The position numbers and the translations under genes are program-made. Of a stretch of 64,000 bases of DNA, positions 1 through 64,000 are shown piece after piece; within the stretch, counting starts at the first letter, position 1; every line of letters starts with the position of its first letter. The DNA lies in NCBI RefSeq assembly GCF_014697375.1, contig NZ_JACJRS010000017.1, forward strand, positions 1 to 64,000. Reading direction: 5' to 3'. The DNA comes from Phormidium sp. FACHB-1136 (lineage in GTDB: Bacteria; Cyanobacteriota; Cyanobacteriia; Phormidesmidales; Phormidesmidaceae). The notes beneath the pieces were generated by a model. The model had not been told where the DNA came from. It searched no databases and saw nothing but the letters and a program-made list of their open reading frames with translations.

Positions 1-359
1 GTCTCTTTCTCAAGATGAGATGCCAATCTCTCGGCGGTCCATGTCCCAAACGCATAACCGTAATCTTGAGGCTCTTTATCAATGACTTCTATCAGTAAGT
101 CAATATACTCATCCGTTGCCTTATGATAGTTGCCTTTCATTCGGTCATCGATCAAACTATCTAACTTGCTCGGATCTCCATGGGTGCTCCAGTAGGCCAC
201 CTTCCGCAAGGAGCATCCGATTAAGTCTGCGATCTCTTGCTGAGTCCTGCCGTCATTGCGCAGTAGCCGTATTAGAATGCGCTCTCGAATGTCAGGGTGT
301 TCATGGAACTTCAACTGCTTCTGAAGCTCTTGCTTTTCCTCTGACGTTAGATAGTTCAT
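1..359 (-). CDS. IS630-type transposase, N-terminal part (cut by window edge)
   Basis: The frame opens at an ATG at 359 and stays open to the left edge, giving about 119 residues beginning MNYLTSEEKQELQKQLK. Residues about 20-60 form a helix-turn-helix with the sequence GRTQQEIADLIGCSLRKVAY, followed by a spacer and a second conserved block, YGYAFGTWTAERLASHLEKE, typical of the N-terminal DNA-binding part of IS630/Tc1-type transposases. The DDE catalytic part would lie outside the window, so I cannot say whether the element is intact; many IS630 transposases are made by frameshifting from two frames. Family assignment is from motif recall. Confidence 0.7.
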   Translation of the reverse strand, partial: MNYLTSEEKQELQKQLKFHEHPDIRERILIRLLRNDGRTQQEIADLIGCSLRKVAYWSTHGDPSKLDSLIDDRMKGNYHKATDEYIDLLIEVIDKEPQDYGYAFGTWTAERLASHLEKE

Positions 360-415
360 GACTCCCATGACTTATTCCATAATTTTAATGTATTATACGC
401 AGTCTAGATGACTAA

Positions 416-568
416 CAGCTTATTGACCAAAACGGTGAAGCTTATTTCAATGCCTCAGTACAAGATATTCAACAGGCACTTCAGGATCTTTATGGAGAGC
501 AAGAGATTTCCTTACAGCAATTATCTGCGACATTTAGACGTGGTGATTTAATAAGTAGACTTCAATGA
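416..568 (+). pseudogene. C-terminal remnant of an unidentified protein
   Basis: An open frame of 50 codons without an obvious start begins just after a stop at 413 and ends at TGA 566-568. The product (QLIDQNGEAYFN at its start, GDLISRLQ at its end) looks like the helical C terminus of a larger protein. It begins about 55 bp from the start of the IS630-type transposase, so it may be a gene whose 5' part was removed or displaced by that element. I do not recognise the family. Confidence 0.3.
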
Positions 569-667
569 ATTAAATCAGGCCAATAATTCAACTCCTTCTC
601 TTGCAGATTCGCTTAGACTAACACTGCGTTGGTGCGGACGGTACAGGAGTTATCGGTGAGAGTTCAA

Positions 668-905
668 CCGACATTCCGCAGGTTGATGTTTATTTTTTCT
701 TGTGCATTGCCTGAGCTAAGAGCTGAAAACCTTGCTGTCAAAGGGTTTCAGAAATGGAGTAATTATCGATCCAAAGCAGCGACTTAACAATTCGCAATCA
801 TTCAGGCAACAGGTTCCGAAAACTGTGATCGCCATTTCCCAATGCTTTCGGGCAGCGTGAAAATCATGCACATCCAAAATTATTTGTCAACCTGCGGAAT
901 GTCGG
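668..905. mobile_element. Small non-autonomous element with 19-bp terminal inverted repeats
   Basis: Positions 668-686 (CCGACATTCCGCAGGTTGA) and 887-905 are perfect inverted copies of each other, enclosing 200 bp without a usable open frame. This is the architecture of a MITE or of an internally deleted insertion sequence that kept both ends. I see no clear target-site duplication in the flanks. It occupies most of the gene-free stretch 569-981; outside it I see nothing recognisable there. Confidence 0.6.
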
Positions 906-981
906 CTAGCGTCAACGTAAGCCTCTATCGTTCGCCAAAGTGGTGGGCTACATGAAGGCGTCCATTACTCTATGCACAGGC

Positions 982-1812
982 TTATTGCTGAGTCTGCCTT
1001 TGGCGACAAACCCGCAGTCCCCAAAACATGAGGTCTGGGTCTACCCGGATCGATGTTGCCCAGGCCGGATTTTGTCGCGTGAGTGCCGATGCCAAGGCAG
1101 GCCCATCGCCCCCCGTAAACACCACCCGCCCTGCCCGCTGGCCCTGGCCATAGCCCTGCCACCAATCAGTAATAAAGTCGCGTAATCCAGCGAGTTGACT
1201 ATATAAAATGCCGCTAGTCATGGCCTCGGCGGTGCTGGTGGCCCAGCGGGGTGGCAGATGGGCCAGGTCGTAGGACAATAGGGGCAAGCCATCGGTGTAG
1301 TCGTGGAGGGCGCGAAACTGGGAACGCACCCCCGGCAGAATGGCCCCACCCACCAGCCGCTGCTCGGCCCCCGCTGTTAGGGTAAGCGCGGTACCGCCAT
1401 CCACCACCAGCACAGGCCAGCCGTAGGTTTCCCCCGCCCCAACGAGTGCCAAGGCCCGGTCTACCCCCAGGGTTGGATAGCCATGGCCCAAGGGCACCTG
1501 ATCCGCTCTCACTACGCGACTTTGGGCATAGGTGCGCCAAACATCGCCCTGGGCCTGCACCACCGAGGCCAGCCATAGTTCTGGGAAATCGGCCATCATT
1601 GGTGGCAATTCCGGCTCATCCAACTCAGGCCTTGCAGCGGCTAGGGAGGTCCAGGTCTGCGGGGTAAAGCCTTGGGTCATGAGGGCGTGGCCTTGGGCCG
1701 AGGTGAGATGGGGCGTATGCCATCCCCCCAGCCATTGCGCTCCGGCAAAGGATCCCCAATGGAGGCGACTGTTGCCCACCACTAGGGCCAACCAAGGCGT
1801 ATCATCAACCAT
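982..1812 (-). CDS. coaX: Type III pantothenate kinase
   Basis: Phosphorylates pantothenate in the first step of coenzyme A synthesis, in the cytoplasm. The 276-residue product has the ASKHA-fold marks of CoaX: an N-terminal phosphate loop with GNSRLHWG (residues 13-20), the GVDR substrate motif (116-119), the VDGGTALTLT block (137-146) and GGAILPGVRSQ (155-165). Length fits the family. I place the start at the ATG at 1812 rather than at the TTG nine bases upstream. It is divergent from the response regulator gene at 2046. Confidence 0.9.
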   Translation of the reverse strand: MVDDTPWLALVVGNSRLHWGSFAGAQWLGGWHTPHLTSAQGHALMTQGFTPQTWTSLAAARPELDEPELPPMMADFPELWLASVVQAQGDVWRTYAQSRVVRADQVPLGHGYPTLGVDRALALVGAGETYGWPVLVVDGGTALTLTAGAEQRLVGGAILPGVRSQFRALHDYTDGLPLLSYDLAHLPPRWATSTAEAMTSGILYSQLAGLRDFITDWWQGYGQGQRAGRVVFTGGDGPALASALTRQNPAWATSIRVDPDLMFWGLRVCRQRQTQQ

Positions 1813-1901
1813 GGTACCCAACGATCCCTAGCGTCAAATCTCTGTCTGAAGGTACAAGACAGTGGTTTCGTTTCAGCCTATTGATAATTAGGGTCATTCC
1901 T

Positions 1902-1918
1902 AGAAAACTAGGTTTTCT
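1902..1918. repeat. Short hairpin between divergent genes
   Basis: AGAAAAC and GTTTTCT form a perfect 7-bp stem with a 3-nt loop, between coaX (reverse) and the response regulator (forward). Since both genes point away, it is not a terminator for either; it could be an operator or part of a leader. Confidence 0.35.
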
Positions 1919-2045
1919 GGGGGCTGAATAGCAGGTCGTGGCCATCCTACCTTGCCCCATGAAACGATCAGCAACCTATCAACAACCTATCAGCAATCGA
2001 CCATTGATTACCCATCGCCCACGACCTACGATTCAACCCAGCGCT

Positions 2046-2753
2046 ATGATTCGGATTATTTTGGTTGAAGACCATAACCTTACCCGCATGGGTCTGAAGA
2101 CGGGCCTAGGCCAGGAGGAGGATATAGAAATAGTGGGTGAAGCCGCTACGGGAAAAGAGGGGCTAGACCTGCTGAAAACCCAGCCCGCCGACATTGCCAT
2201 TGTGGATATTGGCCTGCCCGACATGGACGGCATTGAGGTGGTGGAAACCCTGCGGCAATTCCAGGCTAGCCAGGGGTTAGATCAGCCTAAGGTGTTGATG
2301 CTGACTATGCATGACAGTGAGTGCGCTGTGATGGCCGCCTTTGCCGCCGGGGCCGACTCCTACTGCATGAAGCAAACGGAACTGGATGACCTAATTGTGG
2401 CGGTGCGCGAAACCTGCGACGGCAACGCCTGGATTGACCCAGCAATAGCCCATGTGGTGCTGCGACAGGTGCGCGAAACCGCTAGCCCAGTTGCGGCGAG
2501 TAGCCGGACAGTCAGCATTGATGCCGTGGCCCCAGAATTTGAGCAAATCCTCGAAACTTACCCCCTCACCGAGCGAGAGCTAGAAATTTTGGAACTCATC
2601 GTAGCCGGATGCAGCAATGCCGAAATTGCTGAGCGATCCTACATCACCGTAGGCACCGTCAAAACCCACGTCCGCAGCATTCTCAATAAATTGGGCGTGG
2701 ACGACCGCACTAAAGCCGCCGTTCGTGCCCTGCGGTCGGGCCTCGTCAGCTAG
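2046..2753 (+). CDS. NarL/FixJ-family two-component response regulator
   Basis: Predicted phosphorylation-controlled transcription factor of 235 residues. The N-terminal receiver (about 1-120) has the acidic pair in LVEDH, the phospho-accepting Asp54 in IVDIGLPDMDG and the conserved Lys109 in SYCMKQ. A linker leads to a C-terminal LuxR-type helix-turn-helix beginning LTERELEILELI and containing NAEIAERSYITVGTVKTHVR. I chose the internal ATG at 2046 (MIRIILVEDH) because the upstream extension of 36 residues lacks domain character. No sensor kinase is adjacent, so it is an orphan here and its signal is unknown. Confidence 0.9.
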   Translation: MIRIILVEDHNLTRMGLKTGLGQEEDIEIVGEAATGKEGLDLLKTQPADIAIVDIGLPDMDGIEVVETLRQFQASQGLDQPKVLMLTMHDSECAVMAAFAAGADSYCMKQTELDDLIVAVRETCDGNAWIDPAIAHVVLRQVRETASPVAASSRTVSIDAVAPEFEQILETYPLTERELEILELIVAGCSNAEIAERSYITVGTVKTHVRSILNKLGVDDRTKAAVRALRSGLVS

Positions 2754-2780
2754 TACGCCATACCCACGTTCATCAGATCA

Positions 2781-2843
2781 AACCCTTCGACAGGCTCAGG
2801 ACGACCGTAAACGGCACGTTCGGGCTGAGCCTGTCGAAGCCCT
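2781..2843. repeat. Dispersed inverted repeat (CTTCGACAGGCTCAG type)
   Basis: The arms CTTCGACAGGCTCAG (2785-2799) and its exact complement (2825-2839) flank a 25-nt loop. Similar units are scattered in many bacterial genomes. A degenerate relative lies at 37713-37760 in this window. Here it separates the response regulator from the converging yqgF-like gene and could work as a bidirectional terminator. Confidence 0.6.
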
Positions 2844-2865
2844 AATTCTTAGTCTTGACACTGCA

Positions 2866-3309
2866 CTAGGCCAGGTTCTCCGTCAACCGATTGAGGTAGC
2901 GTTCAATCAAGAGAATCGCCACGATGTCATCAATGGGGCGGGGAATGGTGCGGAAGGACTGGGGCAGCAGTTTGGCTAAGCCAGCGGGGGGATACATTTG
3001 CCAGTATCGATCCCGTGCTTCTAACGAGGTATAGCGCTCATCTACAAGCATAATTCGCGGCGGATCCGCCATCTGGGCCAGAGTTTCTTTCCATTGCTTA
3101 GACCCGGTTTGATCGCCCAGCACAATGGTAGAAATTGGAAACCGTAGCCGCAACCGTTCCACCGTAGACAGCACCGCGTCCACCGTAACCACCTCCTGAT
3201 AGCGCAGGATGCGATCCACCCCCACAATGGCCAAGCCACACTTTTGCCGCCCTGGATCAAGCCCTAAAATTACGGGCTGAGAGAGGGATGGCGACCTAGA
3301 TTCTGACAC
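2866..3309 (-). CDS. YqgF/RuvC-like RNase H-fold nuclease
   Basis: About 147 residues with the RNase H-like marks of the YqgF family: an early LGLDPGRQKCGLAI strand carrying the first catalytic Asp, a central VDERYTSLEAR block with the second acidic residue, and a C-terminal DDIVAILLIERYL with the last acidic pair. Family members act in pre-16S rRNA processing or as putative Holliday-junction resolvases. The K-C-G signature suggests the second cyanobacterial paralogue rather than the canonical RuvX. The start is uncertain: GTG at 3309 is preceded by GGGGG at good spacing, and GTG at 3321 is the alternative. It is divergent from smc. Confidence 0.75.
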   Translation of the reverse strand: MSESRSPSLSQPVILGLDPGRQKCGLAIVGVDRILRYQEVVTVDAVLSTVERLRLRFPISTIVLGDQTGSKQWKETLAQMADPPRIMLVDERYTSLEARDRYWQMYPPAGLAKLLPQSFRTIPRPIDDIVAILLIERYLNRLTENLA

Positions 3310-3570
3310 GATAACCCCCACAATAGCAGCGGACTCAGCACGTCCCTGGAGTCACGATACTGGTGTTCATGGGATGAAAGCAAATGGCCACCATGGATGG
3401 GCAAATCAAGGGTTAAAATCCGTCGCAATCCATCACAAATGACAATATTTACACTAAACTTAGGCGGCAATAGGCCAGGACAGGGTATGTTATGGGCCAC
3501 TGTCCCCGTTTTAGCCAAAAGCGTGCTAACTTTTAGTACACGTGTCTTATGTCCGAGGCACCCCTAGCGA

Positions 3571-6500
3571 ATGCACATTAAGCGCGTCGAGTTGTCCCAC
3601 TTCAAGTCCTTTGGTGGCACAACCCAGGTTCCCCTATTGCCTGGGTTTACGGTCATCTCTGGGCCAAATGGGTCTGGCAAATCGAATATTTTGGATGCGC
3701 TGCTGTTTGGCCTGGGGCTGGCCAGTTCTAAGGGAATGCGGGCGGATCGTCTGCCGGATCTGGTGAACCAAAGCCAGATGAGTCGTCGCACCACCTCGGA
3801 AGCCAGCGTTACCGTTACCTTTGATCTAAGCGATGTGCCGCCAGAATTCTTTTTAAAAGACGCGGCAGATTTAATGGAGGAAGCCCACCGCGCCGCCAGC
3901 GAGGCTGGGGAAAATGGTAATGGGGGCAATCCAGAGGCCAACGGAACCAACGGCAACGGTCAGAATGGCAACGGTCAGAACGGCAACGGAGCCAAGGCAG
4001 ATTCAAGGCTGGTGCCCCTGGCCATCAATCACGAGTGGAGCGTGACCCGACGGCTGCGCGTCACCAGCCAGGGCACCTACACGTCTAATTACTACATCAA
4101 CGGCGAACCCTGCACCCTCAACGACCTCCACGAGCAGTTGCAGCGCTTCCACATCTACCCCGAAGGCTACAACGTGGTGCTCCAGGGGGACGTAACGGGC
4201 ATTATTTCCATGAACTCGCGGGAGCGGCGGCAAATTATTGACGAACTGGCCGGGGTGGCTTCCTTTGACCGCAAAATTGACCAGGCCAGGGGCAAGCTGG
4301 ATGCGGTGCGCGAACACGAAGACCGCTTTCGCATTGTGGAGCGGGAACTGCAAGCCCAGCTAGAGCGCCTAGCCCAGGATCGCCAGAAAGCCGAGAAATA
4401 CCAAAAATTAAAGGCCACCTTCCAGGACAAGAGCCAGTGGGAAGCGGTGCTGGTGTGGCGGCAACAGCAGAGGCAGATCGATCAATTGCAACAGGCCATC
4501 GCCAAGGGAGAAACCGAGGCCACGCAATTGGCCCAGGCCATCACCCAGGCGAATCAGGCCGTGGTGGCCCTAGAGGCGGAATTGGCGACCCTCAACGCCC
4601 GCATTCGCGCCATGGGGGAAGACGAACACCTGGCCCTGCAAGCCAAGGTGGCCACGCACGAGGCGGAACTGCGGCAACTCCAGCGCCAGGAACAGGAGAC
4701 TCGTCAGGCGGCGAACCAGGCGGCGGCGCAGCTCCGGGACACCGAAATTGCCCTGCAACAGCACCAGCGCACCCTGGCCCAGCTTCAGCGGGAGATTGAG
4801 GAGCAGTCTACGCGGGAAATTATCGCCCTGACCCAATCGCGGGATCAGGTGCAGCAAACCCTAGAAGAACGGCGACAGGCAACGAATGATATTGCGTCCG
4901 CCTCCCAAGCCTGGGTGCAGCAGCAAACGGAACTGCGCCATGCCATCGAAACCCTGCAAGGGGCGATGGAACCCCAGCGGGCGGAACAAATTCGACTGCA
5001 AGAACGGCGGCACCAGCTAGAGCAACAAATTCAGGTGCAGCAGGGGCAACTGACCGCCCTCCAGGCGGAGGATGTCCTTGGTGGTGGAAGTGCCCCCGAC
5101 CTCAGCCAGCAGCTAGAGCGGGCCAAGGCCGAAATTCAGGCCACCGCCGAGAAAATTTCCGCCGCCGAAGCGGAACTCGCCGTGCAGCGGGAAACCCAAA
5201 CCCGCCTGCTTAAAGAGCAGCGGGACAAACAGCGCCAGCTCGACAAGCTAGAAGCCCAAACCCAGGCCATGCAAGAAAGCCAGGGCACCCAGGCCACCAA
5301 GCTACTGCTGGACAGCGGCATCAAGGGCATCGAGGGCTTAGTCGCCCAACTGGGTAAGGTGGAGCCCCGCTACCAGGTCGCCCTAGAGGTGGCGGCGGGG
5401 GCGCGGCTGGGTTACTTAGTCGTCGCCAACGACAAGGTCGCGGCTCAAGGGATTGAATTCCTGAAGCAGCGGCGGGCCGGACGGGTGACGTTCTTGCCGC
5501 TGAATAAAATTCGTGCGCCCCAGTTCTCCCAAGTGCCTGACTGGAAGCGCCCCGATGGCTTCTTGAACTATGCCGTTAACCTAATCGACTGCGAACCCCG
5601 CTACCGCGACATTTTTGCCTACACCTTCGGCAGCACCGTGGTGTTTGACAAGCTGGAGATGGCGCGGCAGCATTTGGGCGATTTCCGCATCGTTACCCTG
5701 GACGGCGAAGTGCTGGAAACCAGCGGCGCGATGACCGGGGGTAGTCTCAACCAGCGCTCCGGTAGTTTGCACTTTGGCACCGTGGAACCCGCCGAATCTG
5801 AGGAAGCCCAGGCCCTCCGGCAGCGGCTTAGCGACATTGACGTGTTGCTAGAACGGTGCGAACGCAACCTGCAAACCGCCTCCACCACCCTGCAAAGCCT
5901 GACCCAAAGCCTGATTGCTCAGCGGCAGCAGTACCGAGAAATGCAGCTTCAGGGGGAACAGCAGCAGACCCAGCAACAGCAGCTTGCCCAACGTCGCAGC
6001 CAAATTCAAACCCAGCTTCAGCAAGCCCAGCAGGAGTTTGCCGCCGCCGAAACCCGTCTTCAGGAAATCGCTAGGGTATTGCCGACACAGGAAGGCGAAA
6101 TTGCCCAAAAACGGGCGGAACTGGCGGAACTGGAGCAATCCCAAACCCACAGTGAATGGCAAACTGCCCAGGCCGCCGTGCGCCAGCTAGAGCAACAACT
6201 GGCGGAACGCCAAGCCGCCCTGCAACAGGCGGAACGGCAGGTGCAAACCCGCCAAAACCAGCGCCAACAGCTAGAGGCCATCATCCAACAGGCCCAGCAG
6301 ACCGTTGTTACTATCCGCCAACAGCAGGGGGAACGGGAGCAAGCGCTGGCCCAAATCAAACAGCAGCAGGGTGGGCTAAACCAGGAAATTACCCAACTGC
6401 GGCAGGCCATGGCGGTGCTGGATCAAACCCTCGCTGCCGAAAAGGCCAATCGGGATCACCTCGAAACCCGTCTGCGGGAACAACGCACTCAGAAGCAGCA

Positions 6501-7296
6501 GCAGGAATGGCAGCGGCAAAAGCTGCTCGAAACCCAGCAGGAGCGGCGGCAACAACTCACCGAGGCCCAACTCCTGTGCAAACAACAGGCCCAGGAGTTG
6601 CCCGATCCGCTGCCGGAAATTCCCCCCGACACCGACCTGGAGGAACTGCACAAGGAACTGCGATCCCTGCAACGGCGCATGGAAGCCCTGGAGCCCGTTA
6701 ACATGCTGGCCCTGGAGGAATACAACCGCACCGAAGAACGCCTCAACGACCTGAGCGAAAAACTCTCTACCCTGGAAGAGGAACGCACGGAACTGCTGCT
6801 GCGGGTCGAGACTTTCACCACCCTACGACGCAAAGCCTTCCAGGAGGCCTACGATGCCGTGGACAAAAACTTCCAGACCATCTTTGCCGAACTCTCCGAC
6901 GGTGACGGCCACCTGCAACTGGAGGATCCCGAAGATCCCTTCAACGGCGGCCTGAACCTGGTCGCTCACCCCAAGGGCAAACCCGTACGACGGCTGGCCT
7001 CCATGTCTGGGGGCGAAAAATCCCTGACGGCCTTGAGCTTCATCTTTGCCCTCCAGCGCTACCGTCCCTCGCCCTTCTACGCCTTCGACGAGGTGGATAT
7101 GTTCCTGGATGGGGCCAACGTGGAACGGCTATCCCGCATGATTAAGCACCAGGCAGAGCAGGCCCAATTCATCGTCGTCAGTCTGCGTCGCCCCATGATT
7201 GAAGCCTCCCAGCGCACCATCGGCGTCACCCAGGCGAGGGGAGCCTATACCCAAGTGCTGGGTATCGACCTAGAAACCCAGAGTGCCGCGCCCTGA
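3571..7296 (+). CDS. smc: Chromosome segregation ATPase SMC
   Basis: SMC dimers compact and segregate the chromosome with ScpA and ScpB. The 1241-residue product has the full layout: Walker A GPNGSGKSN near residue 31, a long Gln-rich coiled coil, a hinge at roughly 580-725 (GIKGIEGLVAQLG onward, with the RxxGRVTFLPL block), a second coiled coil, then the ABC signature SMSGGEKSLTA near 1145 and Walker B FYAFDEVDMFLD near 1168. An Asn/Gly-rich insert sits at residues about 114-141 (nt 3910-3993), encoded by imperfect short tandem repeats, inside the N-terminal head. No scp genes are adjacent. Confidence 0.96.
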   Translation: MHIKRVELSHFKSFGGTTQVPLLPGFTVISGPNGSGKSNILDALLFGLGLASSKGMRADRLPDLVNQSQMSRRTTSEASVTVTFDLSDVPPEFFLKDAADLMEEAHRAASEAGENGNGGNPEANGTNGNGQNGNGQNGNGAKADSRLVPLAINHEWSVTRRLRVTSQGTYTSNYYINGEPCTLNDLHEQLQRFHIYPEGYNVVLQGDVTGIISMNSRERRQIIDELAGVASFDRKIDQARGKLDAVREHEDRFRIVERELQAQLERLAQDRQKAEKYQKLKATFQDKSQWEAVLVWRQQQRQIDQLQQAIAKGETEATQLAQAITQANQAVVALEAELATLNARIRAMGEDEHLALQAKVATHEAELRQLQRQEQETRQAANQAAAQLRDTEIALQQHQRTLAQLQREIEEQSTREIIALTQSRDQVQQTLEERRQATNDIASASQAWVQQQTELRHAIETLQGAMEPQRAEQIRLQERRHQLEQQIQVQQGQLTALQAEDVLGGGSAPDLSQQLERAKAEIQATAEKISAAEAELAVQRETQTRLLKEQRDKQRQLDKLEAQTQAMQESQGTQATKLLLDSGIKGIEGLVAQLGKVEPRYQVALEVAAGARLGYLVVANDKVAAQGIEFLKQRRAGRVTFLPLNKIRAPQFSQVPDWKRPDGFLNYAVNLIDCEPRYRDIFAYTFGSTVVFDKLEMARQHLGDFRIVTLDGEVLETSGAMTGGSLNQRSGSLHFGTVEPAESEEAQALRQRLSDIDVLLERCERNLQTASTTLQSLTQSLIAQRQQYREMQLQGEQQQTQQQQLAQRRSQIQTQLQQAQQEFAAAETRLQEIARVLPTQEGEIAQKRAELAELEQSQTHSEWQTAQAAVRQLEQQLAERQAALQQAERQVQTRQNQRQQLEAIIQQAQQTVVTIRQQQGEREQALAQIKQQQGGLNQEITQLRQAMAVLDQTLAAEKANRDHLETRLREQRTQKQQQEWQRQKLLETQQERRQQLTEAQLLCKQQAQELPDPLPEIPPDTDLEELHKELRSLQRRMEALEPVNMLALEEYNRTEERLNDLSEKLSTLEEERTELLLRVETFTTLRRKAFQEAYDAVDKNFQTIFAELSDGDGHLQLEDPEDPFNGGLNLVAHPKGKPVRRLASMSGGEKSLTALSFIFALQRYRPSPFYAFDEVDMFLDGANVERLSRMIKHQAEQAQFIVVSLRRPMIEASQRTIGVTQARGAYTQVLGIDLETQSAAP
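3910..3993 (+). repeat. Asn/Gly-coding tandem repeats inside smc
   Basis: Imperfect short repeats around GGCAACGGTCAGAAT code for NGNG and GQNGNGQNGNG. They add a flexible, length-variable linker to the ATPase head without breaking the frame. Confidence 0.6.
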
Positions 7297-7477
7297 CGTG
7301 TCAGCGCTAGGCCGTGTTTTCATGGGACAGGTTGATCCAGAGGATCCTCAATAACGCCTACCATATCCGTTTTGAAGCCTCCGACTCCCAGGCCGATAAG
7401 CCATAGGGGCAGGATCTCCTCACCGACCCAAATCAGCGGCAACCAATGGGCCACCAACCAATGCCGTCAGCCATGGG

Positions 7478-8506
7478 CTAGGGGGAGGGGGAAGAGTCGG
7501 CGGGGGGAAGCAGGGTGGGAAAGGCGCGGCGCAGGGCCACTAGGTCGGGCCGTTGGGGGCTGGTATAGAACTGGTTGGTGGATTGTCCGGCGATCCAGGT
7601 GGCGGTGGTAAACCCGGCAGCAACGGCAAAGGCTCCGGCGTAGGGCAGGATCACTCCCAGGGCAATCACCGTGCCCCAGGCCAAAAATCCGGCCATCACC
7701 GCCCACACAAAGCCGAAGAAGTTGCCCAGCACCGCAAGGGCATCCTGGCCTTGGGGTTTGCCCCACAGGCTGCGGATGTCCCAAATCATTTTCAAAATCA
7801 GCCCTAGCACGACGAGGAATTTGATTTCCAAACTGCCCCCGCCTCGGATGGGAACCAGCCCCACAATGGCAGTGGCCATGCAGTAGTCAATAATCATGCG
7901 ACGGACTTGGCCTTCGCGGTAGATCATCGCCACCATGCCTGTCAGGGTGGAGTTGACGGTGTCGGGGGGGAGGGCTTGCAGGGGCCGACGTTCCAATCGT
8001 CTGGCGAGGGCGGGCTCGATCCCAAAGGTGGATCGAAGTTGGGCCAAGGCGGCGGATTCCTGGCGGGTGATGCCCTTGGAGCGCAGAATGCCAAAGGCGG
8101 CTTGGTAGAGTTGCTGCTGTCGCCCTGGCGTGGTGACGTGGGGTAGATGCTCCGCCAAGTTTGGCCGCTGGTTTAGTAACCCTTCTGGGGTGAGGTCTGG
8201 GGGCCAGGGTTGGAAGGTGGTCAGCGCCTTGAGGAACGCGTCCAACTCCAGCGGGGTCGGGGTGCCGTCCAGATTCGCCACGGCGGCAAGGGCATAGAGG
8301 CAGGCCCGTTTTTCGAGATCGTCCTTTTCGAGATCATCCTTCAGATCGTCTTCGCCCAGGGGGATCCCGTCCAGGACATCCTCGTCCAGAGCGCTCTCGT
8401 CTAGACCATCTTCTTCCAGATTGTCCGGTTCGAGCTTATCCAGTCCCACATTGTCCTGTTCCAGATTGTGATCCAGGTCGTCGTTCTCAGGGGGGTTGGG
8501 CATCAT
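7478..8506 (-). CDS. Membrane protein with acidic repeat N terminus and TerB-like region
   Basis: A 342-residue protein of unknown function. Residues about 8-66 are a highly acidic stretch of repeated (D/E)-(D/N)-L units such as DDLKDDLEKDDLEK. Next comes a helical region (about 68-200, CLYALAAVANLDGTPTPLEL) resembling TerB-like domains. A C-terminal membrane region (about 210-310) has several hydrophobic helices and a VGLVPIRGG turn reminiscent of DUF697. The ATG overlaps the stop of the upstream protease gene by four bases, so the two are translationally coupled. Domain names are tentative. Confidence 0.7.
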   Translation of the reverse strand: MMPNPPENDDLDHNLEQDNVGLDKLEPDNLEEDGLDESALDEDVLDGIPLGEDDLKDDLEKDDLEKRACLYALAAVANLDGTPTPLELDAFLKALTTFQPWPPDLTPEGLLNQRPNLAEHLPHVTTPGRQQQLYQAAFGILRSKGITRQESAALAQLRSTFGIEPALARRLERRPLQALPPDTVNSTLTGMVAMIYREGQVRRMIIDYCMATAIVGLVPIRGGGSLEIKFLVVLGLILKMIWDIRSLWGKPQGQDALAVLGNFFGFVWAVMAGFLAWGTVIALGVILPYAGAFAVAAGFTTATWIAGQSTNQFYTSPQRPDLVALRRAFPTLLPPADSSPSP

Positions 8507-11121
8507 GGCAACACCTCGGCAGAGGGTAAGGCAGGGTCAGACTTGGGGGCACGGTGGTTCAGTCTGGGCATTCGGTCATAGCCGCCGAGGCTGAAGATCC
8601 ACACCACCACCACGGCCCAATGCACCCACACCACCAGCCACAGGGAGCCTGTGATCCAATACAGTGCCGCCAGCAGCAACCCCAGCCAGCCCACCAGGGT
8701 GAGGAAACGACGGTCTTGTAGGGTTTCCTTGGCTCCTCGGTAGAGGGTTTTGCTTAGCCCGTAGTGATACAGCACAAACAGGATCACGCTCAGCACCGTC
8801 CACAGCAGCCAGCGCCACCCCGGCACCCCCTCCATGGGATGGGGCAGCAGCGCCACCCGGAAGATCAGTTCCTCCACCAGGCAGGGCACAAACCAGAGCT
8901 TTACCCCGGATAAGAGGGTATCGATGGGCGACTGCATGGCGTTTTTGCCCACCAGGAACCCCGTGCGAAGGCCAAAGGGCAGGGCCACCGCTCCGTATAG
9001 TCCAAGTCCTAATAGACTGAGCAAAATCGTCGCAGGCTGGGGCCAGGTGACAAAGGCATCGGCCAACCGCTGGGCTACCGTACCCACGACGGGAATGCCG
9101 CCCATCAGCCCTGTGGGGGGAATCGGTTCAATGCGGGGATCATCGCCGCCCGCCATGTTGGTTCGCAAAAACCAAAGCTGGCCCCCGTGGCGCAGGAAAA
9201 CCCGAGCCACCGCATCGTGCCCCCAGCGCGGCATCATCGACTGCCAACTCAGGGCACCGCTGAATAGGCCGCGATTGTTGGAGAACGCCCCTGTCGCATC
9301 AATCCCGGCCAGGGTGTCGGCGTTGCTTTGCCAGTCGGGCCGAATCACACCGTAGGGGGTGAGCAGGGCTTCCAGGTCTTCCCCCAAGGCCACGAATTCT
9401 AGGGCACGGCGGGCTTCGGGGCTGTCGGGATTTTGTCGCACCCACTCCACAATCTGCGGGTTTTGCTCAATCTGTCGCCGAATCTCCTGCATGGCGATAA
9501 ACAACGCCTGGTTAGAATCCTGAACGCAGGAGGTGGCAGGCGTCACCCCGGAAAATCCGGTGCCGTCCCCGGTGCGGTAGCGGGCCATCATCACCTGGGT
9601 TTGAATCAGCAATTCCCGAAACAGCGACACCGTCACATCGCCAAACTGAAAGGGCGTGATGAAGGAATCCAGCTTCACCACAATGTCGGACAGGGGACGC
9701 AGCCCCAGCCAGCCCCGCTGCATATCGCCCGTGTAATCGGCCCAGTCGTGGGTGCCGGAGACAATGCCGCCGCCGTTGTGGGCATAGACCTGCTGATACT
9801 GCACCGCAAACTGAAGCTCGTTGGTGATCGGCTCTCGCGTCACACGGGTTAAGCCGTAGGAAAAGTGACCTGTGACCGTGCCCAGGGGAGCAAATTCGCT
9901 ATTTTCGCCGCCAATACCGCCAAACAGATGAACGAGCAGGGCATAGTCCCCCTCCTGCCACTGGGCACGGGCCGCATCGGAACTGCCACCATTGGGGCTT
10001 ACCAACACCCGCTGAAGGGTACCCTTGCGTTGAGGGGTATCCCGCCAGTTACCCCGATTGATATACTTCAGCCCCGGATCGCGCCCAATCACCACCTGAT
10101 CGGGCTGAAGTTGAAACAGCGCCCTGGGTTTGAGGGACTGCACCGTAAACATCCCGGTCTCATCGCGGGAACCGTAGATATACCAGCCCTCCCGCCCAGC
10201 AGGGGAGTCCACCAGGTCACGAAGATTGGAGAAAAACCGCTCACTCCGGGCCATGGGCTGCTGGGGAATCCGCACCGTGCCGATGGGGCCAGTAAAATCC
10301 TGGGTCGCGGCATCATAGAACTGCACCCGGAAAAATTCCGTCGGGCAAGGGGCAGAGCCAGGGCATTCCGTCGGCAGCGGCGCATTCACCGACACATCCG
10401 GCTCCAGCAATTTCACCAGGCCATACTCGCGCCCGGTGATCTGCACAGGCTCTAGGGTCGTCCGCAAAACCACCTGATCATTTTCGATTCCCAGTTCTGG
10501 CTCCACCAGCCGCACGGTGACATCATCCTTGGGCCGTGCTCCGGCGAGGGACTGCATCGGCCCCACCTGCCGCCGCCCGTTCAGCCGAATCGGGACGATG
10601 TTGCCGTTTTCCCAAAACTGATTGGCCTGGGCCGTAAAGGTGATATCCGTCGTCACCGCTTGGATGTAGCGGCTGTTGTCCTCCCCCGGTCGCCAGGTCA
10701 GCTTCACCACCTGCCCCACCAAAGCCGGATCCGCCCCATGCCACACCTCAAACCAGGCCCAATCCCCCGGATCGGCGGCATACTCGTCTTCGCTGGGCAG
10801 GATCAGCCGCCCCAGCCAATCTCCATTAGGCCGCAGCAGGGGCGATGTGGGCAGGGGCGTAATCGGGTAACTCTCCACCCGGTTAAACGCCTGGGCCTGG
10901 GCCAGCTCGTAGTTCGACAGGGGCATCGGTCTTGGATTGAGGCCCCCAGAGGCGGAATTCTCCTGCCCCCAGGCCACCGACCCCAGCAGCACCAAACAGG
11001 CCACACTCAGCGCCAAGGCCAACCACCGCCGCCAACCCCTCAGCCGTGGCCCTATTGACCCTATCGACCGCCGCCAAGCCCCAGCAGAAGACCCAGGAAA
11101 CGAAACACTACGGTTAGCCAT
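8503..11121 (-). CDS. CPBP-family (CAAX-type) intramembrane protease with large N-terminal region
   Basis: An 872-residue cyanobacterial-type protein. A signal or anchor segment lies near residues 30-50 (LALALSVACLVLLGSVAWG), followed by about 620 residues of beta-rich, probably extracytoplasmic sequence. The C-terminal 200 residues hold several transmembrane helices and the CPBP glutamate motif CLVEELIFRV near residue 748, followed by FVLYHYGLSKTLYRG. The family cleaves or processes membrane substrates, but the substrate here is unknown. It is first in an operon with the acidic membrane protein. The role of the N-terminal region cannot be read from sequence. Confidence 0.8.
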   Translation of the reverse strand: MANRSVSFPGSSAGAWRRSIGSIGPRLRGWRRWLALALSVACLVLLGSVAWGQENSASGGLNPRPMPLSNYELAQAQAFNRVESYPITPLPTSPLLRPNGDWLGRLILPSEDEYAADPGDWAWFEVWHGADPALVGQVVKLTWRPGEDNSRYIQAVTTDITFTAQANQFWENGNIVPIRLNGRRQVGPMQSLAGARPKDDVTVRLVEPELGIENDQVVLRTTLEPVQITGREYGLVKLLEPDVSVNAPLPTECPGSAPCPTEFFRVQFYDAATQDFTGPIGTVRIPQQPMARSERFFSNLRDLVDSPAGREGWYIYGSRDETGMFTVQSLKPRALFQLQPDQVVIGRDPGLKYINRGNWRDTPQRKGTLQRVLVSPNGGSSDAARAQWQEGDYALLVHLFGGIGGENSEFAPLGTVTGHFSYGLTRVTREPITNELQFAVQYQQVYAHNGGGIVSGTHDWADYTGDMQRGWLGLRPLSDIVVKLDSFITPFQFGDVTVSLFRELLIQTQVMMARYRTGDGTGFSGVTPATSCVQDSNQALFIAMQEIRRQIEQNPQIVEWVRQNPDSPEARRALEFVALGEDLEALLTPYGVIRPDWQSNADTLAGIDATGAFSNNRGLFSGALSWQSMMPRWGHDAVARVFLRHGGQLWFLRTNMAGGDDPRIEPIPPTGLMGGIPVVGTVAQRLADAFVTWPQPATILLSLLGLGLYGAVALPFGLRTGFLVGKNAMQSPIDTLLSGVKLWFVPCLVEELIFRVALLPHPMEGVPGWRWLLWTVLSVILFVLYHYGLSKTLYRGAKETLQDRRFLTLVGWLGLLLAALYWITGSLWLVVWVHWAVVVVWIFSLGGYDRMPRLNHRAPKSDPALPSAEVLP

Positions 11122-11268
11122 CGACGACTCAGAGTTCAGAATGGCGCTATTTTAGGGGCAATTCATCCCCGATTGCGAATATCTTGACCTTCGTTTGTGT
11201 TTAGTCTTCCGTTGGCACCACCGCCGCCTTATCCAGTTGCCCCTGGGCCAGATCATTTTTGAGTGAGG

Positions 11269-11514
11269 TCAGGCAATTGGGTTAGATTTGGGCAATGGAT
11301 AGGATGCTTTGCAGGGTTGGCAGTGACCTGTTTTTTCGGTGAGCAGGATAAACTCGATGCGTTCCCGTTGCAGGGTGAGGCTGTCTTGGATGCGGAAAAT
11401 AAATTCGCCGTAGTCGGCTAGGTCGTCCAAATTCAGTAGGGTGAGGATGACTTCGGCAAAGAGCCACATCAGGCTACGGTTGAGTAGGGTTTGCATGACA
11501 TCCTCCAAATCCAT
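11269..11514 (-). CDS. Small hypothetical protein, possibly decaying
   Basis: From the ATG at 11514 the frame gives 81 residues (MDLEDVMQTLLNRSLMWLFA at the N terminus) with amphipathic, coding-like character. A GTG at 11616 would extend it. Just past its stop, another frame on the same strand reads about 23 coding-like residues ending VVPTED and a stop at 11201, so a single frameshift may have shortened the gene. I do not recognise the family and no ribosome binding site is convincing. Confidence 0.35.
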   Translation of the reverse strand: MDLEDVMQTLLNRSLMWLFAEVILTLLNLDDLADYGEFIFRIQDSLTLQRERIEFILLTEKTGHCQPCKASYPLPKSNPIA

Positions 11515-11885
11515 CTGGGCTAAGGCGGGGGCGGGCGGATTGGGAATGCCGTATCCGTTTTGCCGGATGACGATTGCGCTGGGGCAATGATTAAGAGCCC
11601 TGTAAATAATCTTCACTTATTGTAATGATAAGCAGCCGTCATCAGCTATGGGCAAAGGTACGGATGTCTAGGGCGAGTGGATCGGCTGTCCACCCTTTAT
11701 TACGGAAAATCACGGGGTAAATTCCAGGGCTCTATCGTGGGAAGGCGGATCGTGGGAAGGCGGGGCGATTGTCGAGGTGTTGCGGAGTCCTGGAATCTCG
11801 GTAAACCCTGGAATCTCTTTGGATGTACCGCCGCGTTGCCCCTTAAAATAAGGGTTTGTCCCTTGTTGAGAGTGCAGGTATTCCC

Positions 11886-13328
11886 ATGACTGTCCGTGTT
11901 CGCATTGCCCCCAGCCCCACCGGGAATCTGCACATTGGTACCGCCCGCACCGCTGTGTTTAACTGGCTGTTTGCCCGCCACGAGGGGGGGCAGTTCATCC
12001 TGCGGGTGGAAGACACCGACGAGGAGCGCTCGAAGCCCGAATTTACCGAAAATATTCTGGCGGGGCTGCGCTGGCTGGGCATGGAATGGGATGAGGGGCC
12101 ATTTTTCCAGTCTCAGCGGTTGGATCTCTATGGACAGACGATTCAAACCCTGCTCGACAAGGGCTTAGCCTATCGTGCCTACGACACCCCCGAAGAACTA
12201 GATGCCATGCGGGAGGCCCAAAAGGCCAAGGGACAAGCCCCCCGCTACGACAACCGCCACCGGGATTTGACCCCAGAACAACAGGCGGCCTTTGAGGCGG
12301 AAGGGCGTCCGGCGGTGATTCGCTTCAAAATTGACGACAGCCGCACGATAACCTGGAACGACCTAGTGCGTGGCCCCGTCACCTGGCAAGCCAGCGACCT
12401 GGGTGGCGATATGGTAGTGGCGCGGGCCGCTTCGGCAGCGACCATCGGCCAGCCCTTGTATAACCTGGCGGTGGTGGTGGATGACATCGACATGGCCATC
12501 ACCCACGTCATCCGAGGGGAAGACCACATTGCCAATACGGCGAAGCAAATTCTGCTCTACGAAGCCCTGGGCGCTGCGGTGCCTGCCTTTGCCCACACGC
12601 CGTTGATTTTGAACCAAACCGGGCAAAAGCTCTCCAAACGGGATGGCGTAACGTCCATTTCCGACTTCCAAAAAATGGGCTTTGTGGCCCCCGCTTTGGC
12701 CAACTATATGACTCTGCTGGGCTGGTCGGCCCCCGATGCCAACGAGCGCTTTACCCTGGCAGATGCGGCCAAGTTATTCAGCTTTGATCGGGTCAACAAA
12801 GCCGGGGCTAAGTTCGACTGGGACAAACTGGACTGGCTGAACAGCCAATACCTGCACGATATGCAGCCTGCCGCCCTGCTGGAGTTGGTGTTGCCCTATT
12901 TCCAGGAAGCCGGATATACGGTGGATGGTTCGACGGATCGGGACTGGCTGCTGTTGCTGATGGCGCTGATTGGCCCCAGTCTGACGCGGTTGACCGATGC
13001 CGTGGATCAAAGCCGCTTCTTCTTTACCGAAACTCTGCCCTTTGCCGATGACGCTAAGACCCAATTGCAACTAGAGGGCGTAGCAGCGGTAATTCAGGGT
13101 ATTTTGGACGGGTTGACGAGCCAAAACCCCGCCAGCCTGGATGACCTGAAGACCCTGGTTAACGATGTGACCAAGGCCCAGGGCGTCAAAAAAGGCTTGG
13201 TGATGAAGTCCCTGCGGGCGGCGTTGATGGGGGCACTGCAAGGCCCGGATTTGATGGAATCCTGGGCGATTTTGCGCCAGCGTGGGTTTGACGTGGCTCG
13301 GCTGAAGGAAGCCTTGGCCTTGGTGTAG
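11886..13328 (+). CDS. gltX: Glutamyl-tRNA synthetase
   Basis: Charges tRNA-Glu, and in cyanobacteria the Glu-tRNA also feeds tetrapyrrole synthesis and the amidotransferase route. The 480-residue product has the class I signature HIGTA near residue 16 in [20 protein letters not shown] and the KLSKR loop (GQKLSKRDG) near residue 250. Length is normal for a discriminating-size bacterial GluRS. I place the start at the ATG at 11886 ([13 protein letters not shown]), since the ten upstream residues are not family-like. It is a single gene with a palindromic repeat downstream. Confidence 0.96.
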
Positions 13329-13415
13329 GGCTAAAGGGGGCTGGATGGGAGGATGGCTGTACGCGGTGTTCCTACGGTTGATCCCACATTCGGCTGGTGT
13401 GCCCCCGGTATCAGC

Positions 13416-13434
13416 GGGTGAGGATTCCTCACCC
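13416..13434. repeat. Dispersed palindrome (GGGTGAGG-ATT-CCTCACCC)
   Basis: An 8-bp stem with a 3-nt loop, followed by CCTACGG. On the reverse strand it reads GTAGGGGTGAGGAATCCTCACCC, clearly related to copies at 37116-37139 and 61911-61933. It lies between the converging gltX and the acidic-protein gene, where it could serve as a terminator. Confidence 0.6.
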
Positions 13435-13451
13435 CTACGGGCAACAGGCAG

Positions 13452-13793
13452 CTAGGAGGGTTCTTCGGGGAAGAAGAAATCGGTGGATTCTTCGTCCTCT
13501 TCGGCAGCGGTGTAGCTGCGGTAGTACTCTTCTAGCTCGGCGGCGCTGATGGAGCGTTCGGAGGGGTTCTCGAAGAAGGCTTTGACCTTGAGGTAGCGGC
13601 GCAGACCTTCGGCCCCAGCATCGTGTTGGGTGGCCGCTTTGAAATCCTCTGGGAAGGTGTCGCTGATGTGGAGCCAGGCTTCTTCCAGGATGTCTTCCAC
13701 ATCTTCGTTGGGCGCACTTTCAATGAGCGCTTCCAGCCCGTCGAGGATATCGATCACCTTGAGGATTTCTGGCAGTTGTTCCGAATCAGACAT
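13452..13793 (-). CDS. Small acidic hypothetical protein
   Basis: A 113-residue protein starting MSDSEQLPEILKVIDILDGL. It is rich in Asp and Glu, apparently all-helical, and ends with an acidic and aromatic tail (FFFPEEPS). No signal peptide or membrane segment is seen. I placed the start at the ATG at 13793 because longer in-frame extensions upstream are low in protein character and overlap the divergent gene. I believe it belongs to a conserved cyanobacterial family of unknown function but cannot name it. Confidence 0.7.
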   Translation of the reverse strand: MSDSEQLPEILKVIDILDGLEALIESAPNEDVEDILEEAWLHISDTFPEDFKAATQHDAGAEGLRRYLKVKAFFENPSERSISAAELEEYYRSYTAAEEDEESTDFFFPEEPS

Positions 13794-14073
13794 GGAGCTG
13801 CGTGCAGATAAGGGTGAAGGAACCGTAGGAGTTGACCATATTAGGAGAATTCTAGAGGAGGATGGGTCAGATTGATCGGTCGTTCTGGCGGATCGATGGT
13901 TCTGGGGCGGTGGGTGGCCCGGAAGGATGGCCCGAAAACTCCGAGGATCAGGCGACGAAAAATCCGGTTCACTTCTGGCGATTGCTTCTAAAATGTGGCA
14001 TTGCTGGGTGGCCCCTGATGGTCGTCGGCAATGGCGTCTCACTGTGTTCTCTTGGTTTGGGTGGGTTGAATCC

Positions 14074-15894
14074 ATGGCGTCTACATCAACGCGGGTACGA
14101 TCAGCGGTTCGGGTACGGCCCAAGCAGGACAATGACTCTGGTGTGCAGTTGCGTCCGTTGGGTTGGCTGTGGCCCACGCTATGGATGGTGTTGCTGGCGG
14201 GGTCTGGGCTGTTTTGTGGCTGGGCCTTGCTGTGGCTAACCCGCATTCCCCCCCTGCCCGACTGCGACAACATTACCCCCTTCCATTCCTCCAGCGATAT
14301 GCTGTACTGCGCCAAGGCTCAGGCTCGCACGGGGGAACCCAACAACCTCACCCAGGCGGTGTTGTTGACCGTCAACTGGCCCGCCACCGACGCCAATTAT
14401 GAGGACGCCCAGGCGATCCTGAAGGACGCCTCGGAGCAAATTCTGGTGCTGTCTAACCGCTGGGCCCAGGCAGGGCGGCTAGAGGATGCCGTTAAATTGG
14501 CGGGCACCATTCCCCTGAATACGCCCCTGCGGTCTTCGGCCCAGGCGGTGATTTTTGAATGGCGGCAGGCGTGGGAACAAGGCCAAGCCCTAGAAGCCCA
14601 GATCGAAGCGGCCCTCGCGGCCCAGGACTGGGAACAGGCTAAGGGGCACCTCAATGCCTTTAAGGATCTTCAGGGCAGCTATTGGAACACCACGAGACAT
14701 AACCATTGGCACCACCAAACCCAGCTCGAACAGCAAGCCTGGGATCAACTATTGCAGGCACGGGCCAAGGCGGCCTCCAGCACTCCGGTGGATCTCCAAG
14801 CGGCCATTGCGCTGGCCCGTGAGATTAACCTCAGCAGTCAGGTGTGGATCAAGGCCGAAACGGAGGTAGACCAGTGGGGTCAGCAGTTACTCGCGGCAGG
14901 GCTAACGGAATGGAACAACGGCAACCAGGACGCCGCCCTCGCCCTCGCTAGCCAGGTGCCCCCCAGCCCCGATCTCGACCCAGCGGCGGCGGATCTGCTG
15001 CGGTTGGCCCAGGCCCAGCGCCTCGTGGCCCACAGCGGAGCCAATACCCCCGGCGCTGAACCCCACTACGGCCATGTGCTCAACCTCATGGAAGCCATCG
15101 CTGCCGTGCAGCAAATTCCCGCTGATAGCGCCTTTGCCGCCACCAGCCAGCCCAACCTCGACACCTGGCAGGCCCAACTTGAGGACTTGCAGCGGCTCAA
15201 ATTTAGCGCCATGGTGGCCAAACTGGGACGCAAGGTCACCTACCAATGGGCGGAGGCCCAAGCCCTTCAGGTGGAGGTGGATCGGCCCCGTCGCATTCAA
15301 GGCCAAACCCTCATTGCCAACTGGCGAGCGAATATTCAACGCATTGAGGATCGGCCCACCCTCATCCAAGCCCGTACCCTGGCCCAGCCGGGAACGATTC
15401 CGGCCCTGCGATTGGCGATGGATAAGGCTAGTCAGGTGGAACTTGGTCGAGCGCTGCGGGGCGAAGCCCAAACCCTAATCGCCGCTTGGCAGGACGAAAT
15501 TCAGGTGATTGAGGATCGGCCTATGCTAGATGCGGCGGTGGCCCTGGCGAATCAGGGTAAGCTGAAGGAGGCTATCCAAGAGGCCCGGAAAATCCAGACT
15601 AACCGCGCCCTCCATGATCGTGCCCAAACCCTCATCCAAGACTGGACCACCGAGATTCAGGTCGCTGAAGATCGGCCCATTCTAGATCGGGCCAAGAATT
15701 TGGCCTATGCCGGAAGCCTAACAGCAGCCATCAACCTGGCCTCCCAAATTGCCCCAGGCCGTGCCCTTCACCCCGAAGCCCGCAGCGCCATTGCCCGATG
15801 GCAATCCGAACGAGCCTACATTTGGTCAATTTGGGAAGCTGAAGGCCGCCGCACCCCTGCCGAAGCCAACCCCGATAGTTCCGAATCAGAATGA
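14074..15894 (+). CDS. Membrane-anchored repeat protein, partner of receiver-DUF3685 protein
   Basis: A 606-residue protein of unknown function. An N-terminal basic segment precedes one transmembrane helix (about residues 31-53, LWPTLWMVLLAGSGLFCGWA), which leaves a large helical domain probably outside the cytoplasm. The C-terminal third contains three repeats of about 60 residues built on IEDRPxLxxAxxLA, then AI..A..I...RAL..EAQTLI..W..EIQ. The start at 14074 (MASTSTRVRS) is chosen because upstream in-frame sequence is less protein-like, although the frame opens from 13927. Its stop overlaps the ATG of the next gene by four bases, so the pair is an operon. Confidence 0.75.
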   Translation: MASTSTRVRSAVRVRPKQDNDSGVQLRPLGWLWPTLWMVLLAGSGLFCGWALLWLTRIPPLPDCDNITPFHSSSDMLYCAKAQARTGEPNNLTQAVLLTVNWPATDANYEDAQAILKDASEQILVLSNRWAQAGRLEDAVKLAGTIPLNTPLRSSAQAVIFEWRQAWEQGQALEAQIEAALAAQDWEQAKGHLNAFKDLQGSYWNTTRHNHWHHQTQLEQQAWDQLLQARAKAASSTPVDLQAAIALAREINLSSQVWIKAETEVDQWGQQLLAAGLTEWNNGNQDAALALASQVPPSPDLDPAAADLLRLAQAQRLVAHSGANTPGAEPHYGHVLNLMEAIAAVQQIPADSAFAATSQPNLDTWQAQLEDLQRLKFSAMVAKLGRKVTYQWAEAQALQVEVDRPRRIQGQTLIANWRANIQRIEDRPTLIQARTLAQPGTIPALRLAMDKASQVELGRALRGEAQTLIAAWQDEIQVIEDRPMLDAAVALANQGKLKEAIQEARKIQTNRALHDRAQTLIQDWTTEIQVAEDRPILDRAKNLAYAGSLTAAINLASQIAPGRALHPEARSAIARWQSERAYIWSIWEAEGRRTPAEANPDSSESE

Positions 15895-17867
15895 TCGATT
15901 CCCCCCTGCGCCTCATGCTCGTTGACGAGGATCCCGTCTTTCGGATGGGGCTGCGGATTTGGCTAGAGCAAACCGCCGGATATCGGGTGGTGGCGGAGGC
16001 CAGCCAGCCGGGGGATGCCCTGGCCATTTTAGCCCGCCGTTTGGGCCAGACCTGGTCAGAAACCGACGACAATCAGCCCCCCAACCTAGCCCCCGATCTC
16101 AACCCCAACCCCGATCTCGCCATCGATTTGGTCATCCTCGACCTGGGCCTAGGAATGGGATCTCCGGGACAAATTCCCGGCCTACAACTCTGTGGCGACA
16201 TCAAAACCCGCTACCCTAGCCTGCCGGTGCTGGTGCTCAGCGCCCAGGGCGAACCTGTGCTTGCCGCCGCCGCTCAGCAATTGGGGGCCGATGGCTTTGG
16301 CCTTCGCAGTATGCCCGTCCAGGAGTTGAGCGACTGGATTGCCCATCTCACCAGACGCCGTTCTCCCCAATCGCCCGGTTCCCTTTCCCCCATCAAACCC
16401 AGCCCCACTGTGCCTGATTTCGGCCAGCCCCCTCGGATGGTGGAATGCGTCGGGGCTGAACGGGATCCCAGCCCTACGGGGTCTCCCATGGATGCGGGAT
16501 CACCTCGTCCATGGGCGGCTCTGCGGCGAGGGATGCGGATTTCGGCCCTTCAACAAATTGAGGCCATGATGGCCGCTATCGAAGCCGATCAACGGCGGGG
16601 GCGGCCTGACCTATGGACAGAGGCGGTGATGGCCGGACGCTACCGAGAACTGAGGGCCGCTCGCTGGCTGATGACCCAACTTCTGGCTACCCCCCGTTTG
16701 GATCCATCACCCCAGGCCAGAACCCCCAATGCCGACCGCTGGGATACCTGGAACGGAGAACGGTGGGAGATCGCTCAACCTGGCGCTGGTCGTTCCCGTC
16801 CCTCCCAGGCCACGGGTGACCCTCCCCCGCCCCGCCGTTCCGGTGCCCTCGTATCCGAACCTGCCAACCCTAGCGACCTGGTGCGGGGTGATCTGCCGAC
16901 CCTGGTCTTTGAGCAGGTTTTTCGCACCTTTCAAGGCTGCTTGGACAATACCAGCAAAATTCCTCAAGAAACGGATATTTTGCGAGAAGACAAAAAGCGG
17001 GAACTGCTTTACCTCACCCTGCGCAAGTTTGAGGATGCCGTGGAAGCCATGGGCCAAGCTAACCTACCCCCCGGACAACTGGCGGAGCAAAGCTCTCTCC
17101 TGTTGCGGGATGTGTGGGCGGCTACCCTCACCGATTTCTTTGGCCGCTACTACACGCTCCAAGTCATCAACCTGGAGCAGCCCGTGGTGCCGACCCTGAT
17201 GGCCGAGGCCGAGGTGGTGCAGCGGTCGATCCTCAGCCACATTCCCCTAGTGCCGGATCTGTTGGGTCATCTGGTGTTTCAAGATGCCCTGATGATCGAC
17301 GGCATCCCCTACCTGGCCACCACGCCCCAAGCCCTCGGCCATAGCCAGCGCTTGCTAGAAAACCTGCTGCTTCAAGTCGCCAACGGCGTCATTCAACCCC
17401 TGCTGAATTGTTTCGCCGATGTGGAACTGCTGAAGAAAACCCTCTACCAGCGCCGCCTCATGTCCAGCCGCGACATCGAGCGCTTCCGCAACGATCTGTC
17501 CTGGCGCTACCGTTGGGATGGCCTGATTAACGACCCCAAGGCGATTTTTGAAAGCCAGTATCGCCTGTGGCACTTCACAGAGCGAGGCATTCAAACTCAG
17601 ATGATCTACGCCCCCCGCCGGGATGAACTCGATAGCCTGTCGGGGCTGCAACGCCTCGTCACCCTCACCATCGAAGCCCGCGATGCCGTGGCCCCCCGCT
17701 TCCGCTCTGCCATTTCCTTTGTGGGCAGCGGCGTGGTCTATGTGTTGACCGACGTGATTGGGCGCGGCATTGGACTCATTGGCAAAGGGGTTTTGCGGGG
17801 AGTGGGCAATGCATGGCGCGATCCCCGCAGTTCTAGCTATCGCCCCCCAGGCAATGATCCAGAGTAG
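15891..17867 (+). CDS. Response-regulator-like receiver fused to DUF3685
   Basis: A 658-residue cyanobacterial protein. Residues about 1-160 are a CheY-like receiver with the acidic pocket in LMLVDEDPVF and an Asp in LVILDLGLG, interrupted by an Asn/Pro/Asp-rich loop. The conserved lysine position appears as Arg in GFGLRSMPVQEL, so phosphoryl signalling may be altered. A low-complexity Pro/Arg-rich linker follows, then a DUF3685 region (about 330-640). That region contains GRYYTLQVINLEQP and ends in glycine-rich helices. The function of DUF3685 is unknown. It is translationally coupled to the upstream membrane protein, which suggests they act together. Confidence 0.8.
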   Translation: MIDSPLRLMLVDEDPVFRMGLRIWLEQTAGYRVVAEASQPGDALAILARRLGQTWSETDDNQPPNLAPDLNPNPDLAIDLVILDLGLGMGSPGQIPGLQLCGDIKTRYPSLPVLVLSAQGEPVLAAAAQQLGADGFGLRSMPVQELSDWIAHLTRRRSPQSPGSLSPIKPSPTVPDFGQPPRMVECVGAERDPSPTGSPMDAGSPRPWAALRRGMRISALQQIEAMMAAIEADQRRGRPDLWTEAVMAGRYRELRAARWLMTQLLATPRLDPSPQARTPNADRWDTWNGERWEIAQPGAGRSRPSQATGDPPPPRRSGALVSEPANPSDLVRGDLPTLVFEQVFRTFQGCLDNTSKIPQETDILREDKKRELLYLTLRKFEDAVEAMGQANLPPGQLAEQSSLLLRDVWAATLTDFFGRYYTLQVINLEQPVVPTLMAEAEVVQRSILSHIPLVPDLLGHLVFQDALMIDGIPYLATTPQALGHSQRLLENLLLQVANGVIQPLLNCFADVELLKKTLYQRRLMSSRDIERFRNDLSWRYRWDGLINDPKAIFESQYRLWHFTERGIQTQMIYAPRRDELDSLSGLQRLVTLTIEARDAVAPRFRSAISFVGSGVVYVLTDVIGRGIGLIGKGVLRGVGNAWRDPRSSSYRPPGNDPE

Positions 17868-17872
17868 CGGGT

Positions 17873-18030
17873 CTAGGCCGATAGGCGGTGGATAGGGACA
17901 ACGGGGGGGGCGGCGTAGGTGGGCAATTCTGCGGGAACGAGAACGGGATCGGGGAGATAGATTTCGATGGGCTGGGGCAACCGTTCCAGCGGGTTGATGA
18001 AAATAACTATCCCTTTGCCATTGCTCTTGG
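17873..18030 (-). pseudogene. Possible gene remnant next to a repeat insertion
   Basis: On the reverse strand a coding-like frame reads about 50 residues ending LPTYAAPPVVPIHRLSA and a TAG at 17873-17875, only five bases from the stop of the DUF3685 gene. Upstream it runs straight into the palindromic repeat at 18031-18119 with no start codon. It could be the tail of a gene truncated by the repeat, or chance. The gene-free stretch 17868-18234 contains this and the repeat only. Confidence 0.25.
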
Positions 18031-18119
18031 CCCTCACCCCTGCCCCTCTCCCTCAGGGAGAGGGGTTCTGAATCTGGCTCCCCTTCTCCCTCAGGGAGAA
18101 GGGGTTGGGGGATGAGGGC
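18031..18119. repeat. Dispersed G/C-rich palindromic repeat, two-hairpin form
   Basis: CCCTCACCCC is followed by CCCCTCTCCC-TCA-GGGAGAGGGG, a spacer, then CCCCTTCTCCC-TCA-GGGAGAAGGGG and finally GGATGAGGG. The outer ends are also complementary. The same type appears at 41289-41334 and 49573-49666. Such repeats are spread widely in filamentous cyanobacteria; the mechanism of spread is not visible here. Confidence 0.7.
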
Positions 18120-18234
18120 CAAGACTGGACGCTTTATTCATTGGATTACTCTAATACATATGAGTACATATGAGTTACTTGCTAATGTGAGATGCCCCCG
18201 ATCTATTTCTGTCTCACTGTGTTGTTTTCGGGGG

Positions 18235-19704
18235 CTACGATGTCCTGAATTTTCGACTCATCGAGGTGCCCTGTGGTTGATCTTCTGGATCAATCTGCGT
18301 GGGCACACTGGTCGGTGGCCAAAGGTGCTTGAACCGATCTGGAGCTAAGGCCCGCCACACCAGCACACCACCCACCGCAATGGTGAGTCCTAGGGCACCG
18401 CCGAGGACCCAACCCGGTAGCTGGGATCGCAGACTCGGTTGGGGCTTACTGGGCAAGGTGTGGCGCTGAAATAGTTCATCGGAGAGCCAACTGACGATAC
18501 CGCTCAGGTTGTGGACGGGGTTGGGCAGTAGGCTGAGGTAGGTGCCCTGGCGAATCAGGTGGCCGCTGCGTCCGGTGATGGCGATGCGATCAAACAGGTT
18601 GGCGGCTCCCTCGGCTTGGCCGAGCTTGATCAGGGTGCCACGCAGGGAAACCTGGACAGGCTGGGGCGACTGGTGGTGAACCAAGGCTTTGAGATTGCTG
18701 GCGATGGCGGTTCCCTGTTGGTAGGCCACCTGAGCCGTGGCGGGCTGGGGCGCATCGAGCACGGTGCAGTCGCCCCCAGCAAACACGTTAGGATAGCCCG
18801 GAAGTTGGAGGGTGGGTAAGACTCGCAGCCGTCCGGCCTGGTCTTTTTGGACATTCGGCAAGTCGGCGATGACGGGATTGACCCGATTGCCTGTCATCCA
18901 GAGAATCGTGTAGGTGGGTAGGGTGTGGGTATGGCCTTGGTCTTGGCCCGGATCTCGGTAAACCAGATGATCGGCGGCGACCTGAACAGCTGCTCCGGTG
19001 AGGAACTGAATCGGCACCCATCGGTTTTGCAAGGCCCGCTGCACCGTATTGCGTAGGCCGCTGTTGATGTCACCCTTGAGGATGTTGGGGCTACGGTTGA
19101 CGATCACAATCTTCAGTTCGTTGACCAGACCTGTAAATTGACTGGCCCACTGGGGCAAGAGATCGCCCAGGGTCGCCGCCATTTCTACCCCCGCTGGCCC
19201 TGCCCCGATGATCGCCACCGTCAGCAAGGCTCGCCGCTGGTCTAGATCCTGGGTTTGGCTGGCCCGCTGAAGGCATTGGCGCAGGTGGCGGCGCAGCTTG
19301 GTCACATCTTCTTCGGTGCGAAAGGCGAAGACGTGGTCGTTCACCCCCGGAATGCCGAGATCGTGGACGGTGCTGCCCAGTCCCAAGATCAGGTGCCCGT
19401 AGGAATAGCGATGACCTGAGGCCAGAATCACAGCTTGGCTGGCTAGGTCGATGCGATGTACCGCGCCGTGGATAAAGGTAATCTCATCGCCGTTGAGCAG
19501 GGTATCGTAACGGGGCCACACCTGCGCCTCGGTGAGTTCGCCGCTGAGGAGTTCGTAGAGCAGCGGTTTGAAGACAAAGCGATCACCTTTATCGATCAGC
19601 ACTATGGGCCGAGGATGGTGCTGGCGGCAGAGGTGCATGGCGGTGAACAGGCCCGTAAACCCGCCGCCCACAATGATGGTTGGACGTGTTGACCCGGCTG
19701 ACAT
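18235..19704 (-). CDS. Type II NAD(P)H dehydrogenase (NDH-2)
   Basis: A 489-residue flavoprotein that transfers electrons from NAD(P)H to quinone without pumping protons. The FAD-binding GxGxxG is seen as IIVGGGFTGLFTAMH near the N terminus. The second Rossmann motif is AIIGAGPAGVEMAATLGDLL, and the later FAD contact is VFAGGDCTVLD. A single C-terminal transmembrane helix (WVLGGALGLTIAVGGVLVW) anchors it to the membrane. Start chosen at the ATG at 19704 (MSAGSTRPTIIVGGG), preceded by GGAAA, since longer frames add 33 non-conserved residues. It is divergent from the Cys-repeat protein gene. Confidence 0.9.
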   Translation of the reverse strand: MSAGSTRPTIIVGGGFTGLFTAMHLCRQHHPRPIVLIDKGDRFVFKPLLYELLSGELTEAQVWPRYDTLLNGDEITFIHGAVHRIDLASQAVILASGHRYSYGHLILGLGSTVHDLGIPGVNDHVFAFRTEEDVTKLRRHLRQCLQRASQTQDLDQRRALLTVAIIGAGPAGVEMAATLGDLLPQWASQFTGLVNELKIVIVNRSPNILKGDINSGLRNTVQRALQNRWVPIQFLTGAAVQVAADHLVYRDPGQDQGHTHTLPTYTILWMTGNRVNPVIADLPNVQKDQAGRLRVLPTLQLPGYPNVFAGGDCTVLDAPQPATAQVAYQQGTAIASNLKALVHHQSPQPVQVSLRGTLIKLGQAEGAANLFDRIAITGRSGHLIRQGTYLSLLPNPVHNLSGIVSWLSDELFQRHTLPSKPQPSLRSQLPGWVLGGALGLTIAVGGVLVWRALAPDRFKHLWPPTSVPTQIDPEDQPQGTSMSRKFRTS

Positions 19705-19901
19705 CGAGGTTTCCTTGAACGCACAGGTTGATGATGACAGGGCGATATGAGAGCGTCCTGAGTCACGGCTCAACGGTGCATGAGGGGCTTGCTCTCTCAT
19801 CAAGTTCTCAGCTTAGGTTCAGGCGCACTTCAGAGGGGTTCTGTTAGCTGATAGTCAGCGAGGCTTACGCCGTTTTTACCCCATCGACAGGCACCCCAAC
19901 C

Positions 19902-20279
19902 ATGAATTTTCAATTCAAGTACCTTGCGATTCTGGCCACCATCGGAGCCATCGGCATGGGCGCAGTCGCCGCTGGCAATGCCCCCTCTGGAGCCAACCCC
20001 TGTGCGGGCAACACTTCGGGCGTGGTTAACCCCTGCGCCGGAGCCAATCCTTGCGCCGGAAATCCCTGTGCGGGCAGCAAAGCGAATCCTTGTGCATCGG
20101 CAGACCCCTGTGCATCGGCGAATCCCTGTGCGGGCAAAGCGAATCCTTGCGCGAGTAAAGCTGACCCCTGTGCTGGAGCGAACCCCTGCGCATCGGCGAA
20201 TCCCTGTGCGGGCAAAGCGAATCCTTGCGCGAGTAAAGCCGACCCCTGTGCCGGGGCGAACCCTTGCGCCGGAAGCTAA
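19902..20279 (+). CDS. Secreted low-complexity [N/D]PCA-repeat cysteine protein
   Basis: A 125-residue protein with a signal peptide (FKYLAILATIGAIGMGAVAA, residues 6-25) and a mature part made almost entirely of 14 units of [N/D]PCA[G/S], each with one cysteine, separated by short Ala/Lys/Gly spacers. The regular Cys spacing resembles metal-chelating or thiol-buffering peptides, including bufferin-type ribosomal peptides that are often encoded beside DoxX genes; this link is an inference. No DUF692-type maturation enzyme gene is in the window. The coding DNA contains a 78-bp tandem duplication. The gene is followed after 69 bp by doxX, probably in one operon. Confidence 0.8.
   Translation: MNFQFKYLAILATIGAIGMGAVAAGNAPSGANPCAGNTSGVVNPCAGANPCAGNPCAGSKANPCASADPCASANPCAGKANPCASKADPCAGANPCASANPCAGKANPCASKADPCAGANPCAGS
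20130..20275 (+). repeat. 78-bp in-frame tandem repeat in the NPCA gene
   Basis: A unit of 78 bp (26 codons: AGKANPCASKADPC then AGANPCASANPC) is repeated almost twice with only a few silent differences. The repeat arose by in-frame duplication and changes the number of cysteines. Confidence 0.65.
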
Positions 20280-20348
20280 GCGCCTGCTCCAGCCCTGTCT
20301 CCACCTATCGCTAAACCGATTCTTGCCATTCCTTTTTGAGGTACACCC

Positions 20349-20789
20349 ATGTTCCGTGCTGCGCCCCGTTCCACCGATTACGCCCTGCTGATGTTGCGAT
20401 TGGCCACCATTTTTGTGTTTCTCCCCCACGGCCTCAGCAAAGCCTTCAACTGGCCGATGGCGAGTGCTATGTTTGCTGGCATGGGCTTTCCGGGCTGGCT
20501 CGGCCCCATTACGGGCATTGTGGAAGTGATCGCCAGTGTGTTGCTGTTGGTCGGTTTCTTGAATAAGTGGGCCAGTCTGGCCTTTTTAACCATCATGGCG
20601 GCGGCGATTACGGGCGTTCATGTGCCCCTGTCTGTGGCGGCGGGGTCGCCCACCCCCGGCCTAGAGCGCGATGTTCTACTGGTGGCCGCTGTCTTGGTGC
20701 TGATGGCCTTTGGCCCCGGTGCCATTGCCATCGACTCCCAAGCCCCAGCCCTCGCCAGCCCATCCCCCGCCGAACGCAGCTTCCAGTAG
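20349..20789 (+). CDS. DoxX-family membrane protein
   Basis: A 146-residue protein with four predicted transmembrane helices: LMLRLATIFVFLPHGLSKAF, a middle segment with GFPGWLGPITGIVEVIASVL, LAFLTIMAAAITGVH and VLLVAAVLVLMAFG. The LPHGLSKAF and GIVEV features are typical of the DoxX/DoxD family, whose members are linked to thiol oxidation, membrane redox balance or, in bufferin operons, an accessory membrane role. A GAGG ribosome binding site lies about seven bases upstream of the ATG. It sits between the Cys-repeat protein and the cupin gene, all on one strand. Confidence 0.85.
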   Translation: MFRAAPRSTDYALLMLRLATIFVFLPHGLSKAFNWPMASAMFAGMGFPGWLGPITGIVEVIASVLLLVGFLNKWASLAFLTIMAAAITGVHVPLSVAAGSPTPGLERDVLLVAAVLVLMAFGPGAIAIDSQAPALASPSPAERSFQ

Positions 20790-20805
20790 GTTAAAGGCCC
20801 ATTCC

Positions 20806-21414
20806 ATGACGAACCACAACTGGCTTGTCACCGACGACGGACAATGCCGCAACTTCGGGAATGCTAAGATGGCCGCGCCCGCCGAGTACTATCGCCTCTA
20901 CCGCTTCCTCACTGACCTGGAAGACATTTTGAAAGTCACCCACGACGATGTGGCCCGCCTAGAGGCGATTACTCCGCTGGTACGCACGCTGCTAATTAGT
21001 TCCTTCTGGCTCCAGATGGAATACAACAACCCCGACCCCAAAACGGGCTGGAGCGTGCGCTTTCTCTACCAGGAACACGAGTTTCCTATCACCATTCAAA
21101 TGGTGGCCTGGGCACCGAGGCAGCGGTCGCCCATCCACAACCACGGCACCTGGGGTATTGTGGCCCTGCTGGATGGCCAAGAGCGCAACCGCCTATGGCA
21201 ACGCCAACCCGATGCCGACCACCCCGACCGCATTGCCCCCACCCAAGACCTCCTCCTCAATCCGGGCGACATCGTGGCCCTCACCGCCGATGCCATTCAC
21301 AGCGTCGAACCCCTGGGGGATACTCCCACCATCTCCTTCAATCTTTATGGCGTCACCAATTTCCAACAACGCTACGAGTTTGACCCTGACCATCACACCG
21401 CTAAGCTATTTTGA
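20806..21414 (+). CDS. Cysteine-dioxygenase-like cupin
   Basis: A 202-residue cupin. The metal-binding motif reads SPIHNHGTWGIVALLDGQERN, giving two of the three histidines expected in thiol dioxygenases, and the third is in ALTADAIHSVEP. Family members oxidise cysteine or 3-mercaptopropionate sulfur to the sulfinate with iron and oxygen. Substrate cannot be decided from sequence. The start at the ATG at 20806 (MTNHNWLVTDDG) follows doxX after only 16 bases, so it belongs to the same operon; a longer frame overlapping doxX is not credible. Confidence 0.8.
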   Translation: MTNHNWLVTDDGQCRNFGNAKMAAPAEYYRLYRFLTDLEDILKVTHDDVARLEAITPLVRTLLISSFWLQMEYNNPDPKTGWSVRFLYQEHEFPITIQMVAWAPRQRSPIHNHGTWGIVALLDGQERNRLWQRQPDADHPDRIAPTQDLLLNPGDIVALTADAIHSVEPLGDTPTISFNLYGVTNFQQRYEFDPDHHTAKLF

Positions 21415-21460
21415 TGAATCAGAGGCCATGGTTTCAATGACCCAGTCTAGATACCCCTGA

Positions 21461-21541
21461 CCGTCTATGCTAAAGACCCTGCAAACCCACCCCGACCCCG
21501 TGAACTGGGCGGCGTTTACCTTCATGGGCCTGGGGGAATAG
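21461..21541 (+). pseudogene. C-terminal scrap of a CHAT-domain protein
   Basis: The short frame reads LKTLQTHPDPVNWAAFTFMG and ends at TAG 21539-21541. The H-P-x-x-W-A-x-F-x-x-x-G pattern matches the very C terminus of CHAT-domain proteins, as in the full protein at 22673 (HPHYWAPFILIGNG). Nothing upstream continues it, so it is a leftover of a lost gene. Confidence 0.5.
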
Positions 21542-21728
21542 GGAATTCGCTACGTTCGTCAGTTTCGGAACCCGTAATCGGAACCCGCAACTAGAAGGCT
21601 ACCGCATGACCCAAACCCTCAGTATTGAGAACCTTAACCCCACTACCGCTAGGCTGACTGGGTTTGCCATACTGAAGATCAAAGTCCTGTGTCAGGATCA
21701 ATACCCTGGGTCAGCGGAGAATCCTTCC

Positions 21729-22550
21729 ATGACGATAGAGACTCACCCCCAGCCTGTCATTCTTTACCCAGAATCAGACGGCCAACCGATGACCGAGAGT
21801 GACCCCACCCGCGACTATTTAATCTACGCCGTTGAGGTGCTGCGGCAGTTTTTCCAGAGCCGTCAGCAGGTCTATGTGTCTGGCAATTTGTTTATCTACT
21901 ACCGCGAAGGCGACCCCAAGGCCGTGGTTTCGCCCGATGTGTTTGTCATCTTTGGGGTCAGCAAGCGCCAACGGCGTAGCTACAAAACCTGGCAGGAAGG
22001 CAGAAAACTGCCCTCCTTCATCCTCGAAATTACCTCCCGCACCACCCGCAAACAAGACGAGACCGAAAAACCGGCCCTCTACGCCCAACTGGGGGTGCAG
22101 GAATATTTTCAGTACGATCCCACGGAGGATTATCTCAACCCCCAACTCAAGGGCTATCGCTTGCGGCAGGGGGTCTATGAAGCCATCGCCCCTGCCACAC
22201 CAGCAGAGCAGGGCGGGGCCATCAGAAGCGAGGTGCTGGGGCTAGACCTGCGCCTGGTTGACCCTAGTTTTCCGGTGGCAGCGGCGGCCCCTGGGCTGAT
22301 GTCGGTGGCGAAGGCATTGCGGTTTTTTGATCCCCAAACGGGGGAAAAATTGCTGAATTACGCCGAAGCGGAACAGGCGCGTCAGCAGGCAGAGCAGGCG
22401 CGTCAGCAGGCAGAGCAGGCATTGAGTGAAATGGAACAGGCTCAGATCAATGCAGCGGCCCGCCTGTTGCAGCGGGGGCTGACGCCAGAGGAGGTAGCCG
22501 AGATTTTGGAGTTGCCCCTAGCGACGGTGCTGGCGTTGGGGGAACCCTAG
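21729..22550 (+). CDS. Uma2-family (DUF820) endonuclease-fold protein
   Basis: A 273-residue protein with a PD-(D/E)XK-type Uma2 core: PDVFVIFGV, the FILEITSRTT strand and YAQLGVQEYFQYDP. This family is very common in cyanobacteria, often in many copies, and its cellular role is unknown. After the core comes an AEQARQQAEQARQQAEQAL coiled coil encoded by an 18-bp direct repeat. It ends in a helical module, LTPEEVAEILELPLATVLAL, also found at the ends of Rpn-type proteins. The ATG at 21729 is preferred over 21606, which adds 41 residues without family character. Confidence 0.8.
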   Translation: MTIETHPQPVILYPESDGQPMTESDPTRDYLIYAVEVLRQFFQSRQQVYVSGNLFIYYREGDPKAVVSPDVFVIFGVSKRQRRSYKTWQEGRKLPSFILEITSRTTRKQDETEKPALYAQLGVQEYFQYDPTEDYLNPQLKGYRLRQGVYEAIAPATPAEQGGAIRSEVLGLDLRLVDPSFPVAAAAPGLMSVAKALRFFDPQTGEKLLNYAEAEQARQQAEQARQQAEQALSEMEQAQINAAARLLQRGLTPEEVAEILELPLATVLALGEP

Positions 22551-22672
22551 TGGGAGGTCTAGGTGCCCAAAGCGCCCCCAAAGCTAAAGGAATCTAACGA
22601 CAACTCGCCCTAAACCCCAGCTATCGGCTAAACCTGGGGTAGGCTGTTGTCTTTTCTGTCGCGGTTACCCCG

Positions 22673-25429
22673 ATGCGCGTTTCTTTGCCATGGCTGTGCT
22701 TACTGGTTGCCCTGGGCCTGCCGCTTCCGGGGGGGCTAACCATGCCCCTGCCCGCACTGGCCCAAACGGTACCCAATGAAGCCCAATCCGCAGAAGCCGA
22801 CCGCCTGCTCGAACTGGGGCGACAACAATACCGCGTCAGCCAGTTTCGTGAAGCCCTGCAATCTTGGCAGGCAGCCCTAGAGATTTACCAAGCCATGGGC
22901 AACCGAGCGGGCGAGACTAAAACACTCAACAATATTGGCATTATCTATGCACGGCAGGGCAACTATGGGGATGCATTGGCTACCTTCCAGCAAAGCCTGA
23001 TCATGCATCAGGGATTGGGCGACCGAACGGGCGAGGCCCAATCCCTCGGCAACATTGCCAATGTCTATCAGTCGCAGGGGAGCTATGGGGCGGCGCTGAC
23101 CACCTATCAGCAAATCCTGGTTGTGTTTCGGGAGATAGCTGACTGGGAGGGTGAGGCTACTACACTCAACAATATCGGCGTCATCCATGAGAATCAGGGA
23201 AACTATGGGGCGGCGCTGACTACCTACCAGCAAAGCTTGGCTATGCGTCGTGAACTGGGCGACCGGGCAGGCGAAGCCCAAACCCTCAACAACATTGGCC
23301 TTATCTATCAGTTGCAGGGAAACTATGGGGCGGCGCTGACTACCTACCAGCAAAGCCTGATCCTGCGTCAGGGATTGGGCGACCGAGCGGGCGAGGCCAT
23401 TACACTCAACAACATTGGTGTCATCTATCAGTTGCTGGGGAACTATGGGGCGGCGTTAACCACTTTCCAGCAAAGCTTGATCATGCGTCAGGATCTGGGC
23501 GACCGGGCAGGCGAGGCTACTACCCTCATGAACATCGGCATTATCTATCGATTGCTGGGGAACTACGAAGCAGCGTTGACCATCTTCCAGCAAAGCCTAA
23601 CCATCAGCCAGGAACTAGGCGACCGGGACACTGAGGCTACTATCCTCATGAACGTCGGCATTATCTATCGATTCCTGGAGAACTATGAAGAGGCGCTGAG
23701 CCTTTATCAGCAAAGCCTAACCACCAGCCGGGAACTGGGCGACCGGGACGCCGAAGCTGCAACGCTAGAAAATCTGGGATATCTGTGGCATGACCAAGGG
23801 GAAGCAGAACTGGCAATAGTGTTTCTCAAGGCATCGGTAAATGTGTATGAAGACATTCGCCAGAGCAACCAAGCCCTAGAGCAAAGCCTGAAGGATTCTT
23901 ACCTCACCACTATCGAAGACACCTATCGCTTTTTGGCGGATTTGCTGATTCAGCAAGAGCGCATTTTAGAGGCGCAGCGGGTGCTGGATTTGCTGAAGGT
24001 GCAGGAGCTAGACACCTTTTTGCGGGGGGTGCGTAGCAACAGCAACACCCAAGCCGGGGTAGAACTGGTGCCGCCGGAGGCCCAAATTGTCAGAGCCTAT
24101 AATGCCTTAGTAGACCGAGCCATTGCCAACGGCAAACGCCTCAGCGAACTGGAAGCCAAAACTAGCCTCACCGCCGCCGAAGAAACAGAAATGGTGACCC
24201 TACAAGGGGAGCGGCGGGAACTGCTGCAAGCCTTTAACCAGTTCCGCACCAGCGATCTGGTGCAGGGAGCCTTGGCCCAGCTCAGCCCCGCCGAGCGAGA
24301 TCGCAACCTTCAGCTTGGCCAGCTTGCCGCCCTGCAAGACAACCTCAGCCAAATTCCCCAGGGGGCCGTGTTGCTCTATCCCTTCATCCTGGAGGATCGG
24401 CTGGAATTGGTGGTCACGTCGCCCTATGCGCCTCCGATTCACCGCACCGTCAACGTCACCCCGGCCCAACTGGCGGCGGCGGTGCAAGCCTTTCGCTATG
24501 CCCTGGAAGAACCCACCCGCGATGCCCTCACCCCGGCCCAACAACTCTACGACTGGCTAATTGCCCCCATCGAAGCCGATCTGCAAGCGGCGGGGGTGAA
24601 TACCCTGATCTATGCGCCGGATCGCGTCCTGCGCTACATCCCCCTCGCCGCCCTCCACGATGGCGACCAATGGCTGGCCGAGCGCTACCGGATCAACCAC
24701 ATCACCGCCGCCAGCCTCACCGACCTCAACACCCCACCCATCACCCAACCCCGTATCCTCGCCGGAGCCCTCACCGAAGGGCCAGTCACCATAGAAGCTG
24801 GAGGGCGAGACTACACCTTCCAATTTCTGCGCCACGCCGAAGCGGAGGTGAACGGCATCGCCGCCCTAGACCCCAGGGTAAACCCGCTGCTGGGGGCCAA
24901 CTTCAACCCCGACCAGGTGGAACGCGAAGCCAACCGCCACACCATTGTTCACCTCGCTACCCACGCCAAATTTTTGGTGGGCCAGCCGGAAGATTCCTTC
25001 ATCCTGTTCAGCAACCGCGACCGTTGGACGTTGGCCGACTTTAACGCGGGCCTGCTGAACCTGACGCGGGTAGACCTCGTAGTCCTTTCCGCCTGCGAAA
25101 CCGGGGTAGACAACACCTTTGGCAACGGCGAAGAAATCCTCGGCTTTGGCTACCTGATGCAGGCGGCGGGGGCAAGGGCCGCCATGGCCTCCCTCTGGGC
25201 CGTGGATGATGGCGGCACCCAAATCTTGATGGGGGAATTCTACAATGCCCTGCTGCGGGGTGGCCTGGGCAAGGCCGAAGCCCTACGCCAAGCCCAACTC
25301 TCCCTAATTCACCTGGGACGCAGAGAGACTCGCGGCTTTGAACTAGCCGAAGACCTTGGCCTCGACCCCAACGACCTGGCCCACCCCCACTACTGGGCAC
25401 CCTTTATTTTGATAGGTAATGGGCTATAA
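22673..25429 (+). CDS. Secreted TPR-CHAT protein (caspase-like protease domain)
   Basis: A 918-residue protein. A signal peptide (residues about 1-31) is followed by about nine tetratricopeptide repeats of 40 residues (roughly 45-400), each built on NNIGxIYxxxGNYxxALTxYQQSL, coded by near-identical 120-bp DNA repeats. A helical linker leads to a C-terminal CHAT domain (about 600-918) with the catalytic His in IVHLATHAKF (about 763) and Cys in LSACETG (about 807). CHAT domains are caspase-related cysteine proteases; cyanobacteria carry many TPR-CHAT proteins of unknown target. It is a single gene. Confidence 0.9.
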   Translation: MRVSLPWLCLLVALGLPLPGGLTMPLPALAQTVPNEAQSAEADRLLELGRQQYRVSQFREALQSWQAALEIYQAMGNRAGETKTLNNIGIIYARQGNYGDALATFQQSLIMHQGLGDRTGEAQSLGNIANVYQSQGSYGAALTTYQQILVVFREIADWEGEATTLNNIGVIHENQGNYGAALTTYQQSLAMRRELGDRAGEAQTLNNIGLIYQLQGNYGAALTTYQQSLILRQGLGDRAGEAITLNNIGVIYQLLGNYGAALTTFQQSLIMRQDLGDRAGEATTLMNIGIIYRLLGNYEAALTIFQQSLTISQELGDRDTEATILMNVGIIYRFLENYEEALSLYQQSLTTSRELGDRDAEAATLENLGYLWHDQGEAELAIVFLKASVNVYEDIRQSNQALEQSLKDSYLTTIEDTYRFLADLLIQQERILEAQRVLDLLKVQELDTFLRGVRSNSNTQAGVELVPPEAQIVRAYNALVDRAIANGKRLSELEAKTSLTAAEETEMVTLQGERRELLQAFNQFRTSDLVQGALAQLSPAERDRNLQLGQLAALQDNLSQIPQGAVLLYPFILEDRLELVVTSPYAPPIHRTVNVTPAQLAAAVQAFRYALEEPTRDALTPAQQLYDWLIAPIEADLQAAGVNTLIYAPDRVLRYIPLAALHDGDQWLAERYRINHITAASLTDLNTPPITQPRILAGALTEGPVTIEAGGRDYTFQFLRHAEAEVNGIAALDPRVNPLLGANFNPDQVEREANRHTIVHLATHAKFLVGQPEDSFILFSNRDRWTLADFNAGLLNLTRVDLVVLSACETGVDNTFGNGEEILGFGYLMQAAGARAAMASLWAVDDGGTQILMGEFYNALLRGGLGKAEALRQAQLSLIHLGRRETRGFELAEDLGLDPNDLAHPHYWAPFILIGNGL
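22900..23770 (+). repeat. 120-bp tandem repeats coding TPR units
   Basis: Successive 120-bp units code the TPR motif with strong DNA identity, for example AACTATGGGGCGGCGCTGAC at several units. This suggests recent expansion or homogenisation of the repeat array. Confidence 0.7.
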
Positions 25430-25687
25430 CCCGTTGGTATTGCTGAATAACCTGATGATTTTGCGGAAGGCTAAACGGAGCCACAAGGTGTCCAAGCTCT
25501 GATTCATCTTTTGAGTCTTTGAGTCTTTGAGTCGGCAACGCCAGATCGGCTTTTGGGCCGACTAAAGAAGCTAGCAGAAGAATTTTGGGTGTAAGTTGGG
25601 TGTAGTACCCGACTTGGAAGGTTAAGGTGCCATACCTGGGAATCGGCTCCAAGATTAAGGGATTCATCATCACCCTGATAGCCGGAC
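25430..25687. other. Convergent intergenic region with short TTTGAGTC repeat
   Basis: The region lies between the ends of the CHAT gene and rbsK. It contains three TTTGAGTC units in tandem at about 25511-25534. No gene is convincing. Confidence 0.4.
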
Positions 25688-26620
25688 TTAGAGTGGTCGA
25701 GCAACGGGCACTTGGGCTAGGAGGGCATCGACCTGGGAACGGGTGGGCATTGATCGCTGGGCACCCCGTTGGGTGACCGCATAGGCGGCGACGGTGGTGG
25801 CCCATTGCACCGCTGGCTCGGGGGACAGGCCATCGATCAGGCCAGCGGCTAGCCCCCCGTTAAAGGCATCCCCAGCGGCCACAGTATCTACGGCATGGAC
25901 AGCTAGGGCAGGCTGGTGGAATCCATGGGTTGGGGTTGCCACGACTGCACCCTGCTCTCCCAATTTGATGATCACACAGCGGGGGCCGCGTTGGCGTAGG
26001 ATTTGGGCCGCTGCCCAGGCCGAGGCCACATCGGTGACCGCAAACCCCACCAATTGACTGGCTTCGGTTTGGTTCGGGGTGAGCCAATCCACCTGTACCA
26101 TCAGGTCATCCGGCAGGGCAGCGGGGGCGGGGGCGGGGTCGAGGATAACGGTGGCTCCTTTGTCTTGGGCAACCTGGGTTGCTTGCTGCACCGCCACTAG
26201 GGGTACCTCCAATTGCAGCAACAGCCCATCCCCTGTCCGTAGCCGATCCCTGAGGCTCTGCACCTCACGGTCTCCCACCAGCCCATTGGCACCGGGCACC
26301 ACCACAATCTGGTTTTGCCCCCCGTTGTCTACCACAATGAGGGCAACCCCCGTGGGGGCTTGGGTGTCCAGTACAACGGCTTCAGCCGCCACCCCGGCTG
26401 CATTCAGGCTGTTGATGAGGCTATGGCCAAAGCCGTCGTTACCCACTCGGCCAATCATCGTTGTAGGTACCCCCAGCCGTGCCACCGCCACCGCCTGGTT
26501 GGCCCCCTTTCCCCCTGGCACCGTGGTAAATTGCTGGCCCAGCAGGGTTTCCCCCGGTCGTGGCAGTCGAGGGGTCTGACATACCAAATCCATATTGAGG
26601 CTGCCAAAGCTGTAGATCAT
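25688..26620 (-). CDS. rbsK: Ribokinase (PfkB family)
   Basis: A 310-residue PfkB-family sugar kinase that phosphorylates ribose at O5. N-terminal SFGSLNMDLV and the PGGKGANQAVAVARLG block are the first PfkB signature with the substrate-binding glycines. The second signature is DTVAAGDAFNGGLAAGL, whose GD supplies the catalytic base. Length and motifs fit RbsK rather than fructokinase, but substrate is inferred. Start at the ATG at 26620 (MIYSFGSLNMD), preceded by GGAATCCCT. No ribose transporter is adjacent. Confidence 0.88.
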   Translation of the reverse strand: MIYSFGSLNMDLVCQTPRLPRPGETLLGQQFTTVPGGKGANQAVAVARLGVPTTMIGRVGNDGFGHSLINSLNAAGVAAEAVVLDTQAPTGVALIVVDNGGQNQIVVVPGANGLVGDREVQSLRDRLRTGDGLLLQLEVPLVAVQQATQVAQDKGATVILDPAPAPAALPDDLMVQVDWLTPNQTEASQLVGFAVTDVASAWAAAQILRQRGPRCVIIKLGEQGAVVATPTHGFHQPALAVHAVDTVAAGDAFNGGLAAGLIDGLSPEPAVQWATTVAAYAVTQRGAQRSMPTRSQVDALLAQVPVARPL

Positions 26621-27231
26621 AGGGATTCCACGGTGATTTTGAATGGAGTGGACCTGGATCCATCCCATCCCCTAGTCTGCCATGCTGGCCTTCTGGGAAT
26701 ATCCTTTAATCAAACCCTTTAAAATAAAAGTGCCTGACCCCTAAAAGCCCCCTGGGATCAGGCACATTTATCGTGAAGAACGCTGACTAGGCAGGAGTGC
26801 GCTATGGCCCAAATGCCCCCAAGTGAACCCTAGCTATCGCATACCTGCGCTCTTCAGAATTAGTTCTATTCTCTAGGGAATTCCAGTCCACGACTTCGAG
26901 ATAAATACCGAATCCCTTGGGGGCTCGTCCTAACGGGTTTCAGGGGATTCCGTAAAATCACCCATGTGTATCTCCTTTCTTGGTGCTTAGTCTTGGCCCC
27001 TATTGGGTCTGAATCTGGGCTCCAGTGGGTTCCGGCCCGCCGTTTTGCCCCCTTGGCAAGCTGCGGATGAGGGCGGAAAAAGGTTCATCGTTTCTGAAAA
27101 AAGTGGCTATCATGGCCCATTAAGATATGGCCCTACGGCCTAACCTCTGGCTGTGCCCTCGGCGTTGATACGATGAATGCCTTTGGGTAAAGCCTTTCTG
27201 TCATGCCTCTCTGTGTCGTTCAGGTTTTCCC
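26621..27231. other. Long divergent intergenic region with an 8-bp stem
   Basis: This 611-bp stretch separates rbsK (reverse) from the CapA-like gene (forward). The only clear structure is the inverted repeat GTGCCTGA (26730-26737) with TCAGGCAC (26758-26765). No RNA gene I know was recognised and no coding frame is convincing. Confidence 0.5.
26730..26765. repeat. Inverted repeat GTGCCTGA / TCAGGCAC
   Basis: Perfect 8-bp arms with a 20-nt loop, between divergent genes. It is not placed as a terminator for either neighbour, so an operator or an RNA element is possible. Confidence 0.45.
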
Positions 27232-30210
27232 ATGATTAGTGCGGTTGTTCCCCCTCGGCCCATCGCTCAGCCTCAACTCCCCCCGGCGGTTCCCGCTGCT
27301 CCAACTTCGGTGCGAGATCGGGCGGCGGCAGGCTATTTCCGCGATTTGGCCCTCTGGCTGAATGAACCCTTAGTGAACCAGGGCATTTTTGTGCAGGTGC
27401 AGGCGGATGATCGACCGGGATGCCTCAAGTTAACTGTGGAATTTGAGCGATCCCCCATTCAGGATCGGCTGACTCGGTTCCTGTGCCATCGCATTTGGCA
27501 GCTCAACTCAGAACTCATTGAGGGCATCTATATCCTGGCTCGTCCGGTGGGGTGGCAGCGGGTGCTCTGGAAACAGCGGATTAAAATTTCTACCCCTGCC
27601 CTGCGCCGCCGACAGGCCAACGAACAACTCACCCAATCGGCGGCTAAGGCTGGATCGCCCCTGCATCAGCCCCTACGAGCCCGTCGGCGACGGAATCAAT
27701 CCCATCAGCTGCTCAGCCAGCGGTTCAAAACCCTGCGAACGGTGATGTTGTCGGGGTCGGCGGTGGCGGCCTTTGTCTTTGGCTGTTTGTTAGAGGTGAT
27801 GGTATCGGGGCCATCGCCCAGCCTGCCGTCCTTCTCGGCTCAGGCTCCAGAGTCGCGGTTGATCTCGGAGGATAGTGCTGCCCTAGAGGGAGGTGCTGGG
27901 GAGGGGAGGGGCACGGCAACGGATACCCCGTTGAGATCCCCTAGCTTGCCCTCCTTTGGCAGTACAGGATCGAGCGCCGAGGTGGGGATTCCGGTCAGTC
28001 GGTCAAGTACGGATGCCGCCGCCCCAGCGGATTCTCCCAGATCCCCCCGCCCCCCCGGTTCGGCCCCACGGCCCTCGGTGGTGGATACGGCCCTAGAACC
28101 CGTGGCCGTGATTCCCCATAACAAGCCCAGTCCAGTGCCCTCGGATCAGGTCACGCTGATCTTTGGCGGCGATATTTCCCTGGACGATCTGAATTTTGAT
28201 CAGCTTGAGGCGGAGGGGGGCTTTTTTGCCGACGTAGAGGAGTACTTTAATGCCGATGTGTCTTTGGTGAACTTGGCGACCCCCATGGCCACCGCCGCCA
28301 CCAGCCTCAATGAAGAATTCCAGCAGCGCACTCGCCCCGAAGCGGCCCGCCTGTTGGCCAACAGCGGCATTGACATGGTTAACCTCACCCACAGCAACCT
28401 AATGCAGTATGGGGCTGAGGGGCTGACGGAAACCCTCACGGCCCTGGATAGCAACGGCCTTTATCGGGTGGGGGCAGGTCGCAATGCCACCGAAGCCCGC
28501 CGCCCAGAGATTTTAGAGGTGAAGGGCAAACGCATTGCCTACCTCAGCTATGCCATGGGGGGGAATAACGCGGCCATCGATACCAGTGCCCTGAAGGAAC
28601 GGGCGGGCAGCGACAATGAAACCGTGGCCCGAGAGCTCGAAAACTTTAAGCGGTCTACGGCTTTTGAGGAACGGGCGGGCTTTAATGCCCAGAATATGCC
28701 GGAAATTGTTCAGGATCTCCAGGCCATTCGCGACCAGGTAGACTGGATTGTGGTGAATTTCCGCTGGGTGGATCACCTGGAGGAAACCCCAAACTTCGTG
28801 CAAACCAACCTGGCCCGCCTCGCCATTGACCAGGGGGCCGATGTAGTGGTGGGCTACCATCCCACCGTCGTCCAGGGTGGGGAAATCTACAAGGGTCGCC
28901 CCATTGCCTATTCCCTGGGAGACTTTGTTTTTAGCCCCGACCAGCCCTTGCAGGATCAGGACTCGGCGGTGCTGAAAGTGGCTCTGAAGGAGGATCAGAT
29001 GCAGGTGGAGTTTGTGCCCGTGCGCATCCGCGCTTCTCTTCCCCAAACCCTCACGGGGGATGACGGACAGGCGGTACTCCAGCGTATCCAAAATGCCTCT
29101 GCCCAGTTTGAAACCCCCCTCAAGTCCTCGGTGGTGCTGGATCTGAAGGCTCCGGCTGTGCCGCCCCCGGAATCCCTGGATCCCAATAGTCCCTTTGTGA
29201 ACCCCGATGCTGAGGACTCCCTGATTCTTGAGGCCGATCCTGCGGTGGACGTGCCTGTGGAAGAGGCTATCAAGGAGGATGGGGATCTTAAGCAGGGGTC
29301 TCCCGGCGACCCTGGGGCAGAGGAAACGCCGACGGATCTCGACAACCAGCCGAGTGATACCCTGGATTTACCCATTCCCGCTGGCGAATCGGGCTTTGAT
29401 CTTCAACAAATTGACCAGGAATTGCAGGAATGGGGGCCTAAGGCCGCACCTAAGGAACAGGAGTTTCGGCCCGTTCCTCAAAACCGTTCCGGGGCTGAGG
29501 ATCCGGATCTAGAGGCCCAGGCCCAGCCGGATCTGTTACAACGACTGCTGGATTCCATTCGGCCCACTCACCCTGATTCATCGGCCATGGCGGATCCCTG
29601 GAGTGACACGGTGCCAGTGGTACCCACCCCAGCCGCCCCGATGCAGGTGGATCCTACCCCCCTGGGTTTACAACCGGAGGCGGAAAAGATGGGTTCTGAA
29701 ATCGATCCCAGGCCCACCGCTGCGACCCCCACGCTACCCTCGAAACCAACCCCAGCGGTGCCGACCGAATCCCCGACTCCCGTTGTTACCGCCGCCCCCA
29801 CGGTAGAGGAAGCGGTGGAGACGGTTCCCGAAGCGGAACTTCCTGGGGAGGACTCCGCTGAGGAGGAGTCCCTTTCGGTGGAGATGGAGAAGGCCATGCC
29901 CGATACCAAGGTGATTCCGCCCCAGGCTGAGCCCTTGGTGGGGCCGCTTAGTTTTGCTGATGACGACTTTGCTGATGACGACTTTGCCGATGACGATGCA
30001 ATCGAAGATCCAGTGGCTTTAGGCAGTGACGTTGTCAGCCAACCTCCCTCATTGGCCGAAGTCTCTGCGACCAATGCCCCAGTCACTAACTCCCCAGTGG
30101 CTGCAATCCCAGAAAGTTCATCACCAACGGTAGTGGCCAGTTCCGCCGAGTCGCTGGCCGGGATTTCGGATTCAGTCAGCCAGATCCCAGCCGCCGAAGC
30201 AACCCCCTAG
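27232..30210 (+). CDS. CapA-family metallophosphatase-like membrane protein
   Basis: A 992-residue protein. Residues about 1-165 are an N-terminal cytoplasmic part. One transmembrane helix follows (about 169-193, MLSGSAVAAFVFGCLLEVMV). A Pro/Ser-rich linker leads to a CapA domain (about 305-600) with TLIFGGDISLDD, SLVNLATPM, the VNFRWVDHLEE region and VVVGYHPTVVQGGEIY. CapA proteins are calcineurin-fold enzymes linked to poly-gamma-glutamate export, although the substrate in cyanobacteria is unknown. The C-terminal 350 residues are acidic and Pro-rich, with a DDDFADDDFADDDA repeat near 910-924. Confidence 0.8.
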   Translation: MISAVVPPRPIAQPQLPPAVPAAPTSVRDRAAAGYFRDLALWLNEPLVNQGIFVQVQADDRPGCLKLTVEFERSPIQDRLTRFLCHRIWQLNSELIEGIYILARPVGWQRVLWKQRIKISTPALRRRQANEQLTQSAAKAGSPLHQPLRARRRRNQSHQLLSQRFKTLRTVMLSGSAVAAFVFGCLLEVMVSGPSPSLPSFSAQAPESRLISEDSAALEGGAGEGRGTATDTPLRSPSLPSFGSTGSSAEVGIPVSRSSTDAAAPADSPRSPRPPGSAPRPSVVDTALEPVAVIPHNKPSPVPSDQVTLIFGGDISLDDLNFDQLEAEGGFFADVEEYFNADVSLVNLATPMATAATSLNEEFQQRTRPEAARLLANSGIDMVNLTHSNLMQYGAEGLTETLTALDSNGLYRVGAGRNATEARRPEILEVKGKRIAYLSYAMGGNNAAIDTSALKERAGSDNETVARELENFKRSTAFEERAGFNAQNMPEIVQDLQAIRDQVDWIVVNFRWVDHLEETPNFVQTNLARLAIDQGADVVVGYHPTVVQGGEIYKGRPIAYSLGDFVFSPDQPLQDQDSAVLKVALKEDQMQVEFVPVRIRASLPQTLTGDDGQAVLQRIQNASAQFETPLKSSVVLDLKAPAVPPPESLDPNSPFVNPDAEDSLILEADPAVDVPVEEAIKEDGDLKQGSPGDPGAEETPTDLDNQPSDTLDLPIPAGESGFDLQQIDQELQEWGPKAAPKEQEFRPVPQNRSGAEDPDLEAQAQPDLLQRLLDSIRPTHPDSSAMADPWSDTVPVVPTPAAPMQVDPTPLGLQPEAEKMGSEIDPRPTAATPTLPSKPTPAVPTESPTPVVTAAPTVEEAVETVPEAELPGEDSAEEESLSVEMEKAMPDTKVIPPQAEPLVGPLSFADDDFADDDFADDDAIEDPVALGSDVVSQPPSLAEVSATNAPVTNSPVAAIPESSSPTVVASSAESLAGISDSVSQIPAAEATP

Positions 30211-30581
30211 GGAAAACGGCAGACAACTCGACCTAGGAGGCAGGCGAGGGGCACCTGCCCAAAGGTGCGGCTGTCGGTGCTGGCGGCTCGATTTACGCCT
30301 TGGAGGAAGCAGCCCTGGACATCCACCGACACGACCTCCTTGATGAGGCGCAATTCGGGCTGTTGGGGGTGATGGGCCACCACCAAATCCCCTGGTTGGG
30401 GAGGTGTGTGGCGGTAGGCGGTGGGGTCGATCAGCACCTCCTCCCCAGGGATGAGTAGGGGACGCATGGAGTCTCCGGTGACGCGAAACCGTTGCCGTCG
30501 CCGCAACATCCAGAGCCCCACGTCCATCAGGTGACTGGATCGTAGGGTGTGGGGCAGGGGGGACAGGTCAGGGTTAACCAT
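30207..30581 (-). CDS. sodX: Nickel-type superoxide dismutase maturation protease (S26 family)
   Basis: A small signal-peptidase-like protease, about 124 residues from the ATG at 30581. It has the catalytic Ser38 in RVTGDSMRPLL and the Lys81 in LRLIKEVV, the Ser/Lys dyad of family S26. Proteases of this type remove the N-terminal extension of Ni-SOD so that His1 can bind nickel. The sodN gene lies directly upstream on the same strand, which supports this role. A longer start at 30743 would add 54 residues without family character. The stop overlaps the end of the CapA-like gene by four bases, tail to tail. Confidence 0.85.
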   Translation of the reverse strand: MVNPDLSPLPHTLRSSHLMDVGLWMLRRRQRFRVTGDSMRPLLIPGEEVLIDPTAYRHTPPQPGDLVVAHHPQQPELRLIKEVVSVDVQGCFLQGVNRAASTDSRTFGQVPLACLLGRVVCRFP

Positions 30582-30766
30582 GGCGGTGCAACCACTCACG
30601 AACCATCTAACGTCAACGCTATTGGGGCCAAGGTGTTGGGCAACGTCCAACCTTGAATGGCCGATAAAAATACCCAGGGTGCAACAGCGGCATCCCTGGG
30701 TGACGTTTGGGGCATGGATGATGGGAATGCCCCAGGAGGCCATCGCCGCCTGACGATGGGTGGGAG

Positions 30767-31240
30767 TTAGCTGGCGGTGAACCAGGCCACATCGCGGTTC
30801 TTGGTGGCCCAGAACATGCCGTGGATTTTTTGGATGGCTTCCATCAGTTCAGCGGCGTGTTGGGCGCTCACTTCGACCTTGCAGGCCGAGCAGAGTTTAG
30901 CAGCCTTCCAGAAGGTATCGTGGAGGTCGGGGAACTGCTCTAGGTGTACGGGCTTGAAGTAGTCCGTCCAGAGGATCAGCAGTTCTTCCTTCGCCAGGTG
31001 GGCCTGCTCTTCTTTGATGGCGCTGTAGCGAGCAAAGGTGTTGTGGTAGGCCACGGCAGCGGCCTTGTCGCCGGGGGCGGGTAGTTCGAGATCCAGCAGC
31101 TTTTTGGTCATCGACACCACAGCCTCGGCAGCCACTCGCGCCGAGGAGGGGTCGTAAACGCCGCAGGGGCCGTCGCAGTGGGCATGAACTTCGGCAGCGG
31201 GGAAGCGGGCTTGGAACTGGGAAATGACTTGTTTCAGCAT
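30767..31240 (-). CDS. sodN: Nickel superoxide dismutase
   Basis: Dismutates superoxide with a nickel centre. The 157-residue product carries a 20-residue propeptide followed by the nickel hook HCDGPCGVYDP (His21, Cys22, Cys26), which becomes the mature N terminus. The rest is a four-helix-bundle sequence with the conserved EEQAHLAKEELLILWTDYFK. The maturation protease gene sodX follows 185 bp downstream on the same strand. A GGTTAACC palindrome lies 41 bp upstream of the start. Confidence 0.95.
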   Translation of the reverse strand: MLKQVISQFQARFPAAEVHAHCDGPCGVYDPSSARVAAEAVVSMTKKLLDLELPAPGDKAAAVAYHNTFARYSAIKEEQAHLAKEELLILWTDYFKPVHLEQFPDLHDTFWKAAKLCSACKVEVSAQHAAELMEAIQKIHGMFWATKNRDVAWFTAS

Positions 31241-31280
31241 GATGACGTCCGATTGTGATTGCGTCTTTGCAGTTATTGAG

Positions 31281-31288
31281 GGTTAACC
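31281..31288. promoter_or_regulatory. Candidate operator GGTTAACC upstream of sodN
   Basis: An 8-bp palindrome inside AGGGTTAACCCT, 41 bp before the sodN start. The same GGTTAACC occurs at 30572-30579, overlapping the sodX start codon. The binding protein is unknown and short palindromes can be chance. Confidence 0.3.
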
Positions 31289-31526
31289 CTTGGGAACCCT
31301 AACCCTAGACCTCAGCCAGAATGACCCATCGGTATCATCCTAGGTTTAACCCTGGCTGGGTCAATATCCCAATGGGGGGGAGGGGGATTAACCACTCCAT
31401 TCTTATAGCTATTGGGTGTCTTGTGCAACTAACCCATCGTTTCCTGGGGCCATTCCCGGATTGAGTCCCCCATCATTCGTCTCTAGAATGGTGCATTGCC
31501 CCCAGATTGGCGAATCCCTAGGTTTG

Positions 31527-31561
31527 TGGCCAAGTCTGTGGCCAACCCACAGACTTGGCCA
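31527..31561. repeat. Perfect 15-bp hairpin between divergent genes
   Basis: TGGCCAAGTCTGTGG (31527-31541), a 5-nt loop and the exact complement (31547-31561) end 56 bases before the nuclease ATG. Neither neighbour is transcribed toward it from the far side, so it is not an ordinary terminator. Confidence 0.6.
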
Positions 31562-31617
31562 TGGCCCAAGGCTATCGCTAGATCCACCGTCAGACCACTA
31601 TCCCTGGGTATATCAAT

Positions 31618-32631
31618 ATGAGCAAACTGGAAAAATCAATGGCACCCCCTTGGATGCGGGGACTCGTTCTGGCGGTGATGGGGTTGAGTTTGGCCAGTTG
31701 CGGGCTGCTACCGACCCTGGAGGTACGGGAGGTGGCCGACTTGCCGCCCTGCGTAGATGACCGCTGCCATTGTGGCGATTTTCTTTCCCAGGCCCAGGCC
31801 CAGAGGGTGCTCGATGCTCTGCCGAGGGATCCCCATGGCCTGGATGGCGATGGCAATGGCCGCGCCTGTGAGGCGTTACCTGCGGCCCCGCCCCCCATGG
31901 ATCCCCCGGTGCCGCTATCGAGCAACCCGCACCTAGTCTTGGGCAACCCCAGCCATGCGGGCACCACCAACCCCAACAACTACCTCCTAGAACGGCCCCA
32001 ATACGCCCTGTCCTACAGTCGAGATCGCAAGATTCTCAACTGGGCGAGTTGGCAGGTCAGCGCCGACTGGCTGGGGCAGGTCAGCCGCCAGGATGACTTC
32101 CGCCCCGATGGTTCGCTGCCCCAAGGGTTTTACCAGGTTACCCCCACCGACTATCGCGGCAGTGGCTACGACCGAGGCCACATCGTGCCATCGGGGGATC
32201 GCACCAACACCGTGCGGGATAATAGCGCCACCTTTTTGATGACCAACATCATTCCCCAAACCCCAGAAAATAACCGTGGCCCCTGGCGCGAACTGGAGGA
32301 CTATGGTCGCGACCGAGTGTATCAGTACGACGACCAGATCCATATTTTCGCCGGAGCCTATGGCCAGCGGGGCACCGTGGGCAGTCGGACTATCGTGGTG
32401 CCCTCGCGGCTTTGGAAAATCATCCTGGTTTACGACCGCCTGCCGGAGGGTGGCCTGGGCCTTAGCCCCGACAGCCCCGTGATCGCCGTGGATATGCCAA
32501 ATCGCAACGACCTCGACGCCGATTGGCAACGCTACCGCACGACCATCCACCGCATCGAATTGGCCACGGGCTACCGATTCCTCGACCATCTCCCCGCCGA
32601 CCTGCAAGCCCATCTAAAGCAGACTCCGTAA
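31618..32631 (+). CDS. Lipoprotein DNA/RNA non-specific endonuclease with excalibur-like domain
   Basis: A 337-residue exported nuclease. The signal sequence ends in a lipobox, LASC with Cys28, predicting membrane attachment. Residues about 45-90 form a Cys-containing excalibur-like calcium-binding region with LDGDGNGRACE. The NucA/endonuclease G domain follows with the catalytic YDRGHIVPSGDR motif (His about 188) and the metal-binding Asn in MTNIIPQTPENNRGPW. It probably degrades external nucleic acid for nutrition or DNA processing. It resembles cyanobacterial NucA, but I do not assign the symbol. Confidence 0.9.
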   Translation: MSKLEKSMAPPWMRGLVLAVMGLSLASCGLLPTLEVREVADLPPCVDDRCHCGDFLSQAQAQRVLDALPRDPHGLDGDGNGRACEALPAAPPPMDPPVPLSSNPHLVLGNPSHAGTTNPNNYLLERPQYALSYSRDRKILNWASWQVSADWLGQVSRQDDFRPDGSLPQGFYQVTPTDYRGSGYDRGHIVPSGDRTNTVRDNSATFLMTNIIPQTPENNRGPWRELEDYGRDRVYQYDDQIHIFAGAYGQRGTVGSRTIVVPSRLWKIILVYDRLPEGGLGLSPDSPVIAVDMPNRNDLDADWQRYRTTIHRIELATGYRFLDHLPADLQAHLKQTP

Positions 32632-33062
32632 CCTCCAGGGGATCCCATCGGGGGCACAGATGGACTAGGATCGCCAAGTAGCCCCAACCACGCCAGCCGG
32701 GATGGGCGTCAATTCCTGAGAAAACCCTTATAATTGTAAGAATGGTTCACTCAATCAAACGGCCTATAGTTTGCCTATCATCTCTATATCTTGACTTTGT
32801 CCTTTACGGTACTGTTTATACCAGGACGAGCGGTCACCGTATTGGTGGATAGCTTTTCTGGCTAAGAATCGCTACACTGCTAAGCCTAGCTTTGCAGCCG
32901 ACTCCAGACCACTTTGGGGTCTCTATCTCCGGTGATAAATCCTAGTGATTTACTTGGCACACCTCAAGGATGCCAAGCTGGTAGCATCTGCCTTCCTCCG
33001 GTGCATTTCTGGGTTCGCTATCCATCAAACTTCTTAAAACGTTAGATTATTCTGAATTTGTT
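32632..33062. other. Leader region of labA-like gene with three stem-loops
   Basis: The 431-bp stretch contains an AT-rich promoter-like part (about 32725-32830). Three short stems follow: AGACC/GGTCT at 32906-32922, AAATC/GATTT at 32937-32951 and CTTGGCA/TGCCAAG at 32953-32977. It could be a structured 5' leader; no riboswitch class was recognised. Confidence 0.35.
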
Positions 33063-33587
33063 ATGTCTCATAACCATGGTCGCAAGCGTCTTTCCATCTT
33101 TGTGGATGGCAACAATATGTTCTATGCCCAGCAAAAAAATGGCTGGTTTTTTGACCCTAAGCGCGTTCTAGAATATTTCCTGGGCTTGGAGGGAGGGGCG
33201 ACCCTAGTCAATGCCTTTTGGTATACAGGGTTGAAGGATCCCCAGGATCAGCGTGGTTTCCGCGATGCCTTGATTAGTCTGGGCTATACGGTGCGCACTA
33301 AAATCCTCAAGGAATACTACGACGACACCTCTGGTCGCTATTCCCAAAAGGCCAACCTCGATATTGAAATTGCCATTGATATGTTCAATACCGTCGATCA
33401 GTACGATGAAGTGGTGCTGTTCAGTGGCGATGGTGATTTTGAACGGGCCATAGAACTGCTGCGATCCAAAAGTACCCACATCACCGTGGTGTCTACGGAG
33501 GGCATGATTGCCCGCGAACTGCGTAATGCCACCGACCGCTACATCGATCTGAACGATGTCCGAAAATATATCGAAAAAGACTACTGA
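33063..33587 (+). CDS. LabA-like NYN-domain protein
   Basis: A 174-residue PIN-like NYN (DUF88) protein. The acidic catalytic residues are visible in LSIFVDGNNMFY (Asp15), the ANLDIEIAIDMF block and LFSGDGDFERAIELL. Family members are putative ribonucleases; LabA in Synechococcus acts in output of the circadian clock, but this protein's role is unknown. After the TGA stop at 33585 the same frame continues open for 36 coding-like codons, a Pro-rich basic tail ending RPPKLAPKRPQR, to TAG at 33696. The tail may have been lost by a nonsense change or be reached by readthrough. Confidence 0.85.
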   Translation: MSHNHGRKRLSIFVDGNNMFYAQQKNGWFFDPKRVLEYFLGLEGGATLVNAFWYTGLKDPQDQRGFRDALISLGYTVRTKILKEYYDDTSGRYSQKANLDIEIAIDMFNTVDQYDEVVLFSGDGDFERAIELLRSKSTHITVVSTEGMIARELRNATDRYIDLNDVRKYIEKDY

Positions 33588-33698
33588 CTGACCACGCCCT
33601 CCGAAGAGGTGGTCTCAGAACCCCCTAATGTTTCCGCTCCGGCTAATGTGCCCTCACCTCGCCCGCCCAAACTGGCCCCTAAGCGCCCCCAGCGGTAG
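33588..33698 (+). other. In-frame extension after the labA-like stop codon
   Basis: Thirty-six sense codons in the same frame directly follow TGA-CTG and read as a Pro/Ser/Lys-rich tail. Pro-rich basic tails are common in this family. UGA followed by CU is a context known to favour readthrough in some systems; here this is only an inference. Confidence 0.4.
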
Positions 33699-33731
33699 CC
33701 CCATCAACGCCAAGAATACCGGGTAGAGAAC

Positions 33732-34358
33732 TTAGCCATCCTCCAGCAATCGGCTGTCGATATCCTCTAGGTCGGGAAAATCGGCTAAGCCCATGTCGTC
33801 CTCAACGGCTAGACGTTGGCCATCATCGGCATCGAAGGGGAAGACAATGGCGGGCAATCCGGCTCCGTTTAGCCCCTTGAGAATCCGTTCTGGGGTCTCT
33901 GGGAACAGCACAAACAGCGGGTAGCTGGTTTCGCTGCCGTCGTTGAGCAAGTAATGGTAGCGCTGGGGCAGTAGCCACTCATAGCCCCGGTCGGTCAGGA
34001 TTTGGGTGTGTCGCCAGCGCAGCAGCAGGTCAGAAAAGTCCTCCTGGGGGCGATGGATGAAGACAAAAATTTCTACTCCGGTTTTAATCCTCCATTCTGG
34101 GTCACACATCAGCAGCCCCACATCGCAGGGCAAGGTCACCACCGATCCGGCTTCCATCGCCTCCCCGTGGAGGTTGAGATGCACCGACTCCCGCACCCGC
34201 ACATTGGGCAGGGGCAGAGTGACAATGCTGTCCTGGGGGCGGCGCAGACTCGGCACCACCTCCATATAAGGACGGTGACGCTTCAGCAGTTCCAAGGCTC
34301 CCGTATGGTCGGTGCAGGTGCTGAGCAGGCTTTCGTACTGAATGGATTTAATGGCCAT
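33732..34358 (-). CDS. Conserved hypothetical protein
   Basis: A 208-residue soluble protein starting MAIKSIQYESLLSTCTDHTG. It has no signal peptide or membrane helix. Sequence blocks include LPLPNVRVRESVHLNLHGE and LLLRWRHTQILTDRGYEWLL, and the C terminus is acidic. I do not recognise a named domain; coding character is clear and the start ATG at 34358 is preferred to longer frames with repetitive MAQG sequence. It is divergent from rpsD. Confidence 0.7.
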   Translation of the reverse strand: MAIKSIQYESLLSTCTDHTGALELLKRHRPYMEVVPSLRRPQDSIVTLPLPNVRVRESVHLNLHGEAMEAGSVVTLPCDVGLLMCDPEWRIKTGVEIFVFIHRPQEDFSDLLLRWRHTQILTDRGYEWLLPQRYHYLLNDGSETSYPLFVLFPETPERILKGLNGAGLPAIVFPFDADDGQRLAVEDDMGLADFPDLEDIDSRLLEDG

Positions 34359-34697
34359 AGCACTGTTCTCATGGGAAAAGCTACCCTGGGCCATGCCACC
34401 CTGGGCCATCGGGCGTTGTTCTTTTACCATAGCTTGTCCTACCGCCCTCTGCCCCACCCCCGCACCCCGTTAATCTAGCTATCCAGGCGATCCGTCGCCG
34501 TGGAGACCGGGCTAGAGGCATAGGGTGGCAGGCTCATCGGGAAGCCAAAATCTCTTGGGTGGGTGCACCGCTGTACACCCAAGAGATTTTGGCTTCAGGG
34601 AATTCAGGGGCTGGGCTATTGCTTTGAGTCAGATAGCAGGTTAAAATGATAGCTTTGGAATTCTTCCAAGCCTGATTTTTTCGGAGAGTAAACGTTT
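34359..34697. other. Divergent intergenic region upstream of rpsD
   Basis: It holds the long hairpin at 34541-34596 and the rpsD ribosome binding site GGAG at 34683-34686. Nothing else is recognised. Confidence 0.5.
34541..34596. repeat. Perfect 21-bp inverted repeat upstream of rpsD
   Basis: The left arm GAAGCCAAAATCTCTTGGGT continues one more G to 34561, and the right arm at 34576-34596 is its exact complement. The 14-nt loop contains GGTGCACC, itself a palindrome. It ends 101 bases before the rpsD start. It could be a small transposable element, an autogenous leader or an RNA gene. Confidence 0.65.
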
Positions 34698-35306
34698 ATG
34701 GCGCGATATCGCGGTGCCCGTCTACGGGTCGTTCGGCGGTTGGGTGAGTTGCCGGGACTGTCCCGCAAAACGCCCCGTAAGGCTAACCCCCCTGGGCAAC
34801 ATGGCCAAGACCGCAAGAAAAAGTCTGAATACGGCATTCGTCTTGAAGAAAAGCAAAAGCTACGGTTTAACTACGGGTTAACCGAAAAGCAACTGCTCCG
34901 CTACGTGAAAAAGGCTCGTCGGGCCGGGGGTTCCACCGGGCTGGTGATCCTACAACTGCTGGAAATGCGGTTGGACAATACCATTTTCCGTCTGGGTTTT
35001 GGCCCCACCATACCTTCGGCACGGCAAATCGTCAACCATGGCCACATCTGCGTCAATGGTCGTGTGGTTAGCATTCCCAGCTACCAGTGTCGCTCCGGCG
35101 ATGTGATTACCGTGCGGGATCGCGATGCGTCTAAGAAACTGGTGGAAGCGAACCTAGAGTTCCCTGGTTTGGCCAACGTTCCTAACCACCTAGAACTCGA
35201 CAAGGCAAAACTAACCGCTAAGGTGAATGGGGTGATCGAGCGCGAGTGGGTTGCCCTCAACATCAACGAACTGCTGGTGGTGGAATACTACTCTCGCAAA
35301 GCCTAA
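34698..35306 (+). CDS. rpsD: 30S ribosomal protein S4
   Basis: A 202-residue primary 16S rRNA-binding protein. It starts [20 protein letters not shown], as in other cyanobacterial S4 proteins. It contains the S4 RNA-binding domain at about residues 92-155 ([20 protein letters not shown] and [15 protein letters not shown]). It is a stand-alone gene, as usual in cyanobacteria, followed by a strong terminator. Confidence 0.97.
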
Positions 35307-35402
35307 TGGCTGCTGGCTTTCGAGACCGTTTTGGCTGCTGGCTGATAGATTCGATAAACCCTATCACTTACCGCCCATAACGAACTTACTCTTACCTTTC
35401 CT

Positions 35403-35437
35403 AGCCCCCTGGTCCGTCAGCCAAGGGGCTATTTTTA
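35403..35437 (+). terminator. Rho-independent terminator after rpsD
   Basis: AGCCCC-C-TGG, an 8-nt loop, then CCA-A-GGGGCT followed by ATTTTTAT. It is placed about 100 bp after the rpsD stop. Confidence 0.8.
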
Positions 35438-35473
35438 TGGATAGTTGTTGTGAGTTAAGCGGTGAATCAGATC

Positions 35474-36010
35474 ATGGATGACGTACTGAATTTTTGGTTT
35501 AAAGAGATTCAACCCCAACAGTGGTGGACGGTGAAACCCGAATTTGATGCTCTGTTGCGGGGGCGGTTTCTGGATTTGCTGCAACGGGCCTCGGCGGGGG
35601 AATTGTTTTCTTGGCGTCGCACCGCCGCTGGACAGTTGGCGGAAATCATTGTGCTAGACCAGTTTTCCCGCCATATCTACCGCCACACGCCCCAAGCCTT
35701 TGCCCAGGACGCCATGGCCCTCGTGCTATCCCAAGAGGCCGTTGCCGCCGGAGCGCTGGCGGCACTGGCCGATCCCATGGAGCGAACTTTTTTACTGATG
35801 CCCTATATGCACAGTGAATCCAAGCTGATCCACGCCCAGGCCGAGCCGCTGTTTGAGGCCCACACCCCCGCCGACAACCTAGACTTTGAGCAACGACATC
35901 GGGCGATTATTGACCGCTTTGGGCGCTATCCCCACCGCAATCACAGTTTGGGCCGTCCCTCCACCGAGGAGGAAATTGAGTTTCTCAAGCAGCCCGGATC
36001 GCGATTTTAG
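35474..36010 (+). CDS. DUF924-family protein
   Basis: A 178-residue helical protein of family DUF924. Typical features are VLNFWFKEIQPQQWW near the N terminus, LAEIIVLDQFSRHIYR in the middle, LMPYMHSESKLIHAQ and the terminal FGRYPHRNHSLGRPSTEEE. The fold is TPR-like and the function is unknown. A GTG twelve bases upstream is an alternative start. The gene is followed after 51 bp by the aspartoacylase-like gene. Confidence 0.85.
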   Translation: MDDVLNFWFKEIQPQQWWTVKPEFDALLRGRFLDLLQRASAGELFSWRRTAAGQLAEIIVLDQFSRHIYRHTPQAFAQDAMALVLSQEAVAAGALAALADPMERTFLLMPYMHSESKLIHAQAEPLFEAHTPADNLDFEQRHRAIIDRFGRYPHRNHSLGRPSTEEEIEFLKQPGSRF

Positions 36011-36061
36011 CCGCCCATCCCCTGACCTCCATCTCGCATCTACCGTTTCTTTGGAATAGCC

Positions 36062-37114
36062 ATGACGACCCTATTACCCCTTTCGCCAAACCCCATCATT
36101 ACGGAGTACACGGGTGACCATATCCAGGGCATTCCCGTGGTGAGCCAACTGGCGGTGGCGGATTTGTCCCCTGGTCAAAGCTACCGTGTGTATTTCCAGG
36201 GGGTGCAAATGGGGACGGGGCAGCATTGGTATGTGCCCGTGATGGTGGCCAAGGGTGCCCGTCCTGGCCCCTGTGTGGGCTTGGTGGCGGGGGTGCATGG
36301 GGATGAGGTGAGCTCGATTCGGGCGGTGCAGCGGGTGATGGCCCAGTTGAACCCGGCGGACATGGCGGGAACGGTGCTGGCGGCGATTGGGGTGTCTCGT
36401 CCGGCGGTGGAATATACCCAATCCTGGTGGCCCACGGCCCAGGGGGGCGGCACCGCCTACGATCCTAATCGCCTTTGGCCGGGGGATGAACAGGGCGATA
36501 CGGCCCCCAGTCGCCATGCGGGGCTGCTGTGGAATCGGTTGTTTCGGCCCAATCTCACGGTGGCGATGGACTACCACACCGTCACCACGGGCAGCGATTT
36601 TACCCTGTTTCTCTACGCCGATCTACGCCAGCCAGCGGTGCGGCACATGGCTGAACTGTTTCCGGTGGATCAGGTGATGGATGATCCAGGCCTGGAGGGC
36701 ACCCTAGAAACCGCCTTTGTGGCCGCCGGGATTCCAGCCATGACGGTGGAAATTGGCTCCCCCCGCTGCTTTGACGCTGACAAAATCGCCCTCGCCGTGG
36801 AGGGCAGTTTGAACGTCCTCAAGCACTATGGGGTCGTAACGGGTGCCCTAGGGCGTACCGCCGCCGATGTGGGCACCGTGTTTGGCAATGGCATGGCCTC
36901 GATTCGGTCTACCCAGGGCGGATTTCTAGAATTATTGGTGGATTTGAAGGCCAGGGTAGAAGCAGGGCAGCGGGTGGCCCTTCAGCGCAACGCCTTTGGG
37001 GATGTGGTGGCAACCTACCACAGCCCCGTGGCGGGGGTAGTGGCCATCGTAGCGAGGGATGCCCTCTGCGAGCCCGGATCGCGGGTTATGCAGATCCTCT
37101 ATCACCACGATTAA
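36062..37114 (+). CDS. Succinylglutamate desuccinylase/aspartoacylase-family metallohydrolase
   Basis: A 350-residue M14-related zinc enzyme that would cleave an N-acyl amino acid or similar amide. Zinc ligands are seen in GVHGDEVSSIR (His79, Glu82) and in MDYHTVTTG (His about 171). The catalytic Glu is probably in MTVEIGSPR (about 229). A C-terminal beta domain contains SPVAGVVAIVARDALCEPGS. Substrate cannot be named. It is close behind the DUF924 gene and may be cotranscribed. Confidence 0.8.
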   Translation: MTTLLPLSPNPIITEYTGDHIQGIPVVSQLAVADLSPGQSYRVYFQGVQMGTGQHWYVPVMVAKGARPGPCVGLVAGVHGDEVSSIRAVQRVMAQLNPADMAGTVLAAIGVSRPAVEYTQSWWPTAQGGGTAYDPNRLWPGDEQGDTAPSRHAGLLWNRLFRPNLTVAMDYHTVTTGSDFTLFLYADLRQPAVRHMAELFPVDQVMDDPGLEGTLETAFVAAGIPAMTVEIGSPRCFDADKIALAVEGSLNVLKHYGVVTGALGRTAADVGTVFGNGMASIRSTQGGFLELLVDLKARVEAGQRVALQRNAFGDVVATYHSPVAGVVAIVARDALCEPGSRVMQILYHHD

Positions 37115-37115
37115 C

Positions 37116-37139
37116 CCTAGGGGCGAAGTCTTCTCGCCC
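37116..37139. repeat. Dispersed palindrome (GGGCGAAGTCTTCTCGCCC)
   Basis: It begins two bases after the end of the aspartoacylase-like gene and belongs to the same family as 61911-61933 and 13416-13434. A terminator function is plausible. Confidence 0.55.
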
Positions 37140-37262
37140 ACCCAACGAGGTCTCCTCATCCCTTCAACATCCCTTCAACAGAGCAACTCGCCCATCCAAT
37201 CGAACAACTCGGCCAGCAACCTGATACCCTACTGGCTATGCCCATCGTGTGACGTGCGACCC

Positions 37263-37610
37263 ATGGCCGAACAAAACGACTTTAACGATTACCTGCCCGA
37301 ACAAAAGCCAGAGGAGTATTCCATCGAAGTTCCAGCGGATCAGGCTCCGCTCAATTTGGATCGAGTGCCCTCCGGCCAAGATATCATGGGCCGCATTGAG
37401 CAGCGGGGCATAGCCTACAGCCGTCTGGCCCGTGGGCTTGCGCCTTGGTGGGTGCTGGTTTCGGGCTGGGTGGTGTTTGGTGGGTTGGCTCTGGGGCTGC
37501 TGAAGATGGGGCTGGCGGGCAGCATTGTCTCTTGGGTCTTGCTGGTAATTGTGATTCTGCCCCTGATTATTTTGGCCCAGGGCACCCTCGCGAAGCTGTC
37601 GTCGAATTAA
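37263..37610 (+). CDS. Small membrane protein of unknown function
   Basis: A 115-residue protein starting MAEQNDFNDYLPEQKPEEYS. An acidic soluble N-terminal half of about 65 residues contains IMGRIEQRGIAYSRLARGLA. Two transmembrane helices follow: WWVLVSGWVVFGGLALGLL and IVSWVLLVIVILPLIILA. The start at the ATG at 37263 is used since the upstream frame includes the palindromic repeat and is not protein-like. I believe it is a conserved cyanobacterial family but cannot name it. Confidence 0.7.
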   Translation: MAEQNDFNDYLPEQKPEEYSIEVPADQAPLNLDRVPSGQDIMGRIEQRGIAYSRLARGLAPWWVLVSGWVVFGGLALGLLKMGLAGSIVSWVLLVIVILPLIILAQGTLAKLSSN

Positions 37611-37939
37611 CTCCCAGTGAATTCCCAGTGACAGCAGCCAACAGCAGGGCCATAGCCAGCGACAGAACCGTCTAGGGTCGTAGCCAGCAATTCTCATTTT
37701 GGCAAATTGGCCGTTCGCCCTGAGCCTGTGGAAGGGTGAAAAGGCTTCGACTGTTTGACAGGATCACAACTCCGCCTGAGCGGTATTTTATTCGCCAGCC
37801 TAGTCATACTGAGAATTGCTGGGTCGCAGTGTAAACTTTGCCTGTCATCGACACTACTGATTACAATACAAACAGCCCTTTCCGCCTGCCATCGGGTTAT
37901 ATAGACGGCAGATGACCTTAGCCCGTTTCCTGTGAGACC
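37611..37939. other. Intergenic region with a degenerate dispersed repeat
   Basis: Positions 37713-37736 (GTTCGCCCTGAGCCTGTGGA and on) match the right arm of the element at 2781-2843 with a few changes, and 37742-37760 resembles the other arm. No gene is seen. Confidence 0.45.
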
Positions 37940-38803
37940 ATGGATCTCGACGGTTCCCCCACCTTCAGTGCCGCCTCCCCTTCCGGTTCCGACCGCCACG
38001 AGTTGCCTGTGCTGCAAAAACTCAAGCAAGATCTGAAAAACGACCTGATTGCCGGGTTGCTGGTGGTGATTCCCCTGGCCACCACCATCTGGCTGACGAT
38101 CACCATTGCCAACTGGGTGATCCGGCTGCTGACGCGCTTTCCGAAGCAGTTGGCCCCCTTCGATGGGCTGAATCCCCTGCTGGTTGACCTGATTAACCTC
38201 AGTGTTGGGCTGGCGGTGCCCCTGGCGGCGATTCTGTTGATTGGCTTGATGGCGCGAAATATTGCGGGGCGCTGGCTGCTAGATTTGGGCGAGCGCATTG
38301 TGCAGTCCATTCCCTTGGCGGGGTCGGTGTATAAAACCCTGCAACAGCTCTTGCAGACGGTGTTTCAAGACTCAAAAACTCGGTTTCGGCGGGTGGTGCT
38401 GGTGGAATATCCTCGCAAGGGTATCTGGGCGATTGCCTTTGTGACTGGGGCGATGAGTGCTGCCACGGCCACCACGCCTAAGATGCTGAGCGTGTTTGTG
38501 CCCACCACTCCCAACCCCACCAGCGGCTGGTATGCCGTGGTGCCCGAAACCGATGTGATCAACCTGGCCATTTCCATTGAGGAGGCCTTTAAGGTGCTGC
38601 TTTCCGGTGGCATTGTTGGCCCCAACCTGGCGTCGGCAGTGCCCCCAGATCGCATTCCCTCCCTGGCGGGACAAACCCTCGACGCCCTCGAACCCGACGA
38701 TGCCATAATTACCCCAATCTCCTTGGCTGAGGGAACCCCAACGTTGACTGAGGCGGAATCGGGGGTAGAACAACTCTCCGTACTGCCCCTAGACGAAGCT
38801 TGA
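37940..38803 (+). CDS. DUF502-family membrane protein
   Basis: A 287-residue protein with two N-terminal transmembrane helices (LIAGLLVVIPLATTIWLTIT at about 36-55 and VGLAVPLAAILLIGLMA at about 90-106). These are followed by the DUF502 core with IVQSIPLAGSVYKTLQQLL, VVLVEYPRKGIWAIAFVTG and the VFVPTTPNPTSGWYAVVP block. DUF502 resembles plant COV1-like proteins; its function is unknown. It is followed about 100 bp later by nusB. Confidence 0.88.
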   Translation: MDLDGSPTFSAASPSGSDRHELPVLQKLKQDLKNDLIAGLLVVIPLATTIWLTITIANWVIRLLTRFPKQLAPFDGLNPLLVDLINLSVGLAVPLAAILLIGLMARNIAGRWLLDLGERIVQSIPLAGSVYKTLQQLLQTVFQDSKTRFRRVVLVEYPRKGIWAIAFVTGAMSAATATTPKMLSVFVPTTPNPTSGWYAVVPETDVINLAISIEEAFKVLLSGGIVGPNLASAVPPDRIPSLAGQTLDALEPDDAIITPISLAEGTPTLTEAESGVEQLSVLPLDEA

Positions 38804-38907
38804 TAAGATAGCAAAGCAGTCCTCAGTTCTAGGGCATCCGGTGGCCTAGTCTTGGCCATGGTTCTACCCAAACCGAGGGCATCATCTTTACCTGGGAGGT
38901 ACCTGCT

Positions 38908-39582
38908 ATGCAGGCTCGTCGTATGGCTCGCGAACTGGCATTGTTGGGCCTAAGTCAGTTGTCTGAGAAACCGAAAAAGCTCCAGGAGCTTGACCTCGAT
39001 GCCCTCTTGCAGGCGGCAGTCAAAACCCTTGCCGCCGAAGCTAAGGATGCCCTGGAAACGGCCTCCGACGAACTGAAGCGGGGCAGTCAGCGCTTGGTGG
39101 ATACGGACTTGGTTGCCACGGATCTAGAGAGCAGCCGCGCCATGGTAGACGACGCCATAGACCTAACTCAGGCCGCCATCAACCGCTTAGCCCATGCCCT
39201 AGAGATGCCCGAGTTCATCCAAATGACCAACCAGAAAGAGGTGCGGGCCTTTGCGATGGAACTGCTGACCAATACCGCCAAACATCGGGCCGAGGTGGAT
39301 GACATTTTGGAAACGGCCATGGTGGCTTGGCAACTGAAGCGACTGGCCCGCATTGATCGCGATATTTTGCGCATTGCCGTAGTGGAAATGGACTACCTCG
39401 GCACCCCCGACCGGGTGGCCATCAACGAAGCGGTGGAACTGGCCAAGCGCTACAGCGGCGAGGAAGGCTTCCGGTTTATCAACGGTGTCCTCAAGCGGGT
39501 GGTGGATCGCCATGCGGGCGGCTCCGGTACGGCCCCATCGGGAACGCCAGCGGGGGATAGGCTAGAAAACCCGTCGGCGTGA
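38908..39582 (+). CDS. nusB: Transcription antitermination factor NusB
   Basis: A 224-residue protein that binds boxA RNA with S10 in rRNA antitermination. It starts MQARRMARELALLGLSQLSE. The C-terminal core has ILRIAVVEMDYLGTPDRVAI, NEAVELAKRYSGEEGFRFIN and GVLKRVVD, typical of NusB. The middle is longer than in E. coli, as is normal in cyanobacteria. A GGGAGGT ribosome binding site precedes the ATG. Confidence 0.93.
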   Translation: MQARRMARELALLGLSQLSEKPKKLQELDLDALLQAAVKTLAAEAKDALETASDELKRGSQRLVDTDLVATDLESSRAMVDDAIDLTQAAINRLAHALEMPEFIQMTNQKEVRAFAMELLTNTAKHRAEVDDILETAMVAWQLKRLARIDRDILRIAVVEMDYLGTPDRVAINEAVELAKRYSGEEGFRFINGVLKRVVDRHAGGSGTAPSGTPAGDRLENPSA

Positions 39583-39738
39583 TTAAAGCAAAAGAGCGTG
39601 TTTGGGATCCACGAATCTTAGGTGCCTTGACGTGCGGTTCCAATCGGGTGTTTACGTTTTTTGAGGGGTTGGCGGCTAGACCTCAGCCAGCCGCTATAGT
39701 GGGAGTCTGAGGTTTTCCAACGATTTTCCAAAAACACC

Positions 39739-41079
39739 ATGGCATCGCGAGTTTGGACAGCCTGGATGGCGGCTCTGGGGCTGTTGTCTCTGAGTGTGGT
39801 TCCGGCGGCCCAGGCCGTGAACCCTACCCACCTAACGCGACTCTTGGCGACTCGCCGCTGCGAACGATGCCGCCTGAATGACGCGGAATTAACGAATGCC
39901 TTTTTGCGACAGGCCAACCTGAATGGAGCCAATTTGCAGCGGGCCAACCTCAACGGAGCCGACCTGCGAGAGGCCTTTCTGCTGGGGGCCGACCTCCGGG
40001 GGGCTGACCTGCGCAATACCAACCTGGAGGGGGCTAACCTGATGGGTGCCCAACTGGAGGGAGCCAGACTACACGAGGCCAGGGTGAGCGATCGCACGCT
40101 GATGGAACCCCGTTGGCGACTGGTGCGAGATTTGGTCACCGATGGCGTGGGCGACCGAGATCTGCGCGAGGCCGATCTGCGGGGGGCCAATTTAGATGGG
40201 GTTGACTTACGCGGCCTAGATTTGACCGGGGCCAATTTGCAGGGAGCGACCCTGGAGGGAGCGTTCTTGTCTGGCAGTCGCCTCACCCAGGCCAACTTGG
40301 CCGACGGCAATTTCTTTTTGGCGGATCTGCGCCGCACCCAGATCGATCAGGCCAACCTAACCGATGCCAACCTGCGGGCCACTGATGTGCGCCAGAGCAA
40401 TGTGCAGAACAGCAACCTGGCCAATGCGAATCTAGGACTGGCCTACCTCACCCATGTCAACCTGTCGAATAGCCTACTCACCAATGCCAACCTCTCCCGG
40501 ACTGAGATGGTCGGGGCTGACCTGAGCCACAGTGATCTAGCTGGGGCTAACCTCTCCCTCGCCAACCTGCGCCAAACCACCCTGGCCGGAGCCAACCTCA
40601 CGGGCACTAACCTTGAGGGCACCGAACTGACCGGATCCGACCTCAGCCTTGCCGACCTTCAGCGCAGCAGCCTAATAGGGATTCGATTGCAAGAGGCTGA
40701 CCTCATTGGCATCAACCTCAGTCGCCGCAACCTGCGTGGGGCCGACTTCAGCCGCACTAACCTCAGCTACGCCGATCTCTCCCGCACCAACCTGCAAGGA
40801 GCCAACCTGCAAGGAGCCAACCTCAGCAACGCCAACCTAGCCGGAGCCAACTTGTCCGAAGCCAACCTGCAAGGGGCTAACCTACAATGGACTAACCTCC
40901 AAGGAGCCGACCTACGGGAGGCTAACCTGATGGAAACCAGCCTCCGCTTTGCCCACCTTGACCAAGCCAACCTCTCCCGCGTCAACCTCTACAACAGCGC
41001 CATCGAAGGGATATCTCTCAGCGGCACCAACCTCTGCGAGGCCATTATGCCCAACGGCCAAATCCACCCCTGCCGCTAG
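39739..41079 (+). CDS. Secreted pentapeptide-repeat protein
   Basis: A 446-residue protein with a signal peptide (residues 1-26, ending PAAQA). A short CERC-containing segment leads into about 70 pentapeptide repeats of the A(N/D)LxX type, which fold as a right-handed quadrilateral beta-helix. A break at about residues 118-150 (VSDRTLMEPRWRLVRDLVTD) interrupts the repeats. The C terminus has two Cys residues in NLCEAIMPNGQIHPCR. Many such proteins occur in cyanobacteria; function is unknown. Confidence 0.9.
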   Translation: MASRVWTAWMAALGLLSLSVVPAAQAVNPTHLTRLLATRRCERCRLNDAELTNAFLRQANLNGANLQRANLNGADLREAFLLGADLRGADLRNTNLEGANLMGAQLEGARLHEARVSDRTLMEPRWRLVRDLVTDGVGDRDLREADLRGANLDGVDLRGLDLTGANLQGATLEGAFLSGSRLTQANLADGNFFLADLRRTQIDQANLTDANLRATDVRQSNVQNSNLANANLGLAYLTHVNLSNSLLTNANLSRTEMVGADLSHSDLAGANLSLANLRQTTLAGANLTGTNLEGTELTGSDLSLADLQRSSLIGIRLQEADLIGINLSRRNLRGADFSRTNLSYADLSRTNLQGANLQGANLSNANLAGANLSEANLQGANLQWTNLQGADLREANLMETSLRFAHLDQANLSRVNLYNSAIEGISLSGTNLCEAIMPNGQIHPCR

Positions 41080-41615
41080 GCCCCAGAGAGACCCATCAGA
41101 GGATAAAAAATAGTCCAAATCTAGTCCTAAAGAAAAATAGAGACCCTGAAACCCTTGTTTAGAAAAAGTTTTAGCACTTTGATTGTTTGCATTATGGGCA
41201 ACTATTCAAAAATCCTCTCCAACCTTGTGAAATCCTACCCAGAGTCCATCCACGATCTCCCAGGGGCCGCTAAGTCACCGTGCTTTCCGGCTCCCCTTCT
41301 CCCTCCCTGGGAGAAGGGGTTGGGGGATGAGGGCAAAGCCATGCCAGCAAGGGTTTCAAGACTTATGTGTACACAGTAGCCCACAAGGAGAGGGGAGCCG
41401 GAAACGGTCTTCACTCAAACGTTAATCTCGCACTGAGACTCATATGCCGCAGAAAGAGTCTTAATGTGAGACTTGCTATTCTCGTCCTTTAATCTGGAAA
41501 ATAAAAAAATCGTTAGTTTGGACTGTACTTGGGCCTAGAACGGTAACGATTGGCAATACCCGCCTCGCGAACGGAGTATGGTGGGTTAGATCGACCAGCG
41601 ATAAGGATCGAGTGA
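41080..41615. other. Intergenic region with inverted repeats before the restriction island
   Basis: It contains the palindromic repeat at 41289-41334 inside a larger inverted repeat (TTTCCGGCTCCCCT at 41284-41297 and its complement at 41391-41404). An AT-rich part at about 41440-41520 may hold the hsdM promoter. No gene is seen. Confidence 0.5.
41284..41404. repeat. MITE-like 121-bp unit bounded by 14-bp inverted repeats
   Basis: Perfect 14-bp ends enclose a copy of the GC-rich dispersed palindrome. This may be the repeat's larger mobile form. Confidence 0.45.
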
Positions 41616-43610
41616 ATGCCACGTGGGAAAAAGAACGGAGTCACTGGCCAACCCAGTAACGGAGCCAACCTGGGTTTTGAGCAAACCCTCTGGGCCGCCG
41701 CTGACAAGATGCGCGGCCACATGGATGCGGCTGAGTACAAGCACGTCACCCTGGGGTTGATCTTCCTCAAGTACATTTCCGATGCGTTTCAGGAACTCTA
41801 CGACGACCTGGCCGCAAGGGCCAACACCGACTACACCGACCCGGAAGACCGAGACGAGTACATGGCGGAGAACGTCTTCTGGGTGCCCAAGGAGGCCCGC
41901 TGGAGCCACATTCAGGCCAGCGCTAGGCAGCCCGCTATCGGCAAGAGTATTGACGAGGCGATGCTGGCCATCGAGAAGGAGAACCCCAAACGGCTGAAGG
42001 GGGTGCTGCCCACGGGCTATGCCCGCCCGGACTTAGATAAAACCCGCCTGGGAGAACTGATCGACCTAATCAGCACCATTGGCCTGGGGGATGAGGCCAG
42101 CTGCTCTCAGGACATTCTGGGCCGGGTGTATGAGTACTTTTTGGGCCAGTTTGCCGAGAAGGAGGGCAAGGGCGGCGGCGAGTTTTATACCCCTCAGGAA
42201 CTCTACGACGACCTGGCCGCAAGGGCCAACACCGACTACACCGACCCAGAAGACCGGGACGAGTACATGGCGGAAAATGTCTTCTGGGTGCCCAAGGAGG
42301 CGCGCTGGAGCCACATTCAGGCCAGCGCTAGGCAGCCCGCTATCGGCAAGAGTATTGACGAGGCGATGCTGGCCATCGAGAAGGAGAACCCCAAACGGCT
42401 GAAGGGGGTGCTGCCCACGGGCTATGCCCGCCCGGACTTAGATAAAACCCGCCTGGGAGAACTGATCGACCTAATCAGCACCATTGGCCTGGGGGATGAG
42501 GCCAGCCGCTCTCAGGACATTCTGGGCCGGGTGTATGAGTACTTTTTGGGCCAGTTTGCCGAGAAGGAAGGCAAGGGCGGCGGCGAGTTTTATACCCCCC
42601 GAAGTGTTGACTGGCTAATAGTTTGCGTACTCGCTCCTCTAAAGGGAAGAGTCTACGATCCTTGCTTTGGATCTGGTAGCACCTTAGCTTTATGTGGCAA
42701 ATATGCTTTTCATCATGGCAGCCCTAGGTCATCCCTATCAATCTATGGCCAAGAATCGAACGCTACTACATGGCGACTTGGCAAAATGCAGATGATGATC
42801 CGAGGCATAGATGCGAATTTAGGAGTATACGCAGCCGATAGTTTTCACGAGGATTTACACCAAAGTCTGAAAGTTGACTACATCGTTGCGGGGCCTCCAT
42901 TCAACATGAGTAACTGGTGGAACGAGCGGCTGGCGGAGGATGTGCGCTGGCAGTATAGCACCCCACCGAAGGGCAACGCCAACTATGGCTGGGTGCAGCA
43001 CATGGTGCACCACCTGGCCCCTAATGGCATGGCGGGGTTTGTGTTGGCCAATGGGTCGATGAGTTCTAACCAGTCGGGGGAGGGGGAGATTCGCAAGGCG
43101 CTGATTGCCGCCGACCTGGTGGACTGCATGATCGCCCTGCCGGGGCAGTTGTTTTACACCACGCAAATTCCGGCCTGTCTGTGGTTTTTGGCGCGGGATA
43201 AGTCGGGCAAGCCAACGGCGGGGCACCAGCCCTGCCGCAACCGCCAAGGGGAAACGCTGTTTATCGATGCCCGCAAGCTGGGGGTGTTGATCGACCGCAC
43301 CCACCGGGAACTGACGGAGGAGGAGATTGCCCGCATTGCCGGGACGTACCAGGCTTGGCGGGGAGAACCGGGGGCAGGGGTCTACGCAGATGTGCCGGGG
43401 TTCTGTAAAAGCGCCAAGCTGGAGGAGATTGCCTCCCATAGTTATGTGCTGACGCCGGGACGCTATGTGGGAGCAGAAGAACTGGAGGAGGACGATGAGC
43501 CCTTTGAGGAGAAAATGGCCCGACTGACCAAAACGCTGGAAGCGCAGTTTGCCGAAAGTGCCAAACTAGAAGCAGCCATTCGCGAGAACCTGAGGGGATT
43601 ACGGCTATGA
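41616..43610 (+). CDS. hsdM: Type I restriction-modification DNA methyltransferase subunit, with internal duplication
   Basis: The M subunit of a type I system would methylate adenine in the target sequence together with HsdS. The 664 residues exceed the usual 500-530 because 135 codons are tandemly duplicated (41791-42195 and 42196-42600, one amino-acid difference). Motif I reads DPCFGSGS (about 347-354). Motif IV, normally N-P-P-F, reads AGPPFN with Gly426 in place of the catalytic Asn. The segment 42601-42900 is AT-richer than its flanks. The C-terminal helical tail binding HsdS is normal. Activity is therefore doubtful. The stop overlaps the next ATG. Confidence 0.9.
41791..42600 (+). repeat. 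405-bp in-frame tandem duplication inside hsdM
   Basis: Two copies start with AGGAACTCTACGACGACCTG at 41791 and 42196. They differ at about seven bases, nearly all silent; the one protein change is Cys versus Arg in DEAS(C/R)SQD. The duplication duplicates the region ending GGGEFYTP. Confidence 0.95.
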
Positions 43611-44173
43611 CCATATCTACCAAGGCCAAGGTTTGGACTGATGAGGCGTTTATGGCGTTGCCTAAGGATGGACACCGCTATGAGTTAGTGGATGGGGAAC
43701 TGGTGGATATGGGCAATTCTGGGATGGAGCACGGCGAGATCGGGGCCTATCTGGCGGGGTTGCTGGCGATCTATGTGCGCCAACACAAACTAGGGACGGT
43801 CTGTGATTCGAGTACGGCGTTTACGCTGAAATCGGGCAATAAGCGATCTCCCGATGTGTCTTTTGTGGCCAAGGTACGGTTACAGGGGTTGAGCCGCCCA
43901 CCAAGGGGCTTCTTTCAAGGTTCACCAGATCTGGCGGTGGAAATCTTGTCTCCGAGCAACACGGTGGAGGAAATTCATACAAAGATTGTGGAATATTTTG
44001 AGAATGAAACTCAATTGGTGTGGGTGATCCACCCGGATGAGAAGTATGCGCTGGTGTACCACTCGCCAGAGCCTGATCGCTTTTTGCGGTCTACCGATGC
44101 CCTAGAGGGTGAAGAGATTGTGCCGGGGTTCTCTGTGCGGATTGCAGATTTGTTTGAAGAGTGGGATTTTTAG
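43607..44173 (+). CDS. Uma2-family (DUF820) endonuclease-fold protein
   Basis: A 188-residue Uma2 protein. Core features are [18 protein letters not shown] near the N terminus, [30 protein letters not shown] with the catalytic-type Glu, and [17 protein letters not shown]. The role of Uma2 is unknown, although it is abundant in cyanobacteria and often lies near transposons or toxin genes. Here it is the first cargo gene after hsdM, overlapping the hsdM stop by four bases, so it is coexpressed with the restriction locus. Confidence 0.88.
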
Positions 44174-44288
44174 GGGTTTAGAACTATGGGGTGCCGCAAA
44201 CGTTGTCGGAGGAAGGCACCATCGCGATGGTAGCCTGCTCAAGCTGTGAGATGGCAATTCGGAAGTTTCTGTGATCGGGAGGGCAAAC

Positions 44289-44624
44289 ATGACAACATCT
44301 CTTTTAGAACGCATCACCATTGACCCGGAAATTTGCCATGGCAAACCCTGCATTCGGGGTTTGCGCTATCCGGTGGGGTTTCTGCTAGAGCTGTTGAGTT
44401 CAGAGATGACCCATGCTGCAATCTTGGAAGATTATGATGACCTGGAGGCGGAAGACTTTTTAGCCGTATTGTTATACTCCACCCAAGCCGGAGAAATATC
44501 TATCGGTAAAGCCGCCGTCATATCAGGCTATCCTAAACGAGATTTCATGGAAATGTTGGGCAAAAATGGTATTTCTATATTTGCTTATTCACCAGAAGAG
44601 TTGAGAGCTGACTTGGAACTATAA
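44289..44624 (+). CDS. DUF433-UPF0175 fusion, antitoxin-like protein
   Basis: A 111-residue protein. Residues 7-60 (ITIDPEICHGKPCIRGLRYP onward) match DUF433, an HTH-like antitoxin family that is usually about 75 residues. From about residue 66 the sequence (GEISIGKAAVISGYPKRDF, then LGKNGISIFAYSPEELRADL) matches the C-terminal part of UPF0175, a different antitoxin family. The two appear joined in frame. The usual partner toxins, DUF5615 and DUF3368 PIN-like proteins, are absent. It could be a chimera made by deletion. Family names are from memory. Confidence 0.65.
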   Translation: MTTSLLERITIDPEICHGKPCIRGLRYPVGFLLELLSSEMTHAAILEDYDDLEAEDFLAVLLYSTQAGEISIGKAAVISGYPKRDFMEMLGKNGISIFAYSPEELRADLEL

Positions 44625-44634
44625 CTTTGAAGCT

Positions 44635-44946
44635 ATGACTACTCAAACCGGACTAGGAATTAAAGAGCTTTTGGCAGATAAGCGCGATGAAATCTTAGCC
44701 TTGGCCGCAAAGCATGGGGCTTACAATGTGCGCGTGTTTGGCTCAGTGGCCAGGGGTGAAGCTACCGCCGAAAGTGATGTGGATTTTTTGATTGACTATG
44801 ACCTTAAAAAAATTACTCCCTGGTTTCCAGCAGGGCTCATGCTAGATTTGGAAAAATTGCTGAACCGGAAGGTGGATGTGGTTTCTGAAAACTCACTGCA
44901 CTACTTTTTGCGAGATCGGATACTTCAGGAGGCGATCTCTTTATGA
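44635..44946 (+). CDS. mntA: MntA-type minimal nucleotidyltransferase antitoxin
   Basis: A 103-residue minimal nucleotidyltransferase with the motif VRVFGSVARGEATAESDVDF: Gly-Ser at 36-37 and the metal-binding Asp48 and Asp50. In MntA/HepT pairs this protein AMPylates a tyrosine of the HEPN ribonuclease and so neutralises it. The next gene codes for such a HEPN protein and overlaps by four bases, which supports the pairing. Lies in the AT-richer cargo segment. Confidence 0.85.
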   Translation: MTTQTGLGIKELLADKRDEILALAAKHGAYNVRVFGSVARGEATAESDVDFLIDYDLKKITPWFPAGLMLDLEKLLNRKVDVVSENSLHYFLRDRILQEAISL

Positions 44947-45284
44947 AAGATCCGAGGGTTTATATCATTCACATCCGAGATTGTATTTCCAGGATTGAGC
45001 AATATACCGTAGAAGGTGAATCAGCATTTTTTGAAGATCTAAAGACGCAGGATGCAGTCATTAGGAATTTGGAAGTCATGTGTGAGTCTATCTCACTACT
45101 TCCTGAAGAGTGGAAGAATTGTCATCTGGAAATGGACTGGTCTGGAATTGTTGGTTTTCGCAACATGCTGGCTCATCAGTATCTAGGACTTGAATTAGAT
45201 TCTATTTGGGACGTTGTTCAAAATTATCTACCAAATCTAAGCCTCGCCATTGAAGCCATTGCAGAGGAGTTTTGGAACCAATGA
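44943..45284 (+). CDS. hepT: HepT-type HEPN ribonuclease toxin
   Basis: A 113-residue all-helical HEPN-domain protein (DUF86 type). The catalytic RX4HXY motif is RNMLAHQY (Arg73, His78, Tyr80), where the Tyr is the site modified by the cognate nucleotidyltransferase. HepT toxins cut RNA or tRNA ends. It is translationally coupled to mntA. Its TGA overlaps the ATG of the orphan hsdM tail frame downstream. Confidence 0.87.
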   Translation: MKDPRVYIIHIRDCISRIEQYTVEGESAFFEDLKTQDAVIRNLEVMCESISLLPEEWKNCHLEMDWSGIVGFRNMLAHQYLGLELDSIWDVVQNYLPNLSLAIEAIAEEFWNQ

Positions 45285-45403
45285 TGTTTGAAACTGAGAA
45301 GATGGCCCGACTGACGAAGCCCATGGAAGTACAGTTTGATGAGTCGGCACGGCTGGAGAAGGCGATTCGGGAGAATTTGCAGGGGTTGGGGTATGGATTC
45401 TAA
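45281..45403 (+). pseudogene. Orphan second copy of the HsdM C-terminal tail
   Basis: A 40-residue frame ([20 protein letters not shown] at residues 3-22, then KAIRENLQGLG) matches the last 37 residues of HsdM ([20 protein letters not shown]). It sits directly before hsdS, whose ATG at 45393 lies inside it, exactly where an intact hsdM would end. It shows that the Uma2-DUF433-mntA-hepT block was inserted between hsdM and hsdS or that hsdM was replaced. Confidence 0.8.
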
Positions 45404-46745
45404 CAATGACAACGTAAACCAACTAGAACTACCCCCTGATGTTGCACCCTTACCCAAGAATTGGACATATAAAGTTCTAGGTGACTTGGTTGATCAATCC
45501 AGACGCATTTCATATGGCGTTGTTCAACCTGGCACCCAAAATCCCCAAGGCATTCCAATCATTCGGGTCAATAATTTGAGGCAAGGAAAGATCATCACTG
45601 AAGATCTCAAGCTTGTCGATCCGGAAATAGAGCAGAAATACGAAAGAACTCGTTTGCGAGGTGGTGAAGTTCTCCTTAGCTTGGTAGGTACACTCGGCGA
45701 AACAGCTATTGTTCCTAATGAGCTAGCAGGATGGAACGTAGCACGTGCTGTAGCAGTTATCCCAGGCCTTCCCAGCGTAAACAGCCGTTGGATTCATCTG
45801 TGTTTAAGATCACCCCAGGTACAGCACTATATTCGTACTTGGGCAACAACTACAGTTCAAGCGACTTTTAATCTCAGGGATGCAGCAAAGCTGCCTATCC
45901 CCATGCCACCCAAAGAAGAAATTGAAGTAATCGCCCATATCCTCGGCAGCCTCGACGACAAGATCGAACTCAACCAGCAGATGAACCAGACGTTAGAAGG
46001 CATTGCCCGCGCCCTCTTCAAGTCCTGGTTTATCGACTTCGACCCTGTCCGCGCCAAGCTCGACGGTCGCCAACCCTACGGCATGGACGCCGAAACCGCC
46101 GCCCTCTTCCCCAACTCCTTCGAGGACTCGCCACTGGGGAAAATTCCAAAGGGATGGGAGATACAGCCCCTTGACAAAATAGCTAATTTCCTAAATGGAC
46201 TTGCTTTACAGAAATACCCTCCAGAAGACGAGAACTTCATTCCCGTTATCAAAATTGCTGAGATGAGAAAAGGAATTACTGAAAATAGTGGTAAAGCTAG
46301 CCCAAATATAGACGGTCAATATATCATTGCTGATGGAGAAATTCTATTTTCTTGGTCTGGAAGCCTTGAAGTAGTAATTTGGTGTGATGGGATAGGTGCC
46401 CTAAACCAGCATCTATTTAAGGTTACTTCTAACAAATATCCTAAGTGGTTTTTCTATCATTGGGTGAAATCTCACTTAGCAAATTTTCAGGCTATCGCGG
46501 CTAGCAAAGCAACTACAATGGGCCACATTCAGCGAAGACATTTAACAGAAGCATTAACTGTAGTGGCTCCTCAGCAAATTCTAGAAGTAGCTGATAAAGA
46601 AATGTCTCCACTGTTAGATAGGTTAATAGCAAATAAGCTTGAAAATCGGACTTTATCCTCAATTCGAGATTTCCTACTGCCAAAACTACTCTCTGGTGAA
46701 ATTTGTGTTAAAGATGCTGAAGAAACTGTGGCAGAGGTGGCATAA
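45393..46745 (+). CDS. hsdS: Type I restriction-modification specificity subunit
   Basis: A 450-residue subunit that sets the DNA target. It has two target-recognition domains (about residues 15-170 and 240-390), each followed by a conserved helical spacer. The central spacer is PPKEEIEVIAHILGSLDDKI then ELNQQMNQTLEGIARALFKS. The second starts at APQQILEVADKEMSPLLDRL. The central conserved stretch (about 45940-46130) is GC-rich, while both recognition domains are AT-rich, a sign of domain exchange. The start lies inside the duplicated hsdM tail. Confidence 0.93.
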   Translation: MDSNNDNVNQLELPPDVAPLPKNWTYKVLGDLVDQSRRISYGVVQPGTQNPQGIPIIRVNNLRQGKIITEDLKLVDPEIEQKYERTRLRGGEVLLSLVGTLGETAIVPNELAGWNVARAVAVIPGLPSVNSRWIHLCLRSPQVQHYIRTWATTTVQATFNLRDAAKLPIPMPPKEEIEVIAHILGSLDDKIELNQQMNQTLEGIARALFKSWFIDFDPVRAKLDGRQPYGMDAETAALFPNSFEDSPLGKIPKGWEIQPLDKIANFLNGLALQKYPPEDENFIPVIKIAEMRKGITENSGKASPNIDGQYIIADGEILFSWSGSLEVVIWCDGIGALNQHLFKVTSNKYPKWFFYHWVKSHLANFQAIAASKATTMGHIQRRHLTEALTVVAPQQILEVADKEMSPLLDRLIANKLENRTLSSIRDFLLPKLLSGEICVKDAEETVAEVA

Positions 46746-46799
46746 TAACCATCACTCTTGACAAACTCATTTCCAATAAAATTAGCTTGGAGATAACTA

Positions 46800-47816
46800 A
46801 TGATAAATAGCTTTGAATTCAAAAACTTTGGGCCAGTCCATCAACTTAAGTGTGATAATTTAGGTCACATAAATTTAATTATTGGTGGCAATGGGACAGG
46901 TAAAACCATTATTTTGAAAGCTCTCTACAGTGCCATACGAACTTTGGAAGATTATAAGCGAGGCAACGAACCGCGCAATGCCTCTGAAATTCTTGCGGAG
47001 AAACTATATTGGACTTTTGAAGCAGAGAAAATCGGCGATCTTGTTAGCAAAGGAGCAGACGAACCATTATTTTTTAAGTTTATATTGGACGATAAAGAGT
47101 TTTGCTACGGATTCGGAAAAGATACGACTAAAATTATTCAGACTCTAGAAAATCATGTTTCTCCTCGAGACAGCAATTCAGTTTTTCTACCCACAAAGGA
47201 AGTTCTATCTTTGTACAAAATTATTTTAGAATCTCGCGAAGTGGGTAAAACTTTTGGTTTTGATGACACTTATCTTGATTTAGCACGAGCATTGCGTCAG
47301 CCTCCCAGAGGAGGCAAAAACTATCAAAACTTTGCCTTATCCCGCAAGCATCTAAATGAAATTCTGGATGGCAAGATTGAGTATGATGAAAGAACTGGGC
47401 GTTGGCAGTTCAAGAAAGGAAATCAAAAGTTTCCGATCGGTGTGACAGCGGAAGGCATTAAAAAAATTTCGATTCTTGATACTTTATTAGGAAATCGTTA
47501 TCTTGATCCAAAGTCAGTGATTTTTATTGATGAACCAGAATCAGCACTACATCCAGCAGCTATTTCTAAATTTCTTGATATCATCGCCATTTTAGCTGAG
47601 TCTGGAATTCAGTTTTTTATGGCAAGCCATTCGTATTTTGTTATCAAAAAGCTGTTTCTTATTTCTCAAAAGCAAGATAGTCTCTCAATTCCAGTAATTT
47701 CTTCTGTAGATGATCATTGGAGTATTGCAAATCTAAAGGAAGGATTACCGGATAATCCAATCATTGACGAGTCAATTCAGCTTTACAAAGAAGAAGTGGA
47801 CCTAGCATTGCAATGA
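46800..47816 (+). CDS. AAA-type ATPase (ABC/SMC-like), candidate defence component
   Basis: A 338-residue ATPase of the ABC/OLD-like class. Walker A is IIGGNGTGKT (28-37). The signature helix is replaced by VTAEGIKKISILDTLLGN, Walker B is VIFIDEPESALHP (about 240-252) and the switch His is in FFMASHSYFVIKKL. There is no coiled coil of RecN length. ATPases of this shape drive several phage-defence systems with a small nuclease or toxin partner. A strong GGAGATAA ribosome binding site precedes the ATG, and the next gene overlaps by four bases. AT-rich composition suggests transfer. Confidence 0.85.
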   Translation: MINSFEFKNFGPVHQLKCDNLGHINLIIGGNGTGKTIILKALYSAIRTLEDYKRGNEPRNASEILAEKLYWTFEAEKIGDLVSKGADEPLFFKFILDDKEFCYGFGKDTTKIIQTLENHVSPRDSNSVFLPTKEVLSLYKIILESREVGKTFGFDDTYLDLARALRQPPRGGKNYQNFALSRKHLNEILDGKIEYDERTGRWQFKKGNQKFPIGVTAEGIKKISILDTLLGNRYLDPKSVIFIDEPESALHPAAISKFLDIIAILAESGIQFFMASHSYFVIKKLFLISQKQDSLSIPVISSVDDHWSIANLKEGLPDNPIIDESIQLYKEEVDLALQ

Positions 47817-48328
47817 CAACTGAACCAATTGAAGAATCTGGAATGATATTTGGCCCCTACCCAGAAGGGCATTGCTTTTACATTGAAAAGTGTGAAACCT
47901 ACAAAAAGATTGAGAATGGTGTAAAAATTGCAGAGTTTTTACTGCTACGTCCCCAGAAAGATCCTTCGCTCTGGGTTATTGAAGCAAAATCGAGTACACC
48001 TCATCCTGAAACCCAACCAAACTTTGATGAATTCATTGAAGAGATTCGAGACAAATTTACGAATTCGCTCACTTTGACTGTAGCAACTTGCTTAAAACGG
48101 CATTCCACCTATGGAGAATTGCCTGAACTATTTCAAACGGTTGATCTAGAAACAACAAATTTTAGATTGATATTGGTTATCAATGGTCATCAAGAAGAAT
48201 GGCTTCCACCGCTACAAGATGCACTCAAGAAAGAACTCCATTGCACAGTAAAAACCTGGAATTTATCACCAACCTCTGTCGTAGTTCTGAATGATGCTAT
48301 GGCTCGATCACAAGGACTAATTAGTTAA
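47813..48328 (+). CDS. Small protein with nuclease-like ExK motif, partner of the ATPase
   Basis: A 171-residue protein I do not recognise. Residues 39-60 read IAEFLLLRPQKDPSLWVIEA then KS: Glu41, Glu57 and Lys59 have the order of a PD-(D/E)XK nuclease active site. A helix with FDEFIEEIRDKFTNSLTL follows. No signal or membrane segment is present. It overlaps the ATPase gene by four bases, so the two proteins are made together. Nuclease function is an inference from motif spacing; the pair could be a two-gene defence module. Confidence 0.7.
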   Translation: MTTEPIEESGMIFGPYPEGHCFYIEKCETYKKIENGVKIAEFLLLRPQKDPSLWVIEAKSSTPHPETQPNFDEFIEEIRDKFTNSLTLTVATCLKRHSTYGELPELFQTVDLETTNFRLILVINGHQEEWLPPLQDALKKELHCTVKTWNLSPTSVVVLNDAMARSQGLIS

Positions 48329-48472
48329 ATATGAAATTAAGTTAGAAGTAATTCTCTATTGTCTTGTATCAGATGGAGCGTTTAAGAGTTTTCCTTAGTT
48401 TTGCCAAGAAGCTGGAATCATTCATACTGGCACCATGCAAGCACCGCCCGATCGGCAATTAGACCTGTTCCT

Positions 48473-48604
48473 ATGAGTACTGCCCTCTGCCAACAAATCG
48501 CAGACACCGTCGGGCAGCTATTTGACTGCGCCGATGTAAACGGATTCGTTCGTATTCGTACCCCCTACCTCTACCCCGATTTTGAGGTCGCACAAAATGA
48601 ATAA
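48473..48604 (+). pseudogene. DUF1828-like N-terminal fragment fused to foreign tail
   Basis: Forty-three codons starting MSTALCQQIADTVGQLFDCA. The first 36 residues resemble the N terminus of DUF1828 proteins (up to RTPYLYPD). The last seven, FEVAQNE, match the end of the gene at 49141-49335 (FEAAQNE). The join coincides with the start of a 236-bp direct repeat at 48581, so recombination between repeats probably truncated the gene. Confidence 0.55.
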
Positions 48605-48854
48605 GCCCCACAACATTCAAAGCCTTGATTTTGATGCTCAGCGGATAATTTTAACCGTCGATGGTCAAACAGTCCGGTTGCCCATTACTGAAACCTCCCA
48701 ACGGTTAGCTAATGCCTCAGAAACTGAGCGTAAAATTTATCAGGTCTCCCCCTCTGGCTACGGCATCCACTGGCCCACCCTAGACGAAGATCTCTCTATT
48801 GATGGGCTGGTCAGACTAGCGCAAACACAAGCTACCGAGAGCAAATCTTACTAA
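48597..48854 (+). CDS. DUF2442-family protein, copy 1
   Basis: An 85-residue protein starting MNKPHNIQSLDFDAQRIILT. The C-terminal half, YQVSPSGYGIHWPTLDEDLS then IDGLVRLA, is typical of one branch of DUF2442, a family often found in toxin-antitoxin-like pairs with DUF4160. No DUF4160 gene is here. Its ATG overlaps the preceding stop. The gene lies within a 236-bp direct repeat shared with copy 2 at 49328. Confidence 0.75.
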   Translation: MNKPHNIQSLDFDAQRIILTVDGQTVRLPITETSQRLANASETERKIYQVSPSGYGIHWPTLDEDLSIDGLVRLAQTQATESKSY

Positions 48855-48862
48855 CAAGTCTT

Positions 48863-49144
48863 ATGCTGCTCGACATCATTGCGGTTTACCCACTGGATGG
48901 CCACAAGCTCCATCTCACCTTTGAAGATAACGTAGAAGGCATAGTTGATATCGCAAATATAATTGAGTTTACGGGAATATTTGAACCTCTTGTCAACCCG
49001 ACTTATTTTGCCCAAGTCGCCGTCAATCCTGACCTAGGCACAATTAGCTGGCCCAACGGGGCCGATCTTGATCCCGATGTCCTCTACTCCGTAGTAACCG
49101 ATCAACCCCTACCGAGTTACACCATCCTCTCTCACCGCCGATGA
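48863..49144 (+). CDS. DUF2442-family protein, second branch
   Basis: A 93-residue protein starting MLLDIIAVYPLDGHKLHLTF. The block FEPLVNPTYFAQVAVNPDLG followed by TISWPNGADLDPDVLY is the hallmark of DUF2442. The function is unknown, though such genes are usually in small coupled pairs. Here its stop overlaps the start of the 64-residue gene downstream by four bases. Confidence 0.8.
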   Translation: MLLDIIAVYPLDGHKLHLTFEDNVEGIVDIANIIEFTGIFEPLVNPTYFAQVAVNPDLGTISWPNGADLDPDVLYSVVTDQPLPSYTILSHRR

Positions 49145-49335
49145 AAGCCATCATTCAAGCAGCCTTACAAGTTCTGATAGAGCATATGGAACCCTTGAAA
49201 GTCGCTCGTTTCGTCGCTGCCTGCAAACTTGGCGAAGGTGACTATCTAAAAACAAAAGATAATCTCTTTGCCAACGAAACCGTCGATAGTCTCTACGCGC
49301 AAATCCAGGTATTTGAGGCCGCACAAAATGAATAA
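49141..49335 (+). CDS. Small hypothetical protein coupled to DUF2442
   Basis: Sixty-four residues starting MKAIIQAALQVLIEHMEPLK, with a helical core VARFVAACKLGEGDYLKTKD and LFANETVDSLYAQIQ. The gene is coupled by overlaps to DUF2442 genes on both sides (ATGA at 49141, and its TAA region overlaps the ATG at 49328). I believe similar small proteins accompany DUF2442 elsewhere, but I cannot name a domain. Confidence 0.65.
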   Translation: MKAIIQAALQVLIEHMEPLKVARFVAACKLGEGDYLKTKDNLFANETVDSLYAQIQVFEAAQNE

Positions 49336-49615
49336 GCGCCACAACATTCAAAGCCTTGATTTTGATAAACAGTGGATGATTTTAACGGTCGATGGCCAAA
49401 CAGTTCGGTTGCCCATCCCTGAAACCTCCCAACGGTTAGCGAATGCCTCAGAAACTGAGCGCAAAATTTATCAGGTCTCGCCCTCTGGCTACGGCATCCA
49501 CTGGCCCACCCTAGACGAAGATCTCTCTATCGATGGGCTACTCAGACTCAGTCGATCACAAAGTCCCCGTAGCCCTCACCCTAAATCCCTCTCCCAGGAG
49601 GGAGAGGGACTTTGA
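49328..49615 (+). CDS. DUF2442-family protein, copy 2, with repeat-derived C terminus
   Basis: A 95-residue protein that matches copy 1 through SIDGLLRLS. Its last 19 or so residues (SPRSPHPKSLSQEGEGL) are read from an inserted GC-rich palindromic repeat (49573-49666) and replace the normal end. It may still fold, since the DUF2442 core is complete. It is the last gene before hsdR. Confidence 0.65.
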   Translation: MNKRHNIQSLDFDKQWMILTVDGQTVRLPIPETSQRLANASETERKIYQVSPSGYGIHWPTLDEDLSIDGLLRLSRSQSPRSPHPKSLSQEGEGL

Positions 49616-49666
49616 AAGGGTTTCCTGCGCCCCTCTCCCTCCTGGGAGAGGGGCTGGGGGTGAGGG
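49573..49666. repeat. Dispersed G/C-rich palindromic repeat, two-hairpin form
   Basis: CCCTCACC, CCCTCTCCC-AGGA-GGGAGAGGG, then CCCCTCTCCC-TCCT-GGGAGAGGGG and GGGTGAGGG. It is the same family as 18031-18119 and interrupts the 3' end of the DUF2442 gene. Confidence 0.75.
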
Positions 49667-49785
49667 CTGGATCATGGCAAAAAAGCATGTTTGCGATTTA
49701 CTGAAGCTACCTTTCGCTAGCGTAGTGGGCATACTAACCCAGAACCATCTGCCACCCGCTCCACCAAACTCAAGGACTACCCCCC

Positions 49786-52700
49786 ATGAGTCACTACGGC
49801 ATGACCGAATCTGAGGTTGAAGCAGCCGCCCTCTACTACCTCAACCAACTCGGCTACACCACCCTCAACGGCTCCACCATCGCCCCCGGCGAACCCATTG
49901 CAGAGCGCGACAGCTACAGCGAAGTCGTCCTCACCCAACGCCTCCGCAGCGCCCTCACCCGCATCAACCCCCACATCCCCCCCGATGCCATCAACGAAGC
50001 CCTGCGCCAGATCATCCGCAGCGAAAGCCAAAACCTGGTCGAAAACAACCGCCGCTTCCACAAATTCCTCACCGATGGCGTCCCCGTCGCCTACCAAGAC
50101 GGAGACCGCACCATCCACGACCAAGTCTGGCTGATCGACTTCCAGCAGCCCGACAACAACGACTGGCTCGCCGTCAACCAGTTCACCATCCACGAAAACG
50201 CTAACCGCCGCCCCGACATCGTCCTCTTCCTCAACGGCCTCCCCATCGCCGTCCTCGAACTCAAAAACGCCGCCGCCGAAAACGCCGACATCGACCACGC
50301 CTACAACCAGCTCCAGACCTACAAAAAAGACATCCCCAGCCTCTTCACCTACAACCAGGGGCTGGTCATCTCCGACGGCCTCAACGCCCAGGTGGGCACC
50401 CTCACCGCCGACCGCAGCCGCTTCATGCCCTGGCGCAATCCCCCCCCAGAAGCCAACACAGGGGCCAACACAGGGGCCAACACAGGGGCCAACACAGGGG
50501 CCAACACAGGGGCCAACACAGGGGCCAACAACCTCATCCCCTTCCCTAAACGCCGCCCACCCATCGCCGCCGATTCCGGGGGCACCTACCCCACCGACGC
50601 CACCAACCCCATGGAAGTGCTGCTCAAAGGCATCTTCCACCCCGAACGCTACCTCGATCTGATTCGCTACTTCACCGTCTTCGAGAGCGACGGCGAAACC
50701 CTAGTCAAAAAGATGGCGGGCTACCACCAGTACTACGCCGTCAACAAAGCCGTCGCAGCCACCCTCCGCGCCACCTCCAGCCAGGGCGACCAGCGGGCCG
50801 GGGTAATCTGGCATACCCAGGGTTCCGGCAAAAGCCTCTCCATGACCTTCTACGCGGGCAAGATCATCCAGCATCCGGCCATGGCCAACCCCACTCTGGT
50901 GGTGCTCACCGACCGCAACGACCTCGATGAGCAACTCTACACCACCTTCTCCAAATGCCAAGACCTGCTGCGGCAAACACCCCAGCAGGCGGAAGATCGG
51001 GCCGACCTCAAGGCCAAACTCCAGGTGGCCTCCGGGGGCATCGTCTTCACTACCATTCAAAAATTTTCCCCCGAAGAGCGGGGTGGCGACTACGACGCCC
51101 TCTCCCACCGCCGCAACATCGTCTTCATCGCCGACGAGGCCCACCGTTCCCAGTACGGCCTCAAAGCCCGCGTGGTGACCACCACAGACAAAGGCACTGG
51201 CCTTGAGGGAGCCTACACCGCCTACGGCTTCGCCAAATACCTGCGCGATGCCCTGCCCAACGCCTCCTTCATCGGCTTTACCGGCACCCCCATCGAGGCC
51301 ACCGACAAAAACACCCAGCAAATCTTCGGCGACTACATCGACATCTACGACATCCAGCGGGCCGTGGAAGACGGGGCCACCGTCAAGATCTACTACGAAG
51401 CCCGCCTAGCCAAAATCGACCTCGACGCCAACGAGCGGCCCCACATCGACCCCAACTTTGAAGACGTCACCGAAGGGGAAGAACTGACCACCCGCGAAAG
51501 GCTGAAGAGCAAGTGGGCACAGCTCGAAGCCATGGTGGGCAGCCCCAAGCGTCTCTCCCTGGTCGCCGCCGACCTCGTGCAGCACTTCGAGAACCGCCTC
51601 GCCGCCATGGAGGGCAAAGGGCTGGTTGTGGCGATGAGCCGCCGCATCTGCGTCGAACTCTACGATCAGCTCATCGCGCTGCGCCCCGACTGGCACAGCG
51701 ACGACGACACCACCGGAGCGATCAAAGTGGTGATGACCGGCAGCGCCTCCGACCCGGAAAGCTATCGCCCCCACATTCGCAGCAAAAAAGGCCGCGATGC
51801 CCTGGCCAAGCGCCTGCGCGACCTCGAAGACCCGCTTAAGCTGGTAATCGTCCGCGATATGTGGCTCACTGGCTTCGATGCCCCCTGCCTGCACATCATG
51901 TATGTGGACAAGCCCATGCGCGGCCACAACCTGATGCAGGCCATCGCCCGCGTCAACCGGGTGTTTGGCAGCAAAGCCGGGGGCCTGGTGGTGGACTACA
52001 TCGGCATTGCCCAAGACCTGAAAGAAGCCCTGCAAGCCTACACCGAACGCGACCGAGGTCAGGCGGGCATCCCGATGGATCAAGCCCTGGCGCTGATGCA
52101 GGAGAAGTACGAAATCGTCGCGGGTCAGTTCCACGGGTTCGACTACCGCGCCTTCCACAGCGCTCCACCGCCCCAGCGCCTGACCATCCTCCGCAACGCC
52201 ATGGATTGGCTGCTGCGCCCTGAAGCAGTAGAGGTGAAAGGCCCCCAGCGCTACATTCAAGCGGTGACCGAACTCTCCCAAGCCTTTGCCCTCTGCGCCG
52301 CCGAGGATGCGGCCCTAGCCATCCGCGAAGACGTGGGCTTTTTCCAGGCGGTGAAGGCGGGGCTGAGCAAACACACGGTGGAAGGAGGCAAGAGCCGAGC
52401 CGAGCTGGATGCCGCCGTGCGCCAGATCGTCTCCCGTTCCGTCGCCTCTGAGCAGGTGATCGACATCTTCGAGACCGCTGGGTTGGATAGGCCCGAACTC
52501 TCCATTCTTTCCGACCAGTTCCTGGCCGAGGTGCGCAACCTGCCCCAGAAAAACCTGGCTCTGGAGGTGCTACGCAAGCTGCTCAACGACGAGATCAAAG
52601 CCCGCTCCCGCAAGAACGTGGTGCAATCCCGCAACTTCTCGGAGATGCTGGAAGCCTCGATCCGCCGCTACCAGAACCGGGCGATCACCTCAGCGGAGGT

Positions 52701-53052
52701 GATCCAGGAGCTGATCAACCTGGCGGCAGATATGCGCGAGGCCAGCCGTCGGGGCATTGACCTGGGCCTGAGCGAGGCTGAGCTAGCCTTCTACGACGCC
52801 CTAGAGGTCAACGACAGTGCCGTGCAGGTGCTAGGGGATGAGACGTTGAAGGCCATTGCCCAGGAGCTAGTCAAGGCGATTCGCGGCCATGTGACGATTG
52901 ACTGGACGGAGCGGGAAGCCGTGCGAGCGAAGCTGCGGGTGATGGTGAAGCGGCTGCTGAAGAAGTATGGCTATCCGCCCGATAAGCAGGAAAAGGCAAC
53001 TCAGACCGTGTTGCAGCAGGCGGAAACCCTGTGCAAGGATTGGGCGGCTTAA
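49786..53052 (+). CDS. hsdR: Type I restriction-modification nuclease/translocase subunit
   Basis: The 1088-residue subunit that cuts unmodified DNA after ATP-driven translocation. The N-terminal nuclease has [20 protein letters not shown] with the PD-(D/E)XK residues. The helicase part has Walker A TQGSGKS (about 344-350), DEAHRSQYG (about 450) and the later [13 protein letters not shown] and [12 protein letters not shown] motifs. The C-terminal helical domain is complete. Between nuclease and helicase lies a run of six GANT units encoded by 12-bp repeats. GC-rich codon use contrasts with hsdS and the ATPase. Confidence 0.95.
50452..50529 (+). repeat. Six and a half 12-bp tandem repeats in hsdR
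   Basis: GCCAACACAGGG is repeated exactly, coding ANTG. The unit is a multiple of three, so changes in copy number alter linker length without frameshift. Confidence 0.95.
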
Positions 53053-53664
53053 CCCCACCACAGACGCAGATCCAGAGGCCGATTCCTGGGGTACGGTTAA
53101 TACATTTAGCCATCTCAAGCAAAGACTCAATCGTCTCAAAGCAAGTCCAATAAAGGGATTTGTGAGTCCAGTCTTAAGGCTGACTAGATCACAGGGTCTA
53201 TCTTGGTGAGCAACATTGACTTCGTCGGCAAATTGAGGATCACCGCCTCAACTACTTCGCCAATCTGAATCAAGCAAACCCGATTCCCAGATCGATAAAT
53301 CGCAGGAGCGAGGTCTCCCCGACCGCTGATGCCGAGGGCAAACAGGCGGATTTGGCCCCAGATCGCAAACATCGCAAACTACGATAGAGAATTCGGTTTG
53401 TCTCTTTAGTAGACTCAATAAACTCAAAATAAGTCTGATTAAGAGATAAATTGGTCTATTCATGAGACTACTTGCCAAAAAGAAACACCCATCAAGCCAA
53501 GCTAGGCTGAAGACCAATGTTCATGGGCAGTTGGAGTGGAAAAGACCTGTCGCTGGCGTTTTGATCGTTGACTTCGTTCTGGCCAACATAGGTGAGAATA
53601 GGGGGTAGAGTTTCCGTCCGTGTTTCCGTCCGTTGCCCTGCCCATCAACTATTTGCGCTGAACC
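53053..53664. other. Intergenic region between hsdR and asnS
   Basis: The 612-bp stretch is AT-richer than its flanks, especially 53380-53520. A reverse frame at 53184-53372 (62 codons, starting MFAIWGQIRLFALG) has some protein character but no known domain. Otherwise I see nothing; it may mark the outer boundary of the restriction island. Confidence 0.4.
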
Positions 53665-55050
53665 ATGCCACGTATTCGAGACATTTTGCACAACGGCACC
53701 CCAGGCCAAGCCATCACCCTGCAGGGCTGGGTTCGCACCAAGCGGGAGGGCAAGGGCCTCACCTTTTTGGAGGTAAACGATGGATCCTCTATGGCGGGGT
53801 TGCAGGTGGTGCTGAATGCCGACCTGGCCGACTACGACACGGTGGTGAAGGCGCTGACCACGGGATCCTCGGTGGAAATTGGCGGCGATTTAGTGGAATC
53901 TCCCGGCAAGGGCCAGCGGGTGGAACTTCAGGGCCAAACCATCACCGTCTTCGGTACGGCGGATGGCGAGACCTATCCCCTCCAGAAAAAGCGCCACTCC
54001 TTTGAGTTTCTGCGCGGCCTCGGCCATCTGCGCGCCCGCACCAACACCCTGGGGGCCGTGTTTCGGGTGCGGAATGCCTGCGCCCAGGCCATCCACCAGT
54101 TTTTCCAAGAGCAGGGCTTTCTGTGGATGCACACCCCCATCATCACCGCCAGCGATTGCGAGGGGGCGGGGGAAATGTTTGCGGTTACGGGTCTGGATTT
54201 AAACCAGGTGCCCAAAACCGCCGAGGGCAAGGTGGACTACGGCCAGGATTTCTTCGGCAAACCCGCCTATCTCACGGTGAGCGGTCAGCTAGAGGCGGAA
54301 ATTATGGCCATGGCCTTTAAGGATGTCTACACCTTTGGCCCCACCTTCCGGGCCGAGAACTCCAACACCTCCCGCCACCTGGCCGAATTTTGGATGGTGG
54401 AGCCAGAAATGGCCTTCTGCGACCTAGTGGGCAACATGGATTTGGCGGAGGACTTCCTCAAGTACATCTTTAGCTCGGTACTAAATGCCTGCCCGGAGGA
54501 CATGGAATTCTTCAACCAGCGCATCGACAATTCCGTCCTGGCCACCGCCGACAATATTATTAACAACACCTTCGAGCGCATCACCTACACCGAAGCGGTC
54601 AAGCTGTTGGAAAAGGCGGACAAGTCCTTTGAATTCCCCGTGGAGTGGGGCATTGACCTGCAATCCGAACACGAACGCTACCTGGCCGAAGACCTGTTCA
54701 AAAAGCCCGTCATCGTCACCGACTACCCCACGGGCATCAAAGCCTTCTATATGCGCCTCAATGATGGTGGTGAGACTGTCGCCGCCATGGACGTACTGGC
54801 TCCCAAGGTGGGGGAAATCATCGGCGGTTCCCAGCGCGAAGAACGGCTCGACATCCTCGAACGCCGCCTTCAGGAAGCGGGTTTGCCCATCGAAGATTAC
54901 TGGTGGTACCTGGATCTGCGTCGCTTTGGCACCGTTCCCCACGCCGGATTTGGCCTTGGATTCGAGCGTTTGGTGCAGTTCATGACCGGAATGGGCAACA
55001 TCCGCGATGTGATTCCCTTCCCCCGCACCCCCGACAGCATCGAATTTTAA
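53665..55050 (+). CDS. asnS: Asparaginyl-tRNA synthetase
   Basis: A 461-residue class IIb aminoacyl-tRNA synthetase. The N-terminal OB-fold (about 1-110) carries [20 protein letters not shown]. The class II catalytic motifs follow: motif 2 in [20 protein letters not shown] and motif 3 in [20 protein letters not shown]. Length and motifs separate it from AspRS and LysRS. It stands alone, downstream of the restriction island. Confidence 0.96.
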
Positions 55051-55136
55051 GATCTCCTAGACCAGGTTTGTTTTTCAAAGTTTAGACGTTGTGGGAGAAG
55101 GAAGGCCAAGTCCGGCTAGAGGAGGTTCAGCGGTTT

Positions 55137-56009
55137 TTAGGGAATAAGCGGATCAATGTCCAAAGAAATCCTGTAGATGCGCTTTTTGGGCTGTCCGGTG
55201 GCCTGGGCCAGTTGGCGACTGGCATCAGCACGGGAGAGCCCTTGGTGAATTAGGCGTTCTAGTTCGGTGCGCAGGGCGTCATCGGAGAAGGCAATCTCGT
55301 CCTGGGGTGCCCCTTGAAGAATCACGGTAAATTCGCCCTTGGGCTCCTGAGTGTGGTAATAGGTCAGGGCCTCGTCTAGAGTGCCGTGCCAAAATTCCTC
55401 AAAGCGTTTAGTCAGTTCTCGGCCTAGGGTCAGGGGGCGATCTTCCCCTAGGCGTTCCCGTAAATCCGTCAAGGTTTTGACCAACTTATGGGGCGCTTCG
55501 TAGAGGATGATGGTGCGTTCTTCCCGTTGGATGGCCTCTAGGCGGGCGGTGCGGCCTGGGCCTTTGAGGGGCAAAAAGCCTTCAAACACAAACCGATCCG
55601 TGGGTTGCCCAGAAACACAAAGGGCCGTCATGGCGGCGGTGGGGCCAGGGATGGGTACGACGGGAAGATGGGCGGCGACACAGGCGACCACTAACTCATA
55701 GCCCGGATCGGAAATTCCCGGCATCCCAGCATCCGAGACTAGCGCCACAGAGTGCTGCCGTTCTTTTAGGTGGTGCAACACCTCCCCGATGCGACTTTGG
55801 CGGTTATGCTCGTGGTAGCTAATCTGGGGCGTGGTGATCTGAAAATGATGCAGCAGCTTGCCCGTGTGGCGGGTGTCCTCCGCCGCAATCAAATCGACCG
55901 ATTGGAGAATGCGCACAGCCCGAAAGGTCATGTCCTCCAGGTTGCCTAGGGGGGTGCCCACCACATAGAGATGACCGGGCTTGGGATCCGAAGATGCGGC
56001 GTCAACCAT
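55137..56009 (-). CDS. rsmI: 16S rRNA 2'-O-ribose C1402 methyltransferase
   Basis: A 290-residue tetrapyrrole-methylase-fold enzyme that methylates the ribose of C1402 in the ribosomal P site. Diagnostic blocks are LYVVGTPLGNLEDMTFRAVR, LVSDAGMPGISDPGYELV, the GPTAAMTALCVSGQPTDRFV region and FYE-like IILYEAPHKLVKTL. The C-terminal helical extension is present. It lies upstream of nothing on its strand in this window except fabG, 51 bp before it. Confidence 0.93.
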   Translation of the reverse strand: MVDAASSDPKPGHLYVVGTPLGNLEDMTFRAVRILQSVDLIAAEDTRHTGKLLHHFQITTPQISYHEHNRQSRIGEVLHHLKERQHSVALVSDAGMPGISDPGYELVVACVAAHLPVVPIPGPTAAMTALCVSGQPTDRFVFEGFLPLKGPGRTARLEAIQREERTIILYEAPHKLVKTLTDLRERLGEDRPLTLGRELTKRFEEFWHGTLDEALTYYHTQEPKGEFTVILQGAPQDEIAFSDDALRTELERLIHQGLSRADASRQLAQATGQPKKRIYRISLDIDPLIP

Positions 56010-56059
56010 GATATTTATCGTCCTAGCATCTATCGTCCTAGCCTCTGCTGATCTCCGGC

Positions 56060-56836
<777 letters not shown>

Positions 56837-56949
56837 TCAACGTGGGATCTTTAGTGCTAGGGAATGCAACGCCCCTGTACCAACCGATCCGCCCCATCGT
56901 TGTATCACGAAATCGGCCCCTTCCGAACGCTTGCTACAGTCAATGGGTT

Positions 56950-59328
56950 TTACTCCGCCCGTTGCAGGGGGGAGAGTTTAGGATCGATAATCTTGCGTCC
57001 TTGCCCTTGAAACTGAATTGCAAGGCAAATTTTATTGCCCGCCCCAAAAATGTGGGTCACTTGCCCTGCCCCATAGGCTTTGTGAACCACGACATCCCCC
57101 ACTTTCCAGTCGCGTTCGTGGGCACCGCTGCCCGGTTTGGCGGCAGATTCCCGTTGTTTTCTGGCCTCGCGCATGGGGGTACTGATTCGAGGTGTAGCGT
57201 GCTCTGATTTAGCGTTTCCTGAGCGGCGATGGGGACTGTTGCCGCTGACTAAATCCGTAGGCAATTCGGATAGGAAAACCGATGGACTAGCCATTTCTCG
57301 CTGACCATAGAGGCGACGTTCTCTGGCGTGGGAAATAAACAGTCGTTCCTGGGCGCGGGTGATACCCACGTAGCACAGGCGGCGTTCTTCTTCTAGGGCA
57401 GCAGGATCTTCCATCGAGCGATAGTTAGGAAATAAGCCCTCTTCCAAGCCCACCAAGAACACCACAGGAAACTCTAGCCCCTTGGAGGAATGGAGGGTCA
57501 TTAGCGAAACTGCATTTTTGCCGTCCTTGGTATCGTCTAAATCCGAAGCCAAAGAAGCATTGGCTAAGAAGGCTTCTAGGGAAGGATCATCGACGTTCTC
57601 TTCTTCAAATTGCAGAACGGCGTTATAAAGTTCCTGTACGTTGCCAAACCGATCTTCGGCTTCGTCAGTGCCTTCAGCTTTTAGAGCCGCCAAATAACCA
57701 CTATCGTCAAGGACACCCTGGATGATCGTGGAGGCTTTTTGATTCGCCATATCTTCCTGATGCTTTTTGATTACCTCGGCAAATTCCAACACGCCCCTAG
57801 CCGACCGTCCGGCCAAGGTTTTCACTGAAGTTTCGTCAGCTAAAATTTCCCACAGAGGCACTCCTAGGGTTTGGGCGGCTTGGTCTAGTTTGTCTAAAGT
57901 GCCTTTGCCAACGCCCCGTTTCGGTACGTTAATCACCCGCTTCAGGCTCACCGTGTCTGAGGGATTATTAATCAGCCGTAGATAGGCTAGAACGTCTTTA
58001 ATTTCACGACGATCATAGAACCGCATTCCACCCACCACTTGATAGGGAATGCCGTAGCGGGTCAGCATTTCCTCAAAGGCGCGGGATTGGGCATTGGTGC
58101 GGTAGAGAATAGCAAAGTCGCCCCAGTTGAGTTCAGGATGCTGGGTTTCTAGGTGGCGAATTTGGCTGATCACAAAACTAGCTTCGGCAATTTCATCCTC
58201 GGCGTGGTAGATAAAAATACTTTCGCCCTCACCACGGGTGGGGCGCAGCACTTTATCAATGCGTTCGGTATTATTTTCAATCAGGTAATTGGCAGCTTCT
58301 AGAATATTAGATGTGGAGCGATAGTTTTCCTCTAGCTTGACCATCGTGCGAGTATCATCATCGGGTAAACCATCCCCAAAATCATCCTGAAAATTCATCA
58401 GAATGGTGAAATCCGCTGCCCTAAAGGAATAAATTGATTGATCTGCATCACCGACCACAAAAACAGACCGATAATCCCAATTTTTGTAATCAGAAATCTC
58501 TTCGCCATTGGTGGCCAAAAGGCGAATGAGTTCGTACTGGGTGCGGTTGGTATCTTGATATTCGTCTACCAAGACATGACGAAATCGTTTGTGCCAGTAG
58601 GCGAGTACCTGCTCGTTTTGCTGAAACAGGTAAACGGGCATCAAAATCAGGTCGTCGAAATCCAGGGCGTTGTTTTCGGCGAGGGCTTTTTGGTAGTGGC
58701 GATAGACATCGGCAATTACCCGTCCTCGATAGTTGGGTTGTTCTTGCTCTAGTTCGTCGGGGGAGAGTTTTTGATTTTTGGCGTTGCTGATGGCGAAACG
58801 TACAGAGCGAGGATTGAACTTTTTGTCATCCAAGTTAAGGGTTTGGGTGACGATGGTTTTGACTAAACTTTGGGCATCGGATTCATCAAAAATCGAAAAG
58901 CTCTTAGTCCAGCGATAGCCTGCGGGGTGTTGGTATTTTTCAATATCAAATCGCAAAATTCGGGCACAAAGGGCGTGGAAGGTGCCAATCCACAGATGTT
59001 TAGTAATGTTTTTGTAGACCTGGGACTTTAGCTTAGTTTGCTCGTAATCCGATAGGGCTGACAGGGATTTACCATGCTTGGCCTGGGCATCCTGTTCGGC
59101 AAACAAAATCTCGATCCGCTCCTTCATTTCCTTAGCGGCTTTGTTGGTGAAGGTGACGGCCAAGATATTTTCGGGATCGATGCGGTGGGTGAGCACCAGA
59201 TTGGCGATGCGGTACGTTAGGGCGCGGGTTTTGCCCGATCCGGCTCCGGCCACCACCAGCAGCGGGCCGCAGAAATGCTCGACGGCTTGACGTTGGGCGG
59301 GGTTGAGGGGGGCGAGAAAGTTCGTCAT
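56950..59328 (-). CDS. pcrA: UvrD/PcrA-type ATP-dependent DNA helicase
   Basis: A 792-residue superfamily 1A helicase, active in repair and replication restart. It starts MTNFLAPLNPAQRQAVEHFC with the Q motif. Walker A is VAGAGSGKTRALTYRI, motif II LVDEYQDTNRTQYELI, motif III VVGDADQSIYSFRAA, motif VI YVGITRAQERLFISHA. The C terminus has the PcrA/UvrD Tudor-like module with WKVGDVVVHKAYGAGQVTHI. PcrA is favoured over Rep by that module. Confidence 0.94.
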   Translation of the reverse strand: MTNFLAPLNPAQRQAVEHFCGPLLVVAGAGSGKTRALTYRIANLVLTHRIDPENILAVTFTNKAAKEMKERIEILFAEQDAQAKHGKSLSALSDYEQTKLKSQVYKNITKHLWIGTFHALCARILRFDIEKYQHPAGYRWTKSFSIFDESDAQSLVKTIVTQTLNLDDKKFNPRSVRFAISNAKNQKLSPDELEQEQPNYRGRVIADVYRHYQKALAENNALDFDDLILMPVYLFQQNEQVLAYWHKRFRHVLVDEYQDTNRTQYELIRLLATNGEEISDYKNWDYRSVFVVGDADQSIYSFRAADFTILMNFQDDFGDGLPDDDTRTMVKLEENYRSTSNILEAANYLIENNTERIDKVLRPTRGEGESIFIYHAEDEIAEASFVISQIRHLETQHPELNWGDFAILYRTNAQSRAFEEMLTRYGIPYQVVGGMRFYDRREIKDVLAYLRLINNPSDTVSLKRVINVPKRGVGKGTLDKLDQAAQTLGVPLWEILADETSVKTLAGRSARGVLEFAEVIKKHQEDMANQKASTIIQGVLDDSGYLAALKAEGTDEAEDRFGNVQELYNAVLQFEEENVDDPSLEAFLANASLASDLDDTKDGKNAVSLMTLHSSKGLEFPVVFLVGLEEGLFPNYRSMEDPAALEEERRLCYVGITRAQERLFISHARERRLYGQREMASPSVFLSELPTDLVSGNSPHRRSGNAKSEHATPRISTPMREARKQRESAAKPGSGAHERDWKVGDVVVHKAYGAGQVTHIFGAGNKICLAIQFQGQGRKIIDPKLSPLQRAE

Positions 59329-59424
59329 GGAGCCGGGGTGGAATTTTGCCTATCTAGTATGACACTCTGACTCGCGCCCGTTGGCATGGGTTAGGCTAAG
59401 AAGGTCGGCTTTGGTAGCGGTGCT

Positions 59425-60222
59425 ATGCCCTTTGGAACGTCCCTAGCTGCGGCCAATGCGTTGATTGTGGGGGCCAGCCAGGGCATTGGCCTGGGGTTTG
59501 TGCAGCAATTGGTGATGGATGGCCGCTTTGGTCGGGTCTATGGCACCTATCGTCGTCCAGAAACCGCTGGAGCCTTGCTGGCCTTGGCCCAGGCCCACCC
59601 CCACCTGACGCCCCTGAAGATGGATGTGACGGAGGAGGAGAGCATTACCCAGGCCGTCCAGGATCTTCAGGCTAACCTGCAAGCCAACCTATCTATGCCC
59701 GCAACCCCGCCCCGCCTACATCTCGTGGTTTACTGTGTCGGGCTTCTCCACGACGCCACCTTTCAGCCCGAAAAAAGTGTACGGCAGCTAACGAGCGACC
59801 AATTGCTGCGGTCGTTTCAGGTGAATGCGGTGGGAGCCGCCCTGCTCACCAAGCATCTGTTTCCCTTGCTCAACCACGACCAGCCCAGCGTTTTTGGGGC
59901 GATTTCTGCCAAGGTGGGCAGCATTGGCGATAACCGCTTGGGCGGCTGGTACGGCTATCGGGCCTCCAAGGCGGCGCTGAATATGCTGATCAAGACCGCT
60001 TCCCTGGAATACGCCCGCAAAAGCCCCAACACCATCTTCGCCCTCCTCCACCCCGGCACCACCGATACTCGCCTCTCCCAACCCTTTCAACGGGGAGTGC
60101 CGCCAGAGAAATTGTTCCCCGTCTCGCGCACCGTAGCCCAGTTGATGACCGTCATCGACAACCTAGAGCCCACGGACAGCGGCGAATTTTTGAGCTGGGA
60201 CGGTAGCCGTTTACCCTGGTAG
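59425..60222 (+). CDS. Short-chain dehydrogenase/reductase
   Basis: A 265-residue SDR of unknown substrate. The Rossmann motif is ALIVGASQGIGLGFVQQLV. The catalytic YxxxK is in YGYRASKAALNML, with the Ser in FGAISAKVGSIGDN. The region before it contains YCVGLLHDATFQPEKS. It resembles the CsgA/C-factor-like SDR group. It is transcribed forward, divergent from pcrA. Confidence 0.85.
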   Translation: MPFGTSLAAANALIVGASQGIGLGFVQQLVMDGRFGRVYGTYRRPETAGALLALAQAHPHLTPLKMDVTEEESITQAVQDLQANLQANLSMPATPPRLHLVVYCVGLLHDATFQPEKSVRQLTSDQLLRSFQVNAVGAALLTKHLFPLLNHDQPSVFGAISAKVGSIGDNRLGGWYGYRASKAALNMLIKTASLEYARKSPNTIFALLHPGTTDTRLSQPFQRGVPPEKLFPVSRTVAQLMTVIDNLEPTDSGEFLSWDGSRLPW

Positions 60223-60358
60223 AATCCCTGGCCTCTGGCCAGATGGGGCCAGCCCTGGGGTGGGCATCTAGGGAAAAACGTCGTCCCTTTTCGGTACAGC
60301 CCATAGGGTATCTTGGGGTGGTATGAGCCGCCAATTGTGAGCTACAACTTGTGAACCG

Positions 60359-61858
60359 ATGGGCCGTACTCCCACCCTCACCTACGACCGGGGCACGCTG
60401 ATTTTGCACCCGCCCCCACGGGGGAAGGGCTGGATGGATTTTGCCCACTGGGACGACCGGGTGGAAAAATTCCGCATTCCAGCCCATCAGTACCGTGCTC
60501 TGGTGGAAACCCTACGGGCGGAACAGGTGCCGTTTACCGATCAGGCCCAGGGGTTTCAGCCGTTGGATTTGGCCCCCAAGGTGACGATGGAGCCCTATGC
60601 CCACCAGCGGGAAGCCTTGGCCGCGTGGGTGGGGAACCGCTGGCGAGGGGTGGTGGTGTTGCCCACGGCTTCCGGCAAGACCTATCTGGCCCAGATGGCG
60701 ATGCAGGCCACGCCTCGCAACACCTTGATCACCGTACCGACGCTGGATTTGATGCACCAGTGGTATGCCCATTTGGAAGCGGCCTTTCCCGATGTAGAGG
60801 TGGGGCTGTTGGGCGGTGGGTCGAAGGATCGTACCCCGATTTTGGTGGCCACCTACGACAGTGCCGCCATCCACGCCGAAAGCCTGGGCAACCAGTACGC
60901 CCTGCTGATTTGCGACGAATGTCATCACCTGCCCAGTGACTTTAACCGGGTAATTGCCGAATATTCCATCGCGCCCTATCGCCTGGGGTTAACGGCGACC
61001 CCCGACCGCGCCGATGGTCGCCACGAAGACCTGACCCACCTGCTAGGAGCCGTGGTTTACGAGAAATCAGCGGCGGATCTCTCTGGTCAAGCCCTCGCCC
61101 CCTTCGAGATTGTGTCGATTAAGGTGAAGCTCTCTAACCAGGAACGCCATCGCTATGATGAACGGATCGCCCAGCGCAACCGCTTTTTGCAGGAGGCCAA
61201 CATTTGGCTGAGTTCCGCCGAGGGCTGGCAGCGATTTGTGCGAGCCAGTGCCCAATCCCAAGCCGGACGACGGGCCATGCTGGCGCACCGAGAGGCCAAA
61301 ACCATCGCCCTCGGCACCGAAGGCAAGCTGCGCGTCTTGGAAGACCTGTTGGCCCAGCACCACCCAGAGCGCACCCTTGTCTTCACCAACGATAACGCGA
61401 CGGTGTACCGCATCTCCCAAAGCTTTCTCATCCCCGCCATCACCCACCAAACCCCGGTGAAGGAACGCCACGCCATCCTGCAAGCCTTCCGCCAGGGCGA
61501 CTATCCCACCCTCGTCGTCAGCCACGTCCTCAACGAAGGGGTGGATGTGCCCGACGCCCGCATCGCCATTTTGCTATCGGGGACGGGATCCACCCGCGAG
61601 TATGTGCAGCGCCTAGGCCGCATCCTTCGCAAGGGCAGCGGCAATAAACAGGCCATCCTCTACGAAGTGGTAGCGGAGGAAACCACCGAAGAAGCTATCT
61701 CCCAGCGGCGACGGCAAACCGCCCAGCCCAAAGCCCCCCGCCAACTGGAACTGGTGCCCGTCAAACCTGTCTATGCCGTGGAGGACACCCCTCTAGCCAA
61801 GGTCGCCGACCCCGGCCCGGATACCCCCTATCCCGATACGCCGCCCCCCAATGGGTAG
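60359..61858 (+). CDS. XPB/SSL2-type superfamily 2 DNA helicase
   Basis: A 499-residue SF2 helicase. Walker A is LPTASGKTYLAQMA (about 99-112) and motif II is LLICDECHHLPSDF (about 181-194). The motif LGLTATPDRADGR follows. The C-terminal lobe has TLVVSHVLNEGVDVPDARIA and the arginine-rich YVQRLGRILRKGSGNKQAIL. The layout with an N-terminal damage-recognition-like part resembles archaeal and bacterial XPB. Some pair with the nuclease Bax1, but that gene is not seen here. Role in DNA repair is probable. Confidence 0.87.
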   Translation: MGRTPTLTYDRGTLILHPPPRGKGWMDFAHWDDRVEKFRIPAHQYRALVETLRAEQVPFTDQAQGFQPLDLAPKVTMEPYAHQREALAAWVGNRWRGVVVLPTASGKTYLAQMAMQATPRNTLITVPTLDLMHQWYAHLEAAFPDVEVGLLGGGSKDRTPILVATYDSAAIHAESLGNQYALLICDECHHLPSDFNRVIAEYSIAPYRLGLTATPDRADGRHEDLTHLLGAVVYEKSAADLSGQALAPFEIVSIKVKLSNQERHRYDERIAQRNRFLQEANIWLSSAEGWQRFVRASAQSQAGRRAMLAHREAKTIALGTEGKLRVLEDLLAQHHPERTLVFTNDNATVYRISQSFLIPAITHQTPVKERHAILQAFRQGDYPTLVVSHVLNEGVDVPDARIAILLSGTGSTREYVQRLGRILRKGSGNKQAILYEVVAEETTEEAISQRRRQTAQPKAPRQLELVPVKPVYAVEDTPLAKVADPGPDTPYPDTPPPNG

Positions 61859-61910
61859 GGGTTCCAGCCCCAATCTGAACCCTAAAATCCCGCATCCCAA
61901 CCTGACAACC

Positions 61911-61933
61911 GTAGGGGCGAGGTTTCCTCGCCC
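61911..61933. repeat. Dispersed palindrome (GTAGGGGCGAGG-TTTCCTCGCCC)
   Basis: An 8-bp stem GGGCGAGG/CCTCGCCC with a TTT loop, between the converging helicase and histidine kinase genes. A partial copy of the right half follows at once. A bidirectional terminator role is plausible. Confidence 0.65.
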
Positions 61934-61960
61934 AATCCTCGCCCAATGCCGCGGATGGCG

Positions 61961-63346
61961 CTACGGTTTGCTCCCGCCCTGGGGCAATAGCACGGTGACG
62001 GTGGTGCCCTGGTTGAGTTGGCTGTCTAAATAAATGTGGCCGCGATGGGTGTCTACAATCACCTTAGCAATCGCTAAGCCTAGGCCCGTCCCCTGATCGC
62101 CACTGCGCAGTCGAGCCGGATCGGCCCGATAGAAGCGATCAAAGCTGTGGGCCAATGCCTCGGCATCCATGCCAATGCCCGTATCTTGAACCGTGACCTG
62201 CACCCACGCTTGCCCCTGCTGTTTGATGGGCTTGACCGCTACGGAGACCCGTCCCCCCGCTGGCGTGTACTGCAACGCATTACCGATCAGATTGGTGAAG
62301 AGTCGGGTGAGTTGGCTGGCATCGCCCCCGACGACGAGGGCATGTTTGTGATCTAGCAGGGCAGGCTTGGCGGGCAACATTGAGCTAGACCGTGGCCCTG
62401 GATCGCCGATATCGGGCTCGTAGATCAGATCAAGCTGCTTTTCGGTGGCGATCACCTGTTGTTCTTCCAAAACCTCCTCTAGCACCCCCCCCAACATAAT
62501 GGAGGCAGGGGTAAAGGCGATCAACCCGCTTTCCTGGCGGGCCAAAAACAGCAGATCATCCACCAGTCGCCCTAGGCGTCGGGTGAGGCGCTCAATCACC
62601 TGGAACTGCCGCTGCTGGGTGGTCACATCGGGGTCGGGGTCAGACAGGGCCACCTGGGCATTGGTTTGAATCACCGCGATGGGGTTGCGCAGTTCGTGGG
62701 AGGCATCCGCCGTGAATTGCTTGAGCTGTTGGTAGGAGTCGCGCACGGGGGCCATGGCAATCCCCGACAGCAGCCAACCAATCCCCGCCACCGCCCCCAC
62801 CATCAGGCTCGTACCCAGGGCCAAATCCACAATCAGCCGCCGACTGGGCTTGGTTACCTCAAACCAGGGATGGCTCACCCGCAGATAGCCCAACACCTGC
62901 CCCTCCACCTCCACCCGCTCGGTAATTTGTCGCAGAATGAATTCCGGTGCAACCCGCACCGTCTCCCCGGCAGGGTTCACATGGAGCGGTAGGGGCAGCA
63001 GGTCTGAGAGCGTAGACCAGAGCAGCACCCCGCCCGGACTAAACCACTCCAAATCAATGTGGTCATCCTCCACGGTGTGGGCATTGTCGCGAAAGCTGGC
63101 CTCCACATTCACCTGAAGACTGGGGGCGGGCATCAGACGGGTGGGGGAAGGCGGAATCTGATCGGGGCTGGGCTCAATCACCAGCGACCGCTCCACAATT
63201 TCCACCACATGATTGAGGGTGTCATCCACCCGTTCCACTAGCGTCGTTCGCACATAGAGGTAAACCCCACTGGCAAACAGCAGCAGCAGCACCGCCGTTA
63301 CCGCCGTATACCAAAGCGCCAACCGCTGACGAGTCGCCTGAAACAC
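61961..63346 (-). CDS. Two-component sensor histidine kinase
   Basis: A 461-residue membrane kinase. The first transmembrane helix is ALWYTAVTAVLLLLFASGVY (about 11-30). A periplasmic sensor region (about 33-170) has DDTLNHVVEIVERSLVIEP, and the second helix is LMVGAVAGIGWLLSGIAM. The H-box is FTADASHELRNPIAVIQTNA (His about 217), followed by an HATPase domain with NALQYTPAGG, DTGIGMDAEA and GTGLGLAIAKVIVDTHRG. The sensor part resembles cyanobacterial metal-sensing kinases such as the ManS/RppB type, which is uncertain. No response regulator is adjacent. Start is a GTG. Confidence 0.88.
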   Translation of the reverse strand: MFQATRQRLALWYTAVTAVLLLLFASGVYLYVRTTLVERVDDTLNHVVEIVERSLVIEPSPDQIPPSPTRLMPAPSLQVNVEASFRDNAHTVEDDHIDLEWFSPGGVLLWSTLSDLLPLPLHVNPAGETVRVAPEFILRQITERVEVEGQVLGYLRVSHPWFEVTKPSRRLIVDLALGTSLMVGAVAGIGWLLSGIAMAPVRDSYQQLKQFTADASHELRNPIAVIQTNAQVALSDPDPDVTTQQRQFQVIERLTRRLGRLVDDLLFLARQESGLIAFTPASIMLGGVLEEVLEEQQVIATEKQLDLIYEPDIGDPGPRSSSMLPAKPALLDHKHALVVGGDASQLTRLFTNLIGNALQYTPAGGRVSVAVKPIKQQGQAWVQVTVQDTGIGMDAEALAHSFDRFYRADPARLRSGDQGTGLGLAIAKVIVDTHRGHIYLDSQLNQGTTVTVLLPQGGSKP

Positions 63347-63446
63347 CCCGATTCTCCCTAGAGCCCTGTGCCTTGCACCCTACCATGCCATGAACTAGTC
63401 AGACCCAGGAAGCCGCGTTCCTAAACGTCCCTAAAAGACCCAACCC

Positions 63447-64000
63447 CTAGGCATTCAGGATGGCCCCATGGTGGCGCAGGTGATCGGCCACAAAGGTCGC
63501 GATGAAGTAGTAGCCGTGGTCGTAGCCCGGTTGCATCCGCAGGGTGAGGGGCTGTCCGGCTTCCTGACAGGCCGCCTCGAAGACCTCTGGCAATAGTTGC
63601 CCCTCGGCCAAAAAGGGATCGGCGTTGCCCTGGTCGATCAGGATAGGGCGGTTGGCCTGGGCGTGGGTTTTCACGAGATGGCTGGCATCGTAAGTGTTCC
63701 ACAGGGTTTTATCCTCCCCCAAATAACCGCTAAAAGCTTTTTGACCCCAGGGGCATTGGCTGGGAGCCGCGATGGGCGCAAAGGCTGAAATAGACTTAAA
63801 CAAATGGGGATTACGGAGACCGCAGACCAAGGCTCCGTGCCCGCCCATGGAATGGCCAAAAATGCCCTGGCGATCCGGCTGAACGGCAAAGTTGGCGGCG
63901 ATCAGTTCCGGCAGTTCCACCACCACGTAGCTATACATGCGGTAGTGGCGGCTCCAGGGGGGTTGGGTGGCGTTGACGTAGAACCCCGCCCCGAGGCCAA
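63447..64000 (-). CDS. S-formylglutathione hydrolase (5' end outside window)
   Basis: At least 184 residues of an esterase D-type alpha/beta hydrolase that releases formate and glutathione in formaldehyde detoxification. The frame continues past the right edge, where it reads [20 protein letters not shown]. The nucleophile elbow is [14 protein letters not shown], and the catalytic Asp is probably in [10 protein letters not shown]. The His is in [13 protein letters not shown]. These match FrmB/FghA/EstD proteins. The usual partner, glutathione-dependent formaldehyde dehydrogenase, would lie outside the window. Confidence 0.9.

Follow-up and report, generated by a model that had tools for sequence, protein, structure and literature searches.

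Why should a cyanobacterium export a small protein built around a string of cysteines, and why should it encode that protein together with a DoxX-family membrane protein and a cupin? The 64-kb stretch of Phormidium DNA analyzed here (the window, to which all unlabeled coordinates refer) contains such a three-gene operon. The answer we favor, at a probability of about 0.48, is that it encodes an exported multi-thiol buffer, which a membrane partner holds in the reduced state and which is switched on when thiols or metals stress the envelope. The three plus-strand reading frames described in a first-pass annotation of this DNA were recovered, with gaps of 69 bp between the repeat gene and DoxX and 16 bp between DoxX and the cupin. 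The features of the locus are as follows:

18235..19707, minus strand: NDH-2-type NADH:quinone oxidoreductase (Pyr_redox_2, 6e-36), divergent from the operon, with an alternative TTG start upstream at 19803
19708..19901, no strand: shared divergent upstream region, nearly identical to that of Leptolyngbya sp. BL0902
19902..20279, plus strand: predicted secreted [ND]PCA-repeat protein, 125 aa with 14 Cys (from the ORF, motif count and dS/dN)
19902..19973, plus strand: putative Sec-type signal sequence MNFQFKYLAILATIGAIGMGAVAA, read by eye from the sequence
19995..20272, plus strand: 14 [ND]PCA[GS] motifs (motif scan), the 3' half with a duplicated 78-bp unit (94% matches)
20349..20789, plus strand: DoxX-family membrane protein, 146 aa (PF07681, 3.8e-13)
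20806..21414, plus strand: cupin with a predicted thiol-dioxygenase fold, 202 aa, with H111, H113 and H165 as predicted iron ligands and S177-N179-Y181 in place of Ser-His-Tyr

The operon is confirmed, and the purifying selection on it is strong. A 158-kb plasmid in Leptolyngbya sp. BL0902 carries a syntenic copy, divergent NDH-2 included, and comparison of the two gives dS/dN values of 0.71/0.032 for the repeat gene, 0.29/0.023 for the DoxX gene and 0.26/0.034 for the cupin gene. Each of the three genes has thus undergone far more synonymous than replacement change, which points to selection on the encoded proteins. No sigma-70-like site was found upstream of the operon in 19708-19901, and no terminator-like site was found for the operon. 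An RNA element in the same upstream region was rejected because its predicted fold is not unusually stable (z -0.46) and an Rfam search of it returned no match. Elsewhere in the window, positions 18016-18130 match several microRNA models weakly, far under gathering scores; these matches probably stem from an inverted repeat, and the stretch translates to PSPSGRGV-like segments.

The repeat protein itself carries 11 NPCA and 3 DPCA motifs, each followed by Gly or Ser. The earlier description of a signal peptide followed by 14 regularly spaced Cys pentads was right about the count, while the regularity is approximate, with successive motifs spaced by 11, 6, 5, 8, 6, 6, 7, 7, 6, 6, 7, 7 and 6 residues (5-11 overall). 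At the DNA level the [ND]PCA pattern occurs 14 times in the window, every time within the repeat gene, compared with a mean of 1.76 in shuffles, none of which reached 14. Codons differ synonymously from one motif copy to another. The duplicated 78-bp unit occupies 20104-20269 in tandem and the motif number is 14 in the window gene versus 11 in BL0902, which together indicate that the length of the array is changing. No family in Pfam or NCBIfam matched the repeat protein, and neither database has a model for the repeat; full-text literature searches turned up no paper about the repeat, DUF6969 or the PCC 7002 genes discussed below. Rhodococcus matches over about half of the query in a plasmid search were taken as low-complexity.

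Homologs of the repeat are widespread: 44 out of 65 genomes from the order have one, as do 36 of 386 genomes of a sample of the cyanobacterial phylum. When public genomes were scanned for the DNA pattern, the matches listed also came from Alpha-, Beta- and Gammaproteobacteria, Rokubacteria and Nitrospinae. A rough pattern sorting of 137 distinct proteins, each with at least four [ND]PC motifs, gave 51 stand-alone proteins, 35 with a YHS domain, 27 with a c-type heme motif, 16 with thioredoxin, 3 with DM13 and 5 others. Across these 137, motifs are most often six residues apart, and the residue after the Cys is Ala in 1166 of about 1244 cases. Pfam confirmed the fused domains in representatives (thioredoxin, YHS, DM13, SoxA/TsdA cytochrome c and cytochrome P460), and a lipobox pattern lies near the N terminus of 26 of the 51 stand-alone homologs.

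The first-pass annotation proposed tabulating the gene neighborhoods of these homologs, and doing so reveals a strong and wide association with the cupin: in the 386 cyanobacterial genomes, 26 of 43 repeat-gene matches lie within 6 kb of a cupin gene against 0.1 expected, these pairs span 23 genomes, 17 genera and 11 families, and the cupin is present in 29 of the 36 repeat-bearing genomes (Fisher p 3e-15). The outcome that the first-pass annotation named as refuting, related NPCA genes with no recurrent link to DoxX or cupins, was therefore not observed. The following fractions are descriptive, because the loci were picked for their resemblance to the query sequence and include some close relatives. 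Within six genes of stand-alone repeat genes, a cupin occurs in 18/25 cases, an FGE-family gene in 10/25, a histidine kinase with a response regulator in 8/25 and DoxX or a DoxX-clan protein in 7/25. Thioredoxin fusions in the first sample have DsbD/CcdA within six genes in 16 of 16 cases and the cupin in 11 of 16. A second sample added three thioredoxin-fusion genes with CcdA (in loci L179 and L231) and two such genes (in L189 and L229) without CcdA nearby, so that CcdA stands beside the fusion gene in 19 of 21 cases overall. YHS fusions have a cupin nearby in just 7 of 34. Two-component or ECF-sigma genes near repeat loci suggest a stress-induced unit, and individual loci add thioredoxin reductase, MerF, MerA, a CopZ-like protein or a DsbA-like protein as neighbors. 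On plasmid pAQ7 of Picosynechococcus sp. PCC 7002, the repeat gene, the cupin, a two-component system and a DoxX-clan gene occur together.

Several further families were seen beside repeat genes. A small secreted protein, cupredoxin-like by eye, adjoins them in Cyanobacteria and an alphaproteobacterium (L083:8180-8713, L172:474-947, L228:2671-3210) and has no Pfam match (L083, L172). DUF3179 genes lie near repeat genes in Cyanobacteria and Proteobacteria (L070, L074, L101, L173, L185, L186, L214 and L232; assigned by Pfam in L074 and L185, by clustering in the rest). DUF6969 proteins, with the motif YYYHAHR.GEHGHFHTF, adjoin repeat genes in Proteobacteria (L173, L181, L182, L185-L187, L213, L219, L228, L232, L236-L239 and L241; assigned by Pfam in L185, by clustering in the rest), where DUF6969 is a possible counterpart of the cyanobacterial cupin.

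The membrane partner varies between genomes. The DoxX identity given earlier is borne out by PF07681 (50.3 bits against a cut-off of 23.6). Like HvfX-type DoxX proteins, the window protein is a small membrane protein of the superfamily with a predicted Cys-rich exported peptide encoded next to it, but it differs from them in scoring 29 bits against the HvfX model NF050144, under the equivalog cut-off of 80. The association of DoxX with the repeat is real but confined to few lineages; repeat genes are found more commonly alongside CcdA and thioredoxin, two-component or ECF-sigma regulators, or an FGE-family lipoprotein. The window-type protein is rare, with matches in 7 of 373 phylum-sample genomes at E 1e-8, six of them at no more than 36% identity, and all four orthologs with at least 67% identity adjoin a stand-alone repeat gene (in the gene calls of one genome, G028, locus L117, the DoxX frame overlaps an antisense ORF). 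At the Picosynechococcus locus a DoxX-clan protein stands in place of the window type. DoxX is therefore a local choice of partner, replaced elsewhere by a DoxX-clan protein or CcdA. In genomes G011 and G012, DoxX relatives pair with NDH-2 instead of a repeat gene; L158 and L159 hold an NDH-2/DoxX pair. The flavoprotein upstream of the window operon has two dinucleotide folds, and its closest PDB matches are NDH-2 enzymes (5kmq, 5e-38).

The cupin is nearest to 3-mercaptopropionate and mercaptosuccinate dioxygenases by sequence and structure. Its predicted model (pLDDT 89) places it structurally among the thiol dioxygenases, the best 43 Foldseek matches all being thiol or cysteine dioxygenases with E down to 1.9e-12. 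The three histidines noted on first reading were found at H111, H113 and H165 and are kept in 63, 64 and 64 of 64 family members, respectively; Tyr181 is invariant among the same 64. Known thiol dioxygenases carry a Ser-His-Tyr triad (PMC10966181), whose His is Asn (N179) in 62/64 members of this family, the window cupin having S177, N179 and Y181. The thiol-dioxygenase label thus held for the fold and the three His but not for the triad, and with Asn in the place of this His, catalysis is not to be assumed from the fold. The carboxylate-binding Arg of Av3MDO is Arg168 (PMC8050391); R189 of the cupin, kept in 63/64, lies in the corresponding C-terminal stretch and aligns with an Arg of MSDO, so that by sequence alignment it may be the counterpart. 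Compared with the 3-mercaptopropionate and mercaptosuccinate dioxygenases of known structure (4tlf, 6xb9, 8vni), the cupin shares the fold (TM about 0.7), the three His, the Tyr and, by alignment, a conserved Arg in the C-terminal stretch, and it differs in its identity of about 25% and in Asn for the triad His. Many genomes have the cupin without the repeat. In several genomes of another cyanobacterial family (L095-L100), its neighbors are genes for cytochrome oxidase (ctaD/ctaE-like), not repeat genes, and the Phormidium genome holds two more paralogs with no repeat genes nearby (G000:C186:16785-17330, 54% identity, and G000:C207:25495-26094, 41% identity; L085, L086).

Among the known systems closest to the operon are the bufferins (Buf1, Buf2, Buf_EGKCG), in which a small exported Cys-rich copper binder is paired with DoxX and some clusters include ECF sigma factors (PMC12452194), as some repeat loci do. 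Kinship with bufferins finds no support. Their precursor types are DUF2282, Buf_6/12Cys and EGKCG, whereas the repeat protein matches no Pfam or NCBIfam family and has no EGKCG motif, and MNIO (DUF692, PF05114) is absent from the whole Phormidium genome by a search that was positive in control genomes. The first-pass annotation, which foresaw a different type of system, had seen no DUF692 enzyme, and that absence holds genome-wide; its interpretation as a whole was partly right. In place of MNIO, the partners are the thiol-dioxygenase-fold cupin, CcdA or an FGE-like protein. With no MNIO and no matching precursor, the operon is not a bufferin system, though it may work like one. A second resemblance is to DsbD/CcdA-thioredoxin relays (SoxV-SoxW and CcdA-CcmG type), since relatives of the repeat are fused to thioredoxin and encoded beside CcdA; the differences are that the repeat domain is undescribed and that DoxX occupies the membrane place in the window.

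Taken as a family, the repeat proteins probably serve the cell envelope as a thiol buffer. For the window operon, the [ND]PCA protein would be exported to the periplasm, where some 14 flexible, closely spaced thiols could buffer thiol-reactive stress, whether from oxidants or from a soft metal (Cu or Hg, for example). DoxX might pass electrons to the repeat thiols from the quinone pool or from a membrane thiol relay, with NDH-2 the likely point of NADH entry, a route from NDH-2 through quinone to DoxX that is suggested by gene order. In other genomes CcdA and a thioredoxin domain would take over the job of DoxX. The cytosolic cupin would be an iron enzyme that oxidizes, or perhaps senses, a small thiol or persulfide belonging to this response. 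The strongest argument for the exported buffer is that the partners interchange, from DoxX to the DoxX-clan protein of Picosynechococcus to CcdA with fused thioredoxin. The regulators, together with mercury or copper genes at some loci, suggest that the system responds to stress, but no single metal or oxidant is consistent across loci. Counting against the buffer, DoxX is missing from most repeat loci and the cupin often occurs without the repeat.

A doubtful alternative is that the repeats scavenge a soft metal, for instance Cu(I) or Hg(II), on the outer side of the membrane, as bufferins or MerP do, with the redox partners serving just to keep the ligand thiols free. The DoxX pairing in bufferin clusters fits such a role, as do the cupredoxin-like proteins in L083, L172 and L228 and the metal genes at some loci: MerF adjoins the repeat-thioredoxin/CcdA operon in L074 and L088, L033, L081, L084 and L092 have a MerA-type gene close to a repeat or cupin gene, and L074 also encodes a CopZ-like protein. 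Such genes occur at few loci, however, and the window operon has none; the motifs, mostly spaced by 5-7, form no CxxC pairs like those in MerP and CopZ, and to our knowledge N/D-P-C-A is not a metal site.

Modification of the repeat cysteines is a serious rival, though not the leading reading for the window. It draws on a PF03781 lipoprotein of sister lineages that lies within 3.5 kb of a cupin or repeat gene at 27 of 38 places in the order. This neighbor is found in many Leptolyngbyaceae and some Alphaproteobacteria (L162:7859-8779, L142:7286-8251, L239:1706-2578 and relatives are examples), related proteins adjoin stand-alone repeats in Thalassospira and a Hyphomicrobiales MAG, and within the cyanobacterial sample the subfamily is restricted to this order at E 1e-40. 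Acting outside the cytosol, FGE turns Cys into formylglycine, as is established for sulfatases, and a neighbor of this superfamily (SUMF1/FGE) suggests that the Cys are modified and do not simply cycle between redox states. The lipoprotein is a candidate Cys-modifying enzyme. The uniform, multi-copy motif agrees with this, as RiPP precursors often have that form, and the repeat Cys would then be oxidized by an enzyme devoted to them (the cupin here, the FGE-family lipoprotein in many genomes) to yield a new post-translationally modified product. We consider this improbable for Phormidium, whose genome has no close homolog of the FGE-like protein (searched at E 1e-40) and whose cupin is cytosolic by sequence. 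Nor is FGE activity confirmed for the lipoproteins, which form a subfamily with its own Cys pattern that is not an assigned FGE, EgtB or PvdO: all of 15 cyanobacterial members keep two Cys close to the C terminus, only one of them is shared with the alphaproteobacterial proteins, and scores fall far under the cut-offs of several SUMF1-like models. An AlphaFold model of the Thalassospira protein has a pLDDT of 32 (two sequences). A broader form of the idea, which we think unlikely, is that the repeat is an undescribed cross-phylum exported Cys module and the substrate of dedicated oxidases (the SUMF1/FGE lipoprotein, the thiol-dioxygenase-type cupin and, in Proteobacteria, possibly DUF6969), which would make it a new class of modified Cys polymer for periplasmic redox proteins.

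It is quite improbable that the repeat Cys carry sulfane sulfur as a persulfide, like SoxY, with CcdA and thioredoxin acting as SoxV and SoxW and the cupin oxidizing the persulfide. DoxX and DoxD are members of the thiosulfate:quinone oxidoreductase family, CcdA and thioredoxin are recurrent partners, and a SoxA/TsdA-type cytochrome c is fused to the repeat in L185, with similar fusions in other proteobacterial loci among the matches listed; the window operon, however, has no sox, SQR or rhodanese gene, and the flavoprotein upstream is NDH-2, not SQR. That the protein is a structural or low-complexity secreted protein with incidental neighbors is very improbable: its low complexity, the absence of an expected fold and the repeat number differing among genomes would fit, but the neighbor association far above chance and the strong selection contradict it.

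Cys-rich buffers that are exported and have redox partners in the membrane are a known theme; the repeat family, its cupin and the FGE-like and DUF6969 partners are undescribed in the literature that we could search. Picosynechococcus sp. PCC 7002, with its pAQ7 locus, makes the repeat system testable at once. The exported buffer would tie several orphan families, namely DUF6969, DUF3179, the FGE-like lipoprotein and the thiol-dioxygenase-like cupin with Asn for His, to a single envelope thiol function, built around a predicted exported multi-thiol module that recurs, alone or fused to other domains, across Cyanobacteria, Proteobacteria, Rokubacteria and Nitrospinae.
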